From the NCBI GenBank assembly GCA_949287065.1, contig CASEEV010000065.1, positions 1 to 64,000 of the forward strand: DNA of 64,000 bases, in the 5' to 3' direction. A program made the position numbers and the translations under genes. The notes below the pieces were generated by a model. It saw nothing but the letters and a program-made list of their open reading frames with translations, was not told the DNA's origin and ran no database searches. This document shows positions 1 through 64,000 of this stretch, piece after piece. How positions within the stretch are numbered: the stretch's first letter is position 1; each line of letters opens with the position of its first letter. Origin of the DNA: an uncultured Collinsella sp. (lineage in GTDB: Bacteria > Actinomycetota > Coriobacteriia > Coriobacteriales > Coriobacteriaceae).

Positions 1-54
1 AAATGTGCCGCGCGCCGCGGGCGCGCTCTTCTCCCAGGGCAGGTCCTTAGGCAT
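1..54 (-). CDS. 5' end of an unidentified gene (partial)
   Basis: Reading leftwards from an ATG at 54-52 gives an open frame of 18 codons starting MPKDLPWEKSAPAARGTF that runs off the window edge. A GGGGAG sequence lies about six bases upstream, a reasonable ribosome binding site. Too little is visible to assign a family. The call rests only on the start context and on its being co-directional with uppP. The bases from 55 to about 240 show no other convincing gene. Confidence 0.4.
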   Translation of the reverse strand, partial: MPKDLPWEKSAPAARGTF

Positions 55-240
55 GTGGTTCTCCCCGTCGTTTGTGAGCGAGCAAAAGTATAGCCGCTCG
101 CGCGGACACCAACGCGCGCTCACAACCCCACCATTACCCCGGGACCCGAGCCGCACGGGCTGGTCCGCCCTCAGATGCCGGCGGACTGGCAACGGGCCCC
201 GGCCCCGCGGCACATGGGAAGTGGCAGCGCGCATAAGAAG

Positions 241-260
241 AGCCGCTCCGAAGAGCGGCT
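241..260 (-). terminator. Hairpin downstream of uppP
   Basis: A perfect 8-bp stem (AGCCGCTC/GAGCGGCT) with a four-base loop lies 45 bases past the uppP stop. On the minus strand it is followed by CTTCTTAT, a modest T-rich tail, so it probably ends uppP transcription. Confidence 0.6.
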
Positions 261-305
261 CCTTGCAGCACGGTCTCTGCGGCTTTGCAGCACTGCCGCC
301 GGCGT

Positions 306-1259
306 TTACGCGCCCACCGGGAGCAGCCCCAAGAAGTACACGAGCACGAGGGCGCCGAGGATGATGCGGTACACGCCGAAGACGCTGAACGTATGACGGC
401 GCACAAAGCCCATGAGCCAGCGGATGGCGATGAGCGAGACCACAAAGGCAACCGCGCAGCCCACCGCCATGATGGCGATCTCGTTGGTGCCGAACGTTCC
501 GCCGTCGAGCACCACGTACTTGACGAGCTTGAGGGCGCTGGCGCCGAACATAACGGGGATGGCCAGGAAGAACGTGAACTTTGCCGCCACGCCGCGCGTG
601 CAGCCCAAAAGCAAGCCGCCGATGATGGTGGAGCCGGAGCGCGACGTGCCAGGAATGAGCGAGAGCACCTGGAAGCAACCGATGCCGAAGGCCGTGCGCA
701 CGGGCAGGTCCTCGACCGTGGTGATGGCGCCGAAGTCGCCGTCGGGGGTGGCTTCTGCCGCCTCGGCAGGCGCGGCAAAGTGCGAGCCGCGCGGACGGCT
801 GCCGGGGACCACGCCCTCCTCCTCGATGCGGCGCTTGAGCGTGCGCTTGCGCCAGGCCTCGATCACGATGAACGCGACGCCGTACACGACGAGCGCGCCA
901 GCCACCACGACAGGGCTGTAAAGATGCTCTTCCATAAAGTCGTCGAGCGGGATGCCGATGGCGGCGGCGGGTATGCAGCCGAGCACGATCTTGCCCCAGA
1001 GCGCCCACGTGTTGCGGCGGCCGTCCTTGCCCTTGCTCGGGCTGAACGGGTTGAGCTCATGGAAGAACAGCACGCACACCGAGAGAATGGCCCCGAGCTG
1101 GATCACCACGAGGAACATGTTCCAGAACTCGCGCGTTACGTTGAGCTTCACGAACTCCTCGACGAGGATCATGTGACCCGTCGAAGAGATGGGCAGCCAC
1201 TCGGTAACGCCCTCTACCAGGCCGAGAAACGCGGATTTGAGCAGCTCGATAACGTCCAC
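306..1259 (-). CDS. uppP: Undecaprenyl-diphosphatase UppP/BacA
   Basis: Integral membrane phosphatase that recycles undecaprenyl pyrophosphate to the monophosphate carrier for peptidoglycan precursors; family members also confer bacitracin resistance. The N-terminus carries the family motif EGVTEWLPISSTGHM with E16, E20 and H29 in the catalytic positions, and the second signature PGTSRSGSTI lies near residue 207. The start is GTG at 1259, chosen because AAGGAGG sits just upstream; the open frame continues far upstream but without family similarity. At 317 residues it is longer than the usual 265-275 because of a charged, Ala-rich insert of about 45 residues (roughly 145-190) between membrane segments. 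Confidence 0.93.
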   Translation of the reverse strand: MDVIELLKSAFLGLVEGVTEWLPISSTGHMILVEEFVKLNVTREFWNMFLVVIQLGAILSVCVLFFHELNPFSPSKGKDGRRNTWALWGKIVLGCIPAAAIGIPLDDFMEEHLYSPVVVAGALVVYGVAFIVIEAWRKRTLKRRIEEEGVVPGSRPRGSHFAAPAEAAEATPDGDFGAITTVEDLPVRTAFGIGCFQVLSLIPGTSRSGSTIIGGLLLGCTRGVAAKFTFFLAIPVMFGASALKLVKYVVLDGGTFGTNEIAIMAVGCAVAFVVSLIAIRWLMGFVRRHTFSVFGVYRIILGALVLVYFLGLLPVGA

Positions 1260-1565
1260 AAATGCCTCCTTCAAGCGCGGACCGGGATGCGGTTTAGATG
1301 CGAGTGAGTCCGGTGCCTCTCCATTATGACGGAGCGGGCGAGGCGCGCAGCCGAGAAGCGCGGGTCTGCGAAAAGATGCAATCATCGGTGAAGCGATGCG
1401 CCCTGGTCGCGGCATCTCGGCGAGCCCAGAAAACGCTCGCCGAAAAACTGCGCCGTTCAGGCGCATGGAGCGCTCCTTGGGGTATAAAGCCCACGACGAC
1501 AACACCGCTGCCGGCGCGCCCGAGCGAAGCGCGCTGCACGGGAACGACTTGAAAAGGAGGGTCAT
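1260..1565. other. Divergent intergenic region uppP / usp
   Basis: No gene is seen. A TATAAA hexamer at 1493-1498 is a possible -10 for the universal stress gene, though no good -35 is visible. An 8-bp hairpin (CGGCGAGC/GCTCGCCG, 1418-1442) lies in the middle of the gap; its role is unknown. Confidence 0.35.
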
Positions 1566-2003
1566 ATGAACGAGGGGTACAAGAAAGTATTCGTTGCTCT
1601 TGACGGAACCGAGCAGCAGGACGAGGTTCTCGCCCGTGCCATCAAGGTGGCCGCCAACAACGGCGCGCCGCTCGTCGTGGGGCACGTGATCGACTCCACC
1701 GCCCTCGAGACGGCGGGCACGTACCCGGTCGACCTGATCGCAGGGCTCGAGGAGGCGTTCCGCTCCTCCATTGCCCCGCAGATCGAAGAGGCCGAGGCGT
1801 CGGGCGCCATCCCGTCGATCGAGGTCATGGTGCGCGCCGGCCGCATCCGCGAGACCCTCAAGGAAGAGATGCTCGACGTGGTCCAGCCCGACCTGGTGCT
1901 GTGCGGAGCCCGCGGCCTGAGCTCCATCAAGTACGCGCTGCTGGGCTCGATCTCGACCTTCCTGCTGCGCAACACCGAGTGCGACATCCTTGTGGTCAAG
2001 TAG
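1566..2003 (+). CDS. Universal stress protein, UspA family
   Basis: A 145-residue single Usp domain, the normal length for one-domain members. Seen: an N-terminal strand ending in VALDGTEQQD, and the C-terminal ATP-binding type signature starting CGARGLSSIKYALLGSIS and ending CDILVVK, equivalent to G-2x-G-9x-G(S/T). Proteins of this family bind nucleotides and help cells survive growth arrest; the specific target is unknown. AAAAGGAGGG sits at ideal spacing before the ATG. The gene is monocistronic, with a hairpin terminator 80 bases downstream. Confidence 0.9.
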   Translation: MNEGYKKVFVALDGTEQQDEVLARAIKVAANNGAPLVVGHVIDSTALETAGTYPVDLIAGLEEAFRSSIAPQIEEAEASGAIPSIEVMVRAGRIRETLKEEMLDVVQPDLVLCGARGLSSIKYALLGSISTFLLRNTECDILVVK

Positions 2004-2081
2004 CAGCCCTTGCCGCGCGACCGCGCGCGGCAACACGCGGCGTGGCACGACATCGCGGGCGCGCCGCATCGTAACGCAAAG

Positions 2082-2113
2082 CGCGGCTCCGGAACATCTG
2101 GGGCCGCGTTTTT
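2082..2113 (+). terminator. Rho-independent terminator of the universal stress gene
   Basis: Stem CGCGGCTCC / GGGGCCGCG (one G-T pair), nine-base loop, followed directly by TTTTT. Confidence 0.8.
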
Positions 2114-2189
2114 GCAGGCAGATCGGTTAAGCGGTGCGGCAAAAAGCCCGCCCCGGGCGCCGCGGGCGTGGCCCGGGCGGCCGCCGGAG

Positions 2190-3215
2190 CTACACCACCA
2201 AGAAGATCATGACGATAATGGCGGCAAAGCCCACGAGGTCGGTGGGCGCAAAGACCACGCCGAGCAGAAGCGCGCTCGTAAGCGTTGCCGAGATGGGCTC
2301 GACCGTGCCGATGAGGCTCGCGCGCATGGAGCCCAGGTCGGCCACGCCCTGCATGTAGAGCAGGTACGCGAGGAAGCTGCCGACCACCACGAGCACGACG
2401 AGCGCGCCCCAGCCCAGCGGGTCGAGCGCCACCTGGTAGCTCCAAGGATGGACGAAGGCCGAAGCGGTAAGCCCGGCCAAGAGCATGCCCAGGCCCGTGA
2501 CGATGGGCGTGCCGTAGCGCGGCAGCACGCGCACCGGCAAGATGGTGAGCAGCGCGCCGCCGAGCGCGCAGCAAAGGCCGAGCACCAGGCCGTTAAGAGG
2601 GATCGAAAGCTCGGCGGGGTTTCCGCCGGTGGCGATGAGGTAGGTGCCGAACAGCGCAAGCACCAGGCCCGCAAGCTCGCGTTTGCGCGGCGCGCGGCGC
2701 GCCGTGACGCACGAGTAGCCCATGATGAGCACGAGCTGCAGGCACTGCAGCACCGTCGCCGTTCCGGGGTTGGTGGCGTTTACCGCCCCCAGGTAGGCAA
2801 ACTGGTTGAAGAGCAGACCGCCGAGCGCAAACACGAGGACCGACAGCAGGTCGCGCTTGTTATGGAAGAGCTCAGCCAGGCGCTGACGGTCGGCAACGAG
2901 CGCGTACACGAGAAAGAGCAGACCGGCGACCGTCTGGCGCACGCACACGAGCCACGGCGTTTCGAGGCCGTAGTTCTCAAACAGGAAGCTCGCGCAGGTG
3001 CCCGAGAAGCCCCAGCACGTGCCGCCGATCAAAGCGCAGAGGATGCCGCGCGTCAACGCCTGGTTCATCTTGGCACGGGCCAGCTTGCGCGCGGCCCTCT
3101 TGCGGCGGCGGGCCGTCTGGGCGTCCACTCCGGCGAGCGCCAGAGGCTTCGCGGCAGGGCCTGCCTGCGCTGCCCTGCTCTTCTCGTGCCGCACCGTCGC
3201 TTCGCTTGCCGCCAT
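2190..3215 (-). CDS. EamA/DMT-family transporter
   Basis: A 341-residue drug/metabolite transporter with about ten hydrophobic segments forming two EamA repeats. The first begins GILCALIGGTCWGFSGT and the second ends in a hydrophobic FAAIIVMIFLVV tail. Substrate unknown; relatives export amino acids, sugars or metabolites. The first 49 residues are a basic, Ala/Arg-rich extension before MNQALTRG. The upstream ATG is preferred because GAGAAGGG precedes it, while the internal Met at 3068 has no ribosome binding site; the internal start remains possible. Convergent with the universal stress gene. Confidence 0.82.
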   Translation of the reverse strand: MAASEATVRHEKSRAAQAGPAAKPLALAGVDAQTARRRKRAARKLARAKMNQALTRGILCALIGGTCWGFSGTCASFLFENYGLETPWLVCVRQTVAGLLFLVYALVADRQRLAELFHNKRDLLSVLVFALGGLLFNQFAYLGAVNATNPGTATVLQCLQLVLIMGYSCVTARRAPRKRELAGLVLALFGTYLIATGGNPAELSIPLNGLVLGLCCALGGALLTILPVRVLPRYGTPIVTGLGMLLAGLTASAFVHPWSYQVALDPLGWGALVVLVVVGSFLAYLLYMQGVADLGSMRASLIGTVEPISATLTSALLLGVVFAPTDLVGFAAIIVMIFLVV

Positions 3216-3620
3216 GGTTGCCCTTCTCGCCGAATCCGCATTTGCCGAGGCGCCTCGCCCGACGCCCGACCCCGCCTGCGCCGCAGCGCGCCAGCATGGC
3301 CCAAAGCGGCGGCGTCATGGGGTCCGACCTGCATCTTACGTGACGAGGGGCGCATCGTCAGGCCGCGTTGCACCCCTGCTTTAGCCCCCTAAACCGCGCG
3401 CAGCAGCAAGGCCGGATCGCCTTCCGAGCCGTCACACGATGCACACAAGCCTGCCCCGTCTCCCGCTCGGAGCGTGAGCCGCCGCGGGCGCGGCGCCCGG
3501 CTGGCAAGGCACCTTCCCAACCTGACGGGCAACGGAATAAAACCGGTGCCGCTAGGTATACTTACCGGTATGTCGCGCCCGGCAGCCCCGGGCGCTGTCC
3601 GCACGAACGCGAGGAGCGCC
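3216..3620. promoter_or_regulatory. Divergent promoter region EamA / M16C peptidase
   Basis: About 400 bp without a gene. A clear -10 TATACT (3557-3562) faces the peptidase. It is flanked by two ACCGGT sites, 3542-3547 and 3564-3569, 22 bp apart; the second is part of the perfect palindrome TACCGGTA. Palindromes bracketing a -10 suggest a repressor site, but the regulator is unknown. Confidence 0.4.
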
Positions 3621-6600
3621 ATGACTTCGCCCGAAACCTCCATTTCTGCAAACCAGACCGAACCCGCCGCCGCCAGCCCGAGAGGCTGCCCCGAGCCCGC
3701 GGCCGCCCTCGACGCCGCCCTGGCGCAGGGCGCGCCCGTCAGCGGCTTTGCCGTTGTGAGTACCGAGCGCATCGACGAGCTCGACGCGTGCGCCTACGAG
3801 CTGCGCCACGAGGAGTCGGGCGCCCGCGCGCTCTGGATCAGCTGCGCCGACGAGAACAAGGCCTTTGCCATCGGCTTCAAGACGCCGCCCGTCAACGACA
3901 CCGGCGTGTTTCACATTCTCGAGCACTCCGTTCTCAACGGCTCGCTCAAGTTCCCGGTCAAAGAGCCGTTCGTCGACCTCATCAAGACCTCCATGCAGAC
4001 GTTCCTGAACGCCATGACCTACCCCGACAAAACGGTCTACCCTGTGGCGTCCACCAACGAGCAGGACCTGCTCAACCTCATGGACGTCTACATGGACGCG
4101 GTTCTCAACCCCGCGATCTACCTCAAGCCCGCCATCTTTGAGCAGGAAGGCTGGCACTACGAGCTCGACGTGCCCGAGGGCGGCTCGGTGCGCGACGGGC
4201 GGCTGCGGGTCAACGGCGTCGTGTACAACGAGATGAAGGGCGCGCTTTCGGATCCGTCCGACGTGCTCGACTGCGCCGTGAGCCGCGCGCTCTTCCCGCG
4301 CACCGCCTACGCCTGCGAGTCGGGCGGCAACCCGCGCCACATCCCCGAGCTCAGCTACGAGGAGTTCGTGACCACGCACGCGCGGCACTACAACCTCAAG
4401 AACAGCTACATCGTGCTCTACGGCAACCTGCACATCGAGCGCGAGCTCGCGTTCCTGCACGAGAACTACCTCTCCGACGCCGCCCACGAGGCTGCCGAAA
4501 ACGCCAAGCGCGCCTCCGGCACCGCCGCCGACGTGGACCTCGAGGCGGCGCGCGCCGCGGGCCCCTACCCGCTCGAACCGTCTGAGCCCACCGTGTGCGC
4601 GCGCGAGACCGTGCGCATGGCCACCACGCCCGAGAACGCCCAGGCAGGTCTCTCCTACGTGATCGGCAACGTGCTCGACCGCGAGCGCGTTATCGCCGCG
4701 GACGTGCTGTTCGAGACGCTCCTCGGCTCCAACGAGGCGCCGGTCAAGCGCGCCATTCTCGACGCGGGCCTGGGCGGCGACGTGCAGTCCTACACGCAGG
4801 CGGCCTGCCTGCAGCCCTACGAGCTCATCCTGCTGCGCGGCGCCGAGGAGGACGCCGCCGAGAGGCTCCGCTCCGTTGTTCTCGACACCTGCCGCGAACT
4901 CGTGCAGACGGGCATCCCGCGCGACCGCCTCGAGGCCACGATCTCGAGCAACGAGTACGACCTGCGGCAGCGCGACTACGGCATGGCCGACGGCGTGGTT
5001 CTCGCACTCGACGCGCTCTCGACGTGGCTCTACAGCGACGACGCCGCCACGCTCGCCCTCAAGTACCGGCAGATCTTTACCGATCTGCGCGCGCACCTCG
5101 GTGACCGCTACTTTGAGGAGCTGCTCGAGGAGCTTGTGCTCAAGAGCGAGCACTGGGCGCTCGTTGACCTCGTGCCCGACGCGGAGGGCGCGGGCGACCC
5201 CGAGGAGGAGCGCCTGGCTGCGCGCAAGGACGCCATGACCGACGCCGAGCTCGAGAAGATCGTGGCCGCCGAGCAGGAGCTTCGCCGCGCGCAGAACGAG
5301 CCCGACGCGCCTGAGGACCGCGCCAAGCTCCCGCGCCTCACCGTTGCCGACGTGGGCGCCGCCGCTCCCGAGCCGGACTTTGCCGTTGACACCTGCGCGC
5401 CCGTGCCCTGCCTCAAGCACGCGATCCCCACGAACCGCCTGGCGTACGCGCTCGCGTACTTTGACCTCGGCTGCCTGTCGTACCAGGAGCTGCCCTACGC
5501 CACGATTCTCGCCCGGCTGCTCACGCGCCTCGCCACCGACCGCATGGACGCCGGCGAGCTCGACAGCTACGTCAAGTCCAACCTCGGCTTCCTGTCGTTT
5601 GCCACCGAGGTCTACAGCCCCGCCGACGCGCGCCTCGCCGCGCCCAAGTTCGTGGTCTCCGCGGGCGCCCTGTCCGAGAAGATCGAGCTTCTCGCCAAGA
5701 TTCCGCAGGAGATCTGGAGCACCACGCGCTTTGACGACGAGGGCAAGATCCTCGACGTGCTCATGCAGATGCGCATCAACATGGAGCAGAGCTTCCTGAA
5801 CGCCGGGCACAGCGCCGCGCTCGCGCGCGCTCTGAGCTACGTCTCGCCGGCACAGGTGGTGCGCGAGAGGCTCGGCGGCGTTGACTTCTACCGCTTCCTG
5901 CGCGACCTTATCGAGCACTACGACGAGCGCAGCAGCGAGCTGGCGGCCAAGCTGCGCGAGCTCAGCGAGCGCATCTTTGTGTCGGACGGCGCGATGGCGA
6001 GCTTTACCGGGTCGGAGGATGACTACCGCCGTTACTGGGCCGCAGCCGGCGACCTCGGCCTGAGCCCGCGAACCGCCCCCGCCAAGGAGCTCTTCGTTCC
6101 CGTGCCCGAGGACAAGCACGAGGCCTTTGCGATCCCGAGCGACATCTGCTTCTGCGCCCAGGCGCACGACCCGCGCCTGCTGGGCATTGCAACGAGCGGC
6201 GCGTGGAGCGTGGCCGCCAACGCGCTCAGCTACGACTACCTGTGGAACGAGATCCGCGTGAAGGGCGGAGCGTACGGGTGCGGGTTCCGCGTGCTCGCCG
6301 ACCGCCAGCTCGCGTTCTACTCGTACCGCGACCCCGCCGTCGACCCCACCATCAGGCGCTTTGCCGAGGCGGGCAGCTGGCTCAGCGCCTTTGACCCCGA
6401 CCGCGCCGCCTTTGAAGGGTTCATCGTCTCGAGCGTGGCGGCGCACGACGCCCCGGTCAAGCCCTACGGCCTCGCGCGCCGGCAGGACGGCGCGTACTTC
6501 TCGCGCCGTGCCAGCGACTTCCGCGAGAAGTACCGCGCGCAGATCCTTGCGACCACGCCCGACGAGCTGCGCGCCATCGGCAGGTCGGCGACCGCCATGG

Positions 6601-6689
6601 CCGAGGCTGCCCCGACCTGCGTCTTTGGCGCACGGGAGCTTCTCGAGCAAAGTTCCGAAGGATACACCATCATCGACCTGCTCAGCTGA
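3621..6689 (+). CDS. M16C-family zinc metallopeptidase (presequence protease-like)
   Basis: A 1022-residue clan ME peptidase of the PreP/Cym1 type, the usual length for the single-chain M16C group. The inverted zinc motif HXXEH is seen as HILEH (H98, E101, H102), with the downstream zinc glutamate in VVYNEMKGALSDP (about E204). The C-terminal half carries a second, inactive M16 fold. Such enzymes degrade unstructured peptides inside a closed chamber; no signal peptide is seen, so it is probably cytosolic. The ATG at 3621 follows GAGGAG; the longer frame from 3474 has no similarity at its N-terminus. It stands alone. Confidence 0.9.
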   Translation: MTSPETSISANQTEPAAASPRGCPEPAAALDAALAQGAPVSGFAVVSTERIDELDACAYELRHEESGARALWISCADENKAFAIGFKTPPVNDTGVFHILEHSVLNGSLKFPVKEPFVDLIKTSMQTFLNAMTYPDKTVYPVASTNEQDLLNLMDVYMDAVLNPAIYLKPAIFEQEGWHYELDVPEGGSVRDGRLRVNGVVYNEMKGALSDPSDVLDCAVSRALFPRTAYACESGGNPRHIPELSYEEFVTTHARHYNLKNSYIVLYGNLHIERELAFLHENYLSDAAHEAAENAKRASGTAADVDLEAARAAGPYPLEPSEPTVCARETVRMATTPENAQAGLSYVIGNVLDRERVIAADVLFETLLGSNEAPVKRAILDAGLGGDVQSYTQAACLQPYELILLRGAEEDAAERLRSVVLDTCRELVQTGIPRDRLEATISSNEYDLRQRDYGMADGVVLALDALSTWLYSDDAATLALKYRQIFTDLRAHLGDRYFEELLEELVLKSEHWALVDLVPDAEGAGDPEEERLAARKDAMTDAELEKIVAAEQELRRAQNEPDAPEDRAKLPRLTVADVGAAAPEPDFAVDTCAPVPCLKHAIPTNRLAYALAYFDLGCLSYQELPYATILARLLTRLATDRMDAGELDSYVKSNLGFLSFATEVYSPADARLAAPKFVVSAGALSEKIELLAKIPQEIWSTTRFDDEGKILDVLMQMRINMEQSFLNAGHSAALARALSYVSPAQVVRERLGGVDFYRFLRDLIEHYDERSSELAAKLRELSERIFVSDGAMASFTGSEDDYRRYWAAAGDLGLSPRTAPAKELFVPVPEDKHEAFAIPSDICFCAQAHDPRLLGIATSGAWSVAANALSYDYLWNEIRVKGGAYGCGFRVLADRQLAFYSYRDPAVDPTIRRFAEAGSWLSAFDPDRAAFEGFIVSSVAAHDAPVKPYGLARRQDGAYFSRRASDFREKYRAQILATTPDELRAIGRSATAMAEAAPTCVFGARELLEQSSEGYTIIDLLS

Positions 6690-7015
6690 CGCTTTAGCCG
6701 CGGCCAACGAGTGACCAGAGCCTTACTCGTCAGGCATGGTTCCGATCCGACGCTGCCGCTGCGGCCGACAGCCAGGCCGTCCTTCAATCGTCGGCCGTGA
6801 CCACGCGGTCAATGGCCCCCTCTTTCGTGCCACCCCGACTCGCCAGCCGCGCCCTCGCTTTCACAGGTTCTGCCCGTTCCGCATAGGCCGGCCCCCTCGG
6901 GGGCCGGCCTCGCCTTGCTTCGATCGGCTTGCTCCGCGTCGGACCGCCCCTTCCTTGGCGGGCCTCGCCGTGATCCGGGCAGCCTGCGGCGCCCGCGCCC
7001 GGAGTTTTCGCGGCG

Positions 7016-7172
7016 AAGTGCTCAAAAAATCAAATAATCAGTCTTTTCCGGCGCTGGGGGCCTCCGGGCGCATGCATCCGTGCGCGTTCGCCCAGGACGC
7101 GGATATGGCTATATGCGACAGTCTCGCTCTAGCCGCCCAGAAACGACTTACTATCTGTTTTTTTGAGCAGTT
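7016..7172 (-). repeat. 157-bp terminal-inverted-repeat element, copy 1
   Basis: Bounded by AAGTGCTCAAAAAATCAAAT at the left and its imperfect complement ending TTTTTTTGAGCAGTT at the right (32-bp arms). The interior carries TCCTGGGCGAACGCG when read on the minus strand. Length, arms and core match the copies at 35777-35932 and 62325-62481, which lie in the opposite orientation. No transposase or target-site duplication is visible. Confidence 0.8.
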
Positions 7173-7202
7173 CCGGCCGGAAAAGCGGAGCGGCCGCCGC
7201 GC

Positions 7203-7229
7203 GGGGCGCGGGGGCACCGGGGCGAGGGG
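7203..7229 (+). other. Strong G-quadruplex motif
   Basis: Four runs of at least four guanines with short loops: G4-CGC-G5-CACC-G4-CGA-G4. It lies between two repeat elements and far from any start codon, so its function is unclear. Confidence 0.6.
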
Positions 7230-7341
7230 CGTCGCGAGGGGCGGGCGCCGGGCCCGGAAGGGCTGGGGCACGGCCCGAAAGGGCGCCGGGCGGCCGGGAG
7301 GGCGCCGATCCCAGTCCTCCTCCCAGATTTCGACGGATATT

Positions 7342-7450
7342 CGAGTACTTTTCGTGACCTGCCGGGTAGACCGAGAACAGGCGACGCCCTGACCTGCGGA
7401 AACGCGAGCCGGGGACCCCGGTCTACCCGGGCTTCCGCCAAAAGTACTCG
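7342..7450. repeat. 109-bp imperfect inverted repeat
   Basis: Two 32-bp arms, 7342-7373 and 7419-7450, are imperfect inverted copies around a 45-bp centre. The best-matching parts are CGAGTACTTTT / AAAAGTACTCG and GGGTAGACCG / CGGTCTACCC. Confidence 0.65.
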
Positions 7451-7568
7451 GACAACCGAAAAAACCCGCGGGGGCCGGCGTGCGTGAGCCGGTTCGTCCC
7501 GCCGCGGCGGGCCCCTGCCCGACGATGTCGGACCCGCGCCCGACGGCGCGGCGCCCCCTGTTTCGCGA

Positions 7569-7655
7569 CCTACGCCACGATTCCGACAAAAAGACGGGCA
7601 AAAGTGTCGGAAACGTGGCGTCGGTGGTTGCGAATTGTCGGAAACGTGGCGTAGG
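7569..7655. repeat. Short motif, one inverted and two direct copies
   Basis: TGTCGGAAACGTGGCGTMGG occurs at 7605-7624 and 7636-7655, 31 bp apart, and its complement at 7569-7588 (CCTACGCCACGATTCCGACA). The inverted copy and the first direct copy could form a hairpin. Confidence 0.7.
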
Positions 7656-7764
7656 CAACGCAGGACGTCCGGGCCTCAAGTGCTCGGAGAAACCCTTGAA
7701 GCCAATTGGGGACTGAGCACCTGACCTACCGGAGCAAGCAGATCAGAAGGGGCGCGCAAGCTGC

Positions 7765-8136
7765 CTACAGCAGCTTCTCCTCCCATTCCTTCTCGCGGAA
7801 GCCGACGAGCACGACCGGGCCGGCGCCCTCGTCGGTCACTACGATCGGGCGCTTAACGAGCATGCCGTCGGACGCGAGCAGGTCGTACGCCTCGTCATCG
7901 GGCATGCCGGCGTCGAGCCGCGCCTTGAGGCCGAGCGCGCGGTAGCGCATGCCGCTCGTGTTGAAGAAGCGGCGCAGCGGCAGGCCGGAGCGCTCGCGCC
8001 AAGCGGCGAGCTCGCCAGCCGTGGGAGGCTCCTCGACAATGTGGCGGTCGACGTGCTCAACGCCGTGCTCATCGAGCCACTTTTTTGCCTTCTTGCATGT
8101 GGAGCAGGGAGGGTATTCGATAAACAGAACTGCCAT
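7765..8136 (-). CDS. ArsC/Spx-family protein
   Basis: A 123-residue thioredoxin-fold protein of the arsenate reductase/Spx group. The N-terminus reads MAVLFIEYPPCSTCKKAKKW, with the redox pair C11 and C14, followed by the family features RRFFNTSG and LVKRPIVV. The CxxC arrangement and the lack of a resistance operon suggest a Spx/YffB-like redox or transcription-modulating role rather than arsenate detoxification, but sequence alone cannot decide. The ATG at 8136 follows AAAGGTG; the much longer open frame upstream is antisense to the next gene. Confidence 0.85.
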   Translation of the reverse strand: MAVLFIEYPPCSTCKKAKKWLDEHGVEHVDRHIVEEPPTAGELAAWRERSGLPLRRFFNTSGMRYRALGLKARLDAGMPDDEAYDLLASDGMLVKRPIVVTDEGAGPVVLVGFREKEWEEKLL

Positions 8137-8229
8137 AACGCACCTTTTGCGAGCATTCGAAGCGGAGCGGCGGCGCGCCGCCGTACGGCCCCATGGTACC
8201 GCAGGCGCAAAGGCCGTATAATGGCGCGC

Positions 8230-8883
8230 ATGGCACCGAAGCAGACATATCAGGACGACACGCACAGGACACGCGGTGCGTCCTCCGTGCGCGCGGTCGC
8301 GTCGCGCGGGCAGCGCGTTGCCCTGTACGGCCTTCTGACCTGCATCGCCCTCGTGGCGGGCTATCTCGAGGCGCTGATCCCCCTGTCGGTCACCGTGCCC
8401 GGAGTCAAGCTCGGTCTCGGCAACGTCGTGGTGCTCTTTGCGCTCGACCGCCTCGGAGCGCGGGCGGCGTTCCTCCTCATGCTCGCCAAGGTGGCTTGCT
8501 CCGGCCTCCTGTTCTCGAATCTCTCCATGATGGCGTACAGTCTTGCCGGCGGGCTCGTTTCCTGGGCCCTCATGGCGCTCGCCTACAAGAGCGGATGGTT
8601 CTCGATCACGGGTACGTCGGTAGTGGGAGGCCTGGCGCACAACGCCGGTCAGCTCCTGCTCGTGGCAGCCCTCTTTTCGCCCGCAGTTGCGCTGGTCAAC
8701 ATGCCGGTACTCGCCTTGTCGGGCGCCATCGCCGGTGTAGCCGTGGGCGTGCTCGTCGAGCTTGCGCTCCGCGCCGTGCCAAGCACGTCCCTTCTCGCGG
8801 ACAGGAGCAACGGCGCACCCCGCACGTTCAACCCGCCGCACGCCGACCGTACTCGCCCGGAAGACGGAAAGCCCCGCCCATGA
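8230..8883 (+). CDS. Gx transporter / heptaprenyl diphosphate synthase component I-like membrane protein
   Basis: A polytopic protein of about 217 residues (5-6 hydrophobic segments) with the family signature VTVPGVKLGLGNVVVLFAL near the N-terminus and LVGGLAHN-type glycine-rich segments (here VVGGLAHNAGQLLLV). Members are annotated as heptaprenyl diphosphate synthase component I, or as ECF-like Gx transporters; many are next to apbE or quinone genes. Start uncertain: ATGs occur at 8221 and 8230 and no Shine-Dalgarno is visible. TATAAT at 8216-8221 overlaps the first ATG, so a near-leaderless start at 8230 is preferred. The stop overlaps the apbE start as ATGA. Confidence 0.78.
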   Translation: MAPKQTYQDDTHRTRGASSVRAVASRGQRVALYGLLTCIALVAGYLEALIPLSVTVPGVKLGLGNVVVLFALDRLGARAAFLLMLAKVACSGLLFSNLSMMAYSLAGGLVSWALMALAYKSGWFSITGTSVVGGLAHNAGQLLLVAALFSPAVALVNMPVLALSGAIAGVAVGVLVELALRAVPSTSLLADRSNGAPRTFNPPHADRTRPEDGKPRP

Positions 8884-9977
8884 CCAGCCGGCTCCCCAAC
8901 AACGCGCACCGCACGCGCCTGCTTTCGCGCCGCACGCTTCTCTCACGCGGCGGGCAGTTCGCCGCGCTTCTCGGCCGATGCGCGCTTGCCGGCGGGGCGC
9001 TCCTGCCTCCGGCGGTAATAACGGGCTGCAGCAACGCCGCCGAGCACGGCATGCGCCAGAGCGGCGACCCCTACACCGGCTCGACCTTTGCCTTCGACAC
9101 GTTCTGCGAGTTCACCGTATACGAGGACGAGGGCGCCGTGGCCGAGCTCGGCCGCCTGTGCGCCCGCTACGATAGCCTGTTTGACCTGTACGACGAGTCG
9201 AGCGACGTTGCGCGCATCAACGCGGCGGGAGGCAAGCCCGTAGAGGTGGACCCCGACACCGCCGAGCTTATCCAAGCTGGCACCGAATGGAGCTCGCGCA
9301 GCAACGGCCGCTTTGACATCACCATCGGCGCGGTGTCGACGCTCTGGGACTTTACCGAAGGCGTCCGCCCTACCGATGCCGCCATTGCCAACGCGCTCCC
9401 CCACGTGAACTGGGAGAGCGTGCACGTAAACGGCACGGAGGTCACGCTCGAGGACCCCGAGGCCAAGCTCGACCTCGGCGGCATCGCCAAGGGCTTCATT
9501 GCCGACAAGCTCGTCGAGGCGCTCCGTGCGCGCGGTACCCAAAGCGCGCTTTTGAGCCTCGGCGGCAACATCTTTGCCCTCGGGTCCAAGCCCGACGGAA
9601 GCGCCTGGAACGTAGGCGTGCGCGACCCCAACGAACCCGGCGGCGCAGGCACCGCCGTGGTCGTAACCGTTGCCGTGCGCGATTGCTCGGTTGTCACAAG
9701 CGGCCTCTACGAGCGCACCTTCGAGCTCGACGGCAAGCGCTACTGGCACATCCTCGACCCGCGCACCGGCTACCCGGTGGAGACCGACGTTACCAGCGTC
9801 ACCGTGATCTCGCCGACCTCCACGGCAGGAGACGCCCTCTCGACCACCCTCTTCGTGGCCGGCACGCAGGAGGGGATCGACCTCGTTGACACCTACGACG
9901 ACACCGCCGCGCTCTTTTTGGACGAGAACAACGCGCAGACCCCGAGCGCGCGCTGGAACGAGCTCGGCGCGCAGTAG
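8880..9977 (+). CDS. apbE: FAD:protein FMN transferase ApbE, lipoprotein
   Basis: Attaches FMN from FAD to threonine residues of extracytoplasmic flavoproteins. The 365-residue protein shows the ApbE signatures LDLGGIAKGFIADKL, SLGGNIFALG and TSGLYERTF followed by YWHILDPRTGYPVE. The N-terminus has twin arginines, a hydrophobic stretch and the lipobox VITGC, suggesting an exported lipoprotein. It is translationally coupled (ATGA) to the membrane protein upstream. The flavinylated partner is not in the window; likely targets are FMN-binding-domain reductases or Rnf/Nqr subunits. Confidence 0.93.
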   Translation: MTSRLPNNAHRTRLLSRRTLLSRGGQFAALLGRCALAGGALLPPAVITGCSNAAEHGMRQSGDPYTGSTFAFDTFCEFTVYEDEGAVAELGRLCARYDSLFDLYDESSDVARINAAGGKPVEVDPDTAELIQAGTEWSSRSNGRFDITIGAVSTLWDFTEGVRPTDAAIANALPHVNWESVHVNGTEVTLEDPEAKLDLGGIAKGFIADKLVEALRARGTQSALLSLGGNIFALGSKPDGSAWNVGVRDPNEPGGAGTAVVVTVAVRDCSVVTSGLYERTFELDGKRYWHILDPRTGYPVETDVTSVTVISPTSTAGDALSTTLFVAGTQEGIDLVDTYDDTAALFLDENNAQTPSARWNELGAQ

Positions 9978-10120
9978 ATGCGCATCAGCAGCAAGACCAA
10001 AACCCGCAGCCGCAAACGCCCACTGCGACCCGCAGCGAGGTGCTCGCGCCTGCATCGACGGGTATACTGAGAGCGGTTCACAAGCAAAACGGGGCGCAGC
10101 GCCCCAAGAAAGGAGCACCC

Positions 10121-10639
10121 ATGGCGCTTTCCAACGAGGTCACCCAGGTCCTCAACGAGCAGATCAACAAGGAGCTGTACTCCGCGTACCTCTACCTCAC
10201 CTTTGCCGACTACTACGAGGACCGCGGCCTCAAGGGCTTTGCCAACTGGTACGAGGTCCAGGCCAAGGAGGAGATGGACCACGCGCTGGCCATCCGCCGC
10301 TACCTGCTCGACAACGACTTCACGCCCACGATGGAAGCCATCGCCAAGCCCGACAAGACCTTTGACAACGACCTCCAGCCGCTCGAGGCCGGCCTTGCGC
10401 ACGAGGAGTACGTCACGAGCCTCATCCACCACTGCTACGAGGTCGCGCACGAGAAGCACGATGTGCGCACGATGAAGTTCCTCGACTGGTTCGTGGAGGA
10501 ACAGGGCGAGGAGGAGACCAACGCCCGCGACATGATCACCAACATGAAGCTCTTCGGCGGCGACCCCAAGGGCCTCTACGATCTGGACCGCGAGTACCAG
10601 GCCCGCACCTACGTGCAGTCCGCGTCCCTCACGCTGTAA
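10121..10639 (+). CDS. ftn: Ferritin, iron-storage type
   Basis: A 172-residue non-haem ferritin of normal family length. Ferroxidase ligands are visible in helix A (QINKELYSAYLYL), helix B (EVQAKEEMDHALAIRRYL, the ExxH pair) and helix D (FVEEQGEEE). It oxidises Fe(II) and stores iron in a 24-mer cage, limiting Fenton chemistry when anaerobes meet oxygen. AAAGGAG precedes the ATG. A TATACT hexamer at 10063-10068 is a likely -10, but no Fur-like operator was recognised. The gene has its own terminator. Confidence 0.94.
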   Translation: MALSNEVTQVLNEQINKELYSAYLYLTFADYYEDRGLKGFANWYEVQAKEEMDHALAIRRYLLDNDFTPTMEAIAKPDKTFDNDLQPLEAGLAHEEYVTSLIHHCYEVAHEKHDVRTMKFLDWFVEEQGEEETNARDMITNMKLFGGDPKGLYDLDREYQARTYVQSASLTL

Positions 10640-10680
10640 ATCACGACGCGCGCCGCGCATCCTAGCGCATCGCCACTGCA

Positions 10681-10707
10681 AGCCGCCCGCTCTTCGGGCG
10701 GCTTTTT
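10681..10707 (+). terminator. Terminator of ferritin
   Basis: Perfect 9-bp stem AGCCGCCCG / CGGGCGGCT, five-base loop, T-run at 10703-10707. Confidence 0.88.
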
Positions 10708-10734
10708 GCTGGAGAAAGACCGGGCGGCTACAAT
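10706..10734 (+). promoter_or_regulatory. Likely gluQ promoter
   Basis: TTGCTG (10706-10711) and TACAAT (10729-10734) with 17-bp spacing. The -35 overlaps the end of the ferritin terminator T-run, so the two genes are insulated yet tightly packed. Confidence 0.6.
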
Positions 10735-10765
10735 CGGGTGCGTACATCGGAGCAGGCAGGAGCTT

Positions 10766-11794
10766 ATGGCAGGCAGCACGCAACAAGATCGGCAGGCGCC
10801 GCGCACCGTGATCGGACGCTTTGCGCCCTCCCCTTCGGGGCGCATGCACCTGGGGAACATCTTTTCCGCACTCACGGCATGGCTTTCGGTACGCGCGCAA
10901 AACGGCAGGCTGGTCCTGCGCATCGAGGACCTCGACCCGCGCTGCGCCAACCCCGAGCGCGCCCGCCAGCTCGTAGACGACCTGCGCTGGCTCGGACTCT
11001 ACTGGGACGAGGGGCCCGTCTACCAGCACGACCGCATGGACCTGTACCGAGAGGCCCTCGCCGACCTTACCGTGCGCAGCTACGCGTTCGCCACAGGGGA
11101 CCCCATTTGCACCCCATGCCCCGAACCGCTCGTCTACCCTTGTTTCTGCAGCCGAGCCGAACTGCACGCGGCAAGCGCGCCGCACGCGAGCGACGGCACG
11201 CCCGTGTATGCAGGAACCTGTCGCCACCTCGCACCCGAACAAATTGCTGAGAGGAGAGCCTCCCGACCGCCGGCGCTCCGCTTGCGCGTCCTCGACGCCG
11301 AGGACCCCGCCGGCAACATATCCTTCTGCGACCGCACGTACGGAAATCAGCACGAGGTACTTGCCCGGGAATGCGGCGATTTTCTCATCCGCCGAAGCGA
11401 TGGCGTATATGCCTACCAGCTCGTAGTTGTGGTTGACGACGCCGAGATGGGCGTCACCGAGGTCGTGCGCGGGCGCGACCTGCTTGGCTCGGCGCCGCGC
11501 CAGATCTACCTGCAGCGCTTGCTCGGGTACCCGCAACCGGCGTACGCCCACGTGCCGATGCTCGTGGCGCCCGACGGTAGGCGACTTTCCAAACGCGAGC
11601 GCGACTGCGACCTTGGCGAGCTCACAAAGATCTTCGGCACGCCCGAGCGGCTGTTGGGCCGCCTGGCGCACGCCGCAGGCATCGCACCCGACAACACCCC
11701 GCGCACGGCAGAGCAGCTGGCCGAAGACTTCTCGTGGGACGTCGTGCGCGCCCATGCCTCCGACATCGTTATCAGCGAGAAGTTCTTCTCGTAG
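10766..11794 (+). CDS. gluQ: Glutamyl-Q tRNA(Asp) synthetase
   Basis: Truncated class I GluRS paralogue that adds glutamate to queuosine in tRNA-Asp rather than to tRNA-Glu. Seen: a Rossmann core with HLGN (residues 28-31) in FAPSPSGRMHLGN, a cysteine cluster CTPCPEPLVYPCFCSR around residues 113-128 that fits the zinc site, the LGYPQPAYAHVPML segment and RLSKRERD as the KMSKS equivalent. The anticodon-binding domain is absent. Start ATG is preceded by GGCAGGAG. At 342 residues it is slightly longer than the E. coli protein (about 300). Confidence 0.9.
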   Translation: MAGSTQQDRQAPRTVIGRFAPSPSGRMHLGNIFSALTAWLSVRAQNGRLVLRIEDLDPRCANPERARQLVDDLRWLGLYWDEGPVYQHDRMDLYREALADLTVRSYAFATGDPICTPCPEPLVYPCFCSRAELHAASAPHASDGTPVYAGTCRHLAPEQIAERRASRPPALRLRVLDAEDPAGNISFCDRTYGNQHEVLARECGDFLIRRSDGVYAYQLVVVVDDAEMGVTEVVRGRDLLGSAPRQIYLQRLLGYPQPAYAHVPMLVAPDGRRLSKRERDCDLGELTKIFGTPERLLGRLAHAAGIAPDNTPRTAEQLAEDFSWDVVRAHASDIVISEKFFS

Positions 11795-11814
11795 CGCCTT
11801 CCTTGCGGCGCTAG

Positions 11815-12128
11815 GCTGCGCAGAAACACATACGGGACTGGCCTGCTGCGCAAAAAGCGCTCGATGCTAACTCGCTGCGCAAAATGACGTTCGATACGGG
11901 CGCCGTGCGCAAAACGGTGCTCGATACGGAAGGCTTCGCGCATCCGTCGCGCATCACCAGCCGAGCAAGTCGCCATTTTGGAATAGTTGCTCCACAGGCT
12001 TCTTATTAGTGTAGAGCATAGTGAAGACAAGAAGAGAAGGGGCGGCCGTATCATGTATCTCTTTGCGCAGCACGCCCGTAACTGCCGCGTTTCTGCGCAG
12101 CGCGCCCGTATCGAGATTATTCTTGCCC
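11815..12128. repeat. 30-bp-period repeat array in opposing halves
   Basis: Four degenerate units begin at 11815, 11845, 11874 and 11904 (consensus GCTGCGCAAAA then TCGATACGG). Three inverted units begin at 12044, 12074 and 12104. The period is 29-30 bp on both sides of a 110-bp unique centre. Translated, the units read as decapeptides near LRKNxxDTGA, but frameshifts break any long frame. The centre has TTGTCT and TAATAA hexamers about 17 bp apart facing left, possibly a promoter. Confidence 0.75.
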
Positions 12129-12161
12129 AAAGCGGCCGTGCTCCCACCGGGGTTCGAACCT

Positions 12162-12240
12162 CCCCGGCGCACGTATACGAAAAGAGCCCGAATCCGCATC
12201 GGGATTCGGGCTCGCAGCATCAACTGGCGGAGAGCTGGGG
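12162..12240. repeat. 79-bp direct repeat, outer copy (tRNA-Ser 3' end duplication)
   Basis: Identical over 79 bp to 12355-12433 (offset 193). It contains a terminator hairpin and the last bases of tRNA-Ser including CCA, then diverges inside the T-arm. Compatible with an old attachment site. Confidence 0.85.
12180..12213 (-). terminator. Duplicated copy of the tRNA-Ser terminator
   Basis: Perfect 12-bp stem GAGCCCGAATCC / GGATTCGGGCTC, followed by TTTT on the minus strand. Identical to 12373-12406. Confidence 0.8.
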
Positions 12241-12354
12241 TTCGGCGCGGCTGGCGCCGCGCTTCCGCCCGCGCGCTCTGCGCACGGGCGCGCTCGCTAC
12301 GGAGGGGCCGCCGGCCCCTCCGCTTGACGCTCGCGCCCCCACCAGGGCTCGAAT

Positions 12355-12433
12355 CCCCGGCGCACGTATACGAAAAGAGCCCGAATCCGCATCGGGATTC
12401 GGGCTCGCAGCATCAACTGGCGGAGAGCTGGGG
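12355..12433. repeat. 79-bp direct repeat, inner copy (with the intact tRNA-Ser)
   Basis: This copy spans the 3' end of the functional tRNA-Ser gene and its terminator. The 114 bp separating it from the outer copy hold a GC-rich stretch. Just outside each repeat is a T-arm-like sequence (GGTTCGAA or ATTCGAG flanked by CCGGGG), as if another tRNA end had been fused there. Confidence 0.85.
12373..12406 (-). terminator. tRNA-Ser terminator
   Basis: Perfect 12-bp stem GAGCCCGAATCC / GGATTCGGGCTC followed on the minus strand by TTTTCG, 12 bases past the tRNA CCA end. Confidence 0.88.
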
Positions 12434-12509
12434 ATTCGAACCCCAGATACCCGTTGCGGGGTATACTCGCTTAGCAGGCGAGCACCTTCGGCCTCTCGGT
12501 CAGCTCTCC
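12418..12509 (-). tRNA. tRNA-Ser (anticodon GCT)
   Basis: On the minus strand the gene starts GGAGAGCTGACCGAGAGG. The anticodon loop CTGCTAA gives GCT. A long variable arm (TACCCCGCAACGGGTA), the T-loop GTTCGAATC, an acceptor stem closing GGAGAGC/GCTCTCC and an encoded CCA follow. The 92-nt length with a long variable arm fits a class II serine tRNA reading AGC/AGU. The gene is intact although its 3' end is duplicated downstream. Confidence 0.95.
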
Positions 12510-12776
12510 GGAACAGTGCTGATTATGATAGCGCAGCTTCCCCTGCTTGCGCAAGAGGATTATTCCAACACCTCAAATCGGCACGGCGGCGCATCAATAC
12601 GGCATGAATGCGCATTCAGCGGCGCGAACCGCACCGCAGGCGCAGCGCACGACCAGTTCGGGTACCATAAGAGAACTTTATTCGCCCTACGCATGGCGCG
12701 CAGACAAGCGCGCGGCCTCGGAAGCAGCACAGCCAGCACCCGAGCCCCCGCTCCGCGCCGCAGCAAAGGAGGCCCC

Positions 12777-13478
12777 ATGAACGAGCTCTATCCCCAGGGC
12801 AGCCCGGTTACCGAAGAGAGGATCACGTCCGTCCGCGCCCCGCGCGTCATCTCGCGCCGCAGCTACAACGCGCTGCTCGCCGGCCTTATCGTGCTCTCGT
12901 TCGCGGTGATGGGCGTCTGCTCGCACCTCACCACCACCGCCGACTTCATCCTGTTCGTCAACCGCAACGCGCTCGCCTACCTCGCGGGCACCCTCGTCGG
13001 CACCTTTGGCGGCATCATCCTCATGAACGTCGGCCGCTCCAAAGAGAGCCTCGGGCTCGCCCTCACGGGCTACGCGCTCTTTAGCCTGACCTTCGGCTTC
13101 ACCACGTCTTTCGCGCTCTCGTACTACTCGCTCGAGAGCATCACCACCGCGTTCGCCGCCACTGCCGGCATCATGGTGGTCTTCGGCCTCGCCGGCATCG
13201 CGTTCCCGCGGTTCTTCGCCAAGATCCAGGGCATTCTCGTCACGTCGCTGCTCGCGATCATTGTGGTCGAGGTCGTCCTCAGCCTGCTCGGCATCTCGCA
13301 GAGCATCACCGACATCGCCGTGATCCTCATCTTCTGCGGCTTCATCGGCTACGACGTCTACCGCTCGCAGGCCGACGCGCCCACGGTGAGCAACGCCATC
13401 TGGTACGGCGTGGAGCTCTACCTCGACATCATCAACGTCTTCATGCGCCTGCTCCAGATCTTCGGCCGCCGCGAGTAA
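12777..13478 (+). CDS. Bax inhibitor-1/YccA-like membrane protein
   Basis: A 233-residue protein with about seven hydrophobic segments after a short polar N-terminus, the size and layout of the BI-1 (UPF0005) family. Typical features are SYNALLAG at the first segment, GFTTSFALSYYS in the middle and a C-terminal GVELYLDIINVFMRLLQIFGRR, where the family has conserved Y-LDIINLF-LLRI. Bacterial members may act as pH-sensitive calcium leak channels; the role here is unknown. AAAGGAGG precedes the ATG. Confidence 0.85.
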   Translation: MNELYPQGSPVTEERITSVRAPRVISRRSYNALLAGLIVLSFAVMGVCSHLTTTADFILFVNRNALAYLAGTLVGTFGGIILMNVGRSKESLGLALTGYALFSLTFGFTTSFALSYYSLESITTAFAATAGIMVVFGLAGIAFPRFFAKIQGILVTSLLAIIVVEVVLSLLGISQSITDIAVILIFCGFIGYDVYRSQADAPTVSNAIWYGVELYLDIINVFMRLLQIFGRRE

Positions 13479-13530
13479 AACGCGTCCGGCAAAAGGCTCC
13501 GGCAGCTAAGCCTTTCAACTGAAAAACGAC

Positions 13531-13570
13531 AAGGACGCCCGAGGCGGCAAGCGCCTCGGGCGTCCTTTTT
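13531..13570. terminator. Bidirectional terminator between the BI-1 and GH4 genes
   Basis: A 14-bp stem GGACGCCCGAGGCG / CGCCTCGGGCGTCC followed by TTTTT on the plus strand. On the minus strand TTGTCGTTTTTC follows. The two genes converge here. Confidence 0.9.
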
Positions 13571-13615
13571 GCTCCGTTGGCGAGAAGCGCCGAGAAGAGC
13601 CGAGAAGTACGGGGC

Positions 13616-15031
13616 TTAAGCCAGCGCGCAGACCTGGCTCGTGAGCTTTTTGGCCTCGCTCGGATCCTTGGGCGTGCCGTCGGCGTTGAAGAACTCCGGC
13701 AGGTAGGCCTTGTGCGCTTCGCACAGCTCGTCGAAGACCTCGTTGGCCACGGCGTCGGAGTCGCAGAGCTTGTTGGCCACGAGCGCCGCCACCGCGAGAT
13801 CCTTGTTGCCGGTCACGGCGGCCTCGGCGACCATGCGCTCGAAGGTCTTGATCATCTGGATCGTGCCGTTGATGCTGGGCTTGAGCTCGCCGATCGCCAG
13901 CGGCTTGGGACCGTCGGCGGTGATGACGGCGGCGCACTCGATGGCGCTGTCGGCGGGCAGGTTGCTCACGGCGCCGTTGTTGCGCACGTCCACGTACTGG
14001 ATGTCGCCGCGGTCGTTGTAGATGGAGTCGATCACGCTGCACGCGGCGTCGGAGTAGTGCGCGCCGCCGCGCTCTTCGAGCTGCTTGGGCTTGACGTGCA
14101 GGTCGGCGTCTTTGTAGAGCTCGAAGAGCTCGGCCTCGACCTTTTTCACAACCTCGGCGCGCACGCCGTGCGCCTCGTAGTCGCGCTCGAGCTGCTCGAG
14201 CTCCTCGCGCGTGGAGAAGTAGTAGTTGAGGTAGCTCACCGGAATGGCGCGAAGCCCGCGGATGAGGCGGTTGGACCACGGGATAGCCATGATGTTCTTC
14301 ATGGTGCCGAGTTCCTCGACCGGCAGCTTGCAGTAGCGCTCGAGCACCGCGTCGAAGCAGCTCTTGCCATCGATAAACACGTCGGTCACGAAGAAGTGGT
14401 GGTTGAGGCCAGAAAGCTCCATGCGCACGCGGCTCGGATCGACGTCCATCCAGCGGGCGATGCCGAAGCGCATCGAGATCGGGCAGTTGCACAGGCCGAT
14501 GATCTTCTTCCAGTTGGTGTAGCGCAGCACCGCCTCGGTCACGATGCCCACCGGGTTGGTGAAGTTGACGAGCCACGCGTCAGGGCAGAGCTCCTCCATG
14601 TCGCGGATGATGTCGAAGATCACCGGAATGGTGCGCAGCGCCTTGAACATGCCGCCGGCGCCGTTGGTCTCCTGGCCGATGAGGCCGTGCTTGAGGGCGA
14701 TGCGCTCGTCTTTGATGCGCGCGTCGAGCAGGCCCACGCGGAACTGCGTGGTCACGAAGTCGGCGCCGGCAAGCGCCTCGCGGCGGTCGAGCGTGAGGTG
14801 CACCTCCATGGGCAGGCCCGCAGCCTTGACCATGCGCTGCGCCAGGCCGCCGACGATCTTGAGCTTCTCCTCGCCCTCGGGAATGTCGACGAGCCACAGC
14901 TCGCGGACGGGCAGCTCGTCGTAGCGCTTGATGAAGCCCTCGACAAGCTCGGGGGTGTAGCTCGAGCCGCCGCCGATGGTGGCGATCTTTACGGGGCGCT
15001 TGGCGCCGGCGTTGGTCTGTGCAGTCTCCAT
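13616..15031 (-). CDS. GH4 6-phospho-beta-glucosidase
   Basis: NAD- and Mn-dependent glycosidase, 471 residues, of the CelF/LicH type. It cleaves 6-phosphorylated beta-glucosides by an oxidation-elimination mechanism. Seen: the dinucleotide-binding start KIATIGGGSSYTPELVEG, the NP motif LVNFTNPVGIVTEAV, the metal ligand cysteine in GLCNCPISMRFG and the metal histidine in LSGLNHHFFV. It is last in the order GH1-IIC-IIB-IIA-GH4, so its substrates are likely the PTS products. AAGGAAGGAG precedes the ATG. Confidence 0.92.
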   Translation of the reverse strand: METAQTNAGAKRPVKIATIGGGSSYTPELVEGFIKRYDELPVRELWLVDIPEGEEKLKIVGGLAQRMVKAAGLPMEVHLTLDRREALAGADFVTTQFRVGLLDARIKDERIALKHGLIGQETNGAGGMFKALRTIPVIFDIIRDMEELCPDAWLVNFTNPVGIVTEAVLRYTNWKKIIGLCNCPISMRFGIARWMDVDPSRVRMELSGLNHHFFVTDVFIDGKSCFDAVLERYCKLPVEELGTMKNIMAIPWSNRLIRGLRAIPVSYLNYYFSTREELEQLERDYEAHGVRAEVVKKVEAELFELYKDADLHVKPKQLEERGGAHYSDAACSVIDSIYNDRGDIQYVDVRNNGAVSNLPADSAIECAAVITADGPKPLAIGELKPSINGTIQMIKTFERMVAEAAVTGNKDLAVAALVANKLCDSDAVANEVFDELCEAHKAYLPEFFNADGTPKDPSEAKKLTSQVCALA

Positions 15032-15052
15032 GAGTGCTCCTTCCTTTAAGCA

Positions 15053-15096
15053 GAAGGGCGCTACCGTCTCCGGCAGCGCCCTTCCAAAAACGTTTT
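15053..15096. promoter_or_regulatory. Hairpin and AAAACGTTTT palindrome between IIA and GH4
   Basis: Stem GAAGGGCGCT / AGCGCCCTTC (15053-15084) lies just upstream of the GH4 ribosome binding site and may stabilise or process the mRNA. Next to it is the perfect palindrome AAAACGTTTT (15087-15096), the same core as the LacI-type sites upstream of the phosphoketolase gene. Confidence 0.45.
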
Positions 15097-15181
15097 CTAT
15101 GCGGTTGAGGTGCGCACGCGGCGCAGCTGCCGTATGGCCGCAGGCCCTGGGGCCCTCAGCCGGCCGGCTTGCCATCGGCTT

Positions 15182-15526
15182 CTACTCGGCGACCTTGGCC
15201 TTGAGGGCGAAGAGCTCCTTGTAGGTGTCGATGAAGTTCAGGGCCATGAGCTTGCAGGTCTCGGTACCGGCCATCTGGTCCTCGGCGTGGAGGAGGATGA
15301 GCGGGGCCTCGCCGTTGCGCTCGCCGGCGGCGTCGGCCTGCAGCAGCTTCATGTGCACGTCGTGGCCGCCGTTGTAGGCCTCGTCGCCCTGCTTGATAAG
15401 GTCGGCCGCCTCGTCGAAGGCGCCCTCCTTAGCCTTGGCGATGGCGTTGATGTAGCAGGACTTGGCGGTGCCGACAAAGGAGATAATCTCGAAGCAGGTC
15501 ATCTGGAGATCGTTCATCTCGTCCAT
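15182..15526 (-). CDS. PTS lactose/cellobiose-type IIA
   Basis: A 114-residue all-helical LacF/CelC-type phosphocarrier. The phosphorylated histidine lies in the segment LILLHAEDQMAG, and the helical start FEIISFVGTAKSCYINAIAKAK is typical. It passes phosphate from HPr to the IIB cysteine. A GAAAGGAG sequence precedes the ATG. It sits between IIB and GH4 in the operon. Confidence 0.92.
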   Translation of the reverse strand: MDEMNDLQMTCFEIISFVGTAKSCYINAIAKAKEGAFDEAADLIKQGDEAYNGGHDVHMKLLQADAAGERNGEAPLILLHAEDQMAGTETCKLMALNFIDTYKELFALKAKVAE

Positions 15527-15705
15527 GAGCAGCTCCTTTCTTCATGCGAACGCGAGCAGCAGCGCCTGGAGAGGCACGTCCGTCACCTTAAGGGATTGGT
15601 CAAGCTGCTGCCCGCGCTATGCGCTTGCGCGCGGGGTCTTACGTTGGGTTGCGCACGGCGAGAAGCGCCGTGCGCCCCGGCAAAGCCGGGCTCGAGCGAC
15701 GTCTG

Positions 15706-16005
15706 TTACGCCAGGGCGGCCTTGATGTCGTCGAGGATCTTGGGGGCGTTCATGCGGCCGTAGTCAACCATGGGGATGACGACGACGGGGCAACGGCCGT
15801 CGACGGCCTTCTCGAAGTCGGCCTTGGCGTAGCCGATCTGGGGCCCAAGCAGGATGATGTCGGCCTCGTTGATGTGGTCCATGGCCTCGTTCATCGGACG
15901 GGCCTCGATGACGGTGTCCTCGCCGCGAGCGGCAACCTCGTTCTGCATCTTCTGAACGAGCAGGCTCGTGGACATACCGGCGTTGCAGCAAAGCATAACG
16001 TGCAT
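15706..16005 (-). CDS. PTS cellobiose-type IIB
   Basis: A 99-residue IIB domain with the phospho-accepting cysteine in MLCCNAGMSTSLLVQKM, the CelA/LicB signature. The second half, LLGPQIGYAKADFEKA and VVVIPMVDYGRM, matches the family. It phosphorylates the sugar carried by IIC. AAGGAGC precedes the start. Confidence 0.93.
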   Translation of the reverse strand: MHVMLCCNAGMSTSLLVQKMQNEVAARGEDTVIEARPMNEAMDHINEADIILLGPQIGYAKADFEKAVDGRCPVVVIPMVDYGRMNAPKILDDIKAALA

Positions 16006-16345
16006 GATAGCTCCTTTCTGGCCGGGCGCACCCGGCTCTGCGGTCGGACGGCGCGTTGCCGCCCGCCTGGCTCACCTGAAGATCCTCCTACCCCGCAGGG
16101 CCGCGCGTTACACACCGCAGCCAGCGTGTTTCGCCAAACGGAAACTCCGTTGGCGCGAGCGCCGCTGCCGCGGTGCCCGGGAAAGGCTCTCTGTGAGCCG
16201 ACGTGCCAAAAAAAGCGGGCGCGAGAAGCACGGGGCTCGGCAGGCAAGGAGCCTTGAGCTCCTCGCGCCCTGACAAGGGGCCTTTAGTCGGGCGCGGCGA
16301 CCGCGAGGAGGCCGCGCCCAAGGCAAGAGAGAGCGTGTTCAGCGA
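16006..16345. other. Gap between IIC and IIB
   Basis: A 340-bp stretch inside the operon with no convincing gene. A GC stem (GGGCGCGGC / GCCGCGCCC, 16289-16318) follows the IIC stop and could attenuate or process the transcript, setting lower expression of the downstream genes. Confidence 0.45.
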
Positions 16346-17713
16346 CTACTGCTGAGACATCTCGAACTGCTTGCGCTGCGACGCCTCAGATGCCTTCATG
16401 AAGGGCAGGTAGATGATCGTGTAGAGCGCGAGCAGGAGCACCTGCAGGATAGCGGCGCGGAAGTCGCCGCCCGTGGACAGGAAGCCGGAAGCGATGATCG
16501 GCGTGGTCCACGGAACCTGGATGCAGGTGGGGGCAACAAGGCCGGCGACGGTCGCGAAGTAGGAGATCACGATGCCGAGGGCGGTGTTGAGCACGAACGG
16601 AACCATCAGCGGGATGTTGAAGACGATCGGGTAACCGTAGATAACAGGCTCGTTGATGTTGAAGATGCCGGGCAGGATGCCGAGCTTGGCGATCTCCTTG
16701 GAGGGCTGCCACTTGCCCCAGATGAACGTGGCGATGAGCAGGGCCAGTGTGCAGCCCGAGCCGCCCATCAGCGCGTAGACGTTGATGACGTTCATGTTGA
16801 GGTACAGGTCGGGACGGGCGATAACCGCGTCGATGCCGCCGTTGTTGAAGACCTCCATGGCCTCCACGAGGACGATGGTGAGGACGGGCTCGACGAGCAC
16901 GCCGTTGATCGTGGACTGGTGGATGCCGAGGGTGAACAGGAAGACGCCGAGCGAGTAGATGACCACGAGACCGGCGGGGTTGGTGGTGAGAGCACGCAGC
17001 GGGGTCTGGATCCAGGTGTTGATGAGCGCGGTGATGTCGGTCTGGAAGCCAGCGTAGAGCACGGTGGCGAGCAGGCCCCAAGCGCCGAGCGTGAGCAGCA
17101 TCGGGATCAGGACGTTGAACGACTTCTCGACCGCCGGCGGCACGCCCTGCGGCATCTTGATGCGGAGCTGCTCAACGCCGGAGACCTTGATGAACAGGGT
17201 CGGGGCGAAGAGGCCCACGATGAGGGCGGTGAACATGCCGTTGGTGCCGGTGTAGTTGGTGATGAACGCGCCGGTCACGTCAGCGGCGGTAACCTCGTCG
17301 GTCACGAGCGGAGAGGCGGCCGACAGGGTGGCGGACACCGTCTGCGGCATCATGATGAAGAGGACGGAAAGGGCGACAACCACGCAGGAGATGGGGTTGT
17401 CAAAGCGCTTGTTGGTGGCGAAGCTGTAGCCCACCATGCCGCAGAGCAGAATGGCGGAGATGCTCAGCGCGCCCTGAGACAGCGCAGAACCCCAGTACTG
17501 GGCGGTTGCCAGGATCTCGGCGTTCTCCATGATGCCGTCGGCGCCCCACAGGAACGTGAAGACGACGTTGTTCAGAAGAGCCGCGATACCGGCGAGAATG
17601 AAGACCGGCATGATGGTGGCAAAACCGTCGCGCAGCGAGCGCAGGTGTACCTGGTTACCGATCTTTGCGGAAACTTCCGAGAACTTGTCAAGGAAGCTCT
17701 GTCCGTTGGCCAT
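16346..17713 (-). CDS. PTS cellobiose-type IIC permease
   Basis: A 455-residue membrane permease of the lactose/cellobiose (CelB) class. Seen: about ten hydrophobic segments, the start FLDKFSEVSAKIGNQVHLRSLRDGF (first 20 residues conserved in CelB), the LGIHQSTINGVLVEP loop and FNINEPVIYGYPIVFNIPL, the substrate-binding signature. It imports cellobiose or related beta-glucosides. ATG at 17713 is chosen because AAGGAG lies eight bases upstream; a GTG nine bases earlier sits directly against that site. Confidence 0.93.
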   Translation of the reverse strand: MANGQSFLDKFSEVSAKIGNQVHLRSLRDGFATIMPVFILAGIAALLNNVVFTFLWGADGIMENAEILATAQYWGSALSQGALSISAILLCGMVGYSFATNKRFDNPISCVVVALSVLFIMMPQTVSATLSAASPLVTDEVTAADVTGAFITNYTGTNGMFTALIVGLFAPTLFIKVSGVEQLRIKMPQGVPPAVEKSFNVLIPMLLTLGAWGLLATVLYAGFQTDITALINTWIQTPLRALTTNPAGLVVIYSLGVFLFTLGIHQSTINGVLVEPVLTIVLVEAMEVFNNGGIDAVIARPDLYLNMNVINVYALMGGSGCTLALLIATFIWGKWQPSKEIAKLGILPGIFNINEPVIYGYPIVFNIPLMVPFVLNTALGIVISYFATVAGLVAPTCIQVPWTTPIIASGFLSTGGDFRAAILQVLLLALYTIIYLPFMKASEASQRKQFEMSQQ

Positions 17714-17879
17714 GTTTTTCACTCCTTCGATTTAAAACACTGCCTGCCTTCAGACGCGTTCCCTCCCAGAAAACGCGCCCCTTACCACGATCTAAAGCGC
17801 CGACCCGCCGCGGGAGCCCCGGGCCGGCGCCCGGGATCGGGCGGGCACGCGCTGCGCGCCCGCCCCCTCCTTGGAAGGG

Positions 17880-19286
17880 CTATTTGACGACGTGGGTCGT
17901 CGCGACCTCCTGGAGCCACGCGGCCGACTTCTTGGGACGGCGCTCGTAGTTCTCCATCAGGTCGACCTCGACGAAGCCGTAGCGATTCTTGAACGCGTTG
18001 GCCCAGGACCAGTTGTCGATGAGGCCCCAGTAGTGGTAGCCCACGCACTTGGCGCCGTCGTTGATGGCGCGCGCGATCCAGCTGAGGTGGTCGCGCACAA
18101 AGTCAACGCGGTAGTCGTCCTGCACCTGCTGCGAGTCGTCCTTGTTGAGGTACTCGCGCTCGATGCCGATGCCGTTCTCGGAGACGAACCACTCGAGGTC
18201 GGGGTACTCGGTCTTGCACTTCATGCCGAAGTCGTAGATGCCCTTGGGGTAGATCTCCCAGCCGCGGGACTCGTTCATCACGCGGTCGGGCCAGATGTAG
18301 GGCTCGGCAAAGAGCGGGTTGCCCCACTCGTCGTGCGTCTTGCTCGGTGCCTGGACGCGGCTCGGCTGGTAGTAGTTGCAGCCGATCCAGTCGACCACGC
18401 CGCCCTTGAGCACGTCGGCGTCGTAGGCGCGCACCGGAAGCACGATGCCCAGGTCCTTGGTGAGCGTGTCGATGACGTCGGTGGGGAGCTCGCCCTTGGT
18501 GACGAGGTCGAGCCACCAGCGGTTGGTGAGGCCGTCGTTCATGCGCAGGGCCTCGAGGTCTGCCTCGGAGGGGTTCTCCTTGGTGTAGGAGGGGCTGAAG
18601 TTGCAGATCATGCCGATGCGCGCGTCCTCGCGGAGCTTGCCCGCGGCATAGAGGTCGCGGTACTTCTGCACGGCGAGCGCGTGCGCGATCGAGATGTTGT
18701 ACTGGACCTCGCAGGCCTCCTGGAAGCTGTGGTGCTGCGGGTACCACACCGGATGCCAGTAGCGGTTCTCGGGCTCGACGATGGGCTCGTTGAACGTGAA
18801 CCAGCAGCGGATCTCCTGGCCGAACTCCTCAAACGCCTTGGCCGCGTAGTTGGCGTAGGCCTCGCAGACCTCGCGGTTCTGCCAGCCGCCGCGACGGAAG
18901 AGGTAGGTGGGCATGTCGAAATGGTAGAGGTTCACGAAGACCTCGAGACCGGCCTCCTCGGAGGCACGGAACAGCTCGTGGTACCACGCGGCGCCCTCGG
19001 GGTTGATGTTGCCGTTCTCGTCAAGCAGGCGGCTCCACTGAATGGAGGTGCGGTAGCTGTTGAGGCCCAGGCCCTTGAGAATGGCGAGGTCCTCCTTGTA
19101 GTGATGCATGAAGTCGTTGCCCACGTAGGAGCCCACGCGGTTGTAGAACGAGGAGATGTCCTCGTTCGACCAGGTGTCCCACAGGTTCTCGAGCTTGCCG
19201 CCCAGGTCCCAACCGCCCTCGGTCTGCGGACCCGACATAGCTGCGCCGAAGAAGAAGTCCTTCGGCAACGTCAGCTCTTCTGCCAT
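17880..19286 (-). CDS. GH1 beta-glucosidase, probably 6-phospho type
   Basis: A 468-residue family 1 glycosidase. The acid/base glutamate lies in WFTFNEP and the nucleophile in FVSENGIG; the N-terminus PKDFFFGAAMSGPQTEGG is typical. The C-terminal KNRYGFVEVD resembles the phosphate-binding K-x-Y region of 6-phospho-beta-glucosidases, but the usual preceding serine is not obvious. Its position first in a PTS operon supports a phosphorylated substrate. Having both GH1 and GH4 enzymes suggests different linkages or aglycones. Confidence 0.9.
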   Translation of the reverse strand: MAEELTLPKDFFFGAAMSGPQTEGGWDLGGKLENLWDTWSNEDISSFYNRVGSYVGNDFMHHYKEDLAILKGLGLNSYRTSIQWSRLLDENGNINPEGAAWYHELFRASEEAGLEVFVNLYHFDMPTYLFRRGGWQNREVCEAYANYAAKAFEEFGQEIRCWFTFNEPIVEPENRYWHPVWYPQHHSFQEACEVQYNISIAHALAVQKYRDLYAAGKLREDARIGMICNFSPSYTKENPSEADLEALRMNDGLTNRWWLDLVTKGELPTDVIDTLTKDLGIVLPVRAYDADVLKGGVVDWIGCNYYQPSRVQAPSKTHDEWGNPLFAEPYIWPDRVMNESRGWEIYPKGIYDFGMKCKTEYPDLEWFVSENGIGIEREYLNKDDSQQVQDDYRVDFVRDHLSWIARAINDGAKCVGYHYWGLIDNWSWANAFKNRYGFVEVDLMENYERRPKKSAAWLQEVATTHVVK

Positions 19287-19434
19287 TCCCCCTCCTCTCG
19301 CGCGCCCCTGGCGCGCAACGGCGGTTCTCGCATGCGCTTTGCGGCCTGGCCGGCGCCTCCGGCAAAGCCCCTGCTCTCGGCAGGCGCATGCGCTTGTCTA
19401 CAGTCAAGCGTGAATGTCCCGCTCTGCAGTTAGG

Positions 19435-19489
19435 ATTATAGCGCTTTAATTTTTAGTTTGTAGCAAGTTTGTAAATAAATTAGAGCGCT
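19435..19489 (-). promoter_or_regulatory. Promoter and inverted repeat of the beta-glucoside operon
   Basis: TATAAT (19435-19440, minus strand) faces the GH1 gene, with no strong -35. Overlapping it are AGCGCTTTAATTT (19440-19452) and its inverted partner AAATTAGAGCGCT (19477-19489), matching in 12 of 13 positions. This looks like an operator pair whose halves bracket the promoter spacer. Confidence 0.55.
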
Positions 19490-19633
19490 TTTTTGGAGCA
19501 CATCGGGCATAATAGGGTTAACGGGAACAAAACCACGCGTCTGACCAGTCATTCCGTTCTCAAACAGCATGAGGCACGCAATGACACGGTCCCATATGTG
19601 TAGGAATTGTGCAAAGAAACCGTAGCGGTTTTA

Positions 19634-19661
19634 CCGTTTACCGGCAGAATTCGACCGTTCA
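19634..19661 (+). promoter_or_regulatory. CCGTTYA direct repeats, 21 bp apart (site 1)
   Basis: CCGTTTA (19634-19640) and CCGTTCA (19655-19661) are exactly 21 bp apart, reading toward the GntR gene. The same pair, spacing and orientation relative to the downstream gene recurs upstream of phosphoketolase, the PTS EIIBC and the isomerase operon. Confidence 0.55.
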
Positions 19662-19730
19662 CAGATGTACGAACAAGTATGTGACGAATGACGCCGGGCG
19701 AATATGCACTGTTGCGCGGTTTTACCGCAG

Positions 19731-19742
19731 TGGTCTAGACCA
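19731..19742. promoter_or_regulatory. TGGTCTAGACCA operator
   Basis: A perfect 12-bp palindrome 66 bp upstream of the GntR start. It equals the core recognised by GntR/HutC-type regulators of the NagR/DasR/YvoA group, so it is a likely operator for the adjacent regulator. Confidence 0.65.
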
Positions 19743-19807
19743 CCGGCGCGCCGAGCTGGCCCCGCACGGCCGCGCTTGCGAACATCGCGAAAGGAGCTGA
19801 GGAGCCC

Positions 19808-20572
19808 ATGCTGAAGTACGAGTCGATCGCGGCCGACCTGAGCCGCAGCATCGAGGATGGGACCCTTAAGCCAAACGACAAGCTCCCCACCGTCGTGGAG
19901 CTCTGCGACCTGTACGGTGTGAGCAAGATCACCGTCAAGCGCGCCTTTGACCTGCTCACCGAGAAGGGCCTCATCTCGAGCCGCCGCGGCTCGGGCACCT
20001 TCGTCAAGAACACGACCGAGCTCTTCGAGCAGACCGGCATCGAGCCCACCAAGGGCGCCCCGGGCGAGAAGGACAGCTTCTCGTTCTTGCAGTCCGACAA
20101 GGCCGCCGGCTTCACCAAGGAGCACGAGGGCGACGACCGCGCGGTGACCTCCATCGTCTACGACTTCTCGATCGTGAACCCGCCCGAGAACGTAGCGCGG
20201 CATCTTAACATCCACCCCGAGGACTTTGCCTACTACCACTGCCGCGTGCGCTGCCTGGACGACGACCCCATGGTCATCGAGTACACCTACATGCCGATCG
20301 ACCTTATCCCTGGGCTCAAGAAAGCGCAGCTCTACCAGTCGGTGTACGCCTACATCCAGAAGACCCTGGGACTTAAGATCTCGAGCTTCCACCGTATTTT
20401 GCGCGCCGTGCCGGCCACCGAGGAAGAGGCCGAGCGCCTGAACACCAAGCCGGGCGTGCCCATGCTCGAGATCGAGCAGATCGGCTTTTTGGACGACGGC
20501 ACTCCCTTTGAGTACTCGATCTCGCGCTACGAGGGCAGCCGCGGCCAGCTGCGCGACATCAACGTCATCTAG
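19808..20572 (+). CDS. GntR-family (HutC/UTRA) transcriptional regulator
   Basis: A 254-residue regulator. The winged helix lies at residues 1-70 (KLPTVVELCDLYGVSKITVKRAFDLL, then GLISSRRGSGTFV), followed by a UTRA effector domain (HCRVRCLDDDPMVIEYTYMP, and a C-terminal LEIEQIGFLDDGTPFEYSISRYEG). UTRA proteins sense phosphorylated sugars. Divergent from the beta-glucoside operon, so it probably controls it and, through the palindrome at 19731, itself. A GAAAGGAGCTGAGGAG stretch precedes the ATG. Confidence 0.9.
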   Translation: MLKYESIAADLSRSIEDGTLKPNDKLPTVVELCDLYGVSKITVKRAFDLLTEKGLISSRRGSGTFVKNTTELFEQTGIEPTKGAPGEKDSFSFLQSDKAAGFTKEHEGDDRAVTSIVYDFSIVNPPENVARHLNIHPEDFAYYHCRVRCLDDDPMVIEYTYMPIDLIPGLKKAQLYQSVYAYIQKTLGLKISSFHRILRAVPATEEEAERLNTKPGVPMLEIEQIGFLDDGTPFEYSISRYEGSRGQLRDINVI

Positions 20573-20703
20573 CGCAGGTGCGCCGGAAGCGGGCCATGCG
20601 GTACCGCGGCCGGTGCCTCTGAGCGCATGCGCCCGCGCCGGCGCCTTTACCGGATAAGCGCGGCAACCCGCCGCACGCTTATATATGAGAACAGGAGACA
20701 GGC

Positions 20704-21660
20704 ATGGCAGATCTCATCAAGCTCGAACCGCTCTTCCACAACAAGATCTGGGGCGGCAGGCGCCTCGCGTCGGAGTACGGCTACCAGATTCCCGACGGCC
20801 CCGTGGGCGAATGCTGGGCCATCAGCGCGCACCCGGCGGGCGACTGCCCCGTGACCGCGGGCCCGGGCGCCGGCGGCACCCTCTCCGAGCTCTGGGACGC
20901 GCGCCCCGAGCTCTTTGGTGGCGAGGCCGGCAAGCCCGGCAGCGCGCCGGGCGGCGACCGCTTCCCGCTGCTCGTGAAGATCATCGACGCCGACGGCGAC
21001 CTTTCGATCCAGGTGCACCCCGACGACGCCTACGCCGCCGAGCACGAGAACGGCAGCCTCGGCAAGCGCGAATGCTGGTACGTGCTCGACTGCGAGCCCG
21101 ACGCCACCATCGTGGTCGGCCAGCGCGCCCACAACCGCGAGGAGTTTGCCCAGCTTGTGGAGGAGGGGCGCTGGAGCGACCTTCTCAACGAGATGCCCAT
21201 CCACAAGGGCGACTTCTTCCAGATCGACGCCGGCACCGTGCACGCCATCAAGGCCGGCACCCTCATCCTCGAGACCCAGCAGAGCTCCGACGTCACCTAC
21301 CGCGTGTACGACTACGACCGCGTGCAGGACGACGGCACCAAGCGCGAGCTGCACCTCGCCCAGTCGCTCGACGTGATTGACTACGCGGCCCAGGCGCCCG
21401 CCTCCGGCGCCGTCACCGCCCCCGAGACCGACGGCGTGACCGAGCTCGAGAAGAACAGCAACTACACCGTTGACCTCGTGCGCGTTGACGGCGAGAAGAC
21501 GCTTGCGCAGCCCTGGTCGTTCCTGTGCCTCTCGGTCATCGAGGGTTCGGGCACCGTCTGCGGCGAGCCGGTCGAGAAGGGCGCGCATCTGCTGGCGCCC
21601 TACGGCTGCGGCGACCTTGCGCTCGCCGGCGAGATGACCCTCGTCACGAGTCACCTGTAA
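20704..21660 (+). CDS. manA: Mannose-6-phosphate isomerase, class I
   Basis: Zinc enzyme interconverting mannose-6-phosphate and fructose-6-phosphate. The 318-residue length fits the short Bacillus-type group. Seen: LFHNKIWGG at the N-terminus, the metal ligands in LSIQVHPDD, the conserved AEHENG/GKRECWYVL segment and IDAGTVHAI. It follows the GntR gene by 131 bp. Start supported by AGGAGAC. A TTATAT at 20679-20684 might be its own -10. Confidence 0.93.
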   Translation: MADLIKLEPLFHNKIWGGRRLASEYGYQIPDGPVGECWAISAHPAGDCPVTAGPGAGGTLSELWDARPELFGGEAGKPGSAPGGDRFPLLVKIIDADGDLSIQVHPDDAYAAEHENGSLGKRECWYVLDCEPDATIVVGQRAHNREEFAQLVEEGRWSDLLNEMPIHKGDFFQIDAGTVHAIKAGTLILETQQSSDVTYRVYDYDRVQDDGTKRELHLAQSLDVIDYAAQAPASGAVTAPETDGVTELEKNSNYTVDLVRVDGEKTLAQPWSFLCLSVIEGSGTVCGEPVEKGAHLLAPYGCGDLALAGEMTLVTSHL

Positions 21661-21690
21661 GCCGCGCGTCGCAACAGACCCCAACAGCAA

Positions 21691-21731
21691 AGGGCCGAGC
21701 CCCAGAGGCGCTGCCTCGGGGCTCGGCCCTT
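21691..21731. terminator. Bidirectional terminator manA / yxeA-like gene
   Basis: A long GC-rich stem AGGGCCGAGCCCC...GGGGCTCGGCCCT (18 bp) between convergent genes; the plus strand continues TTCTC. Confidence 0.8.
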
Positions 21732-21783
21732 CTCATACGCGTCTATCCGCGCCAATGCATCGCGAGGCGTGCTGCGCAGGACA

Positions 21784-22140
21784 CTACTCGCCGCTGAGCG
21801 CGTCCTGTGCGGCGGCGGGGATCTCGTCCCACGAGACCTCCTCCCAGCTCGTCACGCCGCGCAGGGCCAGCGTCTCGAGCTTGAGGTAGGCTCCGTCGCG
21901 CAACTCACGGCTCGTATCGAACCCCAGCTCCTTCTCCTCGCCCTTGGCACTGAACGCGGGCAGGTCGTAATGGTAGTCAAAGCCGTTGTTGTTCTCGCCC
22001 GCAGACGAGAGCTTGTCGGCGTCAACCTGGGCGTAATAGGCGTCGGGTTCGGTAAAGACCGCACGGTACCCCTGCCAGGCGGCAAAGCCCGCAGCGCAGA
22101 CGACAAGCACCGCCACAACCGCCGCAACAATCTTCTTCAT
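21784..22140 (-). CDS. YxeA-family (DUF1093) exported protein
   Basis: A 118-residue protein with a signal or anchor segment (MKKIVAAVVAVLVVCAAGF) and a small extracytoplasmic domain. The YAQVDADK start, the YHYDLPAFSAKGEEKELGF centre and the LRDGAYLKL, PAAAQDAL end are typical of the YxeA family. In Bacillus yxeA sits with a BceAB-type transporter, as here. Exact function unknown. ATG at 22140 is favoured over an upstream GTG because the sequence before it is not conserved. Confidence 0.78.
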   Translation of the reverse strand: MKKIVAAVVAVLVVCAAGFAAWQGYRAVFTEPDAYYAQVDADKLSSAGENNNGFDYHYDLPAFSAKGEEKELGFDTSRELRDGAYLKLETLALRGVTSWEEVSWDEIPAAAQDALSGE

Positions 22141-22188
22141 AGCACTTCGTCCCTTCTTGTTGCTCCGCACAGGCGGAGGTCGCTTTTG

Positions 22189-24438
22189 CTACAAGGTGTG
22201 GCGGACGCGGATGGCGTCGCGAACCATGCCCTTGCTCATGAGGTAGGTCACGCAGAAGTACCCGCCGTAGGCCACGACAAAGATCACGCAGGTAAGCCCC
22301 ACCGTGCCGCCGATCGACAGGCCGCCGAAGAGCGACACGAGCTCGATGATGACCTTGAGGGCCACGGCCGAATGGGCGACGCCCATGGCGAGCGGGAAGA
22401 GGAAGAACACCGTCTGCTGCGCGAGCACCGAGTGGGCGATCGTAGTGGCAGGCGTTCCGAGCTCCGAGAGAATGCGGTAGTTCTTGCCCGCGTCGGCCAC
22501 GCCCGAGAGCTGCTGGATGGTGAGGATCGCCGCGCAGGCCACCACGAGCACGAAGCCGATGTAGATAGCCAGGTAGCTGATGAGACCGTTCATGGAGTCG
22601 ACGCTCTCGTAGGTGGTGGTTCGCGTGGCCTCCTGGCCCCAGCCGGCGATGCTCGCGCCCTCCGCGTTCGTAACGTCGCCGTAGGTGCGGTAGGCGTTGA
22701 TGTAGGCGTCGCCCTTCTCCACCGACACGTCCTCGGCATAGTTGACCAAGAGGTAGCTGTAGTACGGCGGCAGGTCGAGCTTGGTCACGAGGTCGTCGGG
22801 CAGCACGATGGTTCCCGAGTTCATGCCCATCATGGCGTTCTGGAACGTGCTCGCGTCCTCGGGCACACGATCCTGCACAGGGCGCAGCGCACGCCCGCCG
22901 ATCGTAAGCTCGACGCCCTCGCCGAGCACCTTGTTGTAGATGTCGTTGACCGTGGCGCCCATGTCGGAGGTGATGGTGTAGCCGTTCTCGCCCAGGTCAA
23001 CGGGGTCCATGCCGCGGAACTTGAGGTATTCGTTGTAGTTGGACTCCGTGATGACCATGAGGCCGAGCATCGTCATGTCGGAGTTCTCGGTGCCCGCAGG
23101 CAGCGGCATGTCCACCGCGTCGCAGAGCGCAGCAAGGTCCACGAGCGGGCGGTCGGCGCCGCGCGGCGTGGAGTCGAAGGCGTCAACCTGCACGTAGCTG
23201 CCCGTGATCGACGCGAGGTCGAAGGGATGGGCCTCGGGCGTGTCGGGCTCCACGGTGTCCTTCTCGCCGGCCTCCATCATATCGACGGGCGCGTCGGCAA
23301 CGGCGTAGCGTGAAGCATCCGAACGGTCGGCAACCGCCTCCGCATCGCTCGGCGCGCCCGCATCGTGCGCCTCCTGCGCCTGCACCTCGGCGCTCATCTC
23401 GTCCACCACATCGGCGCTCCAATAGACGAGGCAGCGCGTGTAGTCCACCGGCGTGCCGCGCTCGACCGTGTTGTTCATGGTGTCGGCGAGCGACATGCCC
23501 GTGGTCACCGACGTGATGGCCAAGAAGAGGATCATGGCGATCACAGCCATGGAGAAGCTCACCGTGTTGACCTTGGCCGCGAGCTGGCGCAGGGTCACCA
23601 TGTTGAGGCCGCGCCAGTAAAGCCCGCGCACCGCCTGGAGCGCCCGGAGCAAAAAGCCCGACAGGCCGAAGAAGAAGAGGATCGTGCCCGCCACGACCGT
23701 GAGCGTGGTGATGAAGAACTCGCGCATCCCCTCGGGCGTGCCGTCGTAAGGCAGGCCTTGGTCGAGCAGGCGCGCGTAGGCGATGCCGATGGCAGCCGCG
23801 CCGACAATGAAGATCAGGGCGGAGACCAGGGTGCTGCGCGTCTTGACCGTCTCGTTTTTGCGGCTCGCGCTCATGAGGTCGACGATGCGGGCGCGGCTGA
23901 CCACGCGCAGGTTGAAGACGAGCGTCACGAAGAAGATGGCCGCGAGGCAGCCGACCGTGACGAAGAGCGCCGAGGGCGAGACGAAGAAGCGGAAGTCGGC
24001 GATCTGCGTCTTGAAGAGCGACGCCGTGAAGAAGACCATGAGCTGCGAGAGCCCGATGCCGAGCACGAGCCCCAGCGCGAGCGCGCCGAGCGAGACGAAG
24101 AGCGTCTCGAGCGCCATGATGCGCGCCACCTGCCCACGCCCCATGCCGAGCACCTGGTAGAGGCCGAACTCCTTTTTGCGCCGCTTCATGATGAAGTTGT
24201 TGGCGTAGACCATCAGAAAGCCCATGACGAGGGCGAGAAACACCGTGAGGCCCGAAATGATGCTGCCGAGCAGGTCGCCCATGCCGGCGTTCTGCTCGGA
24301 AACGCCCGCGATGTCGACCTGCACCGAGATGGTGTTGAACGCGTAGAACACCGTGACCGCGAGCGTGAGGGTGATGAGGTACACGAGGTAGTCGCGGCCG
24401 GCGCGGCGGACGTTGTGCCATGCGATCTTACAGAGCAT
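22189..24438 (-). CDS. BceB-like ABC transporter permease (FtsX domains)
   Basis: A 749-residue permease with two FtsX-like domains, about ten membrane segments and a large extracytoplasmic loop of roughly 230 residues between them, the BceB architecture. The N-terminal [21 protein letters not shown] and the cytoplasmic KKEFGLYQVLGMGRGQVARI are characteristic. Such systems remove or sense cell-wall-targeting peptide antibiotics such as bacitracin. GGGAGGG precedes the ATG, which lies inside the last codons of the ATPase. No partner histidine kinase is nearby. Confidence 0.88.
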   Translation of the reverse strand: MLCKIAWHNVRRAGRDYLVYLITLTLAVTVFYAFNTISVQVDIAGVSEQNAGMGDLLGSIISGLTVFLALVMGFLMVYANNFIMKRRKKEFGLYQVLGMGRGQVARIMALETLFVSLGALALGLVLGIGLSQLMVFFTASLFKTQIADFRFFVSPSALFVTVGCLAAIFFVTLVFNLRVVSRARIVDLMSASRKNETVKTRSTLVSALIFIVGAAAIGIAYARLLDQGLPYDGTPEGMREFFITTLTVVAGTILFFFGLSGFLLRALQAVRGLYWRGLNMVTLRQLAAKVNTVSFSMAVIAMILFLAITSVTTGMSLADTMNNTVERGTPVDYTRCLVYWSADVVDEMSAEVQAQEAHDAGAPSDAEAVADRSDASRYAVADAPVDMMEAGEKDTVEPDTPEAHPFDLASITGSYVQVDAFDSTPRGADRPLVDLAALCDAVDMPLPAGTENSDMTMLGLMVITESNYNEYLKFRGMDPVDLGENGYTITSDMGATVNDIYNKVLGEGVELTIGGRALRPVQDRVPEDASTFQNAMMGMNSGTIVLPDDLVTKLDLPPYYSYLLVNYAEDVSVEKGDAYINAYRTYGDVTNAEGASIAGWGQEATRTTTYESVDSMNGLISYLAIYIGFVLVVACAAILTIQQLSGVADAGKNYRILSELGTPATTIAHSVLAQQTVFFLFPLAMGVAHSAVALKVIIELVSLFGGLSIGGTVGLTCVIFVVAYGGYFCVTYLMSKGMVRDAIRVRHTL

Positions 24439-25294
24439 CGGAGCCCTCCCCTCCCATGACGGCCACGACCTCCATGATGCGGTTGAAGAACTCCTGGCGG
24501 GGCGCCGCGCCGCGGTTGAGCTCGGTAAAGACGCGCCCGTCGCGCAGGAACAGCACGCGGTGCGTGTAGCTCGCGGCAAAGGCGTCGTGCGTGACCATGA
24601 GCACGGTTGCCTGGTAGCTCGTGTTCATAGCCTCGAGGCACTCGAGCAGCAGGCGCGCGTTCTTTGAGTCGAGGGCGCCCGTGGGCTCGTCGGCCATGAT
24701 GAGGGCGGGGTTGGTGACCATGGCGCGCGCCGCCGCCACGCGCTGCTGCTGGCCACCCGACATCTGGTAGGGGTACTTGTCGAGCACCTCGGTGATGCCG
24801 AGGCGCTGTGCGGTGTCCTCTACGCGGGCGAGCGTGTCGCGCGCCGGCACGCGGCTGATGGTGAGCGGCAGGGCGATATTCTCGCGCGCCGTGAGCGTGT
24901 CGAGCAGGTTAGAGTCCTGGAAGATAAAGCCGAGCTGCTCGCGGCGGAACCGCGTGAGGCGCGAGGGCCTGAAGGCCGTGACGTTGACGCCGTTGATGAG
25001 CACCGTGCCGCTCGTGACCGAGTCAATGGTGCTGATGCAGTTGAGCAGCGTCGACTTGCCCGAGCCCGATGAGCCCATGATGCCCACGAACTCGCCCTTG
25101 CGCACCGAGAAGCTCACGTCGGCGAGCGCGCGGGTGATGTTGTTGCGGCTGCCGTATACCTTCTCGATGTGCTGGACGTCGAGCACGCGGGACGCGGCTC
25201 CCGAGCCGGCGGCCGGGGCGCTGCCGGCGGGGGCGGACGTGCCGGCGGGCGTCTCTTGCCGCATGTGCTTGCCGATGCCTGTTGCTGATGCCAT
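24428..25294 (-). CDS. BceA-like ABC transporter ATPase
   Basis: A 288-residue ATPase of the MacB/BceA class. Walker A GSSGSGKS, signature [14 protein letters not shown], Walker [13 protein letters not shown] and the H-loop VTHD are all seen. The first 35 or so residues are an Ala/Gly/Pro-rich tail before the conserved [12 protein letters not shown]. It energises the permease downstream, which it overlaps by 11 bases. AAAGGAGACTCTT precedes the ATG. Confidence 0.93.
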
Positions 25295-25326
25295 AAGAGT
25301 CTCCTTTGCACGGTGCGTATACGAGT

Positions 25327-25551
25327 CTAGCGATGAGAAACAGCCCACAGGAGCCAGAGCATGGCCAAGCTCAGCGCCGCCATGATCGCGAGCCAGGCCA
25401 CCATCTGCAGAAGCGTTGCCCCCGCCCGCGCAACGCGGCTGCCAGGTGCCGAGTCCGTGGGCGGCGGAGCGTAGGGGCTGCGCACGGAGCGCCGCGACGA
25501 CGTGCTGTTCTGGGGCTCCCGCAGTGCGCGGTACGTGCTGTTTTTCTCCAT
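25327..25551 (-). CDS. Small single-span membrane protein
   Basis: A 74-residue protein starting MEKNSTYRALREPQ. It has a polar, Ser/Pro-rich half followed by one long hydrophobic segment (LLQMVAWLAIMAALSLAMLW) near the C-terminus. A strong AGGAGGTGGG precedes the ATG and the stop is 32 bp before the ATPase, so it is probably the first gene of the BceAB-like operon. No family was recognised; it could be a transporter accessory subunit or sensor. Confidence 0.62.
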   Translation of the reverse strand: MEKNSTYRALREPQNSTSSRRSVRSPYAPPPTDSAPGSRVARAGATLLQMVAWLAIMAALSLAMLWLLWAVSHR

Positions 25552-25662
25552 AGGTCCCACCTCCTGACTCTATACTGGCAGGGCCGCCAACCGGCTGCCA
25601 TCGATTTGCCTTACGCTTAGGTGACGTTTTTGCAAGCCAGACTAAAGGACCCCTTAAGGGTC

Positions 25663-25799
25663 GTTGCTGCCCTGCCAAAATCCGCTGTTAACAGCGTTTT
25701 TTGGCAGGGTAGCAACACCCCCTCTTACCTGCGCATCTGCCTTGTTTCCCCAGCTCAGGGCCGGTGGCCAAATAACGCTGTTAACGGCGTAATTTAGCC
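25663..25799. repeat. Double-palindrome element, copy A
   Basis: Two palindromes share the core CGCTGTTAACRGCG: the first inside a 54-bp hairpin (25663-25716; arms GTTGCTGCCCTGCCAAAA and near-perfect complement), the second at 25766-25799 flanked by GGC/GCC. Between them is TTACCTGCGCATCTG. The same arrangement occurs at 28129-28252 and 53277-53401. Confidence 0.78.
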
Positions 25800-25869
25800 G
25801 GGAGGCGGAGAGGCACCGGAGAGACCGGCGGCGCATCGTGGCCGAGAGACCCCGGGCCTGCCCTTGTCG

Positions 25870-25875
25870 TATAAT
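25870..25875 (+). promoter_or_regulatory. -10 element of azlCD
   Basis: TATAAT 47 bp upstream of the azlC start. No convincing -35 at the usual distance. Confidence 0.45.
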
Positions 25876-25921
25876 GGCCGCCTGCGAGAAGGACGGATCG
25901 ACGCGCAAAGGAGGGTCGCCC

Positions 25922-26791
25922 ATGCCGAGAAGCACCGGTGCCGAGGCCACGGCCACCTGCGGCGAGAAGCGCCGCGCGCTTGCGGCGGCGTTTCCGCTCA
26001 CGCTCCCCATCATGGCGGGGTTCGTGTTTTTGGGGCTCGCCTGCGGCGTGTACGCGCACGCGCTCGGCCTGCCCGTCTGGGTCCCCACCCTCATGAGCGC
26101 GCTCATCTTTGCCGGGTCCGCTGAGTTTGTGGTTGCGTCTATGCTCACGGGGGCCTTCAACCCGGTTCAGGTGTTTCTCACCGTGTTCGTGGTCAACGCG
26201 CGGCACCTGTTTTACGGCCTGTCGATGCTCGCGCGCTTTCGCGGCACCGGACGCAAGCGGCCCTACCTCGTCTTCGGCATGTGCGACGAGACGTTCTCGA
26301 TCACCTACGCGGCCGAGCCGCCCGCAGGTGTGGACCGCGGTTGGTTCATGTTCTTCGTCACGGCGCTCAACCAGCTGTACTGGGTCGCCGGCTGCACGCT
26401 CGGCGGCGTCTTTGGCGCGCTGCTCAACGTGCAGATCGAGGGCCTGAGCTTTGCCATGACGGCGCTCTTTGTGGTGATCTTCCTCGACCAATGGCTCAAA
26501 GAGAAGAACCACGCCATGGCCGTGGCGGGCGTCGCGCTCTCCGCGCTCATGCTGCTCGTCTTTGGCCCCGACAACTTCATCATTCCCGCCATGCTCGCGA
26601 TCCTCGCCGCGGCGACCGTTCTGCGCGAGCGGCTGGAGCCCGTTATCGGCCTGGCGGGAGAAAAGCCGGCGCCGAAGGGACCCGGAGCAGACGCAGCGAG
26701 CGCAACGCCCCTGTCGCCTGCCCCGGCGGCATCGCCCCAGACGCCTGCCGCAGGCATAGCCGCCTCCGAGAAGGACGGTGACGCGCAATGA
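25922..26791 (+). CDS. azlC: AzlC-family branched-chain amino-acid exporter, large subunit
   Basis: A 289-residue membrane protein. FPLTLPIMAGFVFLGLACGV, LIFAGSAEFVVASML, FVVNARHLFYGLSML and GMCDETFSI are the AzlC signatures. With AzlD it exports leucine, isoleucine, valine or analogues. The final 55 residues are an Ala/Pro-rich tail without similarity. ATG at 25922 follows AAAGGAGGG. Its stop overlaps the azlD start by four bases. Confidence 0.92.
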   Translation: MPRSTGAEATATCGEKRRALAAAFPLTLPIMAGFVFLGLACGVYAHALGLPVWVPTLMSALIFAGSAEFVVASMLTGAFNPVQVFLTVFVVNARHLFYGLSMLARFRGTGRKRPYLVFGMCDETFSITYAAEPPAGVDRGWFMFFVTALNQLYWVAGCTLGGVFGALLNVQIEGLSFAMTALFVVIFLDQWLKEKNHAMAVAGVALSALMLLVFGPDNFIIPAMLAILAAATVLRERLEPVIGLAGEKPAPKGPGADAASATPLSPAPAASPQTPAAGIAASEKDGDAQ

Positions 26792-27111
26792 CGACCGCCC
26801 AGATGCTCACCACGATCGGCGCGGCGGCACTCGCCACCGTGCTCACGCGCGCGTTACCGTTCTTGGTGTTCCCCGAAGGCCGGCCCGCCCCGCGCTACGT
26901 GCGCTACCTCGGCAACGCGCTGCCGCCCGCGGTCTTCGGCCTGCTTGTGGTGTACTGCCTGCGCAGCGTCGACGTCATGGGCGCAACGCACGGGCTGCCC
27001 GAGGCGCTCGCCATTCTCGGCACTGCCGCTCTCCATCTCTGGAAACGCAACATGCTGCTTTCGATCTTTGGCGGCACGGCGCTCTACATGGCGATTCTCG
27101 CCCTTGTCTAG
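26788..27111 (+). CDS. azlD: AzlD-family branched-chain amino-acid exporter, small subunit
   Basis: A 107-residue membrane protein with four hydrophobic segments. LTRALPFLVFP and VRYLGNALPPAVFGLLVVYCLR are the AzlD hallmarks, and the C-terminus LLSIFGGTALYMAIL fits. Coupled to azlC by an ATGA overlap. In context with livJHMGF, ilvA and ilvD it suggests active balancing of branched-chain amino-acid pools. Confidence 0.92.
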   Translation: MTTAQMLTTIGAAALATVLTRALPFLVFPEGRPAPRYVRYLGNALPPAVFGLLVVYCLRSVDVMGATHGLPEALAILGTAALHLWKRNMLLSIFGGTALYMAILALV

Positions 27112-27175
27112 CGCCGGGCCTGCTTGATTCCCGCGCCGAGCCTGCCGTCGGGGCAAGGCCGCCGAGCGCTCGCCG

Positions 27176-28015
27176 TTAGCACTCGATGGGGTGGAAACGC
27201 GGCTCGCCCTTGTCGAAGGTGCACCACTCTTGGTAGCCCAGCGCCGCGAGCCGGCGGCGCACGAGCGCGATGTAGGCGCCCAGGTGCTCGGGCTTGTGCG
27301 AGTCGCTGCCGATGGTCACGATGCGGCCGCCCAGGTCGCGGTAAAGCTCGAGGATCTCGGTGCAGGGTTGCAGGTCGGCAAGGCCGTAGCGAAAGCTCGA
27401 CGTGTTGACCTCGATGCCCTTGCCGTCGGCGATGACGCGCGTGAGGATCTCGGCGATAACGTCGCGGCTCTTCTCGAACGGGTAGACGCCCGCGGGGTCG
27501 TAGCGCTTGATGAGGTCGAGGTGCCCCAGCACGCTGTAGTGCTCGAACTGCTCCACCACGGCGAGCATCTCGGCGTAGTAGGCGTCGTTGTACTCCTGCT
27601 GCGTGCGGCCGCGCTGAAAGTCGCCGGTCCAGAACTCGAGGTCGCCCACCTGGTGGATCGAGAGGATCGCGAAGTCCATCCTGGCACCCCAGCGCTCAAA
27701 GAGGGCGTTGAACTGGGGGATCGTATGGCTCTGCACGCCGAACTCCAGGCCGCTTTTGACCGCGAGGTCGCCGGAGAACTTCTCGCGCGCGGCGGCGAGC
27801 GCCTCAAAGTAGCGCGGGTAGTCGACGTTGACGACCGCCTTGCCGTCGACGACGCGCGTGTCGGGACCGGCGATGTCGGGCTTTACGCCGTAGTCAACGT
27901 GGTCGGTAAAGCAGATCTCGGCAAGGTTCAGCTTAATGGCGTCGCGGCAGACGTCGGTGACGTCGTAAACCGAGTCGTCGCTAAAGTCGGAATGCACATG
28001 GCAGTCGGCAAGCAT
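27176..28015 (-). CDS. PHP-domain phosphatase, histidinol-phosphatase (HisK)-like
   Basis: A 279-residue PHP-family metal hydrolase. The four PHP motifs are visible: DCHVHSDFSDDS at the N-terminus, FTDHVDYG, SIHQVGD in the middle and IGSDSHKPEHLG near the C-terminus. The family includes histidinol-phosphate phosphatases. No other his gene is nearby, so the substrate is not proven. ATG at 28015 follows AAAGGC. Confidence 0.83.
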   Translation of the reverse strand: MLADCHVHSDFSDDSVYDVTDVCRDAIKLNLAEICFTDHVDYGVKPDIAGPDTRVVDGKAVVNVDYPRYFEALAAAREKFSGDLAVKSGLEFGVQSHTIPQFNALFERWGARMDFAILSIHQVGDLEFWTGDFQRGRTQQEYNDAYYAEMLAVVEQFEHYSVLGHLDLIKRYDPAGVYPFEKSRDVIAEILTRVIADGKGIEVNTSSFRYGLADLQPCTEILELYRDLGGRIVTIGSDSHKPEHLGAYIALVRRRLAALGYQEWCTFDKGEPRFHPIEC

Positions 28016-28128
28016 GCGGGGCCTTTCGTCGGTTGTGTGCCAGCCATCAGTGTAGCGCGCAACCTGTTCGAACGAGTGAGAAGAACCTCTCAACTTTGAC
28101 GGCCAAGACGGGGCCCGCCCCACCCCCA

Positions 28129-28252
28129 TGCCAAACAACGCTGTTATCGGCGTTTCTTGGCCAACCCTACCTACCTGGGATAACGTCACATCGCCGCAGG
28201 TCAGGGTCGTATTTCTCCCCTGTCAAAAGGCGCTGCTAACGGCGGATTTTGG
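28129..28252. repeat. Double-palindrome element, copy B
   Basis: Palindromes GCC...CGCTGTTATCGGCG...GGC (28129-28160) and GTC...GCGCTGCTAACGGCGG...GGC (28221-28252) flank a central ACCTGGG...CGCAGGT stem. It lies between divergently oriented gene ends, upstream of the PHP gene. Confidence 0.75.
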
Positions 28253-28303
28253 CTGGGACGGGAGGCCCGGAGAAGAACCCCGGGCCAAGCAACGGCGGGG
28301 GAG

Positions 28304-29485
28304 CTACGCCTGTTGGGGGGCGGGGCGCAAGGCGGCTACGCAGACGGCCAGGCCGGCGAGAACCACCGCGCCGCCCACGAAGCCGATCATCTCGAGCGAC
28401 AGGACGTTCTGGACGATGCCGCCGAGGGCGGAGCCGCAGCCGATGCCGAGGTTGAAGAGCCCCGAGAAGATCGACATGGCCACCGCGGAGGTGTCGGTGG
28501 ACGTGCAGCGGATCACCTCGGCCTGCACGGCCACGTTGAAGGCCGTTGCCGCCAGGCCCCACAGCGCGCAGACGGCAAACGCGCCCACGGCGAGCGCAAC
28601 CGAGAAGCGCATGAGCAGAAGGGCCGCCGCCACGCCGAGCACCATGAGGCGCAAAAAGCCCTTGGCGTGCCCGTCGTAGAAGCGCGAGAAGAGCCAGCTG
28701 CCCGCAAGGCCGGCGATGCCGAAGAGCGTGAGCGCCGCCGTGATGGTTCCGGCGTCGAGGCCGCCGACCTGCGCGAAGAACGGCTCGATGTAGCTGTAGC
28801 CCGTGTAGTAGCCGAGCGCGAAGAGCACGGTAACGGCGTAGAGCGCCACGAGACCGCGGTTGTGCAGGAGCTCAGGCAGCTTGCCGAGCGTGAAGGGCTC
28901 GCCCTTCTCGAGCGTCGGCACCATGGCGGCAAGGTAGATAACGATGGCGAGCGCCGCCGCGCCCACGCAGCCAAACGTCACGCGCCAGCCGAACGCAAGG
29001 CCGATGACGCGGCCGAGCGGCATGCCCGCGATCATGGCGAGCGACGAGCCGGTAACCACCATGCTGAGCGCGAGCGCGCTGTGCCGCGGCGGCACAAGGC
29101 GCGAGGCGATGGGCGAGGCGATGGCCCAGAAGATCGCGTGCGCGGCGGCTACGAGCAGACGCGCCGCAACGAGCAGCGGAAACGTGGGCGCCACGGCCGA
29201 GGCCACCTGGCCGGCGGTAAACACGGCGAGCACCACGAGCAGCAGGCGCTTGAACTCAAGGCGCGAGGCCACGATCATGAGCGGTACCGAGAGGATCATG
29301 ACCGCCCAGGCGTAGATCGAGATCATCATGCCCGCCTCGGCCTCGGTCAGCGCAAACGACCCGGCGATGTCGGTCAGAAGGCCGACGGGCATAAACTCGG
29401 ACGTGTTGACGATAAACGCCGCAAACGCCATGCCGACGAGCGGCAGCATCTCGCGCAGCGTGATCGATCCTTCTTTTGCGCCCAT
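28304..29485 (-). CDS. MFS transporter, SotB/AraJ-like sugar or drug efflux
   Basis: A 393-residue, twelve-segment major facilitator. The start LVGMAFAAFIVNTSEFMPVGLLTDIA and the RLLVAAAHAIFWAIASPIA segment are typical of the DHA1 SotB/YdhP/AraJ subgroup (strings shortened; positions 15-40 and 105-125). Substrate unknown. ATG at 29485 is favoured because GAGAGGAG lies eight bases upstream; an ATG 21 bases earlier has no such site. Monocistronic. Confidence 0.85.
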   Translation of the reverse strand: MGAKEGSITLREMLPLVGMAFAAFIVNTSEFMPVGLLTDIAGSFALTEAEAGMMISIYAWAVMILSVPLMIVASRLEFKRLLLVVLAVFTAGQVASAVAPTFPLLVAARLLVAAAHAIFWAIASPIASRLVPPRHSALALSMVVTGSSLAMIAGMPLGRVIGLAFGWRVTFGCVGAAALAIVIYLAAMVPTLEKGEPFTLGKLPELLHNRGLVALYAVTVLFALGYYTGYSYIEPFFAQVGGLDAGTITAALTLFGIAGLAGSWLFSRFYDGHAKGFLRLMVLGVAAALLLMRFSVALAVGAFAVCALWGLAATAFNVAVQAEVIRCTSTDTSAVAMSIFSGLFNLGIGCGSALGGIVQNVLSLEMIGFVGGAVVLAGLAVCVAALRPAPQQA

Positions 29486-29687
29486 GCGCAAACTCCTCTC
29501 CCGCATCTCTCACAGCAAACGCGCCCCGCCGCAAAGAGGAGCGCGTTCGGCGGGATTATAGAGGATGCGCCGCGCCCCTTTGCCGGCGTATCGGATTTTG
29601 CAAAAACATAAAGAGAAGTGCGCACTTTTAACGCAACGAGGCATGTCACCAACCCGAATGCGGCTCCCGTTGCTCACGCCGCGAACG

Positions 29688-30368
29688 CTACGCGGTGAAG
29701 AAGATCATGCCGCCCAGCGCCACGTAGACCACACCCGAGACCACCGCCGTTACCCGCCCGGCGCGCTCGCTGCGCGCAAGCAGGCGCGAGAACGGCGCGG
29801 CAATGGCCACGATAACCACGGTCCACAGCGTGGAGAGCGCCGTGTACGTGAGCCCGAGCGCCAAAAACGGCAGCGGGCCGTGCTCGTTGGGAACCGCGAT
29901 GAACTGCGGGAGAAGCGCCAGGAAGAACAGGATGATCTTGGGGTTGAGCACGTTGGTGAGCACGCCCTGCGCGTACGTCCGCGCAAGGGGCGCAGGAGCG
30001 CCGGGGGCCGCCGGGGAGCCGGCAGACGTGCGGGCGCCGCCCGGAGCGCTCTTCTCCCCCGCCGCGGCCGAGAAGGACGTACTGCCCGAGAGCATGCTCC
30101 GCACGCCCATGACCACGAGATAGGCGGCGCCCGCGACCTTGATGACCCCGAACGCCACCGGCGACGCCGCCAGAACGAGCGAGAGCCCCGCCGCCACCAG
30201 CACGGTGTGCACGACGAGGCCCGTGTTGATGCCGAGCGCGCTCGCGAGCCCCTCGGCGCGGCCGCCGGCGATGGTGCGCGTGAGGATGTAGACCGTGTCG
30301 ATGCCGGGCGTCAGGCAGAGCGCCGCGGCGGCGGCCACAAAACCGGCGTAGTTCTCGATGCTCAGCAT
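29688..30368 (-). CDS. LysE/RhtB-family amino-acid exporter
   Basis: A 226-residue protein with about six hydrophobic segments. The LysE signature is seen as LCLTPGIDTVYILTRTIAGGR, then GINTGLVVH and VLNPKIILFFLALLPQF. An Ala/Pro/Gly-rich loop of roughly 35 residues (about 98-130) is longer than usual. It follows the amino-acid ABC ATPase by only 12 bases, so import and export of amino acids appear to be co-transcribed. AGGAG precedes the ATG. Confidence 0.88.
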   Translation of the reverse strand: MLSIENYAGFVAAAAALCLTPGIDTVYILTRTIAGGRAEGLASALGINTGLVVHTVLVAAGLSLVLAASPVAFGVIKVAGAAYLVVMGVRSMLSGSTSFSAAAGEKSAPGGARTSAGSPAAPGAPAPLARTYAQGVLTNVLNPKIILFFLALLPQFIAVPNEHGPLPFLALGLTYTALSTLWTVVIVAIAAPFSRLLARSERAGRVTAVVSGVVYVALGGMIFFTA

Positions 30369-30380
30369 GGGGCGCGGCTC

Positions 30381-31121
30381 CTAGAGGACCTTGGACAGGA
30401 AGCTCTTGGTGCGCGGGTTCTGCGGGTTGCCCATGACCTCGGCGGGCGTGCCCTGCTCCTGAATAACGCCCTCGTCGACGAAGATCACGCGGTCGGCGAC
30501 CTCGCGCGCAAATCCCATCTCGTGGGTCACGACCACCATGGTCATGCCCTGCTCGGCAAGCTCGCGCATAACGTCGAGAACCTCGCCGACCATCTCGGGG
30601 TCGAGCGCCGAGGTGGGCTCGTCGAAGAGCATGATGTCGGGGTCCACGGCAAGGGCGCGGGCAATGGCCACGCGCTGCTGCTGGCCGCCGGAGAGGCTGC
30701 GCGGCTTGGCGTCGATCTTGTCGGCGAGGCCCACGCGCTCCAGAAGCTGGCGCGCCTTGGCCTCGGCCTCTTCCTTGCTCTTGAGCTTGAGCTCCACGGG
30801 GGCGAACATGACGTTCTGCTTGACCGTATAGTGCGGGAATAGGTTGAACTGCTGGAACACCATGCCCACGTGCTGGCGGATCTTGTCGACGTCGGCCTTC
30901 TTGCCGGTGATGCTCGCGCCGTCGATGGTGATCTCGCCGGCCGTTGCCTCCTCGAGGCGGTTCAGGCAGCGCAGGAACGTCGACTTGCCCGAGCCAGACG
31001 GGCCGATCACGCAGACGACCTCGCCCGCGTGGATGTCGATGTCGATCCCACGGAGCACATGGTTGTCGCCGAAGCTCTTCTTGAGGCCGGCGACGTGGAT
31101 CTTGATGTCGTTCTTATCCAT
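30381..31121 (-). CDS. Polar amino-acid ABC transporter ATPase (GlnQ-like)
   Basis: A 246-residue ATPase of the GlnQ/HisP class. Walker [10 protein letters not shown], the [10 protein letters not shown] segment, signature [15 protein letters not shown], Walker [19 protein letters not shown] and [15 protein letters not shown] are all present (some spans shortened). Its start abuts the permease stop (TAAATG). Works with the permease and binding protein upstream. Confidence 0.94.
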
Positions 31122-31799
31122 TTACGCACGCATCCTTTTCTCGAGAGCCGACGACGCCAGCATGAGGACGCTGGTGATGACGAGGAAGATGACCGCGACC
31201 CAGGTGTAGGTGGCAAACGAGTCCATGGTGCGGCCCACGTAGACCTTGGCCTGGTTCATGATCTCGGGCAGGCCGATGGCGTACATGATGGTGGAGTCTT
31301 TGAGCGTGATGATGCACTGGTTCACGAGGCTCGGCAGGCAGATGCGCACGGCCTGGGGCAGGATGATCTTCTGCATGGTCTTGGCCTTGCCCACGCCGAG
31401 GGAGCGCGACGCCTCCATCTGGCCCTTGTCGACCGACTGCACCGCGCCGCGGAAGATCTCGGAGGTGTAGGCGCCGGCGTTGAGGATCAGCGTGGCGATG
31501 CTCGCCGTAACGACGTCGATGCGGAAGCCCGGTGCCACGGTGGCCTGCAGAAGCTGGGGCATGGCAAAGTAGATGTAGAAGGCCTGCACGAGCATCGGGG
31601 TGCCGCGGATGAGCCAGATGTAGAACTTGGCCACGCCGCGTAGCGGACGGATGCTCGAGAGGTTCATGAGGCAGGTGAGGATGCCGATGACCATGGCGGC
31701 CACGAGCGAGACCACGGTAACGTAGAGCGTGGTCTGCAGGCCGCTCCACAGAAGCGGCCACGCCGCCGTGAGGGTTTCGAAGAGAGTTGCTAGATCCAT
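31122..31799 (-). CDS. Polar amino-acid ABC transporter permease
   Basis: A 225-residue HisM/GlnP-type permease. The EAA loop is seen as EASRSLGVGKAKTMQKIILP, and RGTPMLVQAFYIYFA is the other hallmark. About five membrane segments; it probably works as a homodimer because only one permease gene is present. AAAGGCG precedes the start. Confidence 0.93.
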   Translation of the reverse strand: MDLATLFETLTAAWPLLWSGLQTTLYVTVVSLVAAMVIGILTCLMNLSSIRPLRGVAKFYIWLIRGTPMLVQAFYIYFAMPQLLQATVAPGFRIDVVTASIATLILNAGAYTSEIFRGAVQSVDKGQMEASRSLGVGKAKTMQKIILPQAVRICLPSLVNQCIITLKDSTIMYAIGLPEIMNQAKVYVGRTMDSFATYTWVAVIFLVITSVLMLASSALEKRMRA

Positions 31800-31940
31800 G
31801 ACGCGCCTTTACCGTCGGGGAGCCGCCGCGCGTCGCAACATGGCGCGGCCGGCCCCGTTGACACAACGCGGGCGCCCCGAGAGCGCCCGCAGACAAGACA
31901 GGGGTGCCCGCCGCTTTGGGCAGGCACGCTATGGCAATCG
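31800..31940 (-). promoter_or_regulatory. Intercistronic hairpins below the binding-protein gene
   Basis: A GTGCC.../...GGCAC stem immediately after the binding-protein stop and a second perfect stem GCGGGCGC/GCGCCCGC (31868-31890), neither with a T-run. Such structures often make binding-protein mRNA more abundant than the transporter part. Confidence 0.5.
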
Positions 31941-32747
31941 TTAGGCCTCGAGGTACTTGGCGACGATCTCGTCGTACTCGCCGCTCTCCTTGATGTTGGC
32001 GAGACCCTTGTTGAACATCTCGATGAGCTCGCCGTTGGTGCCCTTCATCACGGCAAAGCCGTACGGGGTGGCAAAGTCGTCGGAGTTCTCGGCCACGATG
32101 CGCAGGCCGTTGCCCTGCGCCACGCCGTAGGCCATAACCGGGTAGTCCTCGAAGCAGGCAACGGAGTTACCGGTGAGAACGTCCTGGTACATCATGTCGG
32201 ACGAGTCGAAGTAGGTGATGTCGAGCTCGTACTCCTCGGCAATGGACTCGGCCCAAGCGGCGCTCTGCGTGGCGGTCTTGCAGGCCACGGTCTGGCCGCG
32301 CAGACCCTCGAGGTCCTCCACGTCGGAGCCCTCGTCCACGGCGGCGCACACGTAGGAGTCGTAGTAGGGGTCGGAGAAGTCGTACTTCTCCTCGCGCTCG
32401 GGCGTGATGGACATGCCGGCGATCACGGCGTCGGCCTGGTTGGACTCGAGCGCGGCCACAGCGGCGTCGAAGCCGAGGGAGTTGAGCTCGTACTCAAAGC
32501 CCTGGTCGTTGGCAATGGCGGCGAGCAGGTCGACGTCGATGCCCACAAACGTGCCCTCGTCGTCGGTGAACTCAAACGGGGCGAAGGTGGTGTCGGTCGC
32601 AACGACGTAGGACTTGGCGGAGCTGCTGCCGCCGGAACCAGCGGCGGTGTCGGAGCCGGAACTGCAGCCCACGAGGCCGAGGCCGGCCACGGCGGCAACG
32701 GAGCCGGCGAGCGTTACGAACGAGCGGCGAGAGACGAGATTCTGCAT
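31941..32747 (-). CDS. Amino-acid ABC transporter substrate-binding lipoprotein
   Basis: A 268-residue SBP_bac_3 protein. The signal peptide carries SRRSFV and the lipobox GLVGC, so it is membrane-anchored and perhaps Tat-exported. The mature part begins YVVATDTTFAPFEFTDDEG and includes VGIDVDLLAAIA and VIAGMSITPEREEKYDFSDP, typical of glutamine/polar amino-acid binders. It delivers substrate to the permease and ATPase downstream. GGAGG precedes the ATG. Confidence 0.93.
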   Translation of the reverse strand: MQNLVSRRSFVTLAGSVAAVAGLGLVGCSSGSDTAAGSGGSSSAKSYVVATDTTFAPFEFTDDEGTFVGIDVDLLAAIANDQGFEYELNSLGFDAAVAALESNQADAVIAGMSITPEREEKYDFSDPYYDSYVCAAVDEGSDVEDLEGLRGQTVACKTATQSAAWAESIAEEYELDITYFDSSDMMYQDVLTGNSVACFEDYPVMAYGVAQGNGLRIVAENSDDFATPYGFAVMKGTNGELIEMFNKGLANIKESGEYDEIVAKYLEA

Positions 32748-33222
32748 AAGATCCTCCGATCATACGGGGCAAAAGGCGATAAAACTGCATTATTGCCAGA
32801 TTGGAGCATAGCATGCGGATATTTCGCCCCGATTACGCAGAGGCTGCATTACGGCGCCTGGGGAGCCCGTCTCGGCAGATCCTCCACGAAGCGACCAAAC
32901 GTCCTCCACAACTCTGAAGCTTCCTTAAGAAAAAGCCAGGGAGAAGCGCGGAACTTCTCCCCGGCCTCACGTCCGAGTCAATTGGTCTGATTGAGCGCGC
33001 GGACGCACCGAAAGATTGCGCACGCGCGCGGATGTAGTGCAAGATTACGCAACGGCACGGTAGTGCGGGGCGTCAGGCGTCCCATAAACCGGCTCGCTGC
33101 GCAATCTTTTGGCTTATTCGGCAGGTTGCGTAATCTTGGGGCGGGCGCAGCGCGAGAAGCGCAATCGGCACGTCGCGAGAAGCGCTCGGCGCAGCTCGTG
33201 AGCCCGCCCCAGAACCGGCGTC
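32748..33222. other. 475-bp gap with inverted-repeat quartet
   Basis: No gene seen. Holds the inverted-repeat set at 33011-33139 and, just before the cstA 3' end, two copies of CGCGAGAAGCGC. Confidence 0.55.
33011..33139. repeat. Four interleaved inverted repeats, AAGATTRCGCA family
   Basis: AAAGATTGCGCA (from 33011) is matched by its exact complement TGCGCAATCTTT (33098-33109). CAAGATTACGCAAC (33040-33053) is matched exactly by GTTGCGTAATCTTG (33125-33138). The two pairs interleave, so both cannot form as simple nested stems. Confidence 0.75.
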
Positions 33223-35061
33223 TTACGCCTGGACGCGGGCGCCGTCGGCGGGAGCCTCCGCCGGGTCGCCGTGACCGTAGTGCGCGCGGCCCATCTGGCT
33301 CCACTCGGGATCCTCGTCGGGCAGCGACCCCGCTTCCTTGGTGAAGAGCTCCTTCAGGCAGTTGTACGCCACAATGACGCCGAGCACCATGAGCAGAATG
33401 GCGAACACGAGCTGCAGGCCCGAGGTGGCGATAACCGCGGCGCCGCTCGTCTGCAGGGCGGTGATGCAGCCGATCGTGCTCTGCACGAGCGAGGTGAACG
33501 TGCTCACCAGCAGGAAGGCCACGGGCACGTAGAGCATGAAGCCCTTACGGCCGGTGCACTTGCAGAAGACCGCGAGCATGATCATGGTCATGCCGCCGAG
33601 CAGCTGGTTGGACGCGCCGAAGAGCGGCCAGATGTTGGTGTAGCCGCCGAAGGCGAGCGCGAGGCCGAGCGCCAGCGTGAGCACCGTGGCAACCCAGGTG
33701 TTGGAGAAGACCTTGGCAGCGCCGGTGAGCTCGGCCTGCTCGTCCTCGAGTGCGTCGTTGCTGCGCGCGAAGAACTCCTGGAAGGAGAGGCGGCCGATGC
33801 GCGCGACCGCGTCGACCGAGGTCAGGGCAAGGGCCGACACGCACATGGTCATGAAGACCGTGGCGAGCGTCTGGTCAACGCCGAACGCCGTCATGCCGCG
33901 GGCGATGCCCTGGCTGAAGATCTGGAACGGGGTGCCCACCGCAGCGCCACCGGCGCCGGAGGTGTTCATGGTCGTGAACATGATGGCCGCAACCACGATG
34001 GCGAGCACGCCCACGAACGACTCGAGCACCATGGCACCGTAGCCGACCGGCAGCATGTCCTTCTCGTTGGACACCTGCTTGGAGGAGGTGTTAGTCGAGA
34101 CGAGGCTGTGGAAGCCCGAGAGCGCGCCGCATGCCACGGACACGAAGAGCAGCGGGAACACGAAGCTGCCGTTCTCGGCGAGGGCGCCGATGTCGGCCAC
34201 CATCGGCGCGGTCATCTGGGCCTGGCCGCCGGCACCGAGCACAAAGATGCCCACGACGGCGCAGACGATCATGACGATCATCATGATGCTCGTGAGGTAG
34301 TCGCGCGGCTGCTTGAGCGTCTGGATGGGCATAGCCGCGGCAAAGAGCAAATACACCGTGATGACAGCGAACCAGCCCATCTTGTCGAGGTAGACCGGGA
34401 ACTGCATGCCGACGGCAAACATGGCCACGAAGAGCACCACGGCAAGCGCGAGCTCACGCCAGCCCGAGAGCTGGAAGCGGCGGTTGATCCACCCGAAGGC
34501 AATGGCCACGAAGGTGAAGAGGATCGAGATGGTGCCGGCCGTGCCGCCCGCGTACGAGGCCGCCATGTCGACCGCGCCGTCGGCGCCCGCCACCGTCATG
34601 AACGTGCCGGCGACCATGTCGACGAACGCCGCGATGACGATGATGGTAAAGAGCCAGCTGAAGAGCAGGAACAGCTTGCGGCCCGTGCGGCCGATGTACT
34701 TCTCGATCAGCTGGGCGAGCGACTTGCCGTTGTTCTTGACGCTCGCGTAGAGGGCGCCGAAGTCGTGCACGGCGCCGAAGAAGATGCCGCCCACGAGCAC
34801 CCACAGAAGCACCGGCAGCCAGCCGAACATCATGGCGGCGATGGTACCCGTCACAGGGCCTGCGCCGCAGATGGAGCTGAACTGGTGCGAGAACGCCGTG
34901 AAGCACGACGCGGGCGAGAAGTTCTTCCCGTCCTCCATACGCTTGGCGGGCGTGAGCGCGCGCGCGTCGACGCCCCAGGTCTTGGCCAGCCAGCGGCCGT
35001 AGACCAGGTAGCCCGCGACGAGCACTACCGCCGCGACCACCACGATAACCATACCGTTCAT
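33223..35061 (-). CDS. cstA: Carbon starvation protein CstA / pyruvate-peptide transporter
   Basis: A 612-residue polytopic membrane protein. Seen: GYLVYGRWLAKTWGVD at the N-terminus, the CstA core SHQFSSICGAGPVTGTIAA, SSKQVSNEKDMLPVGYGAM and LFGASNQLLGGMTMI. Family members import peptides or pyruvate when preferred carbon is scarce. GAAGGGA precedes the ATG at 35061. The leader contains a terminator-like hairpin (next entry), suggesting controlled read-through. Confidence 0.93.
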   Translation of the reverse strand: MNGMVIVVVAAVVLVAGYLVYGRWLAKTWGVDARALTPAKRMEDGKNFSPASCFTAFSHQFSSICGAGPVTGTIAAMMFGWLPVLLWVLVGGIFFGAVHDFGALYASVKNNGKSLAQLIEKYIGRTGRKLFLLFSWLFTIIVIAAFVDMVAGTFMTVAGADGAVDMAASYAGGTAGTISILFTFVAIAFGWINRRFQLSGWRELALAVVLFVAMFAVGMQFPVYLDKMGWFAVITVYLLFAAAMPIQTLKQPRDYLTSIMMIVMIVCAVVGIFVLGAGGQAQMTAPMVADIGALAENGSFVFPLLFVSVACGALSGFHSLVSTNTSSKQVSNEKDMLPVGYGAMVLESFVGVLAIVVAAIMFTTMNTSGAGGAAVGTPFQIFSQGIARGMTAFGVDQTLATVFMTMCVSALALTSVDAVARIGRLSFQEFFARSNDALEDEQAELTGAAKVFSNTWVATVLTLALGLALAFGGYTNIWPLFGASNQLLGGMTMIMLAVFCKCTGRKGFMLYVPVAFLLVSTFTSLVQSTIGCITALQTSGAAVIATSGLQLVFAILLMVLGVIVAYNCLKELFTKEAGSLPDEDPEWSQMGRAHYGHGDPAEAPADGARVQA

Positions 35062-35442
35062 AGGTATCGTCCCTTCCGCTTGGGTGCGAGCCTCGGCGCA
35101 CCGCATCGCTGCCAGCCGTTCGCGCCGCCCCGCAGCCTGACGCGCGGGGGCGAGAGCGGGCACATAAAAAGCGGGGGCCGCCAGATACGACGGCCCCCGC
35201 CAAAAGCTAGCCGCCCGTGACTGCACGGGCGGCAAAGCTGCCTGCCCGTGTTAGCAAATAATCGCGCTGATAATGGCTAGCTGATGCATGCGATGCCTCT
35301 TTGACTCGCGCATTCCCTTAGTGCGCCGCCCAGTATGGTCCTCGGCGCGGGCCGCGTCAAACGAGGCGCCCGCGCTGTTACGAACATGTTGCCACCAAGT
35401 TGCGAGCCCGCTACGCGCAGGCGGCGCGGCGGGCGGCTCCTC
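35062..35442 (-). promoter_or_regulatory. cstA leader with hairpin pair and terminator-like stem
   Basis: On the minus strand GCCGCCCGTG...CACGGGCGGC (about 35209-35232) is followed by a perfect 10-bp stem GCGGGGGCCG / CGGCCCCCGC (35171-35200) and TTTTT, then 110 bases to the cstA ATG. A terminator ahead of a nutrient-transporter gene suggests attenuation; it could instead end transcription of the lost phnX operon. No known riboswitch fold was recognised. Confidence 0.5.
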
Positions 35443-35703
35443 TTAGGCCAGCTGACCGAGAAGCTCGGGCAGCTCGGAGAAGTTCCGAATGACCGCCGTG
35501 GCGCCCACAGCACGGAACGTGCCCGCCACACGCTCGCACGCCGCGTCCTTCTCGGCGGGGCTCAGAGCCTCGTACTCTGTCTCGGAAAGCCCCATCTCGG
35601 AGCTGCCCTCGGCGACGCCGATCGAGATGACGCCCGCGGCCACGCCCTCCTTGATGTCGGACACCGTGTCGCCGACCTTGGCAACGCGTTCAGTGGGGCA
35701 GGT
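35443..35703 (-). pseudogene. phnX: phnX remnant: C-terminal fragment of phosphonoacetaldehyde hydrolase
   Basis: About 84 codons read TERVAKVGDTVSDIKEG and then VISIGVAEGSSEMGLSETEY (two stretches), ending IRNFSELPELLGQLA. This is the last third of the HAD-family PhnX, including the magnesium-binding GDTVSDI motif. The catalytic N-terminal two thirds and the cap domain are gone: upstream of the threonine the frame meets TAA within four codons. The intact enzyme is about 265 residues. The break lies 75 bp from the terminal-inverted-repeat element at 35777, which suggests a rearrangement there. Confidence 0.8.
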
Positions 35704-35776
35704 TTATGCATAGGTAAAGAGCTTCCCTGCATACGTAAGGGGTGCGTAACGATAGCCGGGAAGCATTCAGCCGAGA

Positions 35777-35932
35777 AAGTGTTCAAATTTGCAAGTTTTC
35801 AGTCGTTTCCAAGCAGCCGAATCGGCATGATCGCTTTGTGGTATATTCCGTTCCTGGGCGAACGCCAATTAACACATATGCACTGAAGCCGCGTCGGCGC
35901 AAACGACTGATTATTTGCATTTTTGAACACTT
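35777..35932 (+). repeat. 156-bp terminal-inverted-repeat element, copy 2
   Basis: Arms AAGTGTTCAAATTTGCAAG... and ...TTGCATTTTTGAACACTT agree at about 27 of 32 positions. The core CCTGGGCGAACGCC is shared with copies 1 and 3. It lies between the phnX remnant and a dense short-repeat array. Confidence 0.82.
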
Positions 35933-36047
35933 TGGCGCCCGGCAAGGAGCAGGCGGCAGAATGCGCGCTCTGCGAAGCGCCTCGCACGGCGTCGAAGCTC
36001 GCGCCGCCCCCAGGCCGGGACCTTGCATCGGCCCTTTCTCCGGCTTT

Positions 36048-36537
36048 TCTCCCGAGCCAAGACGTTGCGCCGGCTCCCTTCGCCGGCCATTTCTCCCAAG
36101 CCGCGACGTTGTGCGCGAACGACGGGATCTCCCTTCTCTCAACGCCCCGACTCTCCCGAGGCGCGATGTTGTGCGCAATACCCTGCGCATCGTCCCGCCT
36201 TGGGAGAATGAGAAGGATTTCTGCCGATACTCACCGCGTTCCTCGCACATCGTCCCGCGTTGGGAGAGAAGCGCAGGCTTGAAGGAGTTGCGAGACTAAG
36301 AAAACCGCAGGTAGGACGCCCGGGTTCTTCTGGCTCTCTCCAAAGCCGGGACCTTGTTCCGCCAAATCTCTCCCAAGCCGAGACGTTGTGCACGGAAGCA
36401 AGGGGTTTCGTGCCCCGAAGCATCGGATCTCTCCCAAGGCGGGACGATGGTCACGAGAACTTGCGCACCATCCTTGCTTGGGAGAATGAGGGGCATTTCT
36501 GCCGATCGTTCCCCGCATATCATCCCGCGTTGGGAGA
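36048..36537. repeat. Array of at least ten TCTCCCAAGCCGGGACGWTGTGC-like motifs in both orientations
   Basis: Direct copies start at 36048, 36092, 36152, 36337, 36369 and 36430; inverted copies at 36184, 36245, 36463 and 36515. Two blocks share the order direct-direct-inverted-inverted with similar spacing: 36092-36267 (60, 32, 61 bp) and 36369-36537 (61, 33, 52 bp). The array appears to be a duplicated, roughly 170-bp palindromic unit. No coding frame is convincing. Confidence 0.8.
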
Positions 36538-36793
36538 GAAGAACCTGAGCCGGTCACCACAGGAGAGCGCCCACCCGCCCAGCACAAAAACCGGACGCCA
36601 GCTAACAGGCTGCCTAGCACATAGCGAGGCCCGCCCCTAGGGGCGGGCCAATGCGAAACAGGTTGCTTGCGCGAAAGCGAGGGCGCGGCTGGGGAGGCGA
36701 ATCGGACCGAAGGAGGAGGGCATTGGCCTTGCGGCCATGCCCGACGAGTGAGGCCCGAGGCACCCGCCAGCCGCGGCCGCAGCGTCAGCTACG
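36538..36793. other. Gap beyond the pckA 3' end
   Basis: The only feature seen is a perfect 22-bp palindrome GGCCCGCCCCTAGGGGCGGGCC-type hairpin at 36628-36649, 145 bp past the pckA stop and without a T-run. Confidence 0.45.
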
Positions 36794-38386
36794 TTAGCGA
36801 CGATGGGGCTTAGTCATGCTCTTGAGATCGACGCCGGGATAACGCTTGTCGAAGTTCGCCTTGAACTGGTCGGCGAGCTTGCGGGCGGCCTTGTCGTAGG
36901 CAGCCTGATCGTCCCACGTGGAACGCGGGGTCAGGATCTTGGAGGGCACGCCGGGGCAGTCGCGCGGCACGTCGACATCGAAGATGTCGTCGTGCACGTA
37001 ACCGGCGATGTCGAGCGAGCCGTCCTGCGCGGCCTTGACCAGCGCGCGGGTGTGATACAGCGCGATGCGGTGGCCGACGCCGTACGGGCCGCCGGTCCAG
37101 CCGGTGTTGACCAGGTACACGCGCGTCTTGTTCTGAACGATCTTCTCGCCCAAGAGGTAAGCGTACACCATGTGGTCGAGCGGCATGAAGGGCTCGCCGA
37201 ACAGCGCCGAGAACGTGGGCTGCGGCTCCTTGACGCCGAGCTCGGTGCCGGCGACCTTGGCGGTGTAGCCGGTCAGGAAGTGGAACATAGCCTGCTCGCG
37301 GCTGAGCTTGGAGATCGGGGGCAGGACGCCGTAGGCGTCAGCGGTCAGGAACAGCACGACACTCGGGGCCTCGCCGACGCCGGAGCTGACCACGCGCTCG
37401 ATGTGCTCGAGCGGGTAGGCGGCACGGCCGTTCTCGGTGATGGAGCTGTCGGAGTAGATCGGCGCGCGGCTCTTGCGGTCGAGCTTAACGTTCTCGGACA
37501 CGGAGCCGAAGGTGATGGCGTCGTAGATGTCGGGCTCGCGCTCGTGCGTGAGGTCGATGGTCTTAGCGTAGCAGCCGCCCTCGATGTTGAAGACGCCGCG
37601 CGGGCTCCAGCCGTGCTCGTCGTCGCCGATAAGCTCGCGCTCGGGGTCGGCCGAGAGCGTGGTCTTACCGGTGCCCGAAAGGCCGAAGAGGATGCACGTC
37701 TTGCCGGTCTGCGGATCGACGTTGGCCGAGCAGTGCATCGGCAGCACGCCGTCCTCGAGCGGCAGGATGTAGTTCATCATCGTGAAGATGGCCTTCTTGA
37801 TCTCGCCGCAATAGCCGGTGCCGGCAACGACGATGCGCTTGCGGTTCATGTCGAGAATAACCGCCGCGGGCTCAAGGCCGTCGCGGTCGCGCGAGCAGAC
37901 GTAGGTCGGCGCGGCGAAGACGGTGATCTCGGGGCGGCCGAACTGCTCGAGCTCGTCCTCGGTCGGGCGCACGAGCATCTGCTTGATGAAGAGTGCCTGA
38001 TGGGCGCGCTCGCACACGACCATGACCTTGCGGGCGAACTTGCGGTCGGCGCCGGCGTAGCCACGGACCACGAAGAGGTGGCGGCGCTGCGACATGTAGC
38101 GGGTCACGTTCTTGAAGACGCGCTTGCTCGTGGCCTCGTCGAGCGGCTTGTTGGTCGGGCTGTCCCAGTTGACGTTCTCGTCGGCGGCGCCGGCGTCCAC
38201 GATGTAGCGGTTCTCGGGGCTGCGGCCGGTGAACGCGCCGGTCGAGACCGAAAGCGAACCGGTGGAGGTCAGATACGCCTCGTGGTGCGAGATCGAGTGC
38301 TCGATGAGCTTGGCCGGGCTCCAGTCAATGTGGACGCGATCGGAATCGCAGTCGATGCCGTTCTCGAGCAGAATTGTTTCTACCAT
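36794..38386 (-). CDS. pckA: Phosphoenolpyruvate carboxykinase (ATP)
   Basis: A 530-residue ATP-dependent PEPCK. GLSGTGKTTLSADPERELIGDDEHGW carries the kinase-1a P-loop and kinase-2 aspartates (shown in two 20-residue parts at about 245-270); GAFTGRSPENRYIVD and FNIEGGCYAKTIDLT are further signatures. It links oxaloacetate and PEP; in fermenters it often runs toward oxaloacetate and succinate, making ATP. GCGAGGA precedes the ATG. The C-terminal TWDDQAAYDKAARKLADQF is typical. Confidence 0.95.
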   Translation of the reverse strand: MVETILLENGIDCDSDRVHIDWSPAKLIEHSISHHEAYLTSTGSLSVSTGAFTGRSPENRYIVDAGAADENVNWDSPTNKPLDEATSKRVFKNVTRYMSQRRHLFVVRGYAGADRKFARKVMVVCERAHQALFIKQMLVRPTEDELEQFGRPEITVFAAPTYVCSRDRDGLEPAAVILDMNRKRIVVAGTGYCGEIKKAIFTMMNYILPLEDGVLPMHCSANVDPQTGKTCILFGLSGTGKTTLSADPERELIGDDEHGWSPRGVFNIEGGCYAKTIDLTHEREPDIYDAITFGSVSENVKLDRKSRAPIYSDSSITENGRAAYPLEHIERVVSSGVGEAPSVVLFLTADAYGVLPPISKLSREQAMFHFLTGYTAKVAGTELGVKEPQPTFSALFGEPFMPLDHMVYAYLLGEKIVQNKTRVYLVNTGWTGGPYGVGHRIALYHTRALVKAAQDGSLDIAGYVHDDIFDVDVPRDCPGVPSKILTPRSTWDDQAAYDKAARKLADQFKANFDKRYPGVDLKSMTKPHRR

Positions 38387-38536
38387 AGTCCTCGCCTTTC
38401 GTCTTCGGTGCGGCAGCTTCAGCGAGCCCCGCACGCGGCAATAACCAAAGCAGGCGCCCACATGATGGGCGCGGCGCAACGGGCGCGAGGCTCCGCGCGC
38501 AAGCGCTCCGCCCCACGGCGAGAGCGCACCTTGCCC

Positions 38537-38564
38537 ATCGTACCCTCTGGCACGTGGTTGGCAA
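38537..38564 (-). promoter_or_regulatory. Likely pckA promoter
   Basis: Minus strand: TTGCCA (38559-38564), 16-bp spacer, TACGAT (38537-38542), 150 bp upstream of the start. The rest of the 413-bp gap shows no gene. Confidence 0.5.
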
Positions 38565-38799
38565 AACGCTTTGCCACTTCAATACGGCAAAAGGCGCTCC
38601 AAAACAGGCGAACGGTAGATTAATCAGCAGTTTTGTGACATATACCAGCTGCGAGCGGTTTACGTAACAATTGGTTGAGAAGCACCGCAGCGGGCACCCC
38701 CGCATCTGCAAGCGACTCCAAACAGCAAAGAGGCGCCGGACATTTCCGACGCCCCCTCGCGTGCCGTATCGTCTGCTCACTCTCAAGAAGTGGCAGATC

Positions 38800-41352
38800 C
38801 TACTCGTTGTCGCCCGCCGTCATCTGGGTCGCCGAGAGACCTGCCGACGCGTCCGCCTCAGTCGCGGCGCGCGCGTCGGGCCAGACCCAGCCCGTAAAGG
38901 CGGGATGGTCGTAGCCCTCCTCCACGGCAAAGCGGAAGGCCTCCTCGCGGAACGCGTCCCACGCCTCGGCCTGCGCGGCATGCGCAGAGGCACCAGGGCC
39001 GGCGTCCACCAGGCGCAGCGCCTCGGCAGCGAGCGCCCAGCGGTCCATGTTGTTCAGGCGCAGCATGTCAAACGGCGTGGTGGTGGAGCCCTTCTCCTCG
39101 TAGCCGTGCACGCACCACGCGTCGTGGCCGGGGCGCGCCCAAACAAGGCGGCGGATGGTGCCCGCATAGGCGTGGAAGCAGAAGAGCACCGGCTTCTCGC
39201 CTGCGCCGAAGAGCTCGGCAAACCGCTCGTCGGTGAGCGCCTGGTCGTTCTCGCAGGCGTTCTGGATCTTGAGAAGGTCGACCACGTTCACGAACCAGAC
39301 CTTGACACCGTGCTCGCGTAGTAGGTCAACGGCGGCGAGCGCCTCGAGCGTCGGCACGTCGCCGCACGTGCCGATCACGAGATCCGCCTCGGCGAGCGAG
39401 GCGGCCGTGGATGCCCACTCCCAGACCGCCGCGCCCTCCGCAAGCTCGGCCTTTGCCTCGTCGACGCTCACAAACGTCGGCGCGGGCTGCTTGCCGCAGA
39501 AGATGGCGTTCACGCAGTCGGTCGAGGCGTAGGCGCGCTCGGCCACGGCAAGCGCCATGTTGGCGTCGCAGGGGTAATAGGCGTTGACGATGTGCGTGTC
39601 GTTGGCCTTGTTGAGGAGCAGGTCAATGAAGCCCGGGTCCTGATGGCTGAAGCCGTTGTGGTCCTGGCGCCATACGTGGCTCGAGAGCAGGATGTTGAGG
39701 CCGGCGATGGGCTTGCGCCACGGAATCTCGCGCCGGCACGCCTCGAGCCACTTGCAGTGCTGGTTCACCATGGAGTCGACCACGTGCACGAAGCTCTCGT
39801 AGCTCGACCACACGCCGTGGCGGCCGGTGAGCACGTAGCCCTCGAGCAGGCCTTCGCACTGATGCTCGGAGAGCTGCTCGATTACCTTGCCCCGCGGGGC
39901 GAGAAGCTCGTCGTTGGCCTCGTCAGCGTAGGCGTCGCCCGCCTCCCACTGCTTCTTGGTGACCTGATAGGCGTCCTGCAGACGGTTCGAGGCGGTCTCG
40001 TCGGGGCCGAAGATGCGGAAGTTGTCGGGGTTCGCCGCCAGCACGTCGGCCGTGTAGGCTCCGAAGACGCGCGCCGCCTCGGTGGAGCCCCAGCCATGGC
40101 CCTTCTCGGCAACCGGCACCTCGTGGGCATGAATGTCGGACAGCGCAAGGTCCTCGCGCACGCGGCCTCCGTTTGCGTTGGGGTTGGCGCCGATGCGCAG
40201 GTCACCCGCGGGCATCCAGTCCGTGACCTCGGAGCGAACGGCGCCCTCGGGCGAGAAGAGCTCTTCGGGACGGTAGGAGCGCAGCCAGTCGCGCAGCACG
40301 CAGAAGTGCTCCTCGGTGTCGCGGGCGCTCGCCAGCGGCACCTGGTGCGCGCGCCATGAGTCCTCGGTCTTTTTGCCGTCAACGTGCTTGGGGCAGGTCC
40401 AGCCCTTGGGCGTGCGGAACACGATCATCGGGTAGACCGGGCGCGCGACCTCCTTGCCCGCCGCAAGCTGGGCGGCCGCGCGCTCCTTGATGGCGCAGAT
40501 CTTGCCAAAGACCTCTTCGAGAAGCGCTGCGAAGCGCGCGTGGATGGACTCGTGGCTCTCGTCGTCAAAGCCGGCGACGAAGACGTGCGGCTCGTAGCCC
40601 ATGCCCTCGAAGAACTTGGTGAGCTCCTCGTCGGAGATGCGCGCGAGGATGGTTGGGTTGGCGATCTTGTAGCCGTTCAGGTGCAGGATCGGCAGCACGA
40701 TGCCGTCGGTCGCCGGATTCATGAGCTTGTTGGTCTGCCAGCTCGTAGCCAAGGGGCCCGTCTCGGCCTCGCCGTCGCCCACCACGGCAACGGCGAGCAG
40801 GCTCGGGTTGTCGAGCACTGCGCCGTAGGCGTGGGAAAGCGTGTAGCCGAGCTCGCCGCCCTCGTGGATGGAGCCAGGGGTCTCGGGCGCGAAGTGACTG
40901 GGGATGCCGCCCGGGTACGAGAACTGGCGGAAGAACTTCTCGAGCCCTGCCTCGTCGTCGGTGATGTCGGGACGGATCTCGCGGTAGGTGCCGTCGAGCA
41001 GGCTCTGCGCGGTACCGGCCGGGCCGCCGTGACCCGGGCCCATGAGGAAGATGGTGCTCTGGCCATGGTCGGCGATGAGACGGTTCACATGGGCAAACAG
41101 GAAGTTGACGCCGGGCGTGGTGCCCCAATGGCCCACGAGACGGTGCTTGACGTCCTCGCGACCAAAGTCGCGCGGCTCGCCCGTCTTGGCATCCGGGTAG
41201 TCGGCGCGCATCAGCGGATTGGACCGCAGGTAGATCTGGCCGACAGAGAGATAGTTGGACGCGCGCCAGTAGCGCTCGACGCCGGCGAGCCTCTGGTCAG
41301 AAACGGTGCCGTCCCCGCGGTTCCAGGGAGTTCCGATTACCGGATGAGACAT
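38800..41352 (-). CDS. xfp: Xylulose-5-phosphate/fructose-6-phosphate phosphoketolase
   Basis: An 850-residue thiamine-diphosphate enzyme that splits xylulose-5-phosphate (or fructose-6-phosphate) to acetyl-phosphate and glyceraldehyde-3-phosphate (or erythrose-4-phosphate). Seen: [55 protein letters not shown], the TPP motif [16 protein letters not shown] and [18 protein letters not shown]. Length is normal. The promoter carries two LacI-type operators and the CCGTTYA pair, tying it to the sugar locus downstream. Confidence 0.96.
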
Positions 41353-41413
41353 GAGACGCTCCTATTTGCCTTGACGATTGGATACAGTCGTAAGCAGCTT
41401 GCTCGATGGGAAC

Positions 41414-41419
41414 AGTATA
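41414..41419 (-). promoter_or_regulatory. -10 of the xfp promoter
   Basis: TATACT on the minus strand 62 bp upstream of the xfp ATG; no clear -35, as expected for an activator-dependent promoter. Confidence 0.55.
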
Positions 41420-41424
41420 GATGA

Positions 41425-41459
41425 TAAAACGTTTTAGCATTGTTCACAAAACGTTTTTG
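41425..41459. promoter_or_regulatory. Two LacI-type operators upstream of xfp
   Basis: TAAAACGTTTTA (41425-41436), a perfect palindrome in the -10/-35 spacer, and CAAAACGTTTTTG (41447-41459). Their centres are 22 bp apart, two helical turns. They resemble the palindromes at the other promoters of the locus and at the lacI gene. Confidence 0.6.
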
Positions 41460-41494
41460 TTTCTGATTTGGTAAATAGTCGGTAATATAGCCGG

Positions 41495-41522
41495 TGAACG
41501 GTAGCTAAACGGACATGAACGG
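41495..41522 (-). promoter_or_regulatory. CCGTTYA direct repeats (site 2)
   Basis: On the plus strand TGAACGG (41495-41501), TAAACGG (41506-41512) and TGAACGG (41516-41522). The outer pair is 21 bp apart and the middle box is phased at 11 and 10 bp, so all face the same side of the helix. It reads CCGTTYA toward xfp. Confidence 0.6.
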
Positions 41523-41747
41523 TGTTTGCTTCATGCAGGTACGTGAACCTTACCGCAACCCGATCTCCCACCGCGAACCCCGTCTGTGCCCGGCATGCCG
41601 CGCCTCCGGGACCGACCGACAACCTGCCACCCTCCGCAAAGGCAAGGAGCCCCGCCCACAACAAGTGCGGGGCCGCCGGCAAACCCGTACGACCCCGCAA
41701 AAGCGCCCTCCGACGCAGGGGCTCCACCCACATGGTGCGCCAGATTC

Positions 41748-43046
41748 TTACGCCGCAGGCTCCAGCACGATGAGCGCATCGGCGCAGAAGGGATGCTGCG
41801 CCACACGGGTGGCGCCGTCCGCGACCGTGACCGGCAGATGCGCAATGCGCTTCTGGGCCAGGTCGATGGCGCGCGCCGCATACCCCTCAAGCGCCACGTT
41901 GAGCTTGAGCGCCGTCGTGCGCGGCATGTACGCAAGGTACGTCGGCCGCTCCGCCTCGTTGCGCGCAACGCGGATCTGCTCGCGGTCGTCCGCAAGCTCG
42001 TCCTGCGCCGGCACAAGCGTGCGGCACCCGAGCGCATCGAGCAGGGCCTCGATCATGCCGAAGTCCCACACGCCCGGGAGCTGCAGCGCCTCCTGCCAGC
42101 GGAAGGGAGCGTCAAACCCCTCGCCCAAAACCGAGCCCTGGCTCTGCGAGGTCTGCCAGTTCCAGATGCCGTGGGCACCGTAGGTCACACCCGCGGTCGC
42201 GCCGGCGAGGATGCCCGCCCATGCGGACGCGCGGCAGTTCTCGTCGTTAAAGCGAACGTACACGTGGCGGCTCGCGCCCATCATCTCGTAGCAGGGCTCC
42301 GAGTTGAGCATGGGCTTCTTAGGATAGGCGGCGGCGATGTCCTCGGGCAGCTTCCACGCCTCGTCCTGCGCAAGCGCGTTATGGCCGGGCTGGTACATAT
42401 AAAAGTCGAGACGATCAACGAACTGCTCGGGAATGGTGCGGTTCGCACGGTTGATGTGCATGGTGCGCAGGCGCGTGGGCGCAAGCTCGCACACGCACGC
42501 GAGGGCCGCCTCGTAATACGGCAGGCACTCCTCGCTCTTCCAGTCGGTATCGCCCGTCACCACGTACACGGGGTCGAACTCGTCGAGCGCCTCCACGACG
42601 CGGCGCACGTGGCGCTCCACCTCATCGAGCGGCATGGTCGTCGCACCGGTGTGCTCGGCAATGGCAGCGCCCCAGGTGCCGGGCACGTAGTTGCACCACA
42701 TGAGCACGAGCGCCGGCCGGATGCCGTGCTCCACCGCCATGCGGCACATCTCACGCGCGCGCTCCCAGTAGGCGGCGTTGGGCCGGGCCCAGTCAAACAC
42801 GGTGCCGCCCTCGCTCGCGTACGGGTAGATGCCGAGGTCCGGGCGGCAGCGGTCCCATTGCGGCAGCGTGTTGATCTGCAGCGTGTTGACGCCCTGCTCG
42901 GCGCGGCGAGCAAGGTAGTAGTCCCAATCCTCGAGCGTGATGCTCGTAAACGCGCTCCAGCAGGTGTCGGCGAGCCAGAACCACGGCTTGCCGTCGCAGA
43001 GAAAGCCGTCCTTCTGCTCGTTTACGGTGAGCGTCCCCAAAGCCAT
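41748..43046 (-). CDS. DUF4038 (apiosidase-like) glycoside hydrolase
   Basis: A 432-residue TIM-barrel hydrolase without a signal peptide, so cytosolic. The DUF4038 start FLCDGKPWFWLADTCWSAF is clear. Candidate catalytic acids are D in VVTGDTDW and E in MLNSEPCYEMMG, positioned like the GH140 apiosidase pair; GAHGIWNWQ follows. GH140 members release D-apiose from plant rhamnogalacturonan II. ATG at 43046 is chosen over a TTG start; GAGAGGA precedes it. It sits downstream of the PTS gene and beside apiose-type enzymes. Confidence 0.75.
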   Translation of the reverse strand: MALGTLTVNEQKDGFLCDGKPWFWLADTCWSAFTSITLEDWDYYLARRAEQGVNTLQINTLPQWDRCRPDLGIYPYASEGGTVFDWARPNAAYWERAREMCRMAVEHGIRPALVLMWCNYVPGTWGAAIAEHTGATTMPLDEVERHVRRVVEALDEFDPVYVVTGDTDWKSEECLPYYEAALACVCELAPTRLRTMHINRANRTIPEQFVDRLDFYMYQPGHNALAQDEAWKLPEDIAAAYPKKPMLNSEPCYEMMGASRHVYVRFNDENCRASAWAGILAGATAGVTYGAHGIWNWQTSQSQGSVLGEGFDAPFRWQEALQLPGVWDFGMIEALLDALGCRTLVPAQDELADDREQIRVARNEAERPTYLAYMPRTTALKLNVALEGYAARAIDLAQKRIAHLPVTVADGATRVAQHPFCADALIVLEPAA

Positions 43047-43188
43047 AGCGTCCGTCCTCTCTTCTTCCAAGGCGCCTGCGCCCTGTAACGTATGCCTTTA
43101 AGCGCAAGCCGGGCGCGCGGTCAGGACGACCCGCGCTCCCGGAGCTTACCATCTATGCAATGTGCCTCGCACGGAGTGCCTGGGTCGA

Positions 43189-44643
43189 CTACGCGCCGAT
43201 GAGCGCCGACTCGTCCTCGTTCTCCATCTCGGCAAGCTCCTCCTTGGAGAAGCCGATGAAGTAGACCACGATCGCGGCGATCACGAAGGAGATGGCCATG
43301 CCGGCAATCGCCAGAATCGTGTTCATCTGCCCGCCCTGGAGGTAGTTGGTGAACACCAGGAAGTTGGACGCGCCGCCGGCCATGTAGTAGGTGACGCCGA
43401 CGATACCGGAGAACACCGCGCCGATTGCGCCGCCGATGAACATACCGAGCATGGTGCGGCGGAAGCGCATGAGGATGCCGAAGAGCGCGGGCTCGGTCAC
43501 GCCGCCGGCGATGGCGGAAACAACGTAGCCGATGGCAAGACCCTTCTCGTCAGGGTTCTTCATACGGAGGAACGCACCGAAAGCGCAGCCCCACACGGCA
43601 GTCATGGCGCAGTTGGTGGACACGAAGACAAACGGGTCGAAGCCGGCGGCAATGATCTGCACCTGGGCGAGCAGGATGACGGGCATGTGCATGCCGGCGA
43701 CCACGAACAGCTGCCAGAAGGCGCCGAGAATCGCCATGACGATGAAGACCGCGATGCCGCCCATGTCCGCGAGGCCGAAGAGCACGTTGGCGATCACGTT
43801 ACCGATCTCGTTGCCGATCGGCGCGAGGACGATAAACGCAATGGGGATGGTCACGATCATAGTGCAGAACGGCGTGAACACGGTTGAGAGCACGTCGGGC
43901 ATGACCTTCCTGAAGAACTTCTCCACCACGTAGAGCACCGGCACGGACAGGATGATGGGAAGCACCGTCTGCTGGTAGTTGGCCGCAGCGATCTGGATGC
44001 CGTAGACCGAGATGATACCGCTGCCGCCCTCGCCGGCCGCGCTCACCACGGAGGGCGCCATGAGCGCGCCGCCGAGAAGCATGCCGAGTACCGGGCTCGC
44101 GCCGATCTTCTTGGCGGCAGCGTAGCCGAGGTAGATCGGGATAAACGTGAACGTTGCCTCGTAGAGCGTGGTGTAGAGGAACGTGTAAGTGGGGTCGGTG
44201 TCGGACAGCACGCCGGCCATGGTGGGTCCGAGCACCGCCGCGATGGTGCGGAACAGACCGCCGGCCATGAGAAGCGGGATGAGCTGCGTCATGGAGCCGG
44301 AGAGGTAGTCGAGGATGATGCCCGGGATCGCCTTCAGCGTGAGCTTCTCCTTGGGCGCGTCGAGGTTCTCGTCAACCGCGGCGCCGCGCGCAACGCCAGA
44401 GATGGCGATAAACTCGTCGAGCACCTTCGGCACGTTCTGGCCGATGATGACCTGGAGCTGGGTGCCGGAGAACTGAGCGCCGAGCACGCCCTTGACCTTC
44501 TTGATCTTCTCGACGTCCGCAAGGTTGTTGTCCTTGAGCGTGAGGCGAAGGCGCGTCATGCAGTTGGTCGCAGTAGAGACGTTGCCCGCACCTCCCACAA
44601 GCTCGAGAACGCTTTGGGCGATTTGCCTGTTGTCAATTGCCAT
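43189..44643 (-). CDS. PTS EIIBC, sucrose/beta-glucoside class
   Basis: A 484-residue fusion of IIB (residues 1-85) and IIC. The phospho-cysteine is C28 in TATNCMTRLRL; the IIC part has SGSMTQLIPLLMAGGLF, VFVSTNCAMTAVWGCAFGAF and GVTEPALFGI. There is no IIA domain, so a separate IIA(Glc)-like protein is needed. It imports and phosphorylates a glucoside or related sugar. ATG at 44643 follows GGGAGGGG. It is divergent from the esterase gene and leads toward the DUF4038 gene. Confidence 0.9.
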   Translation of the reverse strand: MAIDNRQIAQSVLELVGGAGNVSTATNCMTRLRLTLKDNNLADVEKIKKVKGVLGAQFSGTQLQVIIGQNVPKVLDEFIAISGVARGAAVDENLDAPKEKLTLKAIPGIILDYLSGSMTQLIPLLMAGGLFRTIAAVLGPTMAGVLSDTDPTYTFLYTTLYEATFTFIPIYLGYAAAKKIGASPVLGMLLGGALMAPSVVSAAGEGGSGIISVYGIQIAAANYQQTVLPIILSVPVLYVVEKFFRKVMPDVLSTVFTPFCTMIVTIPIAFIVLAPIGNEIGNVIANVLFGLADMGGIAVFIVMAILGAFWQLFVVAGMHMPVILLAQVQIIAAGFDPFVFVSTNCAMTAVWGCAFGAFLRMKNPDEKGLAIGYVVSAIAGGVTEPALFGILMRFRRTMLGMFIGGAIGAVFSGIVGVTYYMAGGASNFLVFTNYLQGGQMNTILAIAGMAISFVIAAIVVYFIGFSKEELAEMENEDESALIGA

Positions 44644-44703
44644 GGGGTCCCCTCCCATTGCCACGGCCGAGACGCCGTCCTGTACATCTCGGCCTTTCTT
44701 ATC

Positions 44704-44742
44704 AGTAAACCTTGTTTACTGAACGTTTACGTTCTTATAGTA
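44704..44742 (-). promoter_or_regulatory. PTS promoter and operators
   Basis: TACTAT (44737-44742, minus strand) is a candidate -10. Just downstream are GAACGTTTACGTTC (44721-44734) and the 17-bp palindrome AGTAAACCTTGTTTACT (44704-44720), both of the TAAACxxGTTTA type seen at the other promoters. Confidence 0.5.
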
Positions 44743-44776
44743 CTTAGCCATAGCGCAAAAGCTTCCGCACGTCCGG

Positions 44777-44804
44777 TGAACGGTAGGCATTAGCAGGTGA
44801 ACGT
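44777..44804 (-). promoter_or_regulatory. CCGTTYA direct repeats (site 3)
   Basis: Plus strand TGAACGG (44777-44783) and TGAACGT (44798-44804), 21 bp apart, about 40-65 bp upstream of the PTS -10. A weaker CCGTTTA (44915-44921) / ACGCTTA (44936-44942) pair, also 21 bp apart, faces the esterase gene on the other side. Confidence 0.55.
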
Positions 44805-44975
44805 CATGTTTGCGGCATCTCTATAGCGACTTGAAGATGTAAACAGTGCGGTCAATCACTCTCGCAAGCCTGTAGAATATCCGCTCCATATGAATGGTTT
44901 TTTGTATTCATCCGCCGTTTAACAGGCAAAACAGTACGCTTACCGTTCTCCCGCCAAGCGGGGTCTCCAACTAAA

Positions 44976-44993
44976 TATACTAAACATGTTTAG
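44976..44993 (+). promoter_or_regulatory. Esterase promoter with LacI-type operator
   Basis: TATACT (44976-44981) is overlapped by the perfect palindrome CTAAACATGTTTAG (44980-44993), placing a repressor across the -10 and transcription start. Confidence 0.6.
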
Positions 44994-45017
44994 ATACTGT
45001 CTAAAAGGAGAAGTGCT

Positions 45018-46370
45018 ATGAACCCCACAGACCTCACCGCACTCGGCTACAAAACGGTGACCAAGCTCGGAGACTTTGGTCCCTGGATCTCGAAGCTCGT
45101 GCTCGAGCTGCCCGAGGAAATCGGGGTGAACGACGTGAGCCCCGACACGTTCAGCGTCTTCTGCGCGCGCCATGAGCGCACGGGGGCGCTTCTCATGCGT
45201 CGCGAGCGCGGCGCAGACCACGACGCCCCGTCGGTCGGCTACGTTGCCGTGCAGACGGCCTACCCCGCCATCGCCTCGGGAACGCGCGCGGCACGCGGCA
45301 CGCACGTTGCCCTCGAGCTGCCCGAAGTGCGTCTCACCAAGCGCGTCGAGGGCGGCGTCATGGGCTCGCGCCGTATCGAGAACCGCTTTCGCGTAACCCA
45401 GACCGCGGAGATCCCCGGACGCAACCGCCCCCTCGCGGGCATGGTGTTCGCCTCCTGCACGGGCAGCATCTGCCCCGAGCTCAACGGATGGCGCACCGAC
45501 GAGATGAGCGAGGCGGTCGACGGCGTCAGGCTGTCGTACGGCTATTACGAGCCCGATTTTGCACCGGCGCCCGCAACCCCCTTTGGCCCCGCGCGCACAA
45601 AGCCCGAGAAGGCGGCGCTCATCGTCTACCTGCACGGCGCTGGCGAGGGCAAAGGCGAGGGCCTTCAAACCGAAGGGGGGCCGCTCGTGCCCGAGGGCCC
45701 CGAACGCGCCTACACCGGCAACCGCGTGACCGCCCTCTCCCAGGCAAAGATCCAGAGCCACTTTGACGGCGCCGCTTGGGTGCTCGTGCCGCAGTGCCCC
45801 ACCTTCTGGATGGACAACGGTGCCGAGAAGCTCGGACACAGCAACCAGAGCATCTACGTGCGCGCGCTTAAGGCGCTCATCGACGAGTTTGTCGCGGCTC
45901 ACGCCGACCGCATCGACACGTCGCGCATCGTTGTCGGCGGCCTCTCGAACGGCGGCTTCATGACGCTGCGCATGTGCCGCGACTACCCCGGCTTCTTTGC
46001 CGCGGGGCTCCCTTGCTGCGCACCGTGGTACGACGCCACGCCCGAAGACGTTACCGAGCTCGCCAAGACGCCCCTGTGGTTCGTCCACTCCAAAGGCGAC
46101 GAGCTCGTCGACCCCAAAGAGACCGTGCTGCCGCTCTACCGTGCGCTCAAGGACGCCGGAGCGACCGCGCACGTCACCTACTTCGACCACGTTGAGGACC
46201 TGACCGGTGCGTACCGCGAGGCCGACGGGTCGCCCAAAAAGACGTTCAACCACGGCGTGTGGATCCACGTGTTCAACGACTTCTGCCGCACCGACATCGA
46301 CGGCACCAACGTCATGATCGACCGCGAACCCGTAGGCATGTGGGAATGGGCGGCGCGCCAAAGAGCGTAG
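45018..46370 (+). CDS. Alpha/beta-hydrolase, esterase/peptidase-like
   Basis: A 450-residue cytosolic hydrolase. Residues 1-180 form a beta-rich N-terminal domain; then an alpha/beta-hydrolase fold with the oxyanion HG in LIVYLHGAGEG, the nucleophile elbow GGLSNGGFMTLR, an acid in VHSKGDELVDP and histidine in FNHGVWIHV. The closest visual match is the PHB-depolymerase/prolyl-oligopeptidase esterase group. In this locus it may remove acyl groups from imported glycosides. An AAAAGGAG stretch precedes the ATG; divergent from the PTS gene. Confidence 0.8.
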   Translation: MNPTDLTALGYKTVTKLGDFGPWISKLVLELPEEIGVNDVSPDTFSVFCARHERTGALLMRRERGADHDAPSVGYVAVQTAYPAIASGTRAARGTHVALELPEVRLTKRVEGGVMGSRRIENRFRVTQTAEIPGRNRPLAGMVFASCTGSICPELNGWRTDEMSEAVDGVRLSYGYYEPDFAPAPATPFGPARTKPEKAALIVYLHGAGEGKGEGLQTEGGPLVPEGPERAYTGNRVTALSQAKIQSHFDGAAWVLVPQCPTFWMDNGAEKLGHSNQSIYVRALKALIDEFVAAHADRIDTSRIVVGGLSNGGFMTLRMCRDYPGFFAAGLPCCAPWYDATPEDVTELAKTPLWFVHSKGDELVDPKETVLPLYRALKDAGATAHVTYFDHVEDLTGAYREADGSPKKTFNHGVWIHVFNDFCRTDIDGTNVMIDREPVGMWEWAARQRA

Positions 46371-46417
46371 CGAGCACCCCGCCGGCGAGAATCTCAAACC
46401 AGGAAGGAAGCTCTTTC

Positions 46418-47938
46418 ATGAGTGCAGACAAGCTGCCGCGCGTGATGGTGACCACCGACCTCGAGGTGGACGACATGAACTCGCTCATCCATCTCGCGCT
46501 CTACCTTAACCTGCTCGATGTCGAGGCCATCGTCACGACAGCCTCGCAGTACCACTTCCTCGGAGACGGAAGCCACACCCTCGGCGAGGTCACGCCGCAC
46601 TGGCGCACCAAAGGCGTTCGCTCCTACACCTGGGAGAAGGTCCCGCACGAGCCCGACCCCAACGCCGGGTCGCTCGCAAGCTACCGCCCCTTCCCGCGCA
46701 CCTGGGCGCAAGACCTCTGGGCCAACGAATACGCCGACGCATGGCCCCATCTCTGCGAGAACGCAACGGCAGCAGGCGAGCCGCCCTTCCCCACCCCCGC
46801 CGAGATGCTCGGGCGGACGTACGAGGGCAACGTTGCCTTTGAGGGAGACGTGCGCGAAGACACCGCCGGGTCCAACGTCATCAAGAGCGCCATTCTCGAC
46901 GACGACCCCCGCACGCTCTGGCTTCTCTCTTGGGGCGGCATGAACACCATCGTCCGCGCCCTCATGTCCATTGCCGAGGACTATCGGAACACCGACGCGT
47001 GGGACGAGGTCCGCAGCCGCGTTTACACCAAGGTCCGCGTGCTCGGCGTCACCAACGGCGTCGGGCAGGACAACTCGTGGCTCGACCACGGCGAGCCCCT
47101 CTTTCCCGACCTCGTCTTCCTGCGCGCGCCCTTCATGTACGGCGGCTACGTAGACGCCGTTGCCGCGCAGCCCGACAGCATCGAGCTCTTCCGCGCGCCC
47201 TGGCCCGAGGAGAACCTCGCGCACGGCAACGGCCCCCTCATGGCGCGCTACATGCTCTACGGAGACGGCAAGGTGTACGAGAACGAGCCCGAGCGCTTTC
47301 AGTTCGGACGGCATGCGACCCTCGACTGGGGCCTTGACGGCATGGAGCCCATCCGCTTCACGCCCGGCGACTTTATGGCCGAGGGCGACTCGATGACCTA
47401 TATCCCGCTCATCCCCTTCGGCCTGCGCGGTGCCGAGGAGAAGGGCTTCTCAACGGTGCTCGGCCCCCTGTTCCGCGACCGCATCGAGGGCAAAGGCGAC
47501 GGCATGAGCTTCGCCGACTTAGGGCACGCTGCGACCGAGAACCCCAACCCGTATCTCCGCGCCTACCAAGAGGACTTTGCCGCCCGTGCGCAATGGTGCG
47601 CCCATGGTCCCTCAGTTTGCAACCATGCCCCCATCGTCGAAGGCGTCACCCCCGACACGTCCGCCCTGCCCGGAGCGACCGTTGAGGTCGGCGCCTGGGT
47701 ATCCGACCCCGACGGCGACATGCTCTCCTGCTGCTGGACGGTCGACGTGCTCTCGAGCTCCTATCATGGGACTCAGGATCTAGACGCATGGTGTGCAGAA
47801 GAAACGAGAGCCCGCTTTGCCGTGCCCGACGACGCCGCCCCCGACGACCGCATCGTCCTTGTGCTTCGCGTCCGCGACATGACCGAGCGACCCTGCACGC
47901 GCTACGCCCAGGCTGCCATCACCATCGCGACGGCATAG
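46418..47938 (+). CDS. DUF1593 nucleoside-hydrolase-like protein
   Basis: A 506-residue protein. The N-terminal part resembles inosine-uridine nucleoside hydrolases (VMVTTDLEVDDMNSLIHL, with the aspartate cluster DLEVDD), and the C-terminus is an Ig-like domain (GATVEVGAWVSDPDGDML). This is the DUF1593 arrangement, often annotated cellulose-binding or Sde182-like; GNGPLMARYML and AEGDSMTYIPLIPFGL fit. Some relatives are secreted glycan-acting proteins, but no signal peptide is seen here. Co-directional with the esterase 48 bp upstream, so likely one operon. AGGAAGGAAG precedes the ATG. Confidence 0.75.
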   Translation: MSADKLPRVMVTTDLEVDDMNSLIHLALYLNLLDVEAIVTTASQYHFLGDGSHTLGEVTPHWRTKGVRSYTWEKVPHEPDPNAGSLASYRPFPRTWAQDLWANEYADAWPHLCENATAAGEPPFPTPAEMLGRTYEGNVAFEGDVREDTAGSNVIKSAILDDDPRTLWLLSWGGMNTIVRALMSIAEDYRNTDAWDEVRSRVYTKVRVLGVTNGVGQDNSWLDHGEPLFPDLVFLRAPFMYGGYVDAVAAQPDSIELFRAPWPEENLAHGNGPLMARYMLYGDGKVYENEPERFQFGRHATLDWGLDGMEPIRFTPGDFMAEGDSMTYIPLIPFGLRGAEEKGFSTVLGPLFRDRIEGKGDGMSFADLGHAATENPNPYLRAYQEDFAARAQWCAHGPSVCNHAPIVEGVTPDTSALPGATVEVGAWVSDPDGDMLSCCWTVDVLSSSYHGTQDLDAWCAEETRARFAVPDDAAPDDRIVLVLRVRDMTERPCTRYAQAAITIATA

Positions 47939-47961
47939 CCAACAACCGCAGCCCTAACAAG

Positions 47962-48008
47962 AAGAGGGGCGCGGAACGCCTACGCGAGCGTTCTGCGCCC
48001 CTCGTCTT
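47962..48008 (+). terminator. Terminator after the DUF1593 gene
   Basis: A 16-bp stem GAGGGGCGCGGAACGC / GCGTTCTGCGCCCCTC with one mismatch, followed by GTCTTC. The following 200 bp to the kinase 3' end show no gene. Confidence 0.7.
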
Positions 48009-48221
48009 CATCGACTGTGACAAGTAGGATGATCTCCTTCGGCAATCTCGTCTGGTGCGCATTACTGAAGAACCTCGAGCGTAATCCGTATTGCCCTGGA
48101 ACGAAGTCGAGCGAAAAGGGCAAGAAGGATGTCCCTTGGCGCATATCCTGCAAGTGCACAGCACCGAGGACATTCGCCAGAGGACACCCTCCCAGAATCC
48201 ATGCCTGGAAGAATCTGTTTC

Positions 48222-49712
48222 CTACCCTGCGAAGGCTATGGCCGCCTTGACGGCGCGGCGCCAGCCCTTGAGACGGGCGGTGCGGTCGCCTTCGAGCATC
48301 TTGGCGTCCCAGCTTGCACGGGGCGCCACGCGCCTCGCCACGTCCTCGGGGTAGAGGCCGAGCGCGATGCCGGCGCACCATGCCGCGCCGAGGCCGCTCA
48401 TCTCGTCGTTGCCCGCAGCCACGATGGGCACGCGCAGCATGTCGGCCACAAACTGCATAAGATAGGCGTCACGCGTAGGGCCGCCGTCGACCCGCAGCTC
48501 GGCCAAACTCACGCCGGAGTCGCGCTGCATGGCGTCGACCACGTCGAAGATCTGGAACGCGATCGATTCCACCGTGGCGCGCACGAACTCGGCACGCCCC
48601 GTGGTGCGCGTCATGCCGAAGACCGCGCCGCGCGTCTCGGCGTGCCAATGCGGGGCACCTAAGCCCGTGAACGCGGGCACCAGGTACACGCGGCTCGCGG
48701 GATTCGCCTCGAAGCAAAGATCGGTCGTCTCGGCGGGGCCCTCGATCATCTCCATGTCGTCGCGCAGCCAGGTCTTGACCGCGCCCGCGTAGTTGATGTT
48801 GCCCTCGAGCACGTACACGGTCTCGCCGTGGCGGCGCCAGCCGAGCGAACTCGAAAGGCCCGTGGTCGAACGTGTAAGCTCGCCTCCGACGTTCATCATC
48901 GCGCTCGAGCCCGTGCCCATGGTGGCCTTCGCCTGACCGGACGCGTAGCAGCCCTGGCCGAAGAGCGCCGCATGGGAATCGCCCATAACGCCGTGGACGG
49001 GCACCGGCGCGGGCAAAAAGCCGTCGAGGTCGGTCATGCCGAAACAGGCGTCCGAATCGGTCACCTCGGGCAGCCACGCGGGGTCGATGCCGAAAAGTCG
49101 GCAGCAGCGCGTCGACCACTTGAGCTTCTCGATATCAAAAAGCTGCGTACGGCTCGCGTTGGAGTAATCGCAACGGAATTCCGCCCCGTGCGTGAGCGTC
49201 CAGACCACCCAAGCGTCGATGGTGCCCAGACGCAGCGCACCTTCGCGCGCGAGCTCGCGCGCCGCGGGAACGTTCTCCAGGATCCACGTCATCTTGGCAG
49301 CGGGGTAATAGGGCGAAAGGGCAAGCCCCGTGCGCTCGCAGATAATGTCCGCCGCCCCCTCGCGCTGCGCGATGCGGTCGCACACCTCCTGCGCTCGGGC
49401 GCAATGCCACACGATGGCGTCGCAAACAGGCTCGCCGGTGCGCACGTCCCATGCCACCGTGGTCTCGCGCTGGTTGGAAATGCCGATGCCCACGATCTCA
49501 GCGGGATCGACGCCCTGCTCTTCAACCACGCCACGCGCGACCGTAAGCACGTTGCGCGCGATCTCGGCGGGATCGTGGCTCACCCAGCCGTCTTCGTTGA
49601 CCTTCTGCTCGTGGCTGCGGTCGGCGCGGTGCACGAGGCGCCCCGTCTCATCCACCAGCAGGGCCTTGGTGCCCTGCGTCGACTGGTCGATACCTATGAT
49701 GTAGCGGCCCAT
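48222..49712 (-). CDS. FGGY-family sugar kinase, glycerol-kinase-like
   Basis: A 496-residue carbohydrate kinase. The N-terminal phosphate-binding IIGIDQSTQGTKALLVDETG, GIGISNQRETTVAWD, VHGVMGDSHAALFGQGCY, FTGLGAPHWHAETRGAVFG and LRVDGGPTRDAYLMQFVADM are FGGY signatures, nearest by eye to glycerol kinase. In this operon (isomerase, split transketolase, kinase) the likely substrate is a ketose such as D-apulose; dihydroxyacetone or glycerol are alternatives. AAGGAGAG precedes the ATG. Confidence 0.85.
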   Translation of the reverse strand: MGRYIIGIDQSTQGTKALLVDETGRLVHRADRSHEQKVNEDGWVSHDPAEIARNVLTVARGVVEEQGVDPAEIVGIGISNQRETTVAWDVRTGEPVCDAIVWHCARAQEVCDRIAQREGAADIICERTGLALSPYYPAAKMTWILENVPAARELAREGALRLGTIDAWVVWTLTHGAEFRCDYSNASRTQLFDIEKLKWSTRCCRLFGIDPAWLPEVTDSDACFGMTDLDGFLPAPVPVHGVMGDSHAALFGQGCYASGQAKATMGTGSSAMMNVGGELTRSTTGLSSSLGWRRHGETVYVLEGNINYAGAVKTWLRDDMEMIEGPAETTDLCFEANPASRVYLVPAFTGLGAPHWHAETRGAVFGMTRTTGRAEFVRATVESIAFQIFDVVDAMQRDSGVSLAELRVDGGPTRDAYLMQFVADMLRVPIVAAGNDEMSGLGAAWCAGIALGLYPEDVARRVAPRASWDAKMLEGDRTARLKGWRRAVKAAIAFAG

Positions 49713-49723
49713 GCCTTCTCTCC

Positions 49724-50668
49724 TTAACCGCGCGCCAGCGTTTCGCGGGCCGCCTTGGCAATACCCGCGGCATCGAGCCCGTAGTGGGCAAAAACCTCCG
49801 GAGAAGTGCCCGTTACAACGGGCGCGTCCGGCAACGACAGGCACGTAAGCGGACGCGGGCAACGGGCGCCCAGCACCTGGGCGACCATGGAGCCAAGACC
49901 ACCGGTAGGCGCCGCTTCCTCGACCGTTACCACGGCGCGTGCGCCCTGGGCAGCGCGCACGACGGCGTCCGCATCGAGCGGCTTCACACAGTACATGTCG
50001 AGAACAGCTGCCTCGATGCCCTCGGCAGCGAGCGTCTCTGCCGCGTCGAGTGCGGGGCGCACCATCTCGCCGCAAGCGATGAGGGCAACATCCGAGCCCT
50101 CGCGCAGCCACGTAGCGCGGTCCATCTCGAAGGGGCAGCTGTCTGCCGCGTACACGTCGGCCACGGCGTTGCGGCCCACGCGGATATAGGCGCACTGCTC
50201 GTCAGCCATAAGAGCACGGGCGAGCTTCTCGGTCTGCCACTCGTCCGAGGGAAGGTAGACGCGCATGCCGGAAATCGCGGCCATGGCGGCGATGTCCTGC
50301 GCGGAATGGTGGCTCATGCCGAGCGCGCCGTAGGAAACGCCGCCCGAGATGCCGAGCAGCTTGACGTTGGTGCGCGAATAGGCGCAATCGACCTTGGTCT
50401 GCTCGTAGCTGCGCGTGGTAAGGAAGCACGCCGGCGACGCGACCCACGGCTTCTTGCCGCAGGCAGCAAGACCCGCGGCCATACCGACTGCGTTCTGCTC
50501 GGCAATGCCCGCCTCCACGGCCTGTTCGGGATAGGTGTCAAAAAACGGCGTCATCGACGCGGACCCGCGGGAGTCGGAGCAAACGACCACCACGTCGCGG
50601 TCGCCGGCCTCGGCGGCCTCCATGAGGACCTCGCAGATGACCTGCTTGTTCGCCTTTGTCTTAGCCAT
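49724..50668 (-). CDS. Transketolase C-terminal subunit
   Basis: A 314-residue half-transketolase: the pyrimidine-binding domain (DVVVVCSDSRGSASMTPFF, GIAEQNAVGMAAGLA with the catalytic glutamate) and the C-terminal domain (GSDVALIACGEMVRPAL). It pairs with the N-terminal subunit three bases upstream. Split transketolases of this type include the apulose-4-phosphate transketolase AptA/AptB; here that identity is inferred from context. Eleven bases separate it from the kinase. Confidence 0.88.
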   Translation of the reverse strand: MAKTKANKQVICEVLMEAAEAGDRDVVVVCSDSRGSASMTPFFDTYPEQAVEAGIAEQNAVGMAAGLAACGKKPWVASPACFLTTRSYEQTKVDCAYSRTNVKLLGISGGVSYGALGMSHHSAQDIAAMAAISGMRVYLPSDEWQTEKLARALMADEQCAYIRVGRNAVADVYAADSCPFEMDRATWLREGSDVALIACGEMVRPALDAAETLAAEGIEAAVLDMYCVKPLDADAVVRAAQGARAVVTVEEAAPTGGLGSMVAQVLGARCPRPLTCLSLPDAPVVTGTSPEVFAHYGLDAAGIAKAARETLARG

Positions 50669-50671
50669 CGC

Positions 50672-51646
50672 TTAGTCCTCCTTGGAAGCGGGGTTTACCG
50701 GACGGTCAGCTGCGGGAGCCGGCGCCGCAGCACCGGCACGGCCGGCAAGCGCGGCAACGGGGGCGGTGGCGCCGGCGCGCTCGACCGCAAAGTCGAGCTC
50801 GGGCACAAAGGCCTCGCCTGCCGCTGCGGCCTCGGCATGCGCCGTAAGGTCCGCCGTGATCTGGGCGTACTCCTCGTCGTTGGGCAGATGATGGTGCCAG
50901 CCCGCCTTGTTCTCCATAACAGGCGAGCCCAGGCCCTTCACCGTGTCCATGATGATCGCGGTGGGGCGGCTCTTTGTGGCAGCGGCCTCGGCAAAGGCGG
51001 CCTCGAGCGCAGCGAGGTCGTTGCCGTTCACGCACACGGTGTGCCACCCAAAGGCGGCCCAGCGCTCCTCTTGGCTATCGGCGTGCATGACGTCCTCGGT
51101 GTTGCCAGAGATCTGCAGGTGGTTGCGGTCGATCACGGCGCAGAGGTTGTCGAGGCCGTAGGTCGCGCCCGCCATGGCGGCCTCCCAGATGGAGCCCTCG
51201 GCGAGCTCGCCGTCGCCCATGACCACGTAGGTACGGTACGCGCGGCCGTCCATCTTGGCGGCAAGCGCCATGCCCACGCCTACGGGAAGCCCGTGTCCGA
51301 GCGAGCCCGAGTTCATCTCGATGCCGGGCAGCTTGTTGTTGGGGTGGCCGATGTAGGGGCTCCTGAACTTGGAGAAGCGCGCCTTCACGTCGGCGAGGTC
51401 GAGGTACCCGTAGTGGCAGAGCACCGCGTAGTACGCCTCCATGGCGTGCCCCTTGGAGAGCAGGAAACGGTCGCGATCGGGGTCCTCGAGCTTGTCGGGT
51501 CCCACGTTCATGATCTTGCCGTAGAGCAGCATGAGCGCGTCGGTCACACTCATGTCGCCGCCGATGTGCCCGCCGCCGCCCGCGACGATGATGTCGACGG
51601 CGTCTTGGCGCAGCTGCCAGCGCAGCTGCTCGAAGTTTTCAGTCAT
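50672..51646 (-). CDS. Transketolase N-terminal subunit
   Basis: A 324-residue TPP-binding half. Seen: GGGGHIGGDMSVTDALMLLY, FLLSKGHAMEAYYAVL, GSLGHGLPVGVGMALAAK and the TPP motif VMGDGELAEGSIWEAAMAG followed by NLCAVIDRNHLQISG. The last 50 residues are Ala/Pro-rich. Together with the next gene it transfers a ketol unit; predicted donor is apulose-4-phosphate. Stop is followed four bases later by the C-subunit ATG. Confidence 0.9.
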   Translation of the reverse strand: MTENFEQLRWQLRQDAVDIIVAGGGGHIGGDMSVTDALMLLYGKIMNVGPDKLEDPDRDRFLLSKGHAMEAYYAVLCHYGYLDLADVKARFSKFRSPYIGHPNNKLPGIEMNSGSLGHGLPVGVGMALAAKMDGRAYRTYVVMGDGELAEGSIWEAAMAGATYGLDNLCAVIDRNHLQISGNTEDVMHADSQEERWAAFGWHTVCVNGNDLAALEAAFAEAAATKSRPTAIIMDTVKGLGSPVMENKAGWHHHLPNDEEYAQITADLTAHAEAAAAGEAFVPELDFAVERAGATAPVAALAGRAGAAAPAPAADRPVNPASKED

Positions 51647-51655
51647 AACTCTCTC

Positions 51656-53056
51656 CTACTCGCCGCGGAGGTACGCGCGGACGTCCTCCTCGATGGGGTC
51701 GTACAGATCAGGCGCGATGCCCAGGTACTTGCAGGCCTCGTAGAGCACCGGCACCACGTTGGCGTGAATCGCCACGCAGTGGTGGATGTAGGGCCCCTCG
51801 ACGATCTTCGCCTCGAGGCGCTTGAGGTTCTCGACCTCGACCCACAGATAGGTGCCCATGCCCTTGGGGCCGTCGATGCCGCGCGCGTTGCCCAGAAGCA
51901 GCGAGTACTCGCCGTTGTCGCCGTCGAAGCGCGCGAGCGTGAGGTCGCCGTGCTTGGCCTCGGCGGTGAGGGCGCCGGGGTGGTCGAACGCGAGAGGATA
52001 GGTGAGGCGCGGCTTCTCGCAGGCCACCGAGCACGGCCAGGGACCGCAGTGCTGCAAAAGCTCGCCGTTCTCGTTGTCGGGGTGGCGCACGGTCCAGTCG
52101 GCGAACATGCCGTGATGACGGCCGAGGTCGGCCGCCTCCACCATGAGCGCGGTGATGGCGCCGTGGATGTCGGTCTCGCATACAACGGGGATGCCCATCT
52201 CGTTCAGGATCGCGTTTGCCGCGCACGGCATGATACCGAGCTCTGCCTGAAGCGCGTTCCAGCACTGGATGGCGCCGGCGTTGCAGCCGTACTTGTCGAT
52301 AAGCGTCTTCATGCCGTTGGCGAGCGCCGCCACCGACTTCGTCTGCTCGTCGGTGATCTCGCTCACGAAGTGCTCCGCGATGTAGGCGAGGGTCTCGGCC
52401 ATGCCCTCCTCGTCGGCGCGGGCGTCGCGCACCGCCTGCATGAGCTCGGTCATGGGGATGGGCGACAGCTGGATGTTGAACTTCTCGAGCAGCTCGCCCT
52501 CGTTGCACATGGTGGACCAGAAGTCGAAGGGGCGCGTGGACATCTGCAGGATGCGCGTGTGGCGGAACACCTTCACCACGTTGCACACCGCGAGGAAGTC
52601 CCACACGCCGCGCTCGAACTCAGGGTCGGTGAGGCGGCAGTTGGTCATGTAGGTAAACGGCACCTGGAAGCGGCGCAGCACCTTGCCCGTGGCGAAGAGG
52701 CCGCACTGCGAGTCGCGCAGGCGGGTGCCGTCAGGCTCAGGGCGCTCGTCGCGCGGACCCCACAGAAGCACGGGCTTGCCGAGCTCGCGCGCCAGGCGGG
52801 CGCACAGGTACTCGGTGCCAAAGTTCGCATGCATGAGCATGATGCCGTCGACGCCCTCGGCGCGGAACTTGTCCAAGATGGGCTGCACATGGCTGTCGTC
52901 GAAGAGCAGCCCCTCGTCGTTGATATCGTCGATGTCGACAAAATCGACGCCCAGCTCGCGCAGGCGGTCGGCGGTGAGCCCGCGGTACTTGATTGCGTCG
53001 GGAGCGCTGAAGATGCTGCGGCGGGTGGGAACGAAGCCGAGCTTGACCCTGTCCAT
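51656..53056 (-). CDS. L-fucose/L-arabinose isomerase-fold sugar isomerase
   Basis: A 466-residue protein of the FucI/AraA fold. Seen: an N-terminal Rossmann part (HANFGTEYLCARLARELGKP, LLWGPRDERPEPDGTRLRDS) and the metal site CETDIHGAITALM, matching E-x-D of fucose isomerases. It is first in the operon isomerase-transketolase N-transketolase C-kinase, so it should make the ketose for the kinase: apiose to apulose is the best guess. The characterised apiose isomerases may belong to another fold, so this is tentative. GAGAGGAAG precedes the ATG. Confidence 0.8.
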   Translation of the reverse strand: MDRVKLGFVPTRRSIFSAPDAIKYRGLTADRLRELGVDFVDIDDINDEGLLFDDSHVQPILDKFRAEGVDGIMLMHANFGTEYLCARLARELGKPVLLWGPRDERPEPDGTRLRDSQCGLFATGKVLRRFQVPFTYMTNCRLTDPEFERGVWDFLAVCNVVKVFRHTRILQMSTRPFDFWSTMCNEGELLEKFNIQLSPIPMTELMQAVRDARADEEGMAETLAYIAEHFVSEITDEQTKSVAALANGMKTLIDKYGCNAGAIQCWNALQAELGIMPCAANAILNEMGIPVVCETDIHGAITALMVEAADLGRHHGMFADWTVRHPDNENGELLQHCGPWPCSVACEKPRLTYPLAFDHPGALTAEAKHGDLTLARFDGDNGEYSLLLGNARGIDGPKGMGTYLWVEVENLKRLEAKIVEGPYIHHCVAIHANVVPVLYEACKYLGIAPDLYDPIEEDVRAYLRGE

Positions 53057-53090
53057 AAAAACTTCCTCTCTCGCAGAGGCATACACCTCG

Positions 53091-53174
53091 CAAACGTTTA
53101 CTAAATGTTTTACACTTTTGTTCAATTATTTGTTTGCTCTATACCGTAAACGGTGGTGTAAAGACGGTAAACGG
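53091..53174 (-). promoter_or_regulatory. Regulatory region of the isomerase operon (operator and CCGTTYA site 4)
   Basis: CAAACGTTTAC (53091-53101), with a LacI-type AAACGTTT core, lies in the leader. TAAACGG at 53147-53153 and 53168-53174 is exactly 21 bp apart and reads CCGTTTA toward the isomerase. A TATAGA near 53140 could be the -10. Confidence 0.55.
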
Positions 53175-53276
53175 CACTAAACAATTTGTCCCCGTGGCGC
53201 TATCACACCACGGGGACAAATGAGAAGTATGTCATGGGACAAAGCGGCTCATATAAAGCGCCTTTCTCGGCCCCTT

Positions 53277-53401
53277 GCCAAAAAGCGCTGTTAACAGCGT
53301 TTTTTGTCCACCCTCTCCTACCTGCGCATACATGTAGAGGCCGCAGGTGGGATGGGGTGTTTTGCCTCTGCCAAAAAACGCCGATAACAGCGGATTTTGA
53401 C
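53277..53401. repeat. Double-palindrome element, copy C
   Basis: First palindrome GCC...GCGCTGTTAACAGCG...TTTTTTGTC (53277-53308), second GCC...CGCCGATAACAGCGG...TTTTGAC (53370-53401), and a perfect ACCTGCG/CGCAGGT stem between them. It lies downstream of lacI, before the isomerase promoter. Confidence 0.8.
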
Positions 53402-53456
53402 ACGTCCTGCGGCAGCACGGAGCGGGGAACGGGAGGCGGATAACGAGGCGGGCGTC

Positions 53457-54470
53457 CTAACCGAGCGTCCTTACGCTCTGGCGTTCGACGAAGTACGTGT
53501 TCAGCTGCGTTTTGCACGTATAGTTCTTCGGCGCCTCGATGTTGCCCAGCAAACGGCGCACCGCGACCTCCCCCACCTCGTGCTTGAGCACGTGCACCGT
53601 CGTGAGCGGCGGGTTGGAAAACGCGCCGAGCGCAAGATCGTCGAACCCGACGATCGACACGTCTTCAGGCACGCGCAAGCCGTGCTCGGCGAGCGCGCGC
53701 ATGGCGCCCACCGCGATAAGGTCGTTGTCTGCAAAGAACGCCGTGGGCAGCTCCGGCCGATCGGGCGCGTCGAGCCAGGCATTCATGTCCTCGTAGGCGC
53801 CTTCGAGCGTGGTGCGCAGGGGCACGCGCCACGCAGGCTCGCGCACGAGCCCCGCGTCATCGAGAGCGGCGCGCATGCCGTTCTCGCGCCCGCGGAAGTT
53901 CTTGATCCTAAACTCGCCCGCCAGGTACCCGATCTCGCGGTGCCCGTGGTCGATGAGGTAGCTCACCGCCTGGTAGGCGGAATCGTTGTTGGCGATAACC
54001 ACGCTGTCGAAGGCGTACCGGTTGCTCCAGCTGTCGAGCACCATAAGATGCGCAGGGCAGTTTTGGAACAGGGCGAAGTCCTCCTCGTCGAGCTCGGTGG
54101 CGAGCAGCACCACCGCGGCCGAAGGCGACGAGACGAGCGCCTCGACCTGAGGACGCACCGCCTCCCGATCCGAGAAGTCGAAGCTCACGAACGTGGTGCC
54201 CATGTTGGAGCGCCGCGCCTGACGCTCCACTCCCTCGATAACCGAAGGGTGGAACGTGTTGTCGTCGATGATCTTGCCGTTCTTGCGCGCGAGCACAAAC
54301 GCGATGGTATCGAGCTGCGACGGCTGCTGGTAGCCGATAGACTTGGCCGCGTCGAGGATGATCTTTGCCGTCTGCTCGCTCACGCTGCGCTTGCGGTTGA
54401 GCGCGTTGGAGACGGTTGCCGGGGAGAATCCGGTGATACGGCTTATCTCGCGTACGCTTGCTTTTGCCAT
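53457..54470 (-). CDS. LacI-family transcriptional regulator
   Basis: A 337-residue repressor. The helix-turn-helix at the N-terminus is SVREISRITGFSPATVSNAL, with a hinge region; the effector domain shows VIEGVERQARRSNM, YLIDHGHREIGYLAG and the C-terminal MRALAEHGLRVPEDVSIVGFDD. It presumably senses an intermediate of the locus and binds TAAACxxGTTTA palindromes found at five promoters here, including its own. GGGAGCC precedes the ATG. Confidence 0.92.
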   Translation of the reverse strand: MAKASVREISRITGFSPATVSNALNRKRSVSEQTAKIILDAAKSIGYQQPSQLDTIAFVLARKNGKIIDDNTFHPSVIEGVERQARRSNMGTTFVSFDFSDREAVRPQVEALVSSPSAAVVLLATELDEEDFALFQNCPAHLMVLDSWSNRYAFDSVVIANNDSAYQAVSYLIDHGHREIGYLAGEFRIKNFRGRENGMRAALDDAGLVREPAWRVPLRTTLEGAYEDMNAWLDAPDRPELPTAFFADNDLIAVGAMRALAEHGLRVPEDVSIVGFDDLALGAFSNPPLTTVHVLKHEVGEVAVRRLLGNIEAPKNYTCKTQLNTYFVERQSVRTLG

Positions 54471-54480
54471 AACAGGCTCC

Positions 54481-54514
54481 CTAAACAGCTGATAAATATT
54501 TTTCCCATGTTTAG
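54481..54514 (-). promoter_or_regulatory. Half-operators in the lacI promoter
   Basis: CTAAACA (54481-54487) and TGTTTAG (54508-54514) are inverted halves of the same palindrome type, flanking the leader just after a TATAAC -10 candidate (54515-54520). Suggests autoregulation. Confidence 0.5.
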
Positions 54515-54600
54515 TTATACCACGCATGCGAGCATTGCAACGCGCCCACCGCAAACGCCGCCCCACCAACCGCGTGTGCAAACGTCCATGCGCGGGGAGC

Positions 54601-54637
54601 AAAAACAGAAAAAGGCCGGCTCGCGGGGAGCCGGCCT
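54601..54637 (-). terminator. Terminator of the liv operon
   Basis: Perfect 10-bp stem AGGCCGGCTC / GAGCCGGCCT (54613-54637), and on the minus strand a T-rich tail TTTTTCTGTTTTT. It ends livF transcription. Confidence 0.9.
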
Positions 54638-54675
54638 GAACAAAGACGTATGAGTACGAGAAGCCCGCTCGGGCG

Positions 54676-55386
54676 TCAACCGCCGAGGTAGGCCTTCTTC
54701 ACGCGGTCGTCCTCGAGCAGCTCGCGCGCCGGGCCGCTCATCGAGATCTTGCCGGTCTCGAGCACGTAGGCGCGGTCGGCAACCGAGAGCGCCATCTGCG
54801 CGTTCTGCTCGACCAGAAGGATCGTGGTGCCCTGGCTGTGCAGGCGCTTGATGATCTCGAAGATCTCCTGCACGAGAATGGGCGCGAGGCCCATGGAGGG
54901 CTCGTCGAGCATAAGGAGCTTGGGCTTGCTCATGAGCGCGCGGCCCATGGCGAGCATCTGCTGCTCGCCGCCCGAGAGAGTGCCGGCGCTCTGGTTGCGG
55001 CGCTCCTTGAGGCGCGGGAAGCTGTCGAAGACCTTCTCGATGGTCTCGGCGGCCTCGGCGTCGTCGCGCGTGAAGGCGCCCATGTCGAGGTTGTCCTGCA
55101 CGCTCATGCCGGTGAAGACGCGCCTGCCCTCGGGGCACAGCGCGATGCCCTTGCTCACGATCGTGTGCGCGGGGATGCCGATGAGGCTCTTGTCGTTGAA
55201 CGTGATCTGGCTGTAGGGCGTCGGCTTGAGCAGGCCCGCGATGGTGTTGAGCGTCGTGGTCTTGCCCGCGCCGTTGGCGCCGATGAGGGTGACGATCTCG
55301 CCCTCCTCAACGTCGAACGAGATGCCCTTCACCGCGCGGATGGCGCCGTAGGACACGTTGAGGTTCTCGATGTGCAAGAGACTCAT
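54676..55386 (-). CDS. livF: Branched-chain amino-acid ABC transporter ATPase LivF
   Basis: A 236-residue ATPase of the LivF class. Walker A GANGAGKTT, signature LSGGEQQMLAMGRAL, Walker B LLMLDEPSMGLAP and LVEQNAQMALSVADRAYVLE (a LivF hallmark) are seen. Its ATG overlaps the livG stop (ATGA). Last gene of livJHMGF. Confidence 0.94.
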   Translation of the reverse strand: MSLLHIENLNVSYGAIRAVKGISFDVEEGEIVTLIGANGAGKTTTLNTIAGLLKPTPYSQITFNDKSLIGIPAHTIVSKGIALCPEGRRVFTGMSVQDNLDMGAFTRDDAEAAETIEKVFDSFPRLKERRNQSAGTLSGGEQQMLAMGRALMSKPKLLMLDEPSMGLAPILVQEIFEIIKRLHSQGTTILLVEQNAQMALSVADRAYVLETGKISMSGPARELLEDDRVKKAYLGG

Positions 55387-56285
55387 GCGGCCTCGCCTCC
55401 CTTCGGCACGCCCGCGCCGCCCTGGGCGCCGGAGCCCAGGTACGCCTCGATGACCTGCGGGTTTGCCTGGATCTCCTCCGGCGTGCCCTTGGCGATGATC
55501 TTGCCGAAGTTGAGCACGCAGATGCCCTCGCAGATGTTCATGACGAGGCTCATGTCGTGCTCGATGAGCATGATGGCGATCTGGAACTGGTCGCGGATCT
55601 TGACGATGTTCTCCATGAGCTCGGCCGTCTCGGACGGGTTCATGCCGGCGGCCGGCTCGTCGAGCAGCAGCAGCTTGGGACCCGTGGCGAGCGCGCGCAC
55701 GATCTCGAGGCGCCGCTGGGCGCCGTAGGGCAGCGAGCCCGCCTCGTGGCCGGCGAGGTCGGCCATGCCGAAGATGTCGAGAAGCTCGAGCGCCTGCTCG
55801 TGGAACTCGCGCTCGCTCTTCCAATAGCGGGGCAGGCGCAGGATGCCCGGCACCATGCCGCAGCGGATGCGGTTGTGCAGGCCGATCTGCACGTTCTCCT
55901 CAACGGTGAGCGAGTTGAAGAGGCGAATGTTCTGGAACGTGCGCGCCACGCCGAGCTGGTTCACGCGCGCGGGGCCCATGCCGGCGGTGTCGTGGCCGTC
56001 GACCATGATCGTGCCGCGCGTGGGCGTGTAGACCTTGGTGAGCAGGTTGAACACCGTTGTCTTGCCGGCGCCGTTAGGGCCGATGAGGCCGCAGATCTCG
56101 GTCTTGCCGACCGTGATGTTAAAGTCGTCGACCGCCTTGAGGCCGCCGAAGTCGATGCCCAGGTGCAGGCACTCGAGCGCGGGCGCCTTGCCGAGGTCGC
56201 GCTCGGGCATGATCGAGACGCTCGGCACGGGCACCATCTTGGTGCCCTCGCGGCGCGCCCGGGCGAAGTCGGAGAACTTACTCAT
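55383..56285 (-). CDS. livG: Branched-chain amino-acid ABC transporter ATPase LivG
   Basis: A 300-residue ATPase. Walker A GPNGAGKTT, ARTFQNIRLFNSLTVEENV, signature LPYGAQRRLEIVRAL and Walker B LLLLDEPAAGMNPSE are LivG features. An N-terminal extension of about 37 residues precedes the conserved ALECLHLGIDFGGLKAV. ATG at 56285 follows GGGAGGTG and overlaps the livM stop region by eight bases. Confidence 0.94.
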   Translation of the reverse strand: MSKFSDFARARREGTKMVPVPSVSIMPERDLGKAPALECLHLGIDFGGLKAVDDFNITVGKTEICGLIGPNGAGKTTVFNLLTKVYTPTRGTIMVDGHDTAGMGPARVNQLGVARTFQNIRLFNSLTVEENVQIGLHNRIRCGMVPGILRLPRYWKSEREFHEQALELLDIFGMADLAGHEAGSLPYGAQRRLEIVRALATGPKLLLLDEPAAGMNPSETAELMENIVKIRDQFQIAIMLIEHDMSLVMNICEGICVLNFGKIIAKGTPEEIQANPQVIEAYLGSGAQGGAGVPKGGEAA

Positions 56286-57366
56286 GGCTCGCACCTCCCT
56301 CGGCAGCGGCCGCGCCCTCAGAAGCGGCGGAGCGCTTGAGCACGCGCACGCGAATCATGTCAACAAAGCGCTGGTAGACCTTGAGATGCGGAACCACCAT
56401 CACGAGGATGAGCACCACCGCGTAGAGCAGCATGCGGTAGTCGTTGATGGGGCGCAAAAGCTCGGGCAGCACCGTGAGGAACGCCGCGGCGATGATGGAG
56501 CCGCGCACGTTGCCCATGCCGCCGAGCACGACGTAGACCAGGATGAGGATCGACTGGTTGAAGTCGAACTGCGACGGAATGATGGTGGAGTAGTTCATAG
56601 CGTAGAGCACGCCCGCGGCGCCCGCGAGCGCCGATGCCACGGCAAAGGCCATGAGGCGGTACTTGGTGACGTTGATGCCCACGCTCTCGGCGGCAATGCG
56701 GTTGTCGCGCACGGCCATGATGGCGCGGCCGCTGCGGCTGTGCACGAGGTTGAGAACCACGGCCACGGTGATGAGCACGAGCACGATGCCCATGACGAAG
56801 GTCGAGATCTTATCGATGCCGACCGCGCCCTTGGGGCCGTTGATGATGATGGTGCCCTGCTCCATGCCGAGCGAGGCCGAGTCGCGCATCGAGAAATGCA
56901 GGCCGGCGTCGTCGACACCTATATATATGATGTTGAGCAGGTTCTTGATGATCTCGCCGAAGGCAAGCGTCACGATGGCGAGGTAGTCGCCGCGCAGGCG
57001 CATAACCGGAATGCCCACGATAAGGCCGATGACGCCCGCGACGAGGGCGCCCACGATGGCGGACACCGCGAAGATGAGAACCTCGGCCTCAACGCCGGCG
57101 CGCGCCAAGCAGGCGGCAACGATGACGCCCGTGAACGCGCCCACGCTCATGAAGCCGGCGTGCCCGAGCGAAAGCTCGCCCGAGATGCCCACGACGAGGT
57201 TGAGCGAAACGGCGAGGCACACGTACGCGCAGATGGGCACGAGCTGGCCCTGCAGCGAGTGCGAGATGAGCCCGGCGCCCGAGAGCACCTGCACCGCGAT
57301 GAACGCGATGACCACGAGCGCGTAGGTAGAGATGGTGGACCGCGTGGCCTTGCTGATCTTCTTCAT
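56278..57366 (-). CDS. livM: Branched-chain amino-acid ABC transporter permease LivM
   Basis: A 362-residue permease with about nine membrane segments. Signatures: GISGELSLGHAGFMSVGAF, MRLRGDYLAIVTLAFGEI, AVRDNRIAAESVGINVTKYR and VVLGGMGNVRGSIIAA. Forms a heterodimer with LivH. Eight bases downstream of livH; its Shine-Dalgarno is weak. Confidence 0.94.
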   Translation of the reverse strand: MKKISKATRSTISTYALVVIAFIAVQVLSGAGLISHSLQGQLVPICAYVCLAVSLNLVVGISGELSLGHAGFMSVGAFTGVIVAACLARAGVEAEVLIFAVSAIVGALVAGVIGLIVGIPVMRLRGDYLAIVTLAFGEIIKNLLNIIYIGVDDAGLHFSMRDSASLGMEQGTIIINGPKGAVGIDKISTFVMGIVLVLITVAVVLNLVHSRSGRAIMAVRDNRIAAESVGINVTKYRLMAFAVASALAGAAGVLYAMNYSTIIPSQFDFNQSILILVYVVLGGMGNVRGSIIAAAFLTVLPELLRPINDYRMLLYAVVLILVMVVPHLKVYQRFVDMIRVRVLKRSAASEGAAAAEGGASHE

Positions 57367-57374
57367 ACGCTCAC

Positions 57375-58256
57375 CTACACCTTCTCGTGAATGTCCTTGC
57401 CGAGCAGGCCGGCAGGACGGATGAGCAGCATGACGATAAGCACGGCGAACACCACAGCGTCGGCGATCTGCGTGCCGATGTAGGCGCGCGCGAAGATCTC
57501 GATGATGCCGAGAAGCACGCCGCCCAGGGCCGCACCGGGAATGGAGCCGATGCCGCCGAGCACCGCGGCCGTGAAGGCCTTGATGCCAGGCATGGAGCCG
57601 GTGGTGGGCATGAGCGTGGGGTACGCCGAGCACAGAAGCACACCGGCGATGGCGGCGAGGCCCGAGCCGATGGCGAACACCATCGAGATGGTGGAGTTCA
57701 CGTTGATGCCCATGAGCGTGGCGGCGCCGCGGTCCTCGGAACAGGCGCGCATGGCCTTGCCCATCTTGGTCTTGGTGGTGAAGAACGTGAGCGCGACCAT
57801 GACCACGACGCAGGCGACGATCGTGAGCACCGTGGTGGCGCTGATCACGAGCTTGCCGTCAAAGAGGCGCAGCGCAGGCAGGCTGATGATGGAAGAGAAG
57901 CTCTTGGGGTCGGAGCCCATGATGATGAGCGCGGCGTTCTGCAAAAAGTAGCTCACGCCGATAGCGGTGATCAGCACGTTGAGCGAGGGCGCGTCGCGCA
58001 GGGGCTTGTACGCGAGACGCTCGACCACGATGCCGAGCACCGTGCAGCCCACCACGGCGAGAAGCACCGCCGCGATGGCCGGCAGGCCCAGGTAGCTGAT
58101 AGCGCAGAAGCAAATGTACGCGCCGACCATGATGACGTCGCCGTGCGCGAAGTTCAGCATCTTGGCGATGCCGTACACCATGGTGTAGCCGAGCGCGATA
58201 ATGGCGTACACGCTGCCCAAGCTCATACCGTTGATGAGATTGGTCAGGATCTCCAT
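57375..58256 (-). CDS. livH: Branched-chain amino-acid ABC transporter permease LivH
   Basis: A 293-residue permease. GSVYAIIALGYTMVYGIAKM, LNFAHGDVIMVGAYICF, MRACSEDRGAATLMGINVN and VLGGIGSIPGAALGGVLLG are LivH hallmarks. AAAGGAGGGGG precedes the ATG at 58256, a very strong site. Confidence 0.94.
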   Translation of the reverse strand: MEILTNLINGMSLGSVYAIIALGYTMVYGIAKMLNFAHGDVIMVGAYICFCAISYLGLPAIAAVLLAVVGCTVLGIVVERLAYKPLRDAPSLNVLITAIGVSYFLQNAALIIMGSDPKSFSSIISLPALRLFDGKLVISATTVLTIVACVVVMVALTFFTTKTKMGKAMRACSEDRGAATLMGINVNSTISMVFAIGSGLAAIAGVLLCSAYPTLMPTTGSMPGIKAFTAAVLGGIGSIPGAALGGVLLGIIEIFARAYIGTQIADAVVFAVLIVMLLIRPAGLLGKDIHEKV

Positions 58257-58276
58257 GCCCCCTCCTTTCAAATCAA

Positions 58277-58312
58277 AAGCGGAGATCACCCAGCGGCAGG
58301 TGATCTCCGCTT
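58277..58312 (-). terminator. Attenuator hairpin between livJ and livH
   Basis: Perfect 14-bp stem AAGCGGAGATCACC / GGTGATCTCCGCTT, followed on the minus strand by TTTGATTT. It probably allows partial read-through so that the binding protein is made in excess. Confidence 0.72.
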
Positions 58313-58341
58313 CGGAACGTACGTTACCTACGGAAGTGCCG

Positions 58342-59598
58342 TTACGCGTCGAGCGGCATGTACACGCCGCCCTCGATGACCATGCCCATCGGCTGCTTGG
58401 AAACCTCGCCCGTGTCGGACCAGGTAGCGGCCTCGCCGGCGGTGGTCAGGCCGGTGAACGAGAAGTCGCCGGAGGTGAAGGTCTCGACGAGCGCGTCGCA
58501 GACCTCGGAGAAGTCGGCGTCCGGGGAGACCTCAGCCTGCTCGAGCGCCTGCTTGAGCGCGTAGATGCAGTCGTAGGAGTCGGCGGCAAACTGGTTCGGG
58601 GTCTCGCCGTAGTCCTCCTCGTACTTGCTCACGAACGACTTGGTGGCGTCGTCGGTGGCGGTGGCCACGAACGGGGTCAGCAGCATGGCGCCCTCGGCGA
58701 GCTCGGTGTCGAAGCCCTCAACGGTAAGCAGGCCGTCCATGCCGTCGACGCCGAACCACTTGGGCGCATAGCCCATCTGATCGGCCTGGGTGAGGATCAG
58801 CGAGATGGGGGTGTAGTAGATCGGGAGGAAGACCAGGTCGGCCTCAGCGTCGCGCGCGTCGTTGAGCTGGACGGAGAAGTCGGTGGCGTTGTCGTTGGTG
58901 AACGAGGTCTCGGACACGATCTCGAGGCCGAGCTCGTCGGCCTCCTCCTTGAAGCTCTGGTAGATGCCCGTGGAGTAGGTGTCGGAGATGTTGTAGATGA
59001 TGGCGATCTTGGAGCCGAGCTTCTGCTCGGAGATGTACTGCGCGGACGCGGAGCCCTGGTTGGGGTCGGTGAAGCACATCTGGAAGACGTTCTCCTTGCG
59101 GGGCGTGGAGATGTTGCCCTCGGCGTCGGGCTGGCCGCCGATGACGTCGGTGGAGGAGCCGGACGGGGTGATCTGGAACAGGTTGTCGGAGTTGGTCTCG
59201 GCCGACACGGCAACGCAGGGGGTCGTCGTGGTGGTGCCCACGAGGATCTGCATGCCCCAGTCCTTGAGGTTGTTGTAGGCGTTGACGGAGCGCTCGGCGT
59301 CGTTCTCGTCGTCCTGGAAGTTGAGCTCGAACTGGATGCCGCCCTCGGCGTTGATCTCGTCAACAGCGATCTGAGCGCCGTTCTGGCAGGCCTTGCCGTA
59401 GATGGCGGCGTCGCCGGTCAGGGGCCCGATGCCACCGATCATGAAGGCGGAGCCGCTCGCAGAGGAGGAGCCGTTACCGCCCGAAGCGCCCTCGTCGCTG
59501 CAGCCGGCCAGTACGGCCGCGGAGGAACCAAGAACGCCCGCGGCGCCCATCGTCTTAACGAAGTTTCTTCTCGACATACCGAATGCACGCAGGTCCAT
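58342..59598 (-). CDS. livJ: Branched-chain amino-acid binding lipoprotein LivJ-like
   Basis: A 418-residue periplasmic-binding protein type 1. Its N-terminus has SRRNFVKTMG and the lipobox AVLAGC, so it is an anchored lipoprotein, perhaps Tat-exported. The mature part starts FMIGGIGPLTGDAAIYGKAC and contains VDEINAEGGI and KIAIIYNISDTYSTGIYQSF, typical of leucine/isoleucine/valine binders. GAAGGGA precedes the ATG. Confidence 0.93.
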   Translation of the reverse strand: MDLRAFGMSRRNFVKTMGAAGVLGSSAAVLAGCSDEGASGGNGSSSASGSAFMIGGIGPLTGDAAIYGKACQNGAQIAVDEINAEGGIQFELNFQDDENDAERSVNAYNNLKDWGMQILVGTTTTTPCVAVSAETNSDNLFQITPSGSSTDVIGGQPDAEGNISTPRKENVFQMCFTDPNQGSASAQYISEQKLGSKIAIIYNISDTYSTGIYQSFKEEADELGLEIVSETSFTNDNATDFSVQLNDARDAEADLVFLPIYYTPISLILTQADQMGYAPKWFGVDGMDGLLTVEGFDTELAEGAMLLTPFVATATDDATKSFVSKYEEDYGETPNQFAADSYDCIYALKQALEQAEVSPDADFSEVCDALVETFTSGDFSFTGLTTAGEAATWSDTGEVSKQPMGMVIEGGVYMPLDA

Positions 59599-59913
59599 GT
59601 CGGTTCCCTTCTCTTGGGGCCCTCCGCACCCATGCTCTTGCCATGCCATACACGGAAAACCCAAATTCATAGAACGACCGTGATTCTAGCACTCGGTTTC
59701 GGCAGGCCGCGGGGGCGGCCAGTCAAACCAGCCGAATGTAACCTCTTTGCAATAATGCCCGTCGATCTGCGGATAAAGGCCCTGTCAGAGGGGGCAAACG
59801 CACCTGCTGAAACACGGGGCGCGGCTGCCCCGAGAAGCGCGAAGCGGGCTACGGGCAGATGCCCGCAGCCCGCCCCGAGCGGAAGGCGGATCGTGCGCGC
59901 GGACGGCGTGCGG
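59599..59913 (-). terminator. Gap with ABC-ATPase terminator and livJ promoter region
   Basis: A 13-bp stem with one mismatch (GCGGGCTGCGGGC / GCCCGTAGCCCGC on the minus strand, 59844-59873) lies 40 bases past the ATPase stop, followed by a weak T-rich tail. The rest of the 315-bp gap should hold the livJ promoter, but no clear hexamers were found. Confidence 0.5.
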
Positions 59914-60732
59914 TCAGTAGCGGCCGCTGAGCGCGTACCAGCCGTTTTTCTCCGTCACCTCGAGCGGCACGCCAAAGAGCGCCGTCATCTCGGCGCTCGT
60001 GAGGAGCTCCTCCTTGGGGCCGTCGGCAAAGACCTCGGCGTCTTTGATGAGCAGCACGCGCTTGATGGCGGGAATGATGTCCTCGGGGTAGTGGGTCACG
60101 AGCACCACGGAGCGGCCCTCGTCGGCGAGCACGCGCATGGTGTCGCGCACGTGGTACATGCCCTCGGGATCGAGGCCGGTGCAGGGCTCGTCGAAGATGA
60201 GGATCTTGGGGTCGCTCATGAGCTCGCGGGCCACGAGCACGCGGCGCACCTGGCCGGTGGAGAGCGTCATGACGTCGCGGTCGGCCAGGTCGGCGATGCC
60301 GAGGCGGTCGAGGGCGCCGAGGGCTGCGGGGCGGGCCACCGGGTCGTCGGGCGCCATGCCGCGCGCGAGGCCGAGCGTGCCCGAGATGCCGCCCATGACG
60401 ATCTCGGCCACGGGCAGGTGCACGCGCACCTGGTCGTGCATCGTGGCCGACACGATGCCGAGCGCCTGCTTGATGTCGGCGAGCAGCGGGCGTGCCTGGC
60501 CGCGGAAGCGCACCGGCGGCTCCTCGCGGTGCAGCGGGAAGGTCTCGCGCGTGAGCAGCTGGATAAACGTCGACTTGCCGGCGCCGTTGGGGCCGAGAAG
60601 CGCCACGTGCTCGCCCTCGGCGAGGTCGAACTTCTCGACGTTTAAGATGGTGCGGCCGGCGCGCACCACGCGCGCGTCGCGCAGCTGAAAGAGCGGCGCC
60701 GTGTTTTGGCCGCAAGGCTCGGTTGTGCTCAT
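59914..60732 (-). CDS. Orphan ABC transporter ATPase, YlmA/ModF-like
   Basis: A 272-residue single ATPase. Walker A GPNGAGKST, the Q-loop region VSATMHDQVRVHLPVAE, an unusual signature TLSTGQVRRVLVAREL (T replaces the first G of LSGGQ), Walker B ILIFDEPCTGLDPEG and the H-loop LVTHYPED are seen. No permease is nearby. Its function is unknown; the YlmA group is often genomically isolated. Divergent from the threonine ammonia-lyase gene. Confidence 0.82.
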   Translation of the reverse strand: MSTTEPCGQNTAPLFQLRDARVVRAGRTILNVEKFDLAEGEHVALLGPNGAGKSTFIQLLTRETFPLHREEPPVRFRGQARPLLADIKQALGIVSATMHDQVRVHLPVAEIVMGGISGTLGLARGMAPDDPVARPAALGALDRLGIADLADRDVMTLSTGQVRRVLVARELMSDPKILIFDEPCTGLDPEGMYHVRDTMRVLADEGRSVVLVTHYPEDIIPAIKRVLLIKDAEVFADGPKEELLTSAEMTALFGVPLEVTEKNGWYALSGRY

Positions 60733-60892
60733 GGGGACCTCGCTCGACGGGTTGCTGATAAGGCGCTACGTTACTACAGAGTTATTTCGCCTGTGTTGCC
60801 GAGCCGCAAAAAGCCGCCGCCGCGCGAGCGGAGTGCTCTATGATTTTGCGATATCCGACCCAACAATCAGCGAGCGGCAAGGGAGATGCGCC

Positions 60893-62113
60893 ATGGCCGA
60901 GATGCTCACGCTCGATGCGTTTGAAGAAGCCTCCGACAAGGTCAAGGAGGTCACGCAGGAGACCAAGCTCGTCGAGAGCCCGTACTTCTCGGCGCAGTGC
61001 GGAAACCGCGTGTGGCTCAAGCCCGAGAACATGCAGCGCACGGGTGCCTACAAGGTCCGCGGCGCGTACTACAAGATCTCGACCATGAGCCCCGACGAGC
61101 TCGAGCGCGGCATCATCACCGCGAGCGCCGGCAACCACGCGCAGGGCGTGGCCTTTGCCGCATCGCGCGCGGGCGCCCGCTCCGTGGTCGTCATGCCCAC
61201 CACCACGCCGCTCATCAAGGTCGAGCGCACCAAGGGCTACGGCGCCGAGGTGGTGCTCTCGGGCGACGTGTACGACGAGAGCTGCGACTACGCCCTTGAG
61301 CTCGCGGAGCGCGAGGGCATGACGTTCATCCACCCGTTCAACGACCCCACGGTCGCCACCGGCCAGGGCACCATTGCCATGGAGGTCGTCTCCGAGCTGC
61401 CGCTCGTCGACACGATCCTCGTGCCCGTGGGCGGCGGCGGGCTCGCGTGCGGCGTGGCGACCTTTGCCAAGCTCTACAACCCCAAGATCCGCGTCATCGG
61501 CGTGGAACCCGAGGGCGCGCCGAGCCTCACCGCGGCGCTCGAGGCGGGGCACCCGGTCAAGCTGCCGAGCGCCAACACCATCGCCGACGGCACCGCTGTG
61601 CTCGAAGTCGGCGACAAGGTGTTTCCCTACCTGCAGCAGAACCTCGACGACGTCATCACCGTTCCCGACGACGAGCTCATCGTGGCGTTCCTCGACATGG
61701 TCGAGAACCATAAGATGATCGTCGAGAACTCGGGGCTTCTCACCGTGGCGGCGCTGAAGCACCTGCCCGCCGAGAACCGCCGCGTGGTCTCGATCCTCTC
61801 GGGCGGCAACATGGACGTCATCACCATGAGCTCCGTGGTGCAGCACGGCCTCATCCAGCGCGGGCGCATCTTCACCGTGAGCGTGCTGCTGCCCGACCGC
61901 CCCGGTATGCTCGTCAAGGTGGCCTCCGCCATCGCCGAGCAGAACGGCAACGTCATCAAGCTCGAGCACAACCAGTTCGTGAGCACCAACCGCAACGCCG
62001 CCGTTGAGCTGCGCGTCACGATCGAAGCGTTCGGCGAGGACCACAAGCAGCAGATCATCAGCGCCCTCGAGGTGGCGGGCTTCACCCCCACCCTGGTCCA
62101 GACCGCGCTGTAG
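60893..62113 (+). CDS. ilvA: Threonine ammonia-lyase (threonine dehydratase), with ACT domain
   Basis: A 406-residue PLP enzyme that deaminates threonine to 2-oxobutyrate, the first isoleucine step or a catabolic entry. The PLP lysine lies in RTGAYKVRGAYYKIS, the glycine loop in PVGGGGLACGVA, and the C-terminal ACT-like domain starts IFTVSVLLPDRPGMLVKVAS. The short regulatory domain fits the one-ACT IlvA/TdcB-like group, so biosynthetic or degradative use cannot be settled. AAGGGAGATG precedes the ATG; TATGAT at 60839-60844 is a likely -10. Confidence 0.92.
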   Translation: MAEMLTLDAFEEASDKVKEVTQETKLVESPYFSAQCGNRVWLKPENMQRTGAYKVRGAYYKISTMSPDELERGIITASAGNHAQGVAFAASRAGARSVVVMPTTTPLIKVERTKGYGAEVVLSGDVYDESCDYALELAEREGMTFIHPFNDPTVATGQGTIAMEVVSELPLVDTILVPVGGGGLACGVATFAKLYNPKIRVIGVEPEGAPSLTAALEAGHPVKLPSANTIADGTAVLEVGDKVFPYLQQNLDDVITVPDDELIVAFLDMVENHKMIVENSGLLTVAALKHLPAENRRVVSILSGGNMDVITMSSVVQHGLIQRGRIFTVSVLLPDRPGMLVKVASAIAEQNGNVIKLEHNQFVSTNRNAAVELRVTIEAFGEDHKQQIISALEVAGFTPTLVQTAL

Positions 62114-62133
62114 GTCAGCTATCCCAAATGACC

Positions 62134-62191
62134 GCCGGCAGGCAGATGAGGCGAGCTCAACGTGCCCCATCTGCCTGCCGGCTTCTTTTTT
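62134..62191 (+). terminator. Terminator of ilvA
   Basis: Perfect 15-bp stem GCCGGCAGGCAGATG / CATCTGCCTGCCGGC, 19-base loop, then TTCTTTTTT. Confidence 0.92.
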
Positions 62192-62324
62192 GGAGGCGCG
62201 CGCTGCGCGCAAGGCACCGATCGGCACGCTGACGAGCTCTCAGCCCCGTCTCTGGAGGGCATGCCCGGTTCGCCCCGGTCGGCGCAGCGCCTTCCTTCGT
62301 GGCGGCGTTTCGGTTTTCGGGCGA

Positions 62325-62481
62325 AAGTGTTCAAAAATGCACGTTTTCAGTTGTTTGAAAGAGCTCAAAACAGGATGGACGTATATGTCCATATTTGTTT
62401 CCTGCGCAAACGCGCATTGTTCTATATAGTCCGAAGCTCCTAGCTTCGGAAAAGACTGATTACTTGCATTTTTGAACACTT
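62325..62481 (+). repeat. 157-bp terminal-inverted-repeat element, copy 3
   Basis: Outer arms AAGTGTTCAAAAATGCA and TGCATTTTTGAACACTT are perfect over 17 bp, then imperfect to 32. The core reads TCCTGCGCAAACGCGCA, and CCGAAGCTCCTAGCTTCGG forms an internal hairpin. Same length as copies 1 and 2. Confidence 0.85.
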
Positions 62482-63218
62482 TGCCACTCAAAAGCTAACG
62501 ATGCACCGTCGTGCCAGGCAAAACACGCGGGAGCCCCGTCCACTCGCATGCAGAGATAGGGCCAACGCCGCCCATGGGCGCAGCTGCCTCCGCGCATGCG
62601 GAGAAGTCGCTCTCCCGTGGCGCAGGAGTATGCGACGTTTTTCGTTGCCTCCGCGCATACGGAGAGGTCGCCGCCTTGGGGGCATTGCTCGCATGACAAG
62701 CGTCGCCCCGCCCCCATGCACGTAGGGGCAACGCCGTTGGCCGAGAAATCTGTTTCTTGGGCGTTACGTTTGAGCATGCAAGGGCGGTGCGGCCAAACAG
62801 GGGCGCACAATGGGGAGACTCAGCAAATGCGATGACAGGGCGAGTACCGGCCGCGCATCTCCCAGCGAGCAGGGGCAGAGCGCGCTTGCGGCGAGACAGT
62901 CGCCGCAAGCGGCAGCAGTGAGAACCTGCGGTGAGCGGTCGCGAACATTCCCTCGAGCAGCTCGGCTGAACGCGCATCACAGCGAGCACGCGGGCACCCC
63001 GCTCCTCGCGCGCGACGCCGCGGGCCACCCCCGCGCCGCGCATGCGCCATTACGCCGCGCCGGAGCCCCCGTTACGGGCGTCGAGCGAACTGCCTCGCGA
63101 GCCGAGCTTTACGGCGGCGCGCGGGTCCTCGCATTTCTGATCGAAGCCGGCCTCAAACCGGAATCGAGCGCAAAACCGGCCCGCGCCGCGGCGCCGGATA
63201 AGGGAAGCGAGGAAGCCC
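62482..63218. other. Gap between the element and ilvD
   Basis: About 740 bp with no convincing gene. It includes the degenerate repeats at 62546-62735 and a GC-rich leader ahead of ilvD. I looked for a T-box or leader peptide rich in branched-chain codons and did not find one. Confidence 0.5.
62546..62735. repeat. Degenerate GCATRCGGAGARGTCGC repeats
   Basis: GCCTCCGCGCATGCGGAGAA (from 62586) and GCCTCCGCGCATACGGAGAG (from 62647) are the clearest pair, each internally palindromic. Weaker relatives start near 62547, 62692 and 62717. Confidence 0.55.
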
Positions 63219-64000
63219 ATGAACCAGTTACGCAGCGACGCCGTTAAGAAGGGACTTGCGCGCGCGCCGCACCGCAGCCTGCTCAAGGCCGACGGTCTTA
63301 CCGACGAGGAGCTCGAGCGCCCGCTCGTCGCCGTGATCTCGGCACAGAACGAGGTCATCCCCGGCCACATGCACCTGCAGACCATCGCCGACGCCGTCAA
63401 GGCCGGCATCCGCATGGCCGGCGGCACCCCGCTGCAGATCAACACCATCGGCGTCTGCGACGGCATCGCCATGAACCACGAGGGCATGCATTACTCGCTC
63501 GTCAGCCGCGAGGTCATTGCCGACTCCGTCGAGTGCGCCGTTCAGGGCCACCAGTTCGACGCGGTCGTGCTCATCCCCTCTTGCGACAAGATCGTCCCCG
63601 GCATGCTCATCGCCGCGTGCCGCCTGAACATCCCCACCATGCTCGTCTCCGGCGGCCCCATGCTCGCCGGCCACGACAAGTGCGGCAACCAGACCGATCT
63701 CAACTCGCTCTTCGACGCCGTGGGCGCCGTCACCGCCGGCACCATGACCGAGGAAGAGTGCCACTGGCTCGAGGAGACGGCCTGCCCCACCTGCGGATCG
63801 TGCTCCGGCATGTTCACCGCCAACTCCATCTGTTGCCTCGCCGAGGCGCTCGGCCTCGCGCTGCCCGGCAACGGCACCGTGCCCGCAGTGTTCTCCGAGC
63901 GCATCCGCCTCGCCAAGCGCACCGGCATGAAGGTTATGGAGCTCGTCGAGAAGAACATCTGCGCGCGCGACATCATCAACGAGAAGTCCGTCCGCAACGG
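63219..64000 (+). CDS. ilvD: Dihydroxy-acid dehydratase (partial, runs off window)
   Basis: The first 260 codons of IlvD, the Fe-S enzyme making 2-keto acids for valine and isoleucine. Iron-sulfur cysteines appear in [30 protein letters not shown] and [15 protein letters not shown]. The N-terminus [20 protein letters not shown] is typical. GCGAGGAAG precedes the ATG. With livJHMGF, azlCD and ilvA it forms a neighbourhood of branched-chain amino-acid genes. Confidence 0.95.

Follow-up and report, generated by a model that had tools for sequence, protein, structure and literature searches.

The phosphoketolase gene (xfp) of this Coriobacteriaceae genome is probably (at a rough probability of 0.7) controlled by operators for XfpR, a LacI-family regulator other than that of the neighboring sugar locus, and by a general CCGTTYA nutrient element, with the local LacI acting at the sugar promoters only and with the locus and the xfp promoter acquired as a block from which the XfpR gene was lost. 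The name XfpR is used here for a distinct LacI that is typically encoded immediately 5' of xfp, in the same orientation. The window, the whole 64,000-nucleotide stretch that was analyzed, comprises positions 1–64000 of contig C65 of the genome (G000; 2.08 Mb, 97 contigs; listed contamination 0.37%). Collinsella and other Coriobacteriales are common fermenting bacteria of the gut, with a phosphoketolase closest to the bifidobacterial one, and no regulator of the Coriobacteriales phosphoketolase was found in the literature searched. The conserved lacI–xfp pair and its clear operator offer a regulator of acetate-yielding metabolism that can be tested directly, and the locus would be a case of a sugar locus moving along with a central enzyme's promoter.

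The window xfp (38800–41352, minus strand) encodes an 850-aa phosphoketolase that carries all three Pfam domains (XFP_N, XFP, and XFP_C), matches the NCBIfam phosphoketolase model, and has relatives in Collinsella and Olsenella. The sugar locus includes an apiosidase-like glycoside hydrolase (PF13204; 41748–43070, minus strand; Pfam), a PTS EIIBC of the beta-glucoside/sucrose type (43189–44664, minus strand; Pfam and NCBIfam), a putative esterase/hydrolase (45018–46370, plus strand; weak NCBIfam esterase matches), an FGGY sugar kinase (48222–49715, minus strand; GlpK-like by NCBIfam), the C-terminal (49724–50668) and N-terminal (50672–51646) subunits of a split transketolase (both minus strand; Pfam), and a sugar isomerase (51656–53056, minus strand; Fucose_iso_C, with a sulfoquinovose isomerase match below threshold). 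The local LacI-family regulator of this locus (53457–54470, minus strand) has the recognition helix FSPATVSNALN and is without the ARSL hinge signature; a deleted hinge is less likely, as the PDB alignment displays a substitution and not a clear gap. The interval separating the local LacI gene from the promoter of the isomerase operon holds a pair of imperfect inverted repeats that resemble each other (aaaagcgctgttaacagcgtttt and aaaaacgccgataacagcggatttt; window 53280–53400).

As had been predicted originally, two LacI-type palindromes are present upstream of xfp, with centers at 41430.5 and 41452.5, 22 bp apart. Both possess a AAAACGTTTT core (41426–41435 and 41448–41457), and they are predicted to represent a proximal XfpR-type LacI operator, TAAAACGTTTTA (41425–41436; matrix score 30.6), and a distal operator, CAAAACGTTTTTG (41447–41459; matrix score 17.4), 22 bp upstream of the proximal site. 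A putative xfp -10 box, TATACT (41414–41419, minus strand), lies 6 bp downstream of the proximal operator and, based on a comparison of xfp upstream regions, is kept in most of the Collinsella and Olsenella relatives. Among ~60 xfp upstream sequences, AAAACGTTTT beside TATACT is conserved in Collinsella, Olsenella, and other Atopobiaceae, usually as a pair (21–22 bp) in most Collinsella and as a single site in Olsenella. A ATTTACTAAAT-like stretch near 41470 in the relatives was taken as chance; L008–L012 do not conserve it. Genome-wide operator scans, which combined a pattern search with selected sequence stretches, recovered three exact copies of AAAACGTTTT in the whole 2.08-Mb genome, two of them at xfp. 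Within the window, four sites with ≤1 mismatch were observed compared to 0.40 expected, with none across 41.5–64 kb, and the best score of the xfp-type operator matrix across 41760–54600 was 13.2, compared to 30.6 and 17.4 at xfp. The third exact genomic copy occurs at window 15087–15096 and has a low operator-matrix score (14.6).

The presence of this operator follows XfpR. In most operator-bearing Collinsella and Olsenella loci the XfpR gene is immediately upstream of xfp on the same strand, and an operator was detected ≤400 bp from xfp in 40 of the 45 genomes with XfpR and in none of the nine without it (Fisher p = 3.8e-7), while the same 400-bp test applied to the local LacI returned 26 of 30 genomes with the regulator and 12 of 19 without (p = 0.08), though both p-values overstate independence because the genomes are related. 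Such an operator occurred in 7 of 2019 random 400-bp pieces. An XfpR homologue with the same DNA-binding residues is encoded in this genome on contig C21 (C21:13121–14125), not adjacent to xfp, and its DNA-binding domain is 66–89% identical to those of the xfp-adjacent XfpRs, including the VLNN recognition helix and the NQIARSL hinge. It is the sole protein with an XfpR DNA-binding domain amongst the four LacIs of the genome. Collectively, the owner of AAAACGTTTT at xfp is probably XfpR and not the LacI of the apiose locus. The AAAACGTTTT pair, positioned over and just upstream of the -10 box, would then be the XfpR operator, its two sites probably cooperating on one face of the DNA, and XfpR, in this genome acting in trans from contig C21, would block xfp transcription until released by an effector from central metabolism.

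The association is not without exceptions. XfpR adjoins xfp in L033 and L061, yet these loci have no recognizable operator, and the genome to which L013 belongs (G053) possesses a 98% identical XfpR but an xfp promoter without an operator; the retention of XfpR in these three cases implies that it must have other targets or that the operator can be lost. With regard to autoregulation, no operator was found upstream of xfpR in the scored loci, except for a weak one in L017. It is unlikely that another LacI of this genome, from contig C12 or C27, owns the AAAACGTTTT sites as a CcpA-like global regulator: the genome does encode four LacI proteins, and at least the one from C27 has a canonical RSL hinge, but homologues of the latter are patchy among the operator-keeping genomes, and the three LacIs other than the C21 homologue, those from C12 and C27 included, share only 31–42% of the DNA-binding domain with the xfp-adjacent XfpRs. 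The protein encoded by the C27 gene (C27:1222–2265; L004) is 99–100% identical in the genomes of three other species, suggesting a very recent transfer.

In Collinsella (L008–L010 and L012) the gene order is PTS, apiosidase, XfpR, operators, and xfp, and the window has this same order minus the XfpR between the apiosidase and xfp. An unrelated 0.2-kb stretch (41531–41758) is in place of the XfpR (lacI) gene of the Collinsella relatives, and no XfpR remnant was found within it. A block spanning 41292–54607, including the xfp promoter and the first ~60 nt of xfp, is absent from the closest relative, L013, a member of the same genus with flanking proteins 97–98% similar. The flanking genes abut in L013, thus 41292–54607 is extra in the window; in L013, xfp comes directly after the terminator of a BCAA-transporter and is under another promoter. 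The window xfp is a mosaic in which the first ~120 nt are L008-like and the 3' two thirds are L013-like. Counting against the overall reading, the C21 XfpR is only 72% identical to the Collinsella XfpR, whereas xfp is 92% identical. The simplest reading seems to be that recombination into xfp introduced the locus from a donor resembling Collinsella, with the direction of transfer being what we infer; the sugar locus and the xfp promoter would have arrived as a block and the XfpR gene would have been lost from it. Alternatively, loss of the block in L013 is possible.

A chimera of metagenome assembly where the sugar locus meets xfp, which would render the XfpR loss and the insertion artefacts while leaving the operator and box findings unaffected, is improbable. 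The junction at 54608 is placed precisely behind a terminator, without any sequence in common, no known donor is identical to the block (80–95%), GC is uniform across it, and the listed contamination is 0.37%, though the assembly is in 97 contigs, the xfp 5' end combines L008-like and L013-like sequence, and the same junction was not found in any second genome. Beyond the window, xfp adjoins the apiosidase–PTS genes in the Collinsella relatives, and in two Olsenella MAGs (L060 and L073), where the contig ends within xfp, it is followed directly, in a different layout, by a divergent LacI and an operon for the isomerase, split transketolase, and kinase. The placement of xfp beside sugar genes in both groups, together with the common CCGTTYA element, points to a functional link.

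The sugar-locus promoters carry a different conserved LacI-like operator, TAAACATTYAGTAAAC / TAAACATGTTTA (TATACTAAACATGTTTA). Deduced operators of the local LacI are TAAACGTTCAGTAAAC at the PTS promoter (44714–44729, minus strand; conserved footprint and scan), TAAACATGTTTA at 44981–44992 (invariant in eight aligned loci), and AAAACATTTAGTAAAC at the isomerase-operon promoter (53096–53111, minus strand; alignment and scan), and a scan for TAAACATTYAGTAAAC / TATACTAAACATGTTTA sites found them nowhere else in the window and none at its xfp promoter. The local LacI is the natural candidate for these TAAACATTYAGTAAAC-type sites, on which, rather than on xfp, it would act. Its DNA-binding domain is 31% shared with that of XfpR and the recognition-helix residues differ; nothing on LacI recognition codes was found in the literature searched. 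It is very unlikely that the local LacI binds the xfp palindromes, making xfp a direct member of its regulon. In favor of this reading, the block carries both the regulator and the xfp promoter, CG-centered palindromes are frequent targets of LacI-family regulators, and some Olsenella loci have a local LacI relative (~51% identical) near xfp with a TTTAGTAAAC site upstream. Against it, the conserved operators of the local LacI differ and are missing from the window xfp promoter, its recognition helix and hinge differ from those of XfpR, 12 genomes that lack it nonetheless have the xfp operator, and in L040 and L053 it is present while both XfpR and the xfp operator are absent. Upstream of xfp, some Olsenella and C. 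aerofaciens loci do contain sites similar to the operator of the local LacI. Further, relatives of the local LacI (~50% identical) are encoded a few kb or less from xfp in L034, L036, L039–L041, L049, L051, L054, and L065, and, as those Atopobiaceae are without the sugar operon, the family to which the local LacI belongs may serve a different function close to xfp.

The three CCGTTYA boxes expected upstream of xfp were also confirmed, on the minus strand at 41495, 41506, and 41516 (together 41495–41522), the outer two forming a direct repeat with a 21-bp period (9-bp box, 12-bp spacer) that is kept in six relatives (L008–L012 and L014). Alignment and pattern search located a CCGTTYA direct repeat at the PTS promoter (44777–44804, minus strand), a weaker CCGTTYA-type direct repeat at the hydrolase promoter (44915–44942, plus strand), and a CCGTTTA direct repeat with a 21-bp period at the isomerase-operon promoter (53147–53174, minus strand), and these box pairs are kept in Collinsella relatives; in alignments with up to nine relatives the 21-bp-period repeats are conserved at the isomerase-operon and the divergent PTS/hydrolase promoters. 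The original prediction that both element types recur at the apiose-like promoters therefore holds for the CCGTTYA repeat, conserved at three promoters, and fails for the AAAACGTTTT palindrome, the other operator being found there. With ≤2 mismatches, CCGTTYA-N14-CCGTTYA was observed eight times in the window compared to 0.86 expected, and exact matches number four in the whole genome, two of which are those of xfp and the isomerase operon. Because both elements are rare genome-wide (three exact AAAACGTTTT and four exact CCGTTYA-N14-CCGTTYA), the palindromes and boxes at xfp are not attributable to chance. An exact CCGTTTA/CCGTTCA direct repeat is also present at window 19634–19661, upstream of a GntR-family gene at 19808.

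The CCGTTYA repeat extends to the promoters of a mannitol-type PTS, a sucrose-type PTS, a lactose PTS IIA, and a mannose PTS, and further to those of a xanthine permease, a diaminopropionate ammonia-lyase, and a GntR gene, with these gene names read from translations without a family search. Its occurrence at PTS and permease promoters across the genome indicates a general nutrient element, and a private sugar-locus regulon built on CCGTTYA is ruled out by this genome-wide distribution. Of the proposed membership of xfp in the sugar-locus regulon, what survives is a loose co-regulation through the general CCGTTYA element, while control by the apiose-locus LacI is most unlikely on the operator, helix, and distribution evidence. 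In architecture, the xfp repeat matches the sites of LytTR-domain regulators (AgrA, AlgR, and HdrR), 9-bp direct repeats with a 12-bp spacer, and the AlgR boxes CCGTTCGTC and CCGTTCATC resemble CCGTTCACC/CCGTTCATG here (PMC6193735, PMC4064291). LytTR repeats lie ~10 bp upstream of the -35, however, and the xfp boxes ~50 bp upstream of the inferred -35. One LytTR protein, an atypical one, is encoded in this genome, and at least one in each of the 50 genomes examined. Direct repeats with 21-bp spacing are also used by AraC-type activators. The CCGTTYA repeat, most like the LytTR 9-12-9 sites, would loosely co-regulate xfp with the sugar locus.

A metabolic basis for this link had been proposed in the form of a closed catalytic loop. 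The D-apiose pathway runs through apulose-4-phosphate transketolase, which converts apulose-4-phosphate and glyceraldehyde-3-phosphate (GAP) to xylulose-5-phosphate and DHAP. The locus is similar in combining an apiosidase-like hydrolase, an isomerase, an FGGY kinase, and a split transketolase, but it differs in that the kinase is GlpK-like and the isomerase is nearest to sulfoquinovose isomerase (sub-threshold). No Pfam or NCBIfam model names apiose or apulose as a substrate for the locus enzymes, and nothing on apulose was found in the literature searched. Should the split transketolase act as an apulose-4-phosphate transketolase, the GAP loop would plausibly be closed stoichiometrically, with phosphoketolase returning the GAP. 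Phosphoketolase also has general roles, xylulose-5-phosphate has other outlets, and a second split transketolase, of the housekeeping type, is present in this genome. Xylulose-5-phosphate is the phosphoketolase substrate, and the Coriobacteriales enzymes, which are the nearest relatives of the bifidobacterial XFPK, have signatures of the X5P/F6P-active bifidobacterial form (PMC5315409).

XfpR-type sites are found beyond xfp. All four genus members possess one 192–196 bp upstream of pyk (L208:9651, L209, L210, and L211), with scores of 17.7–26.8, and this conserved site suggests a role for XfpR as a central-carbon regulator. Additionally, a site with a modest score (18.5) is present 132 bp upstream of the housekeeping-type split transketolase (tkt) in G000; 1.3% of random 450-bp pieces score ≥17, in a background set that includes known sites, which makes this single tkt site weak. 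A functional likeness exists to AraQ and MalR1, LacI-type regulators of the bifid shunt in bifidobacteria that control central carbon genes of the phosphoketolase pathway, pyk among their targets (PMC6882875). XfpR, unlike AraQ, is usually encoded beside xfp, and the AraQ operator, CAGTGTGAGC/GCTCACAACA (pyk) with the motif TGTGAGC/GCTCACA (PMC6882875), differs from the AAAACGTTTT sites at xfp, which do not match the AraQ-type motif. More tentatively, and at somewhat less than even odds, XfpR may be an undescribed Coriobacteriales central-carbon regulator, AraQ-like with the operator AAAACGTTTT, that controls xfp, pyk, and perhaps tkt, in which case the acquired Collinsella sugar locus would have brought operators to xfp and rewired phosphoketolase into an existing XfpR network. 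All four genus genomes also possess a second, divergent phosphoketolase (C91:5384–7864 in L208; 55% identical protein), with pyk ~2 kb further.
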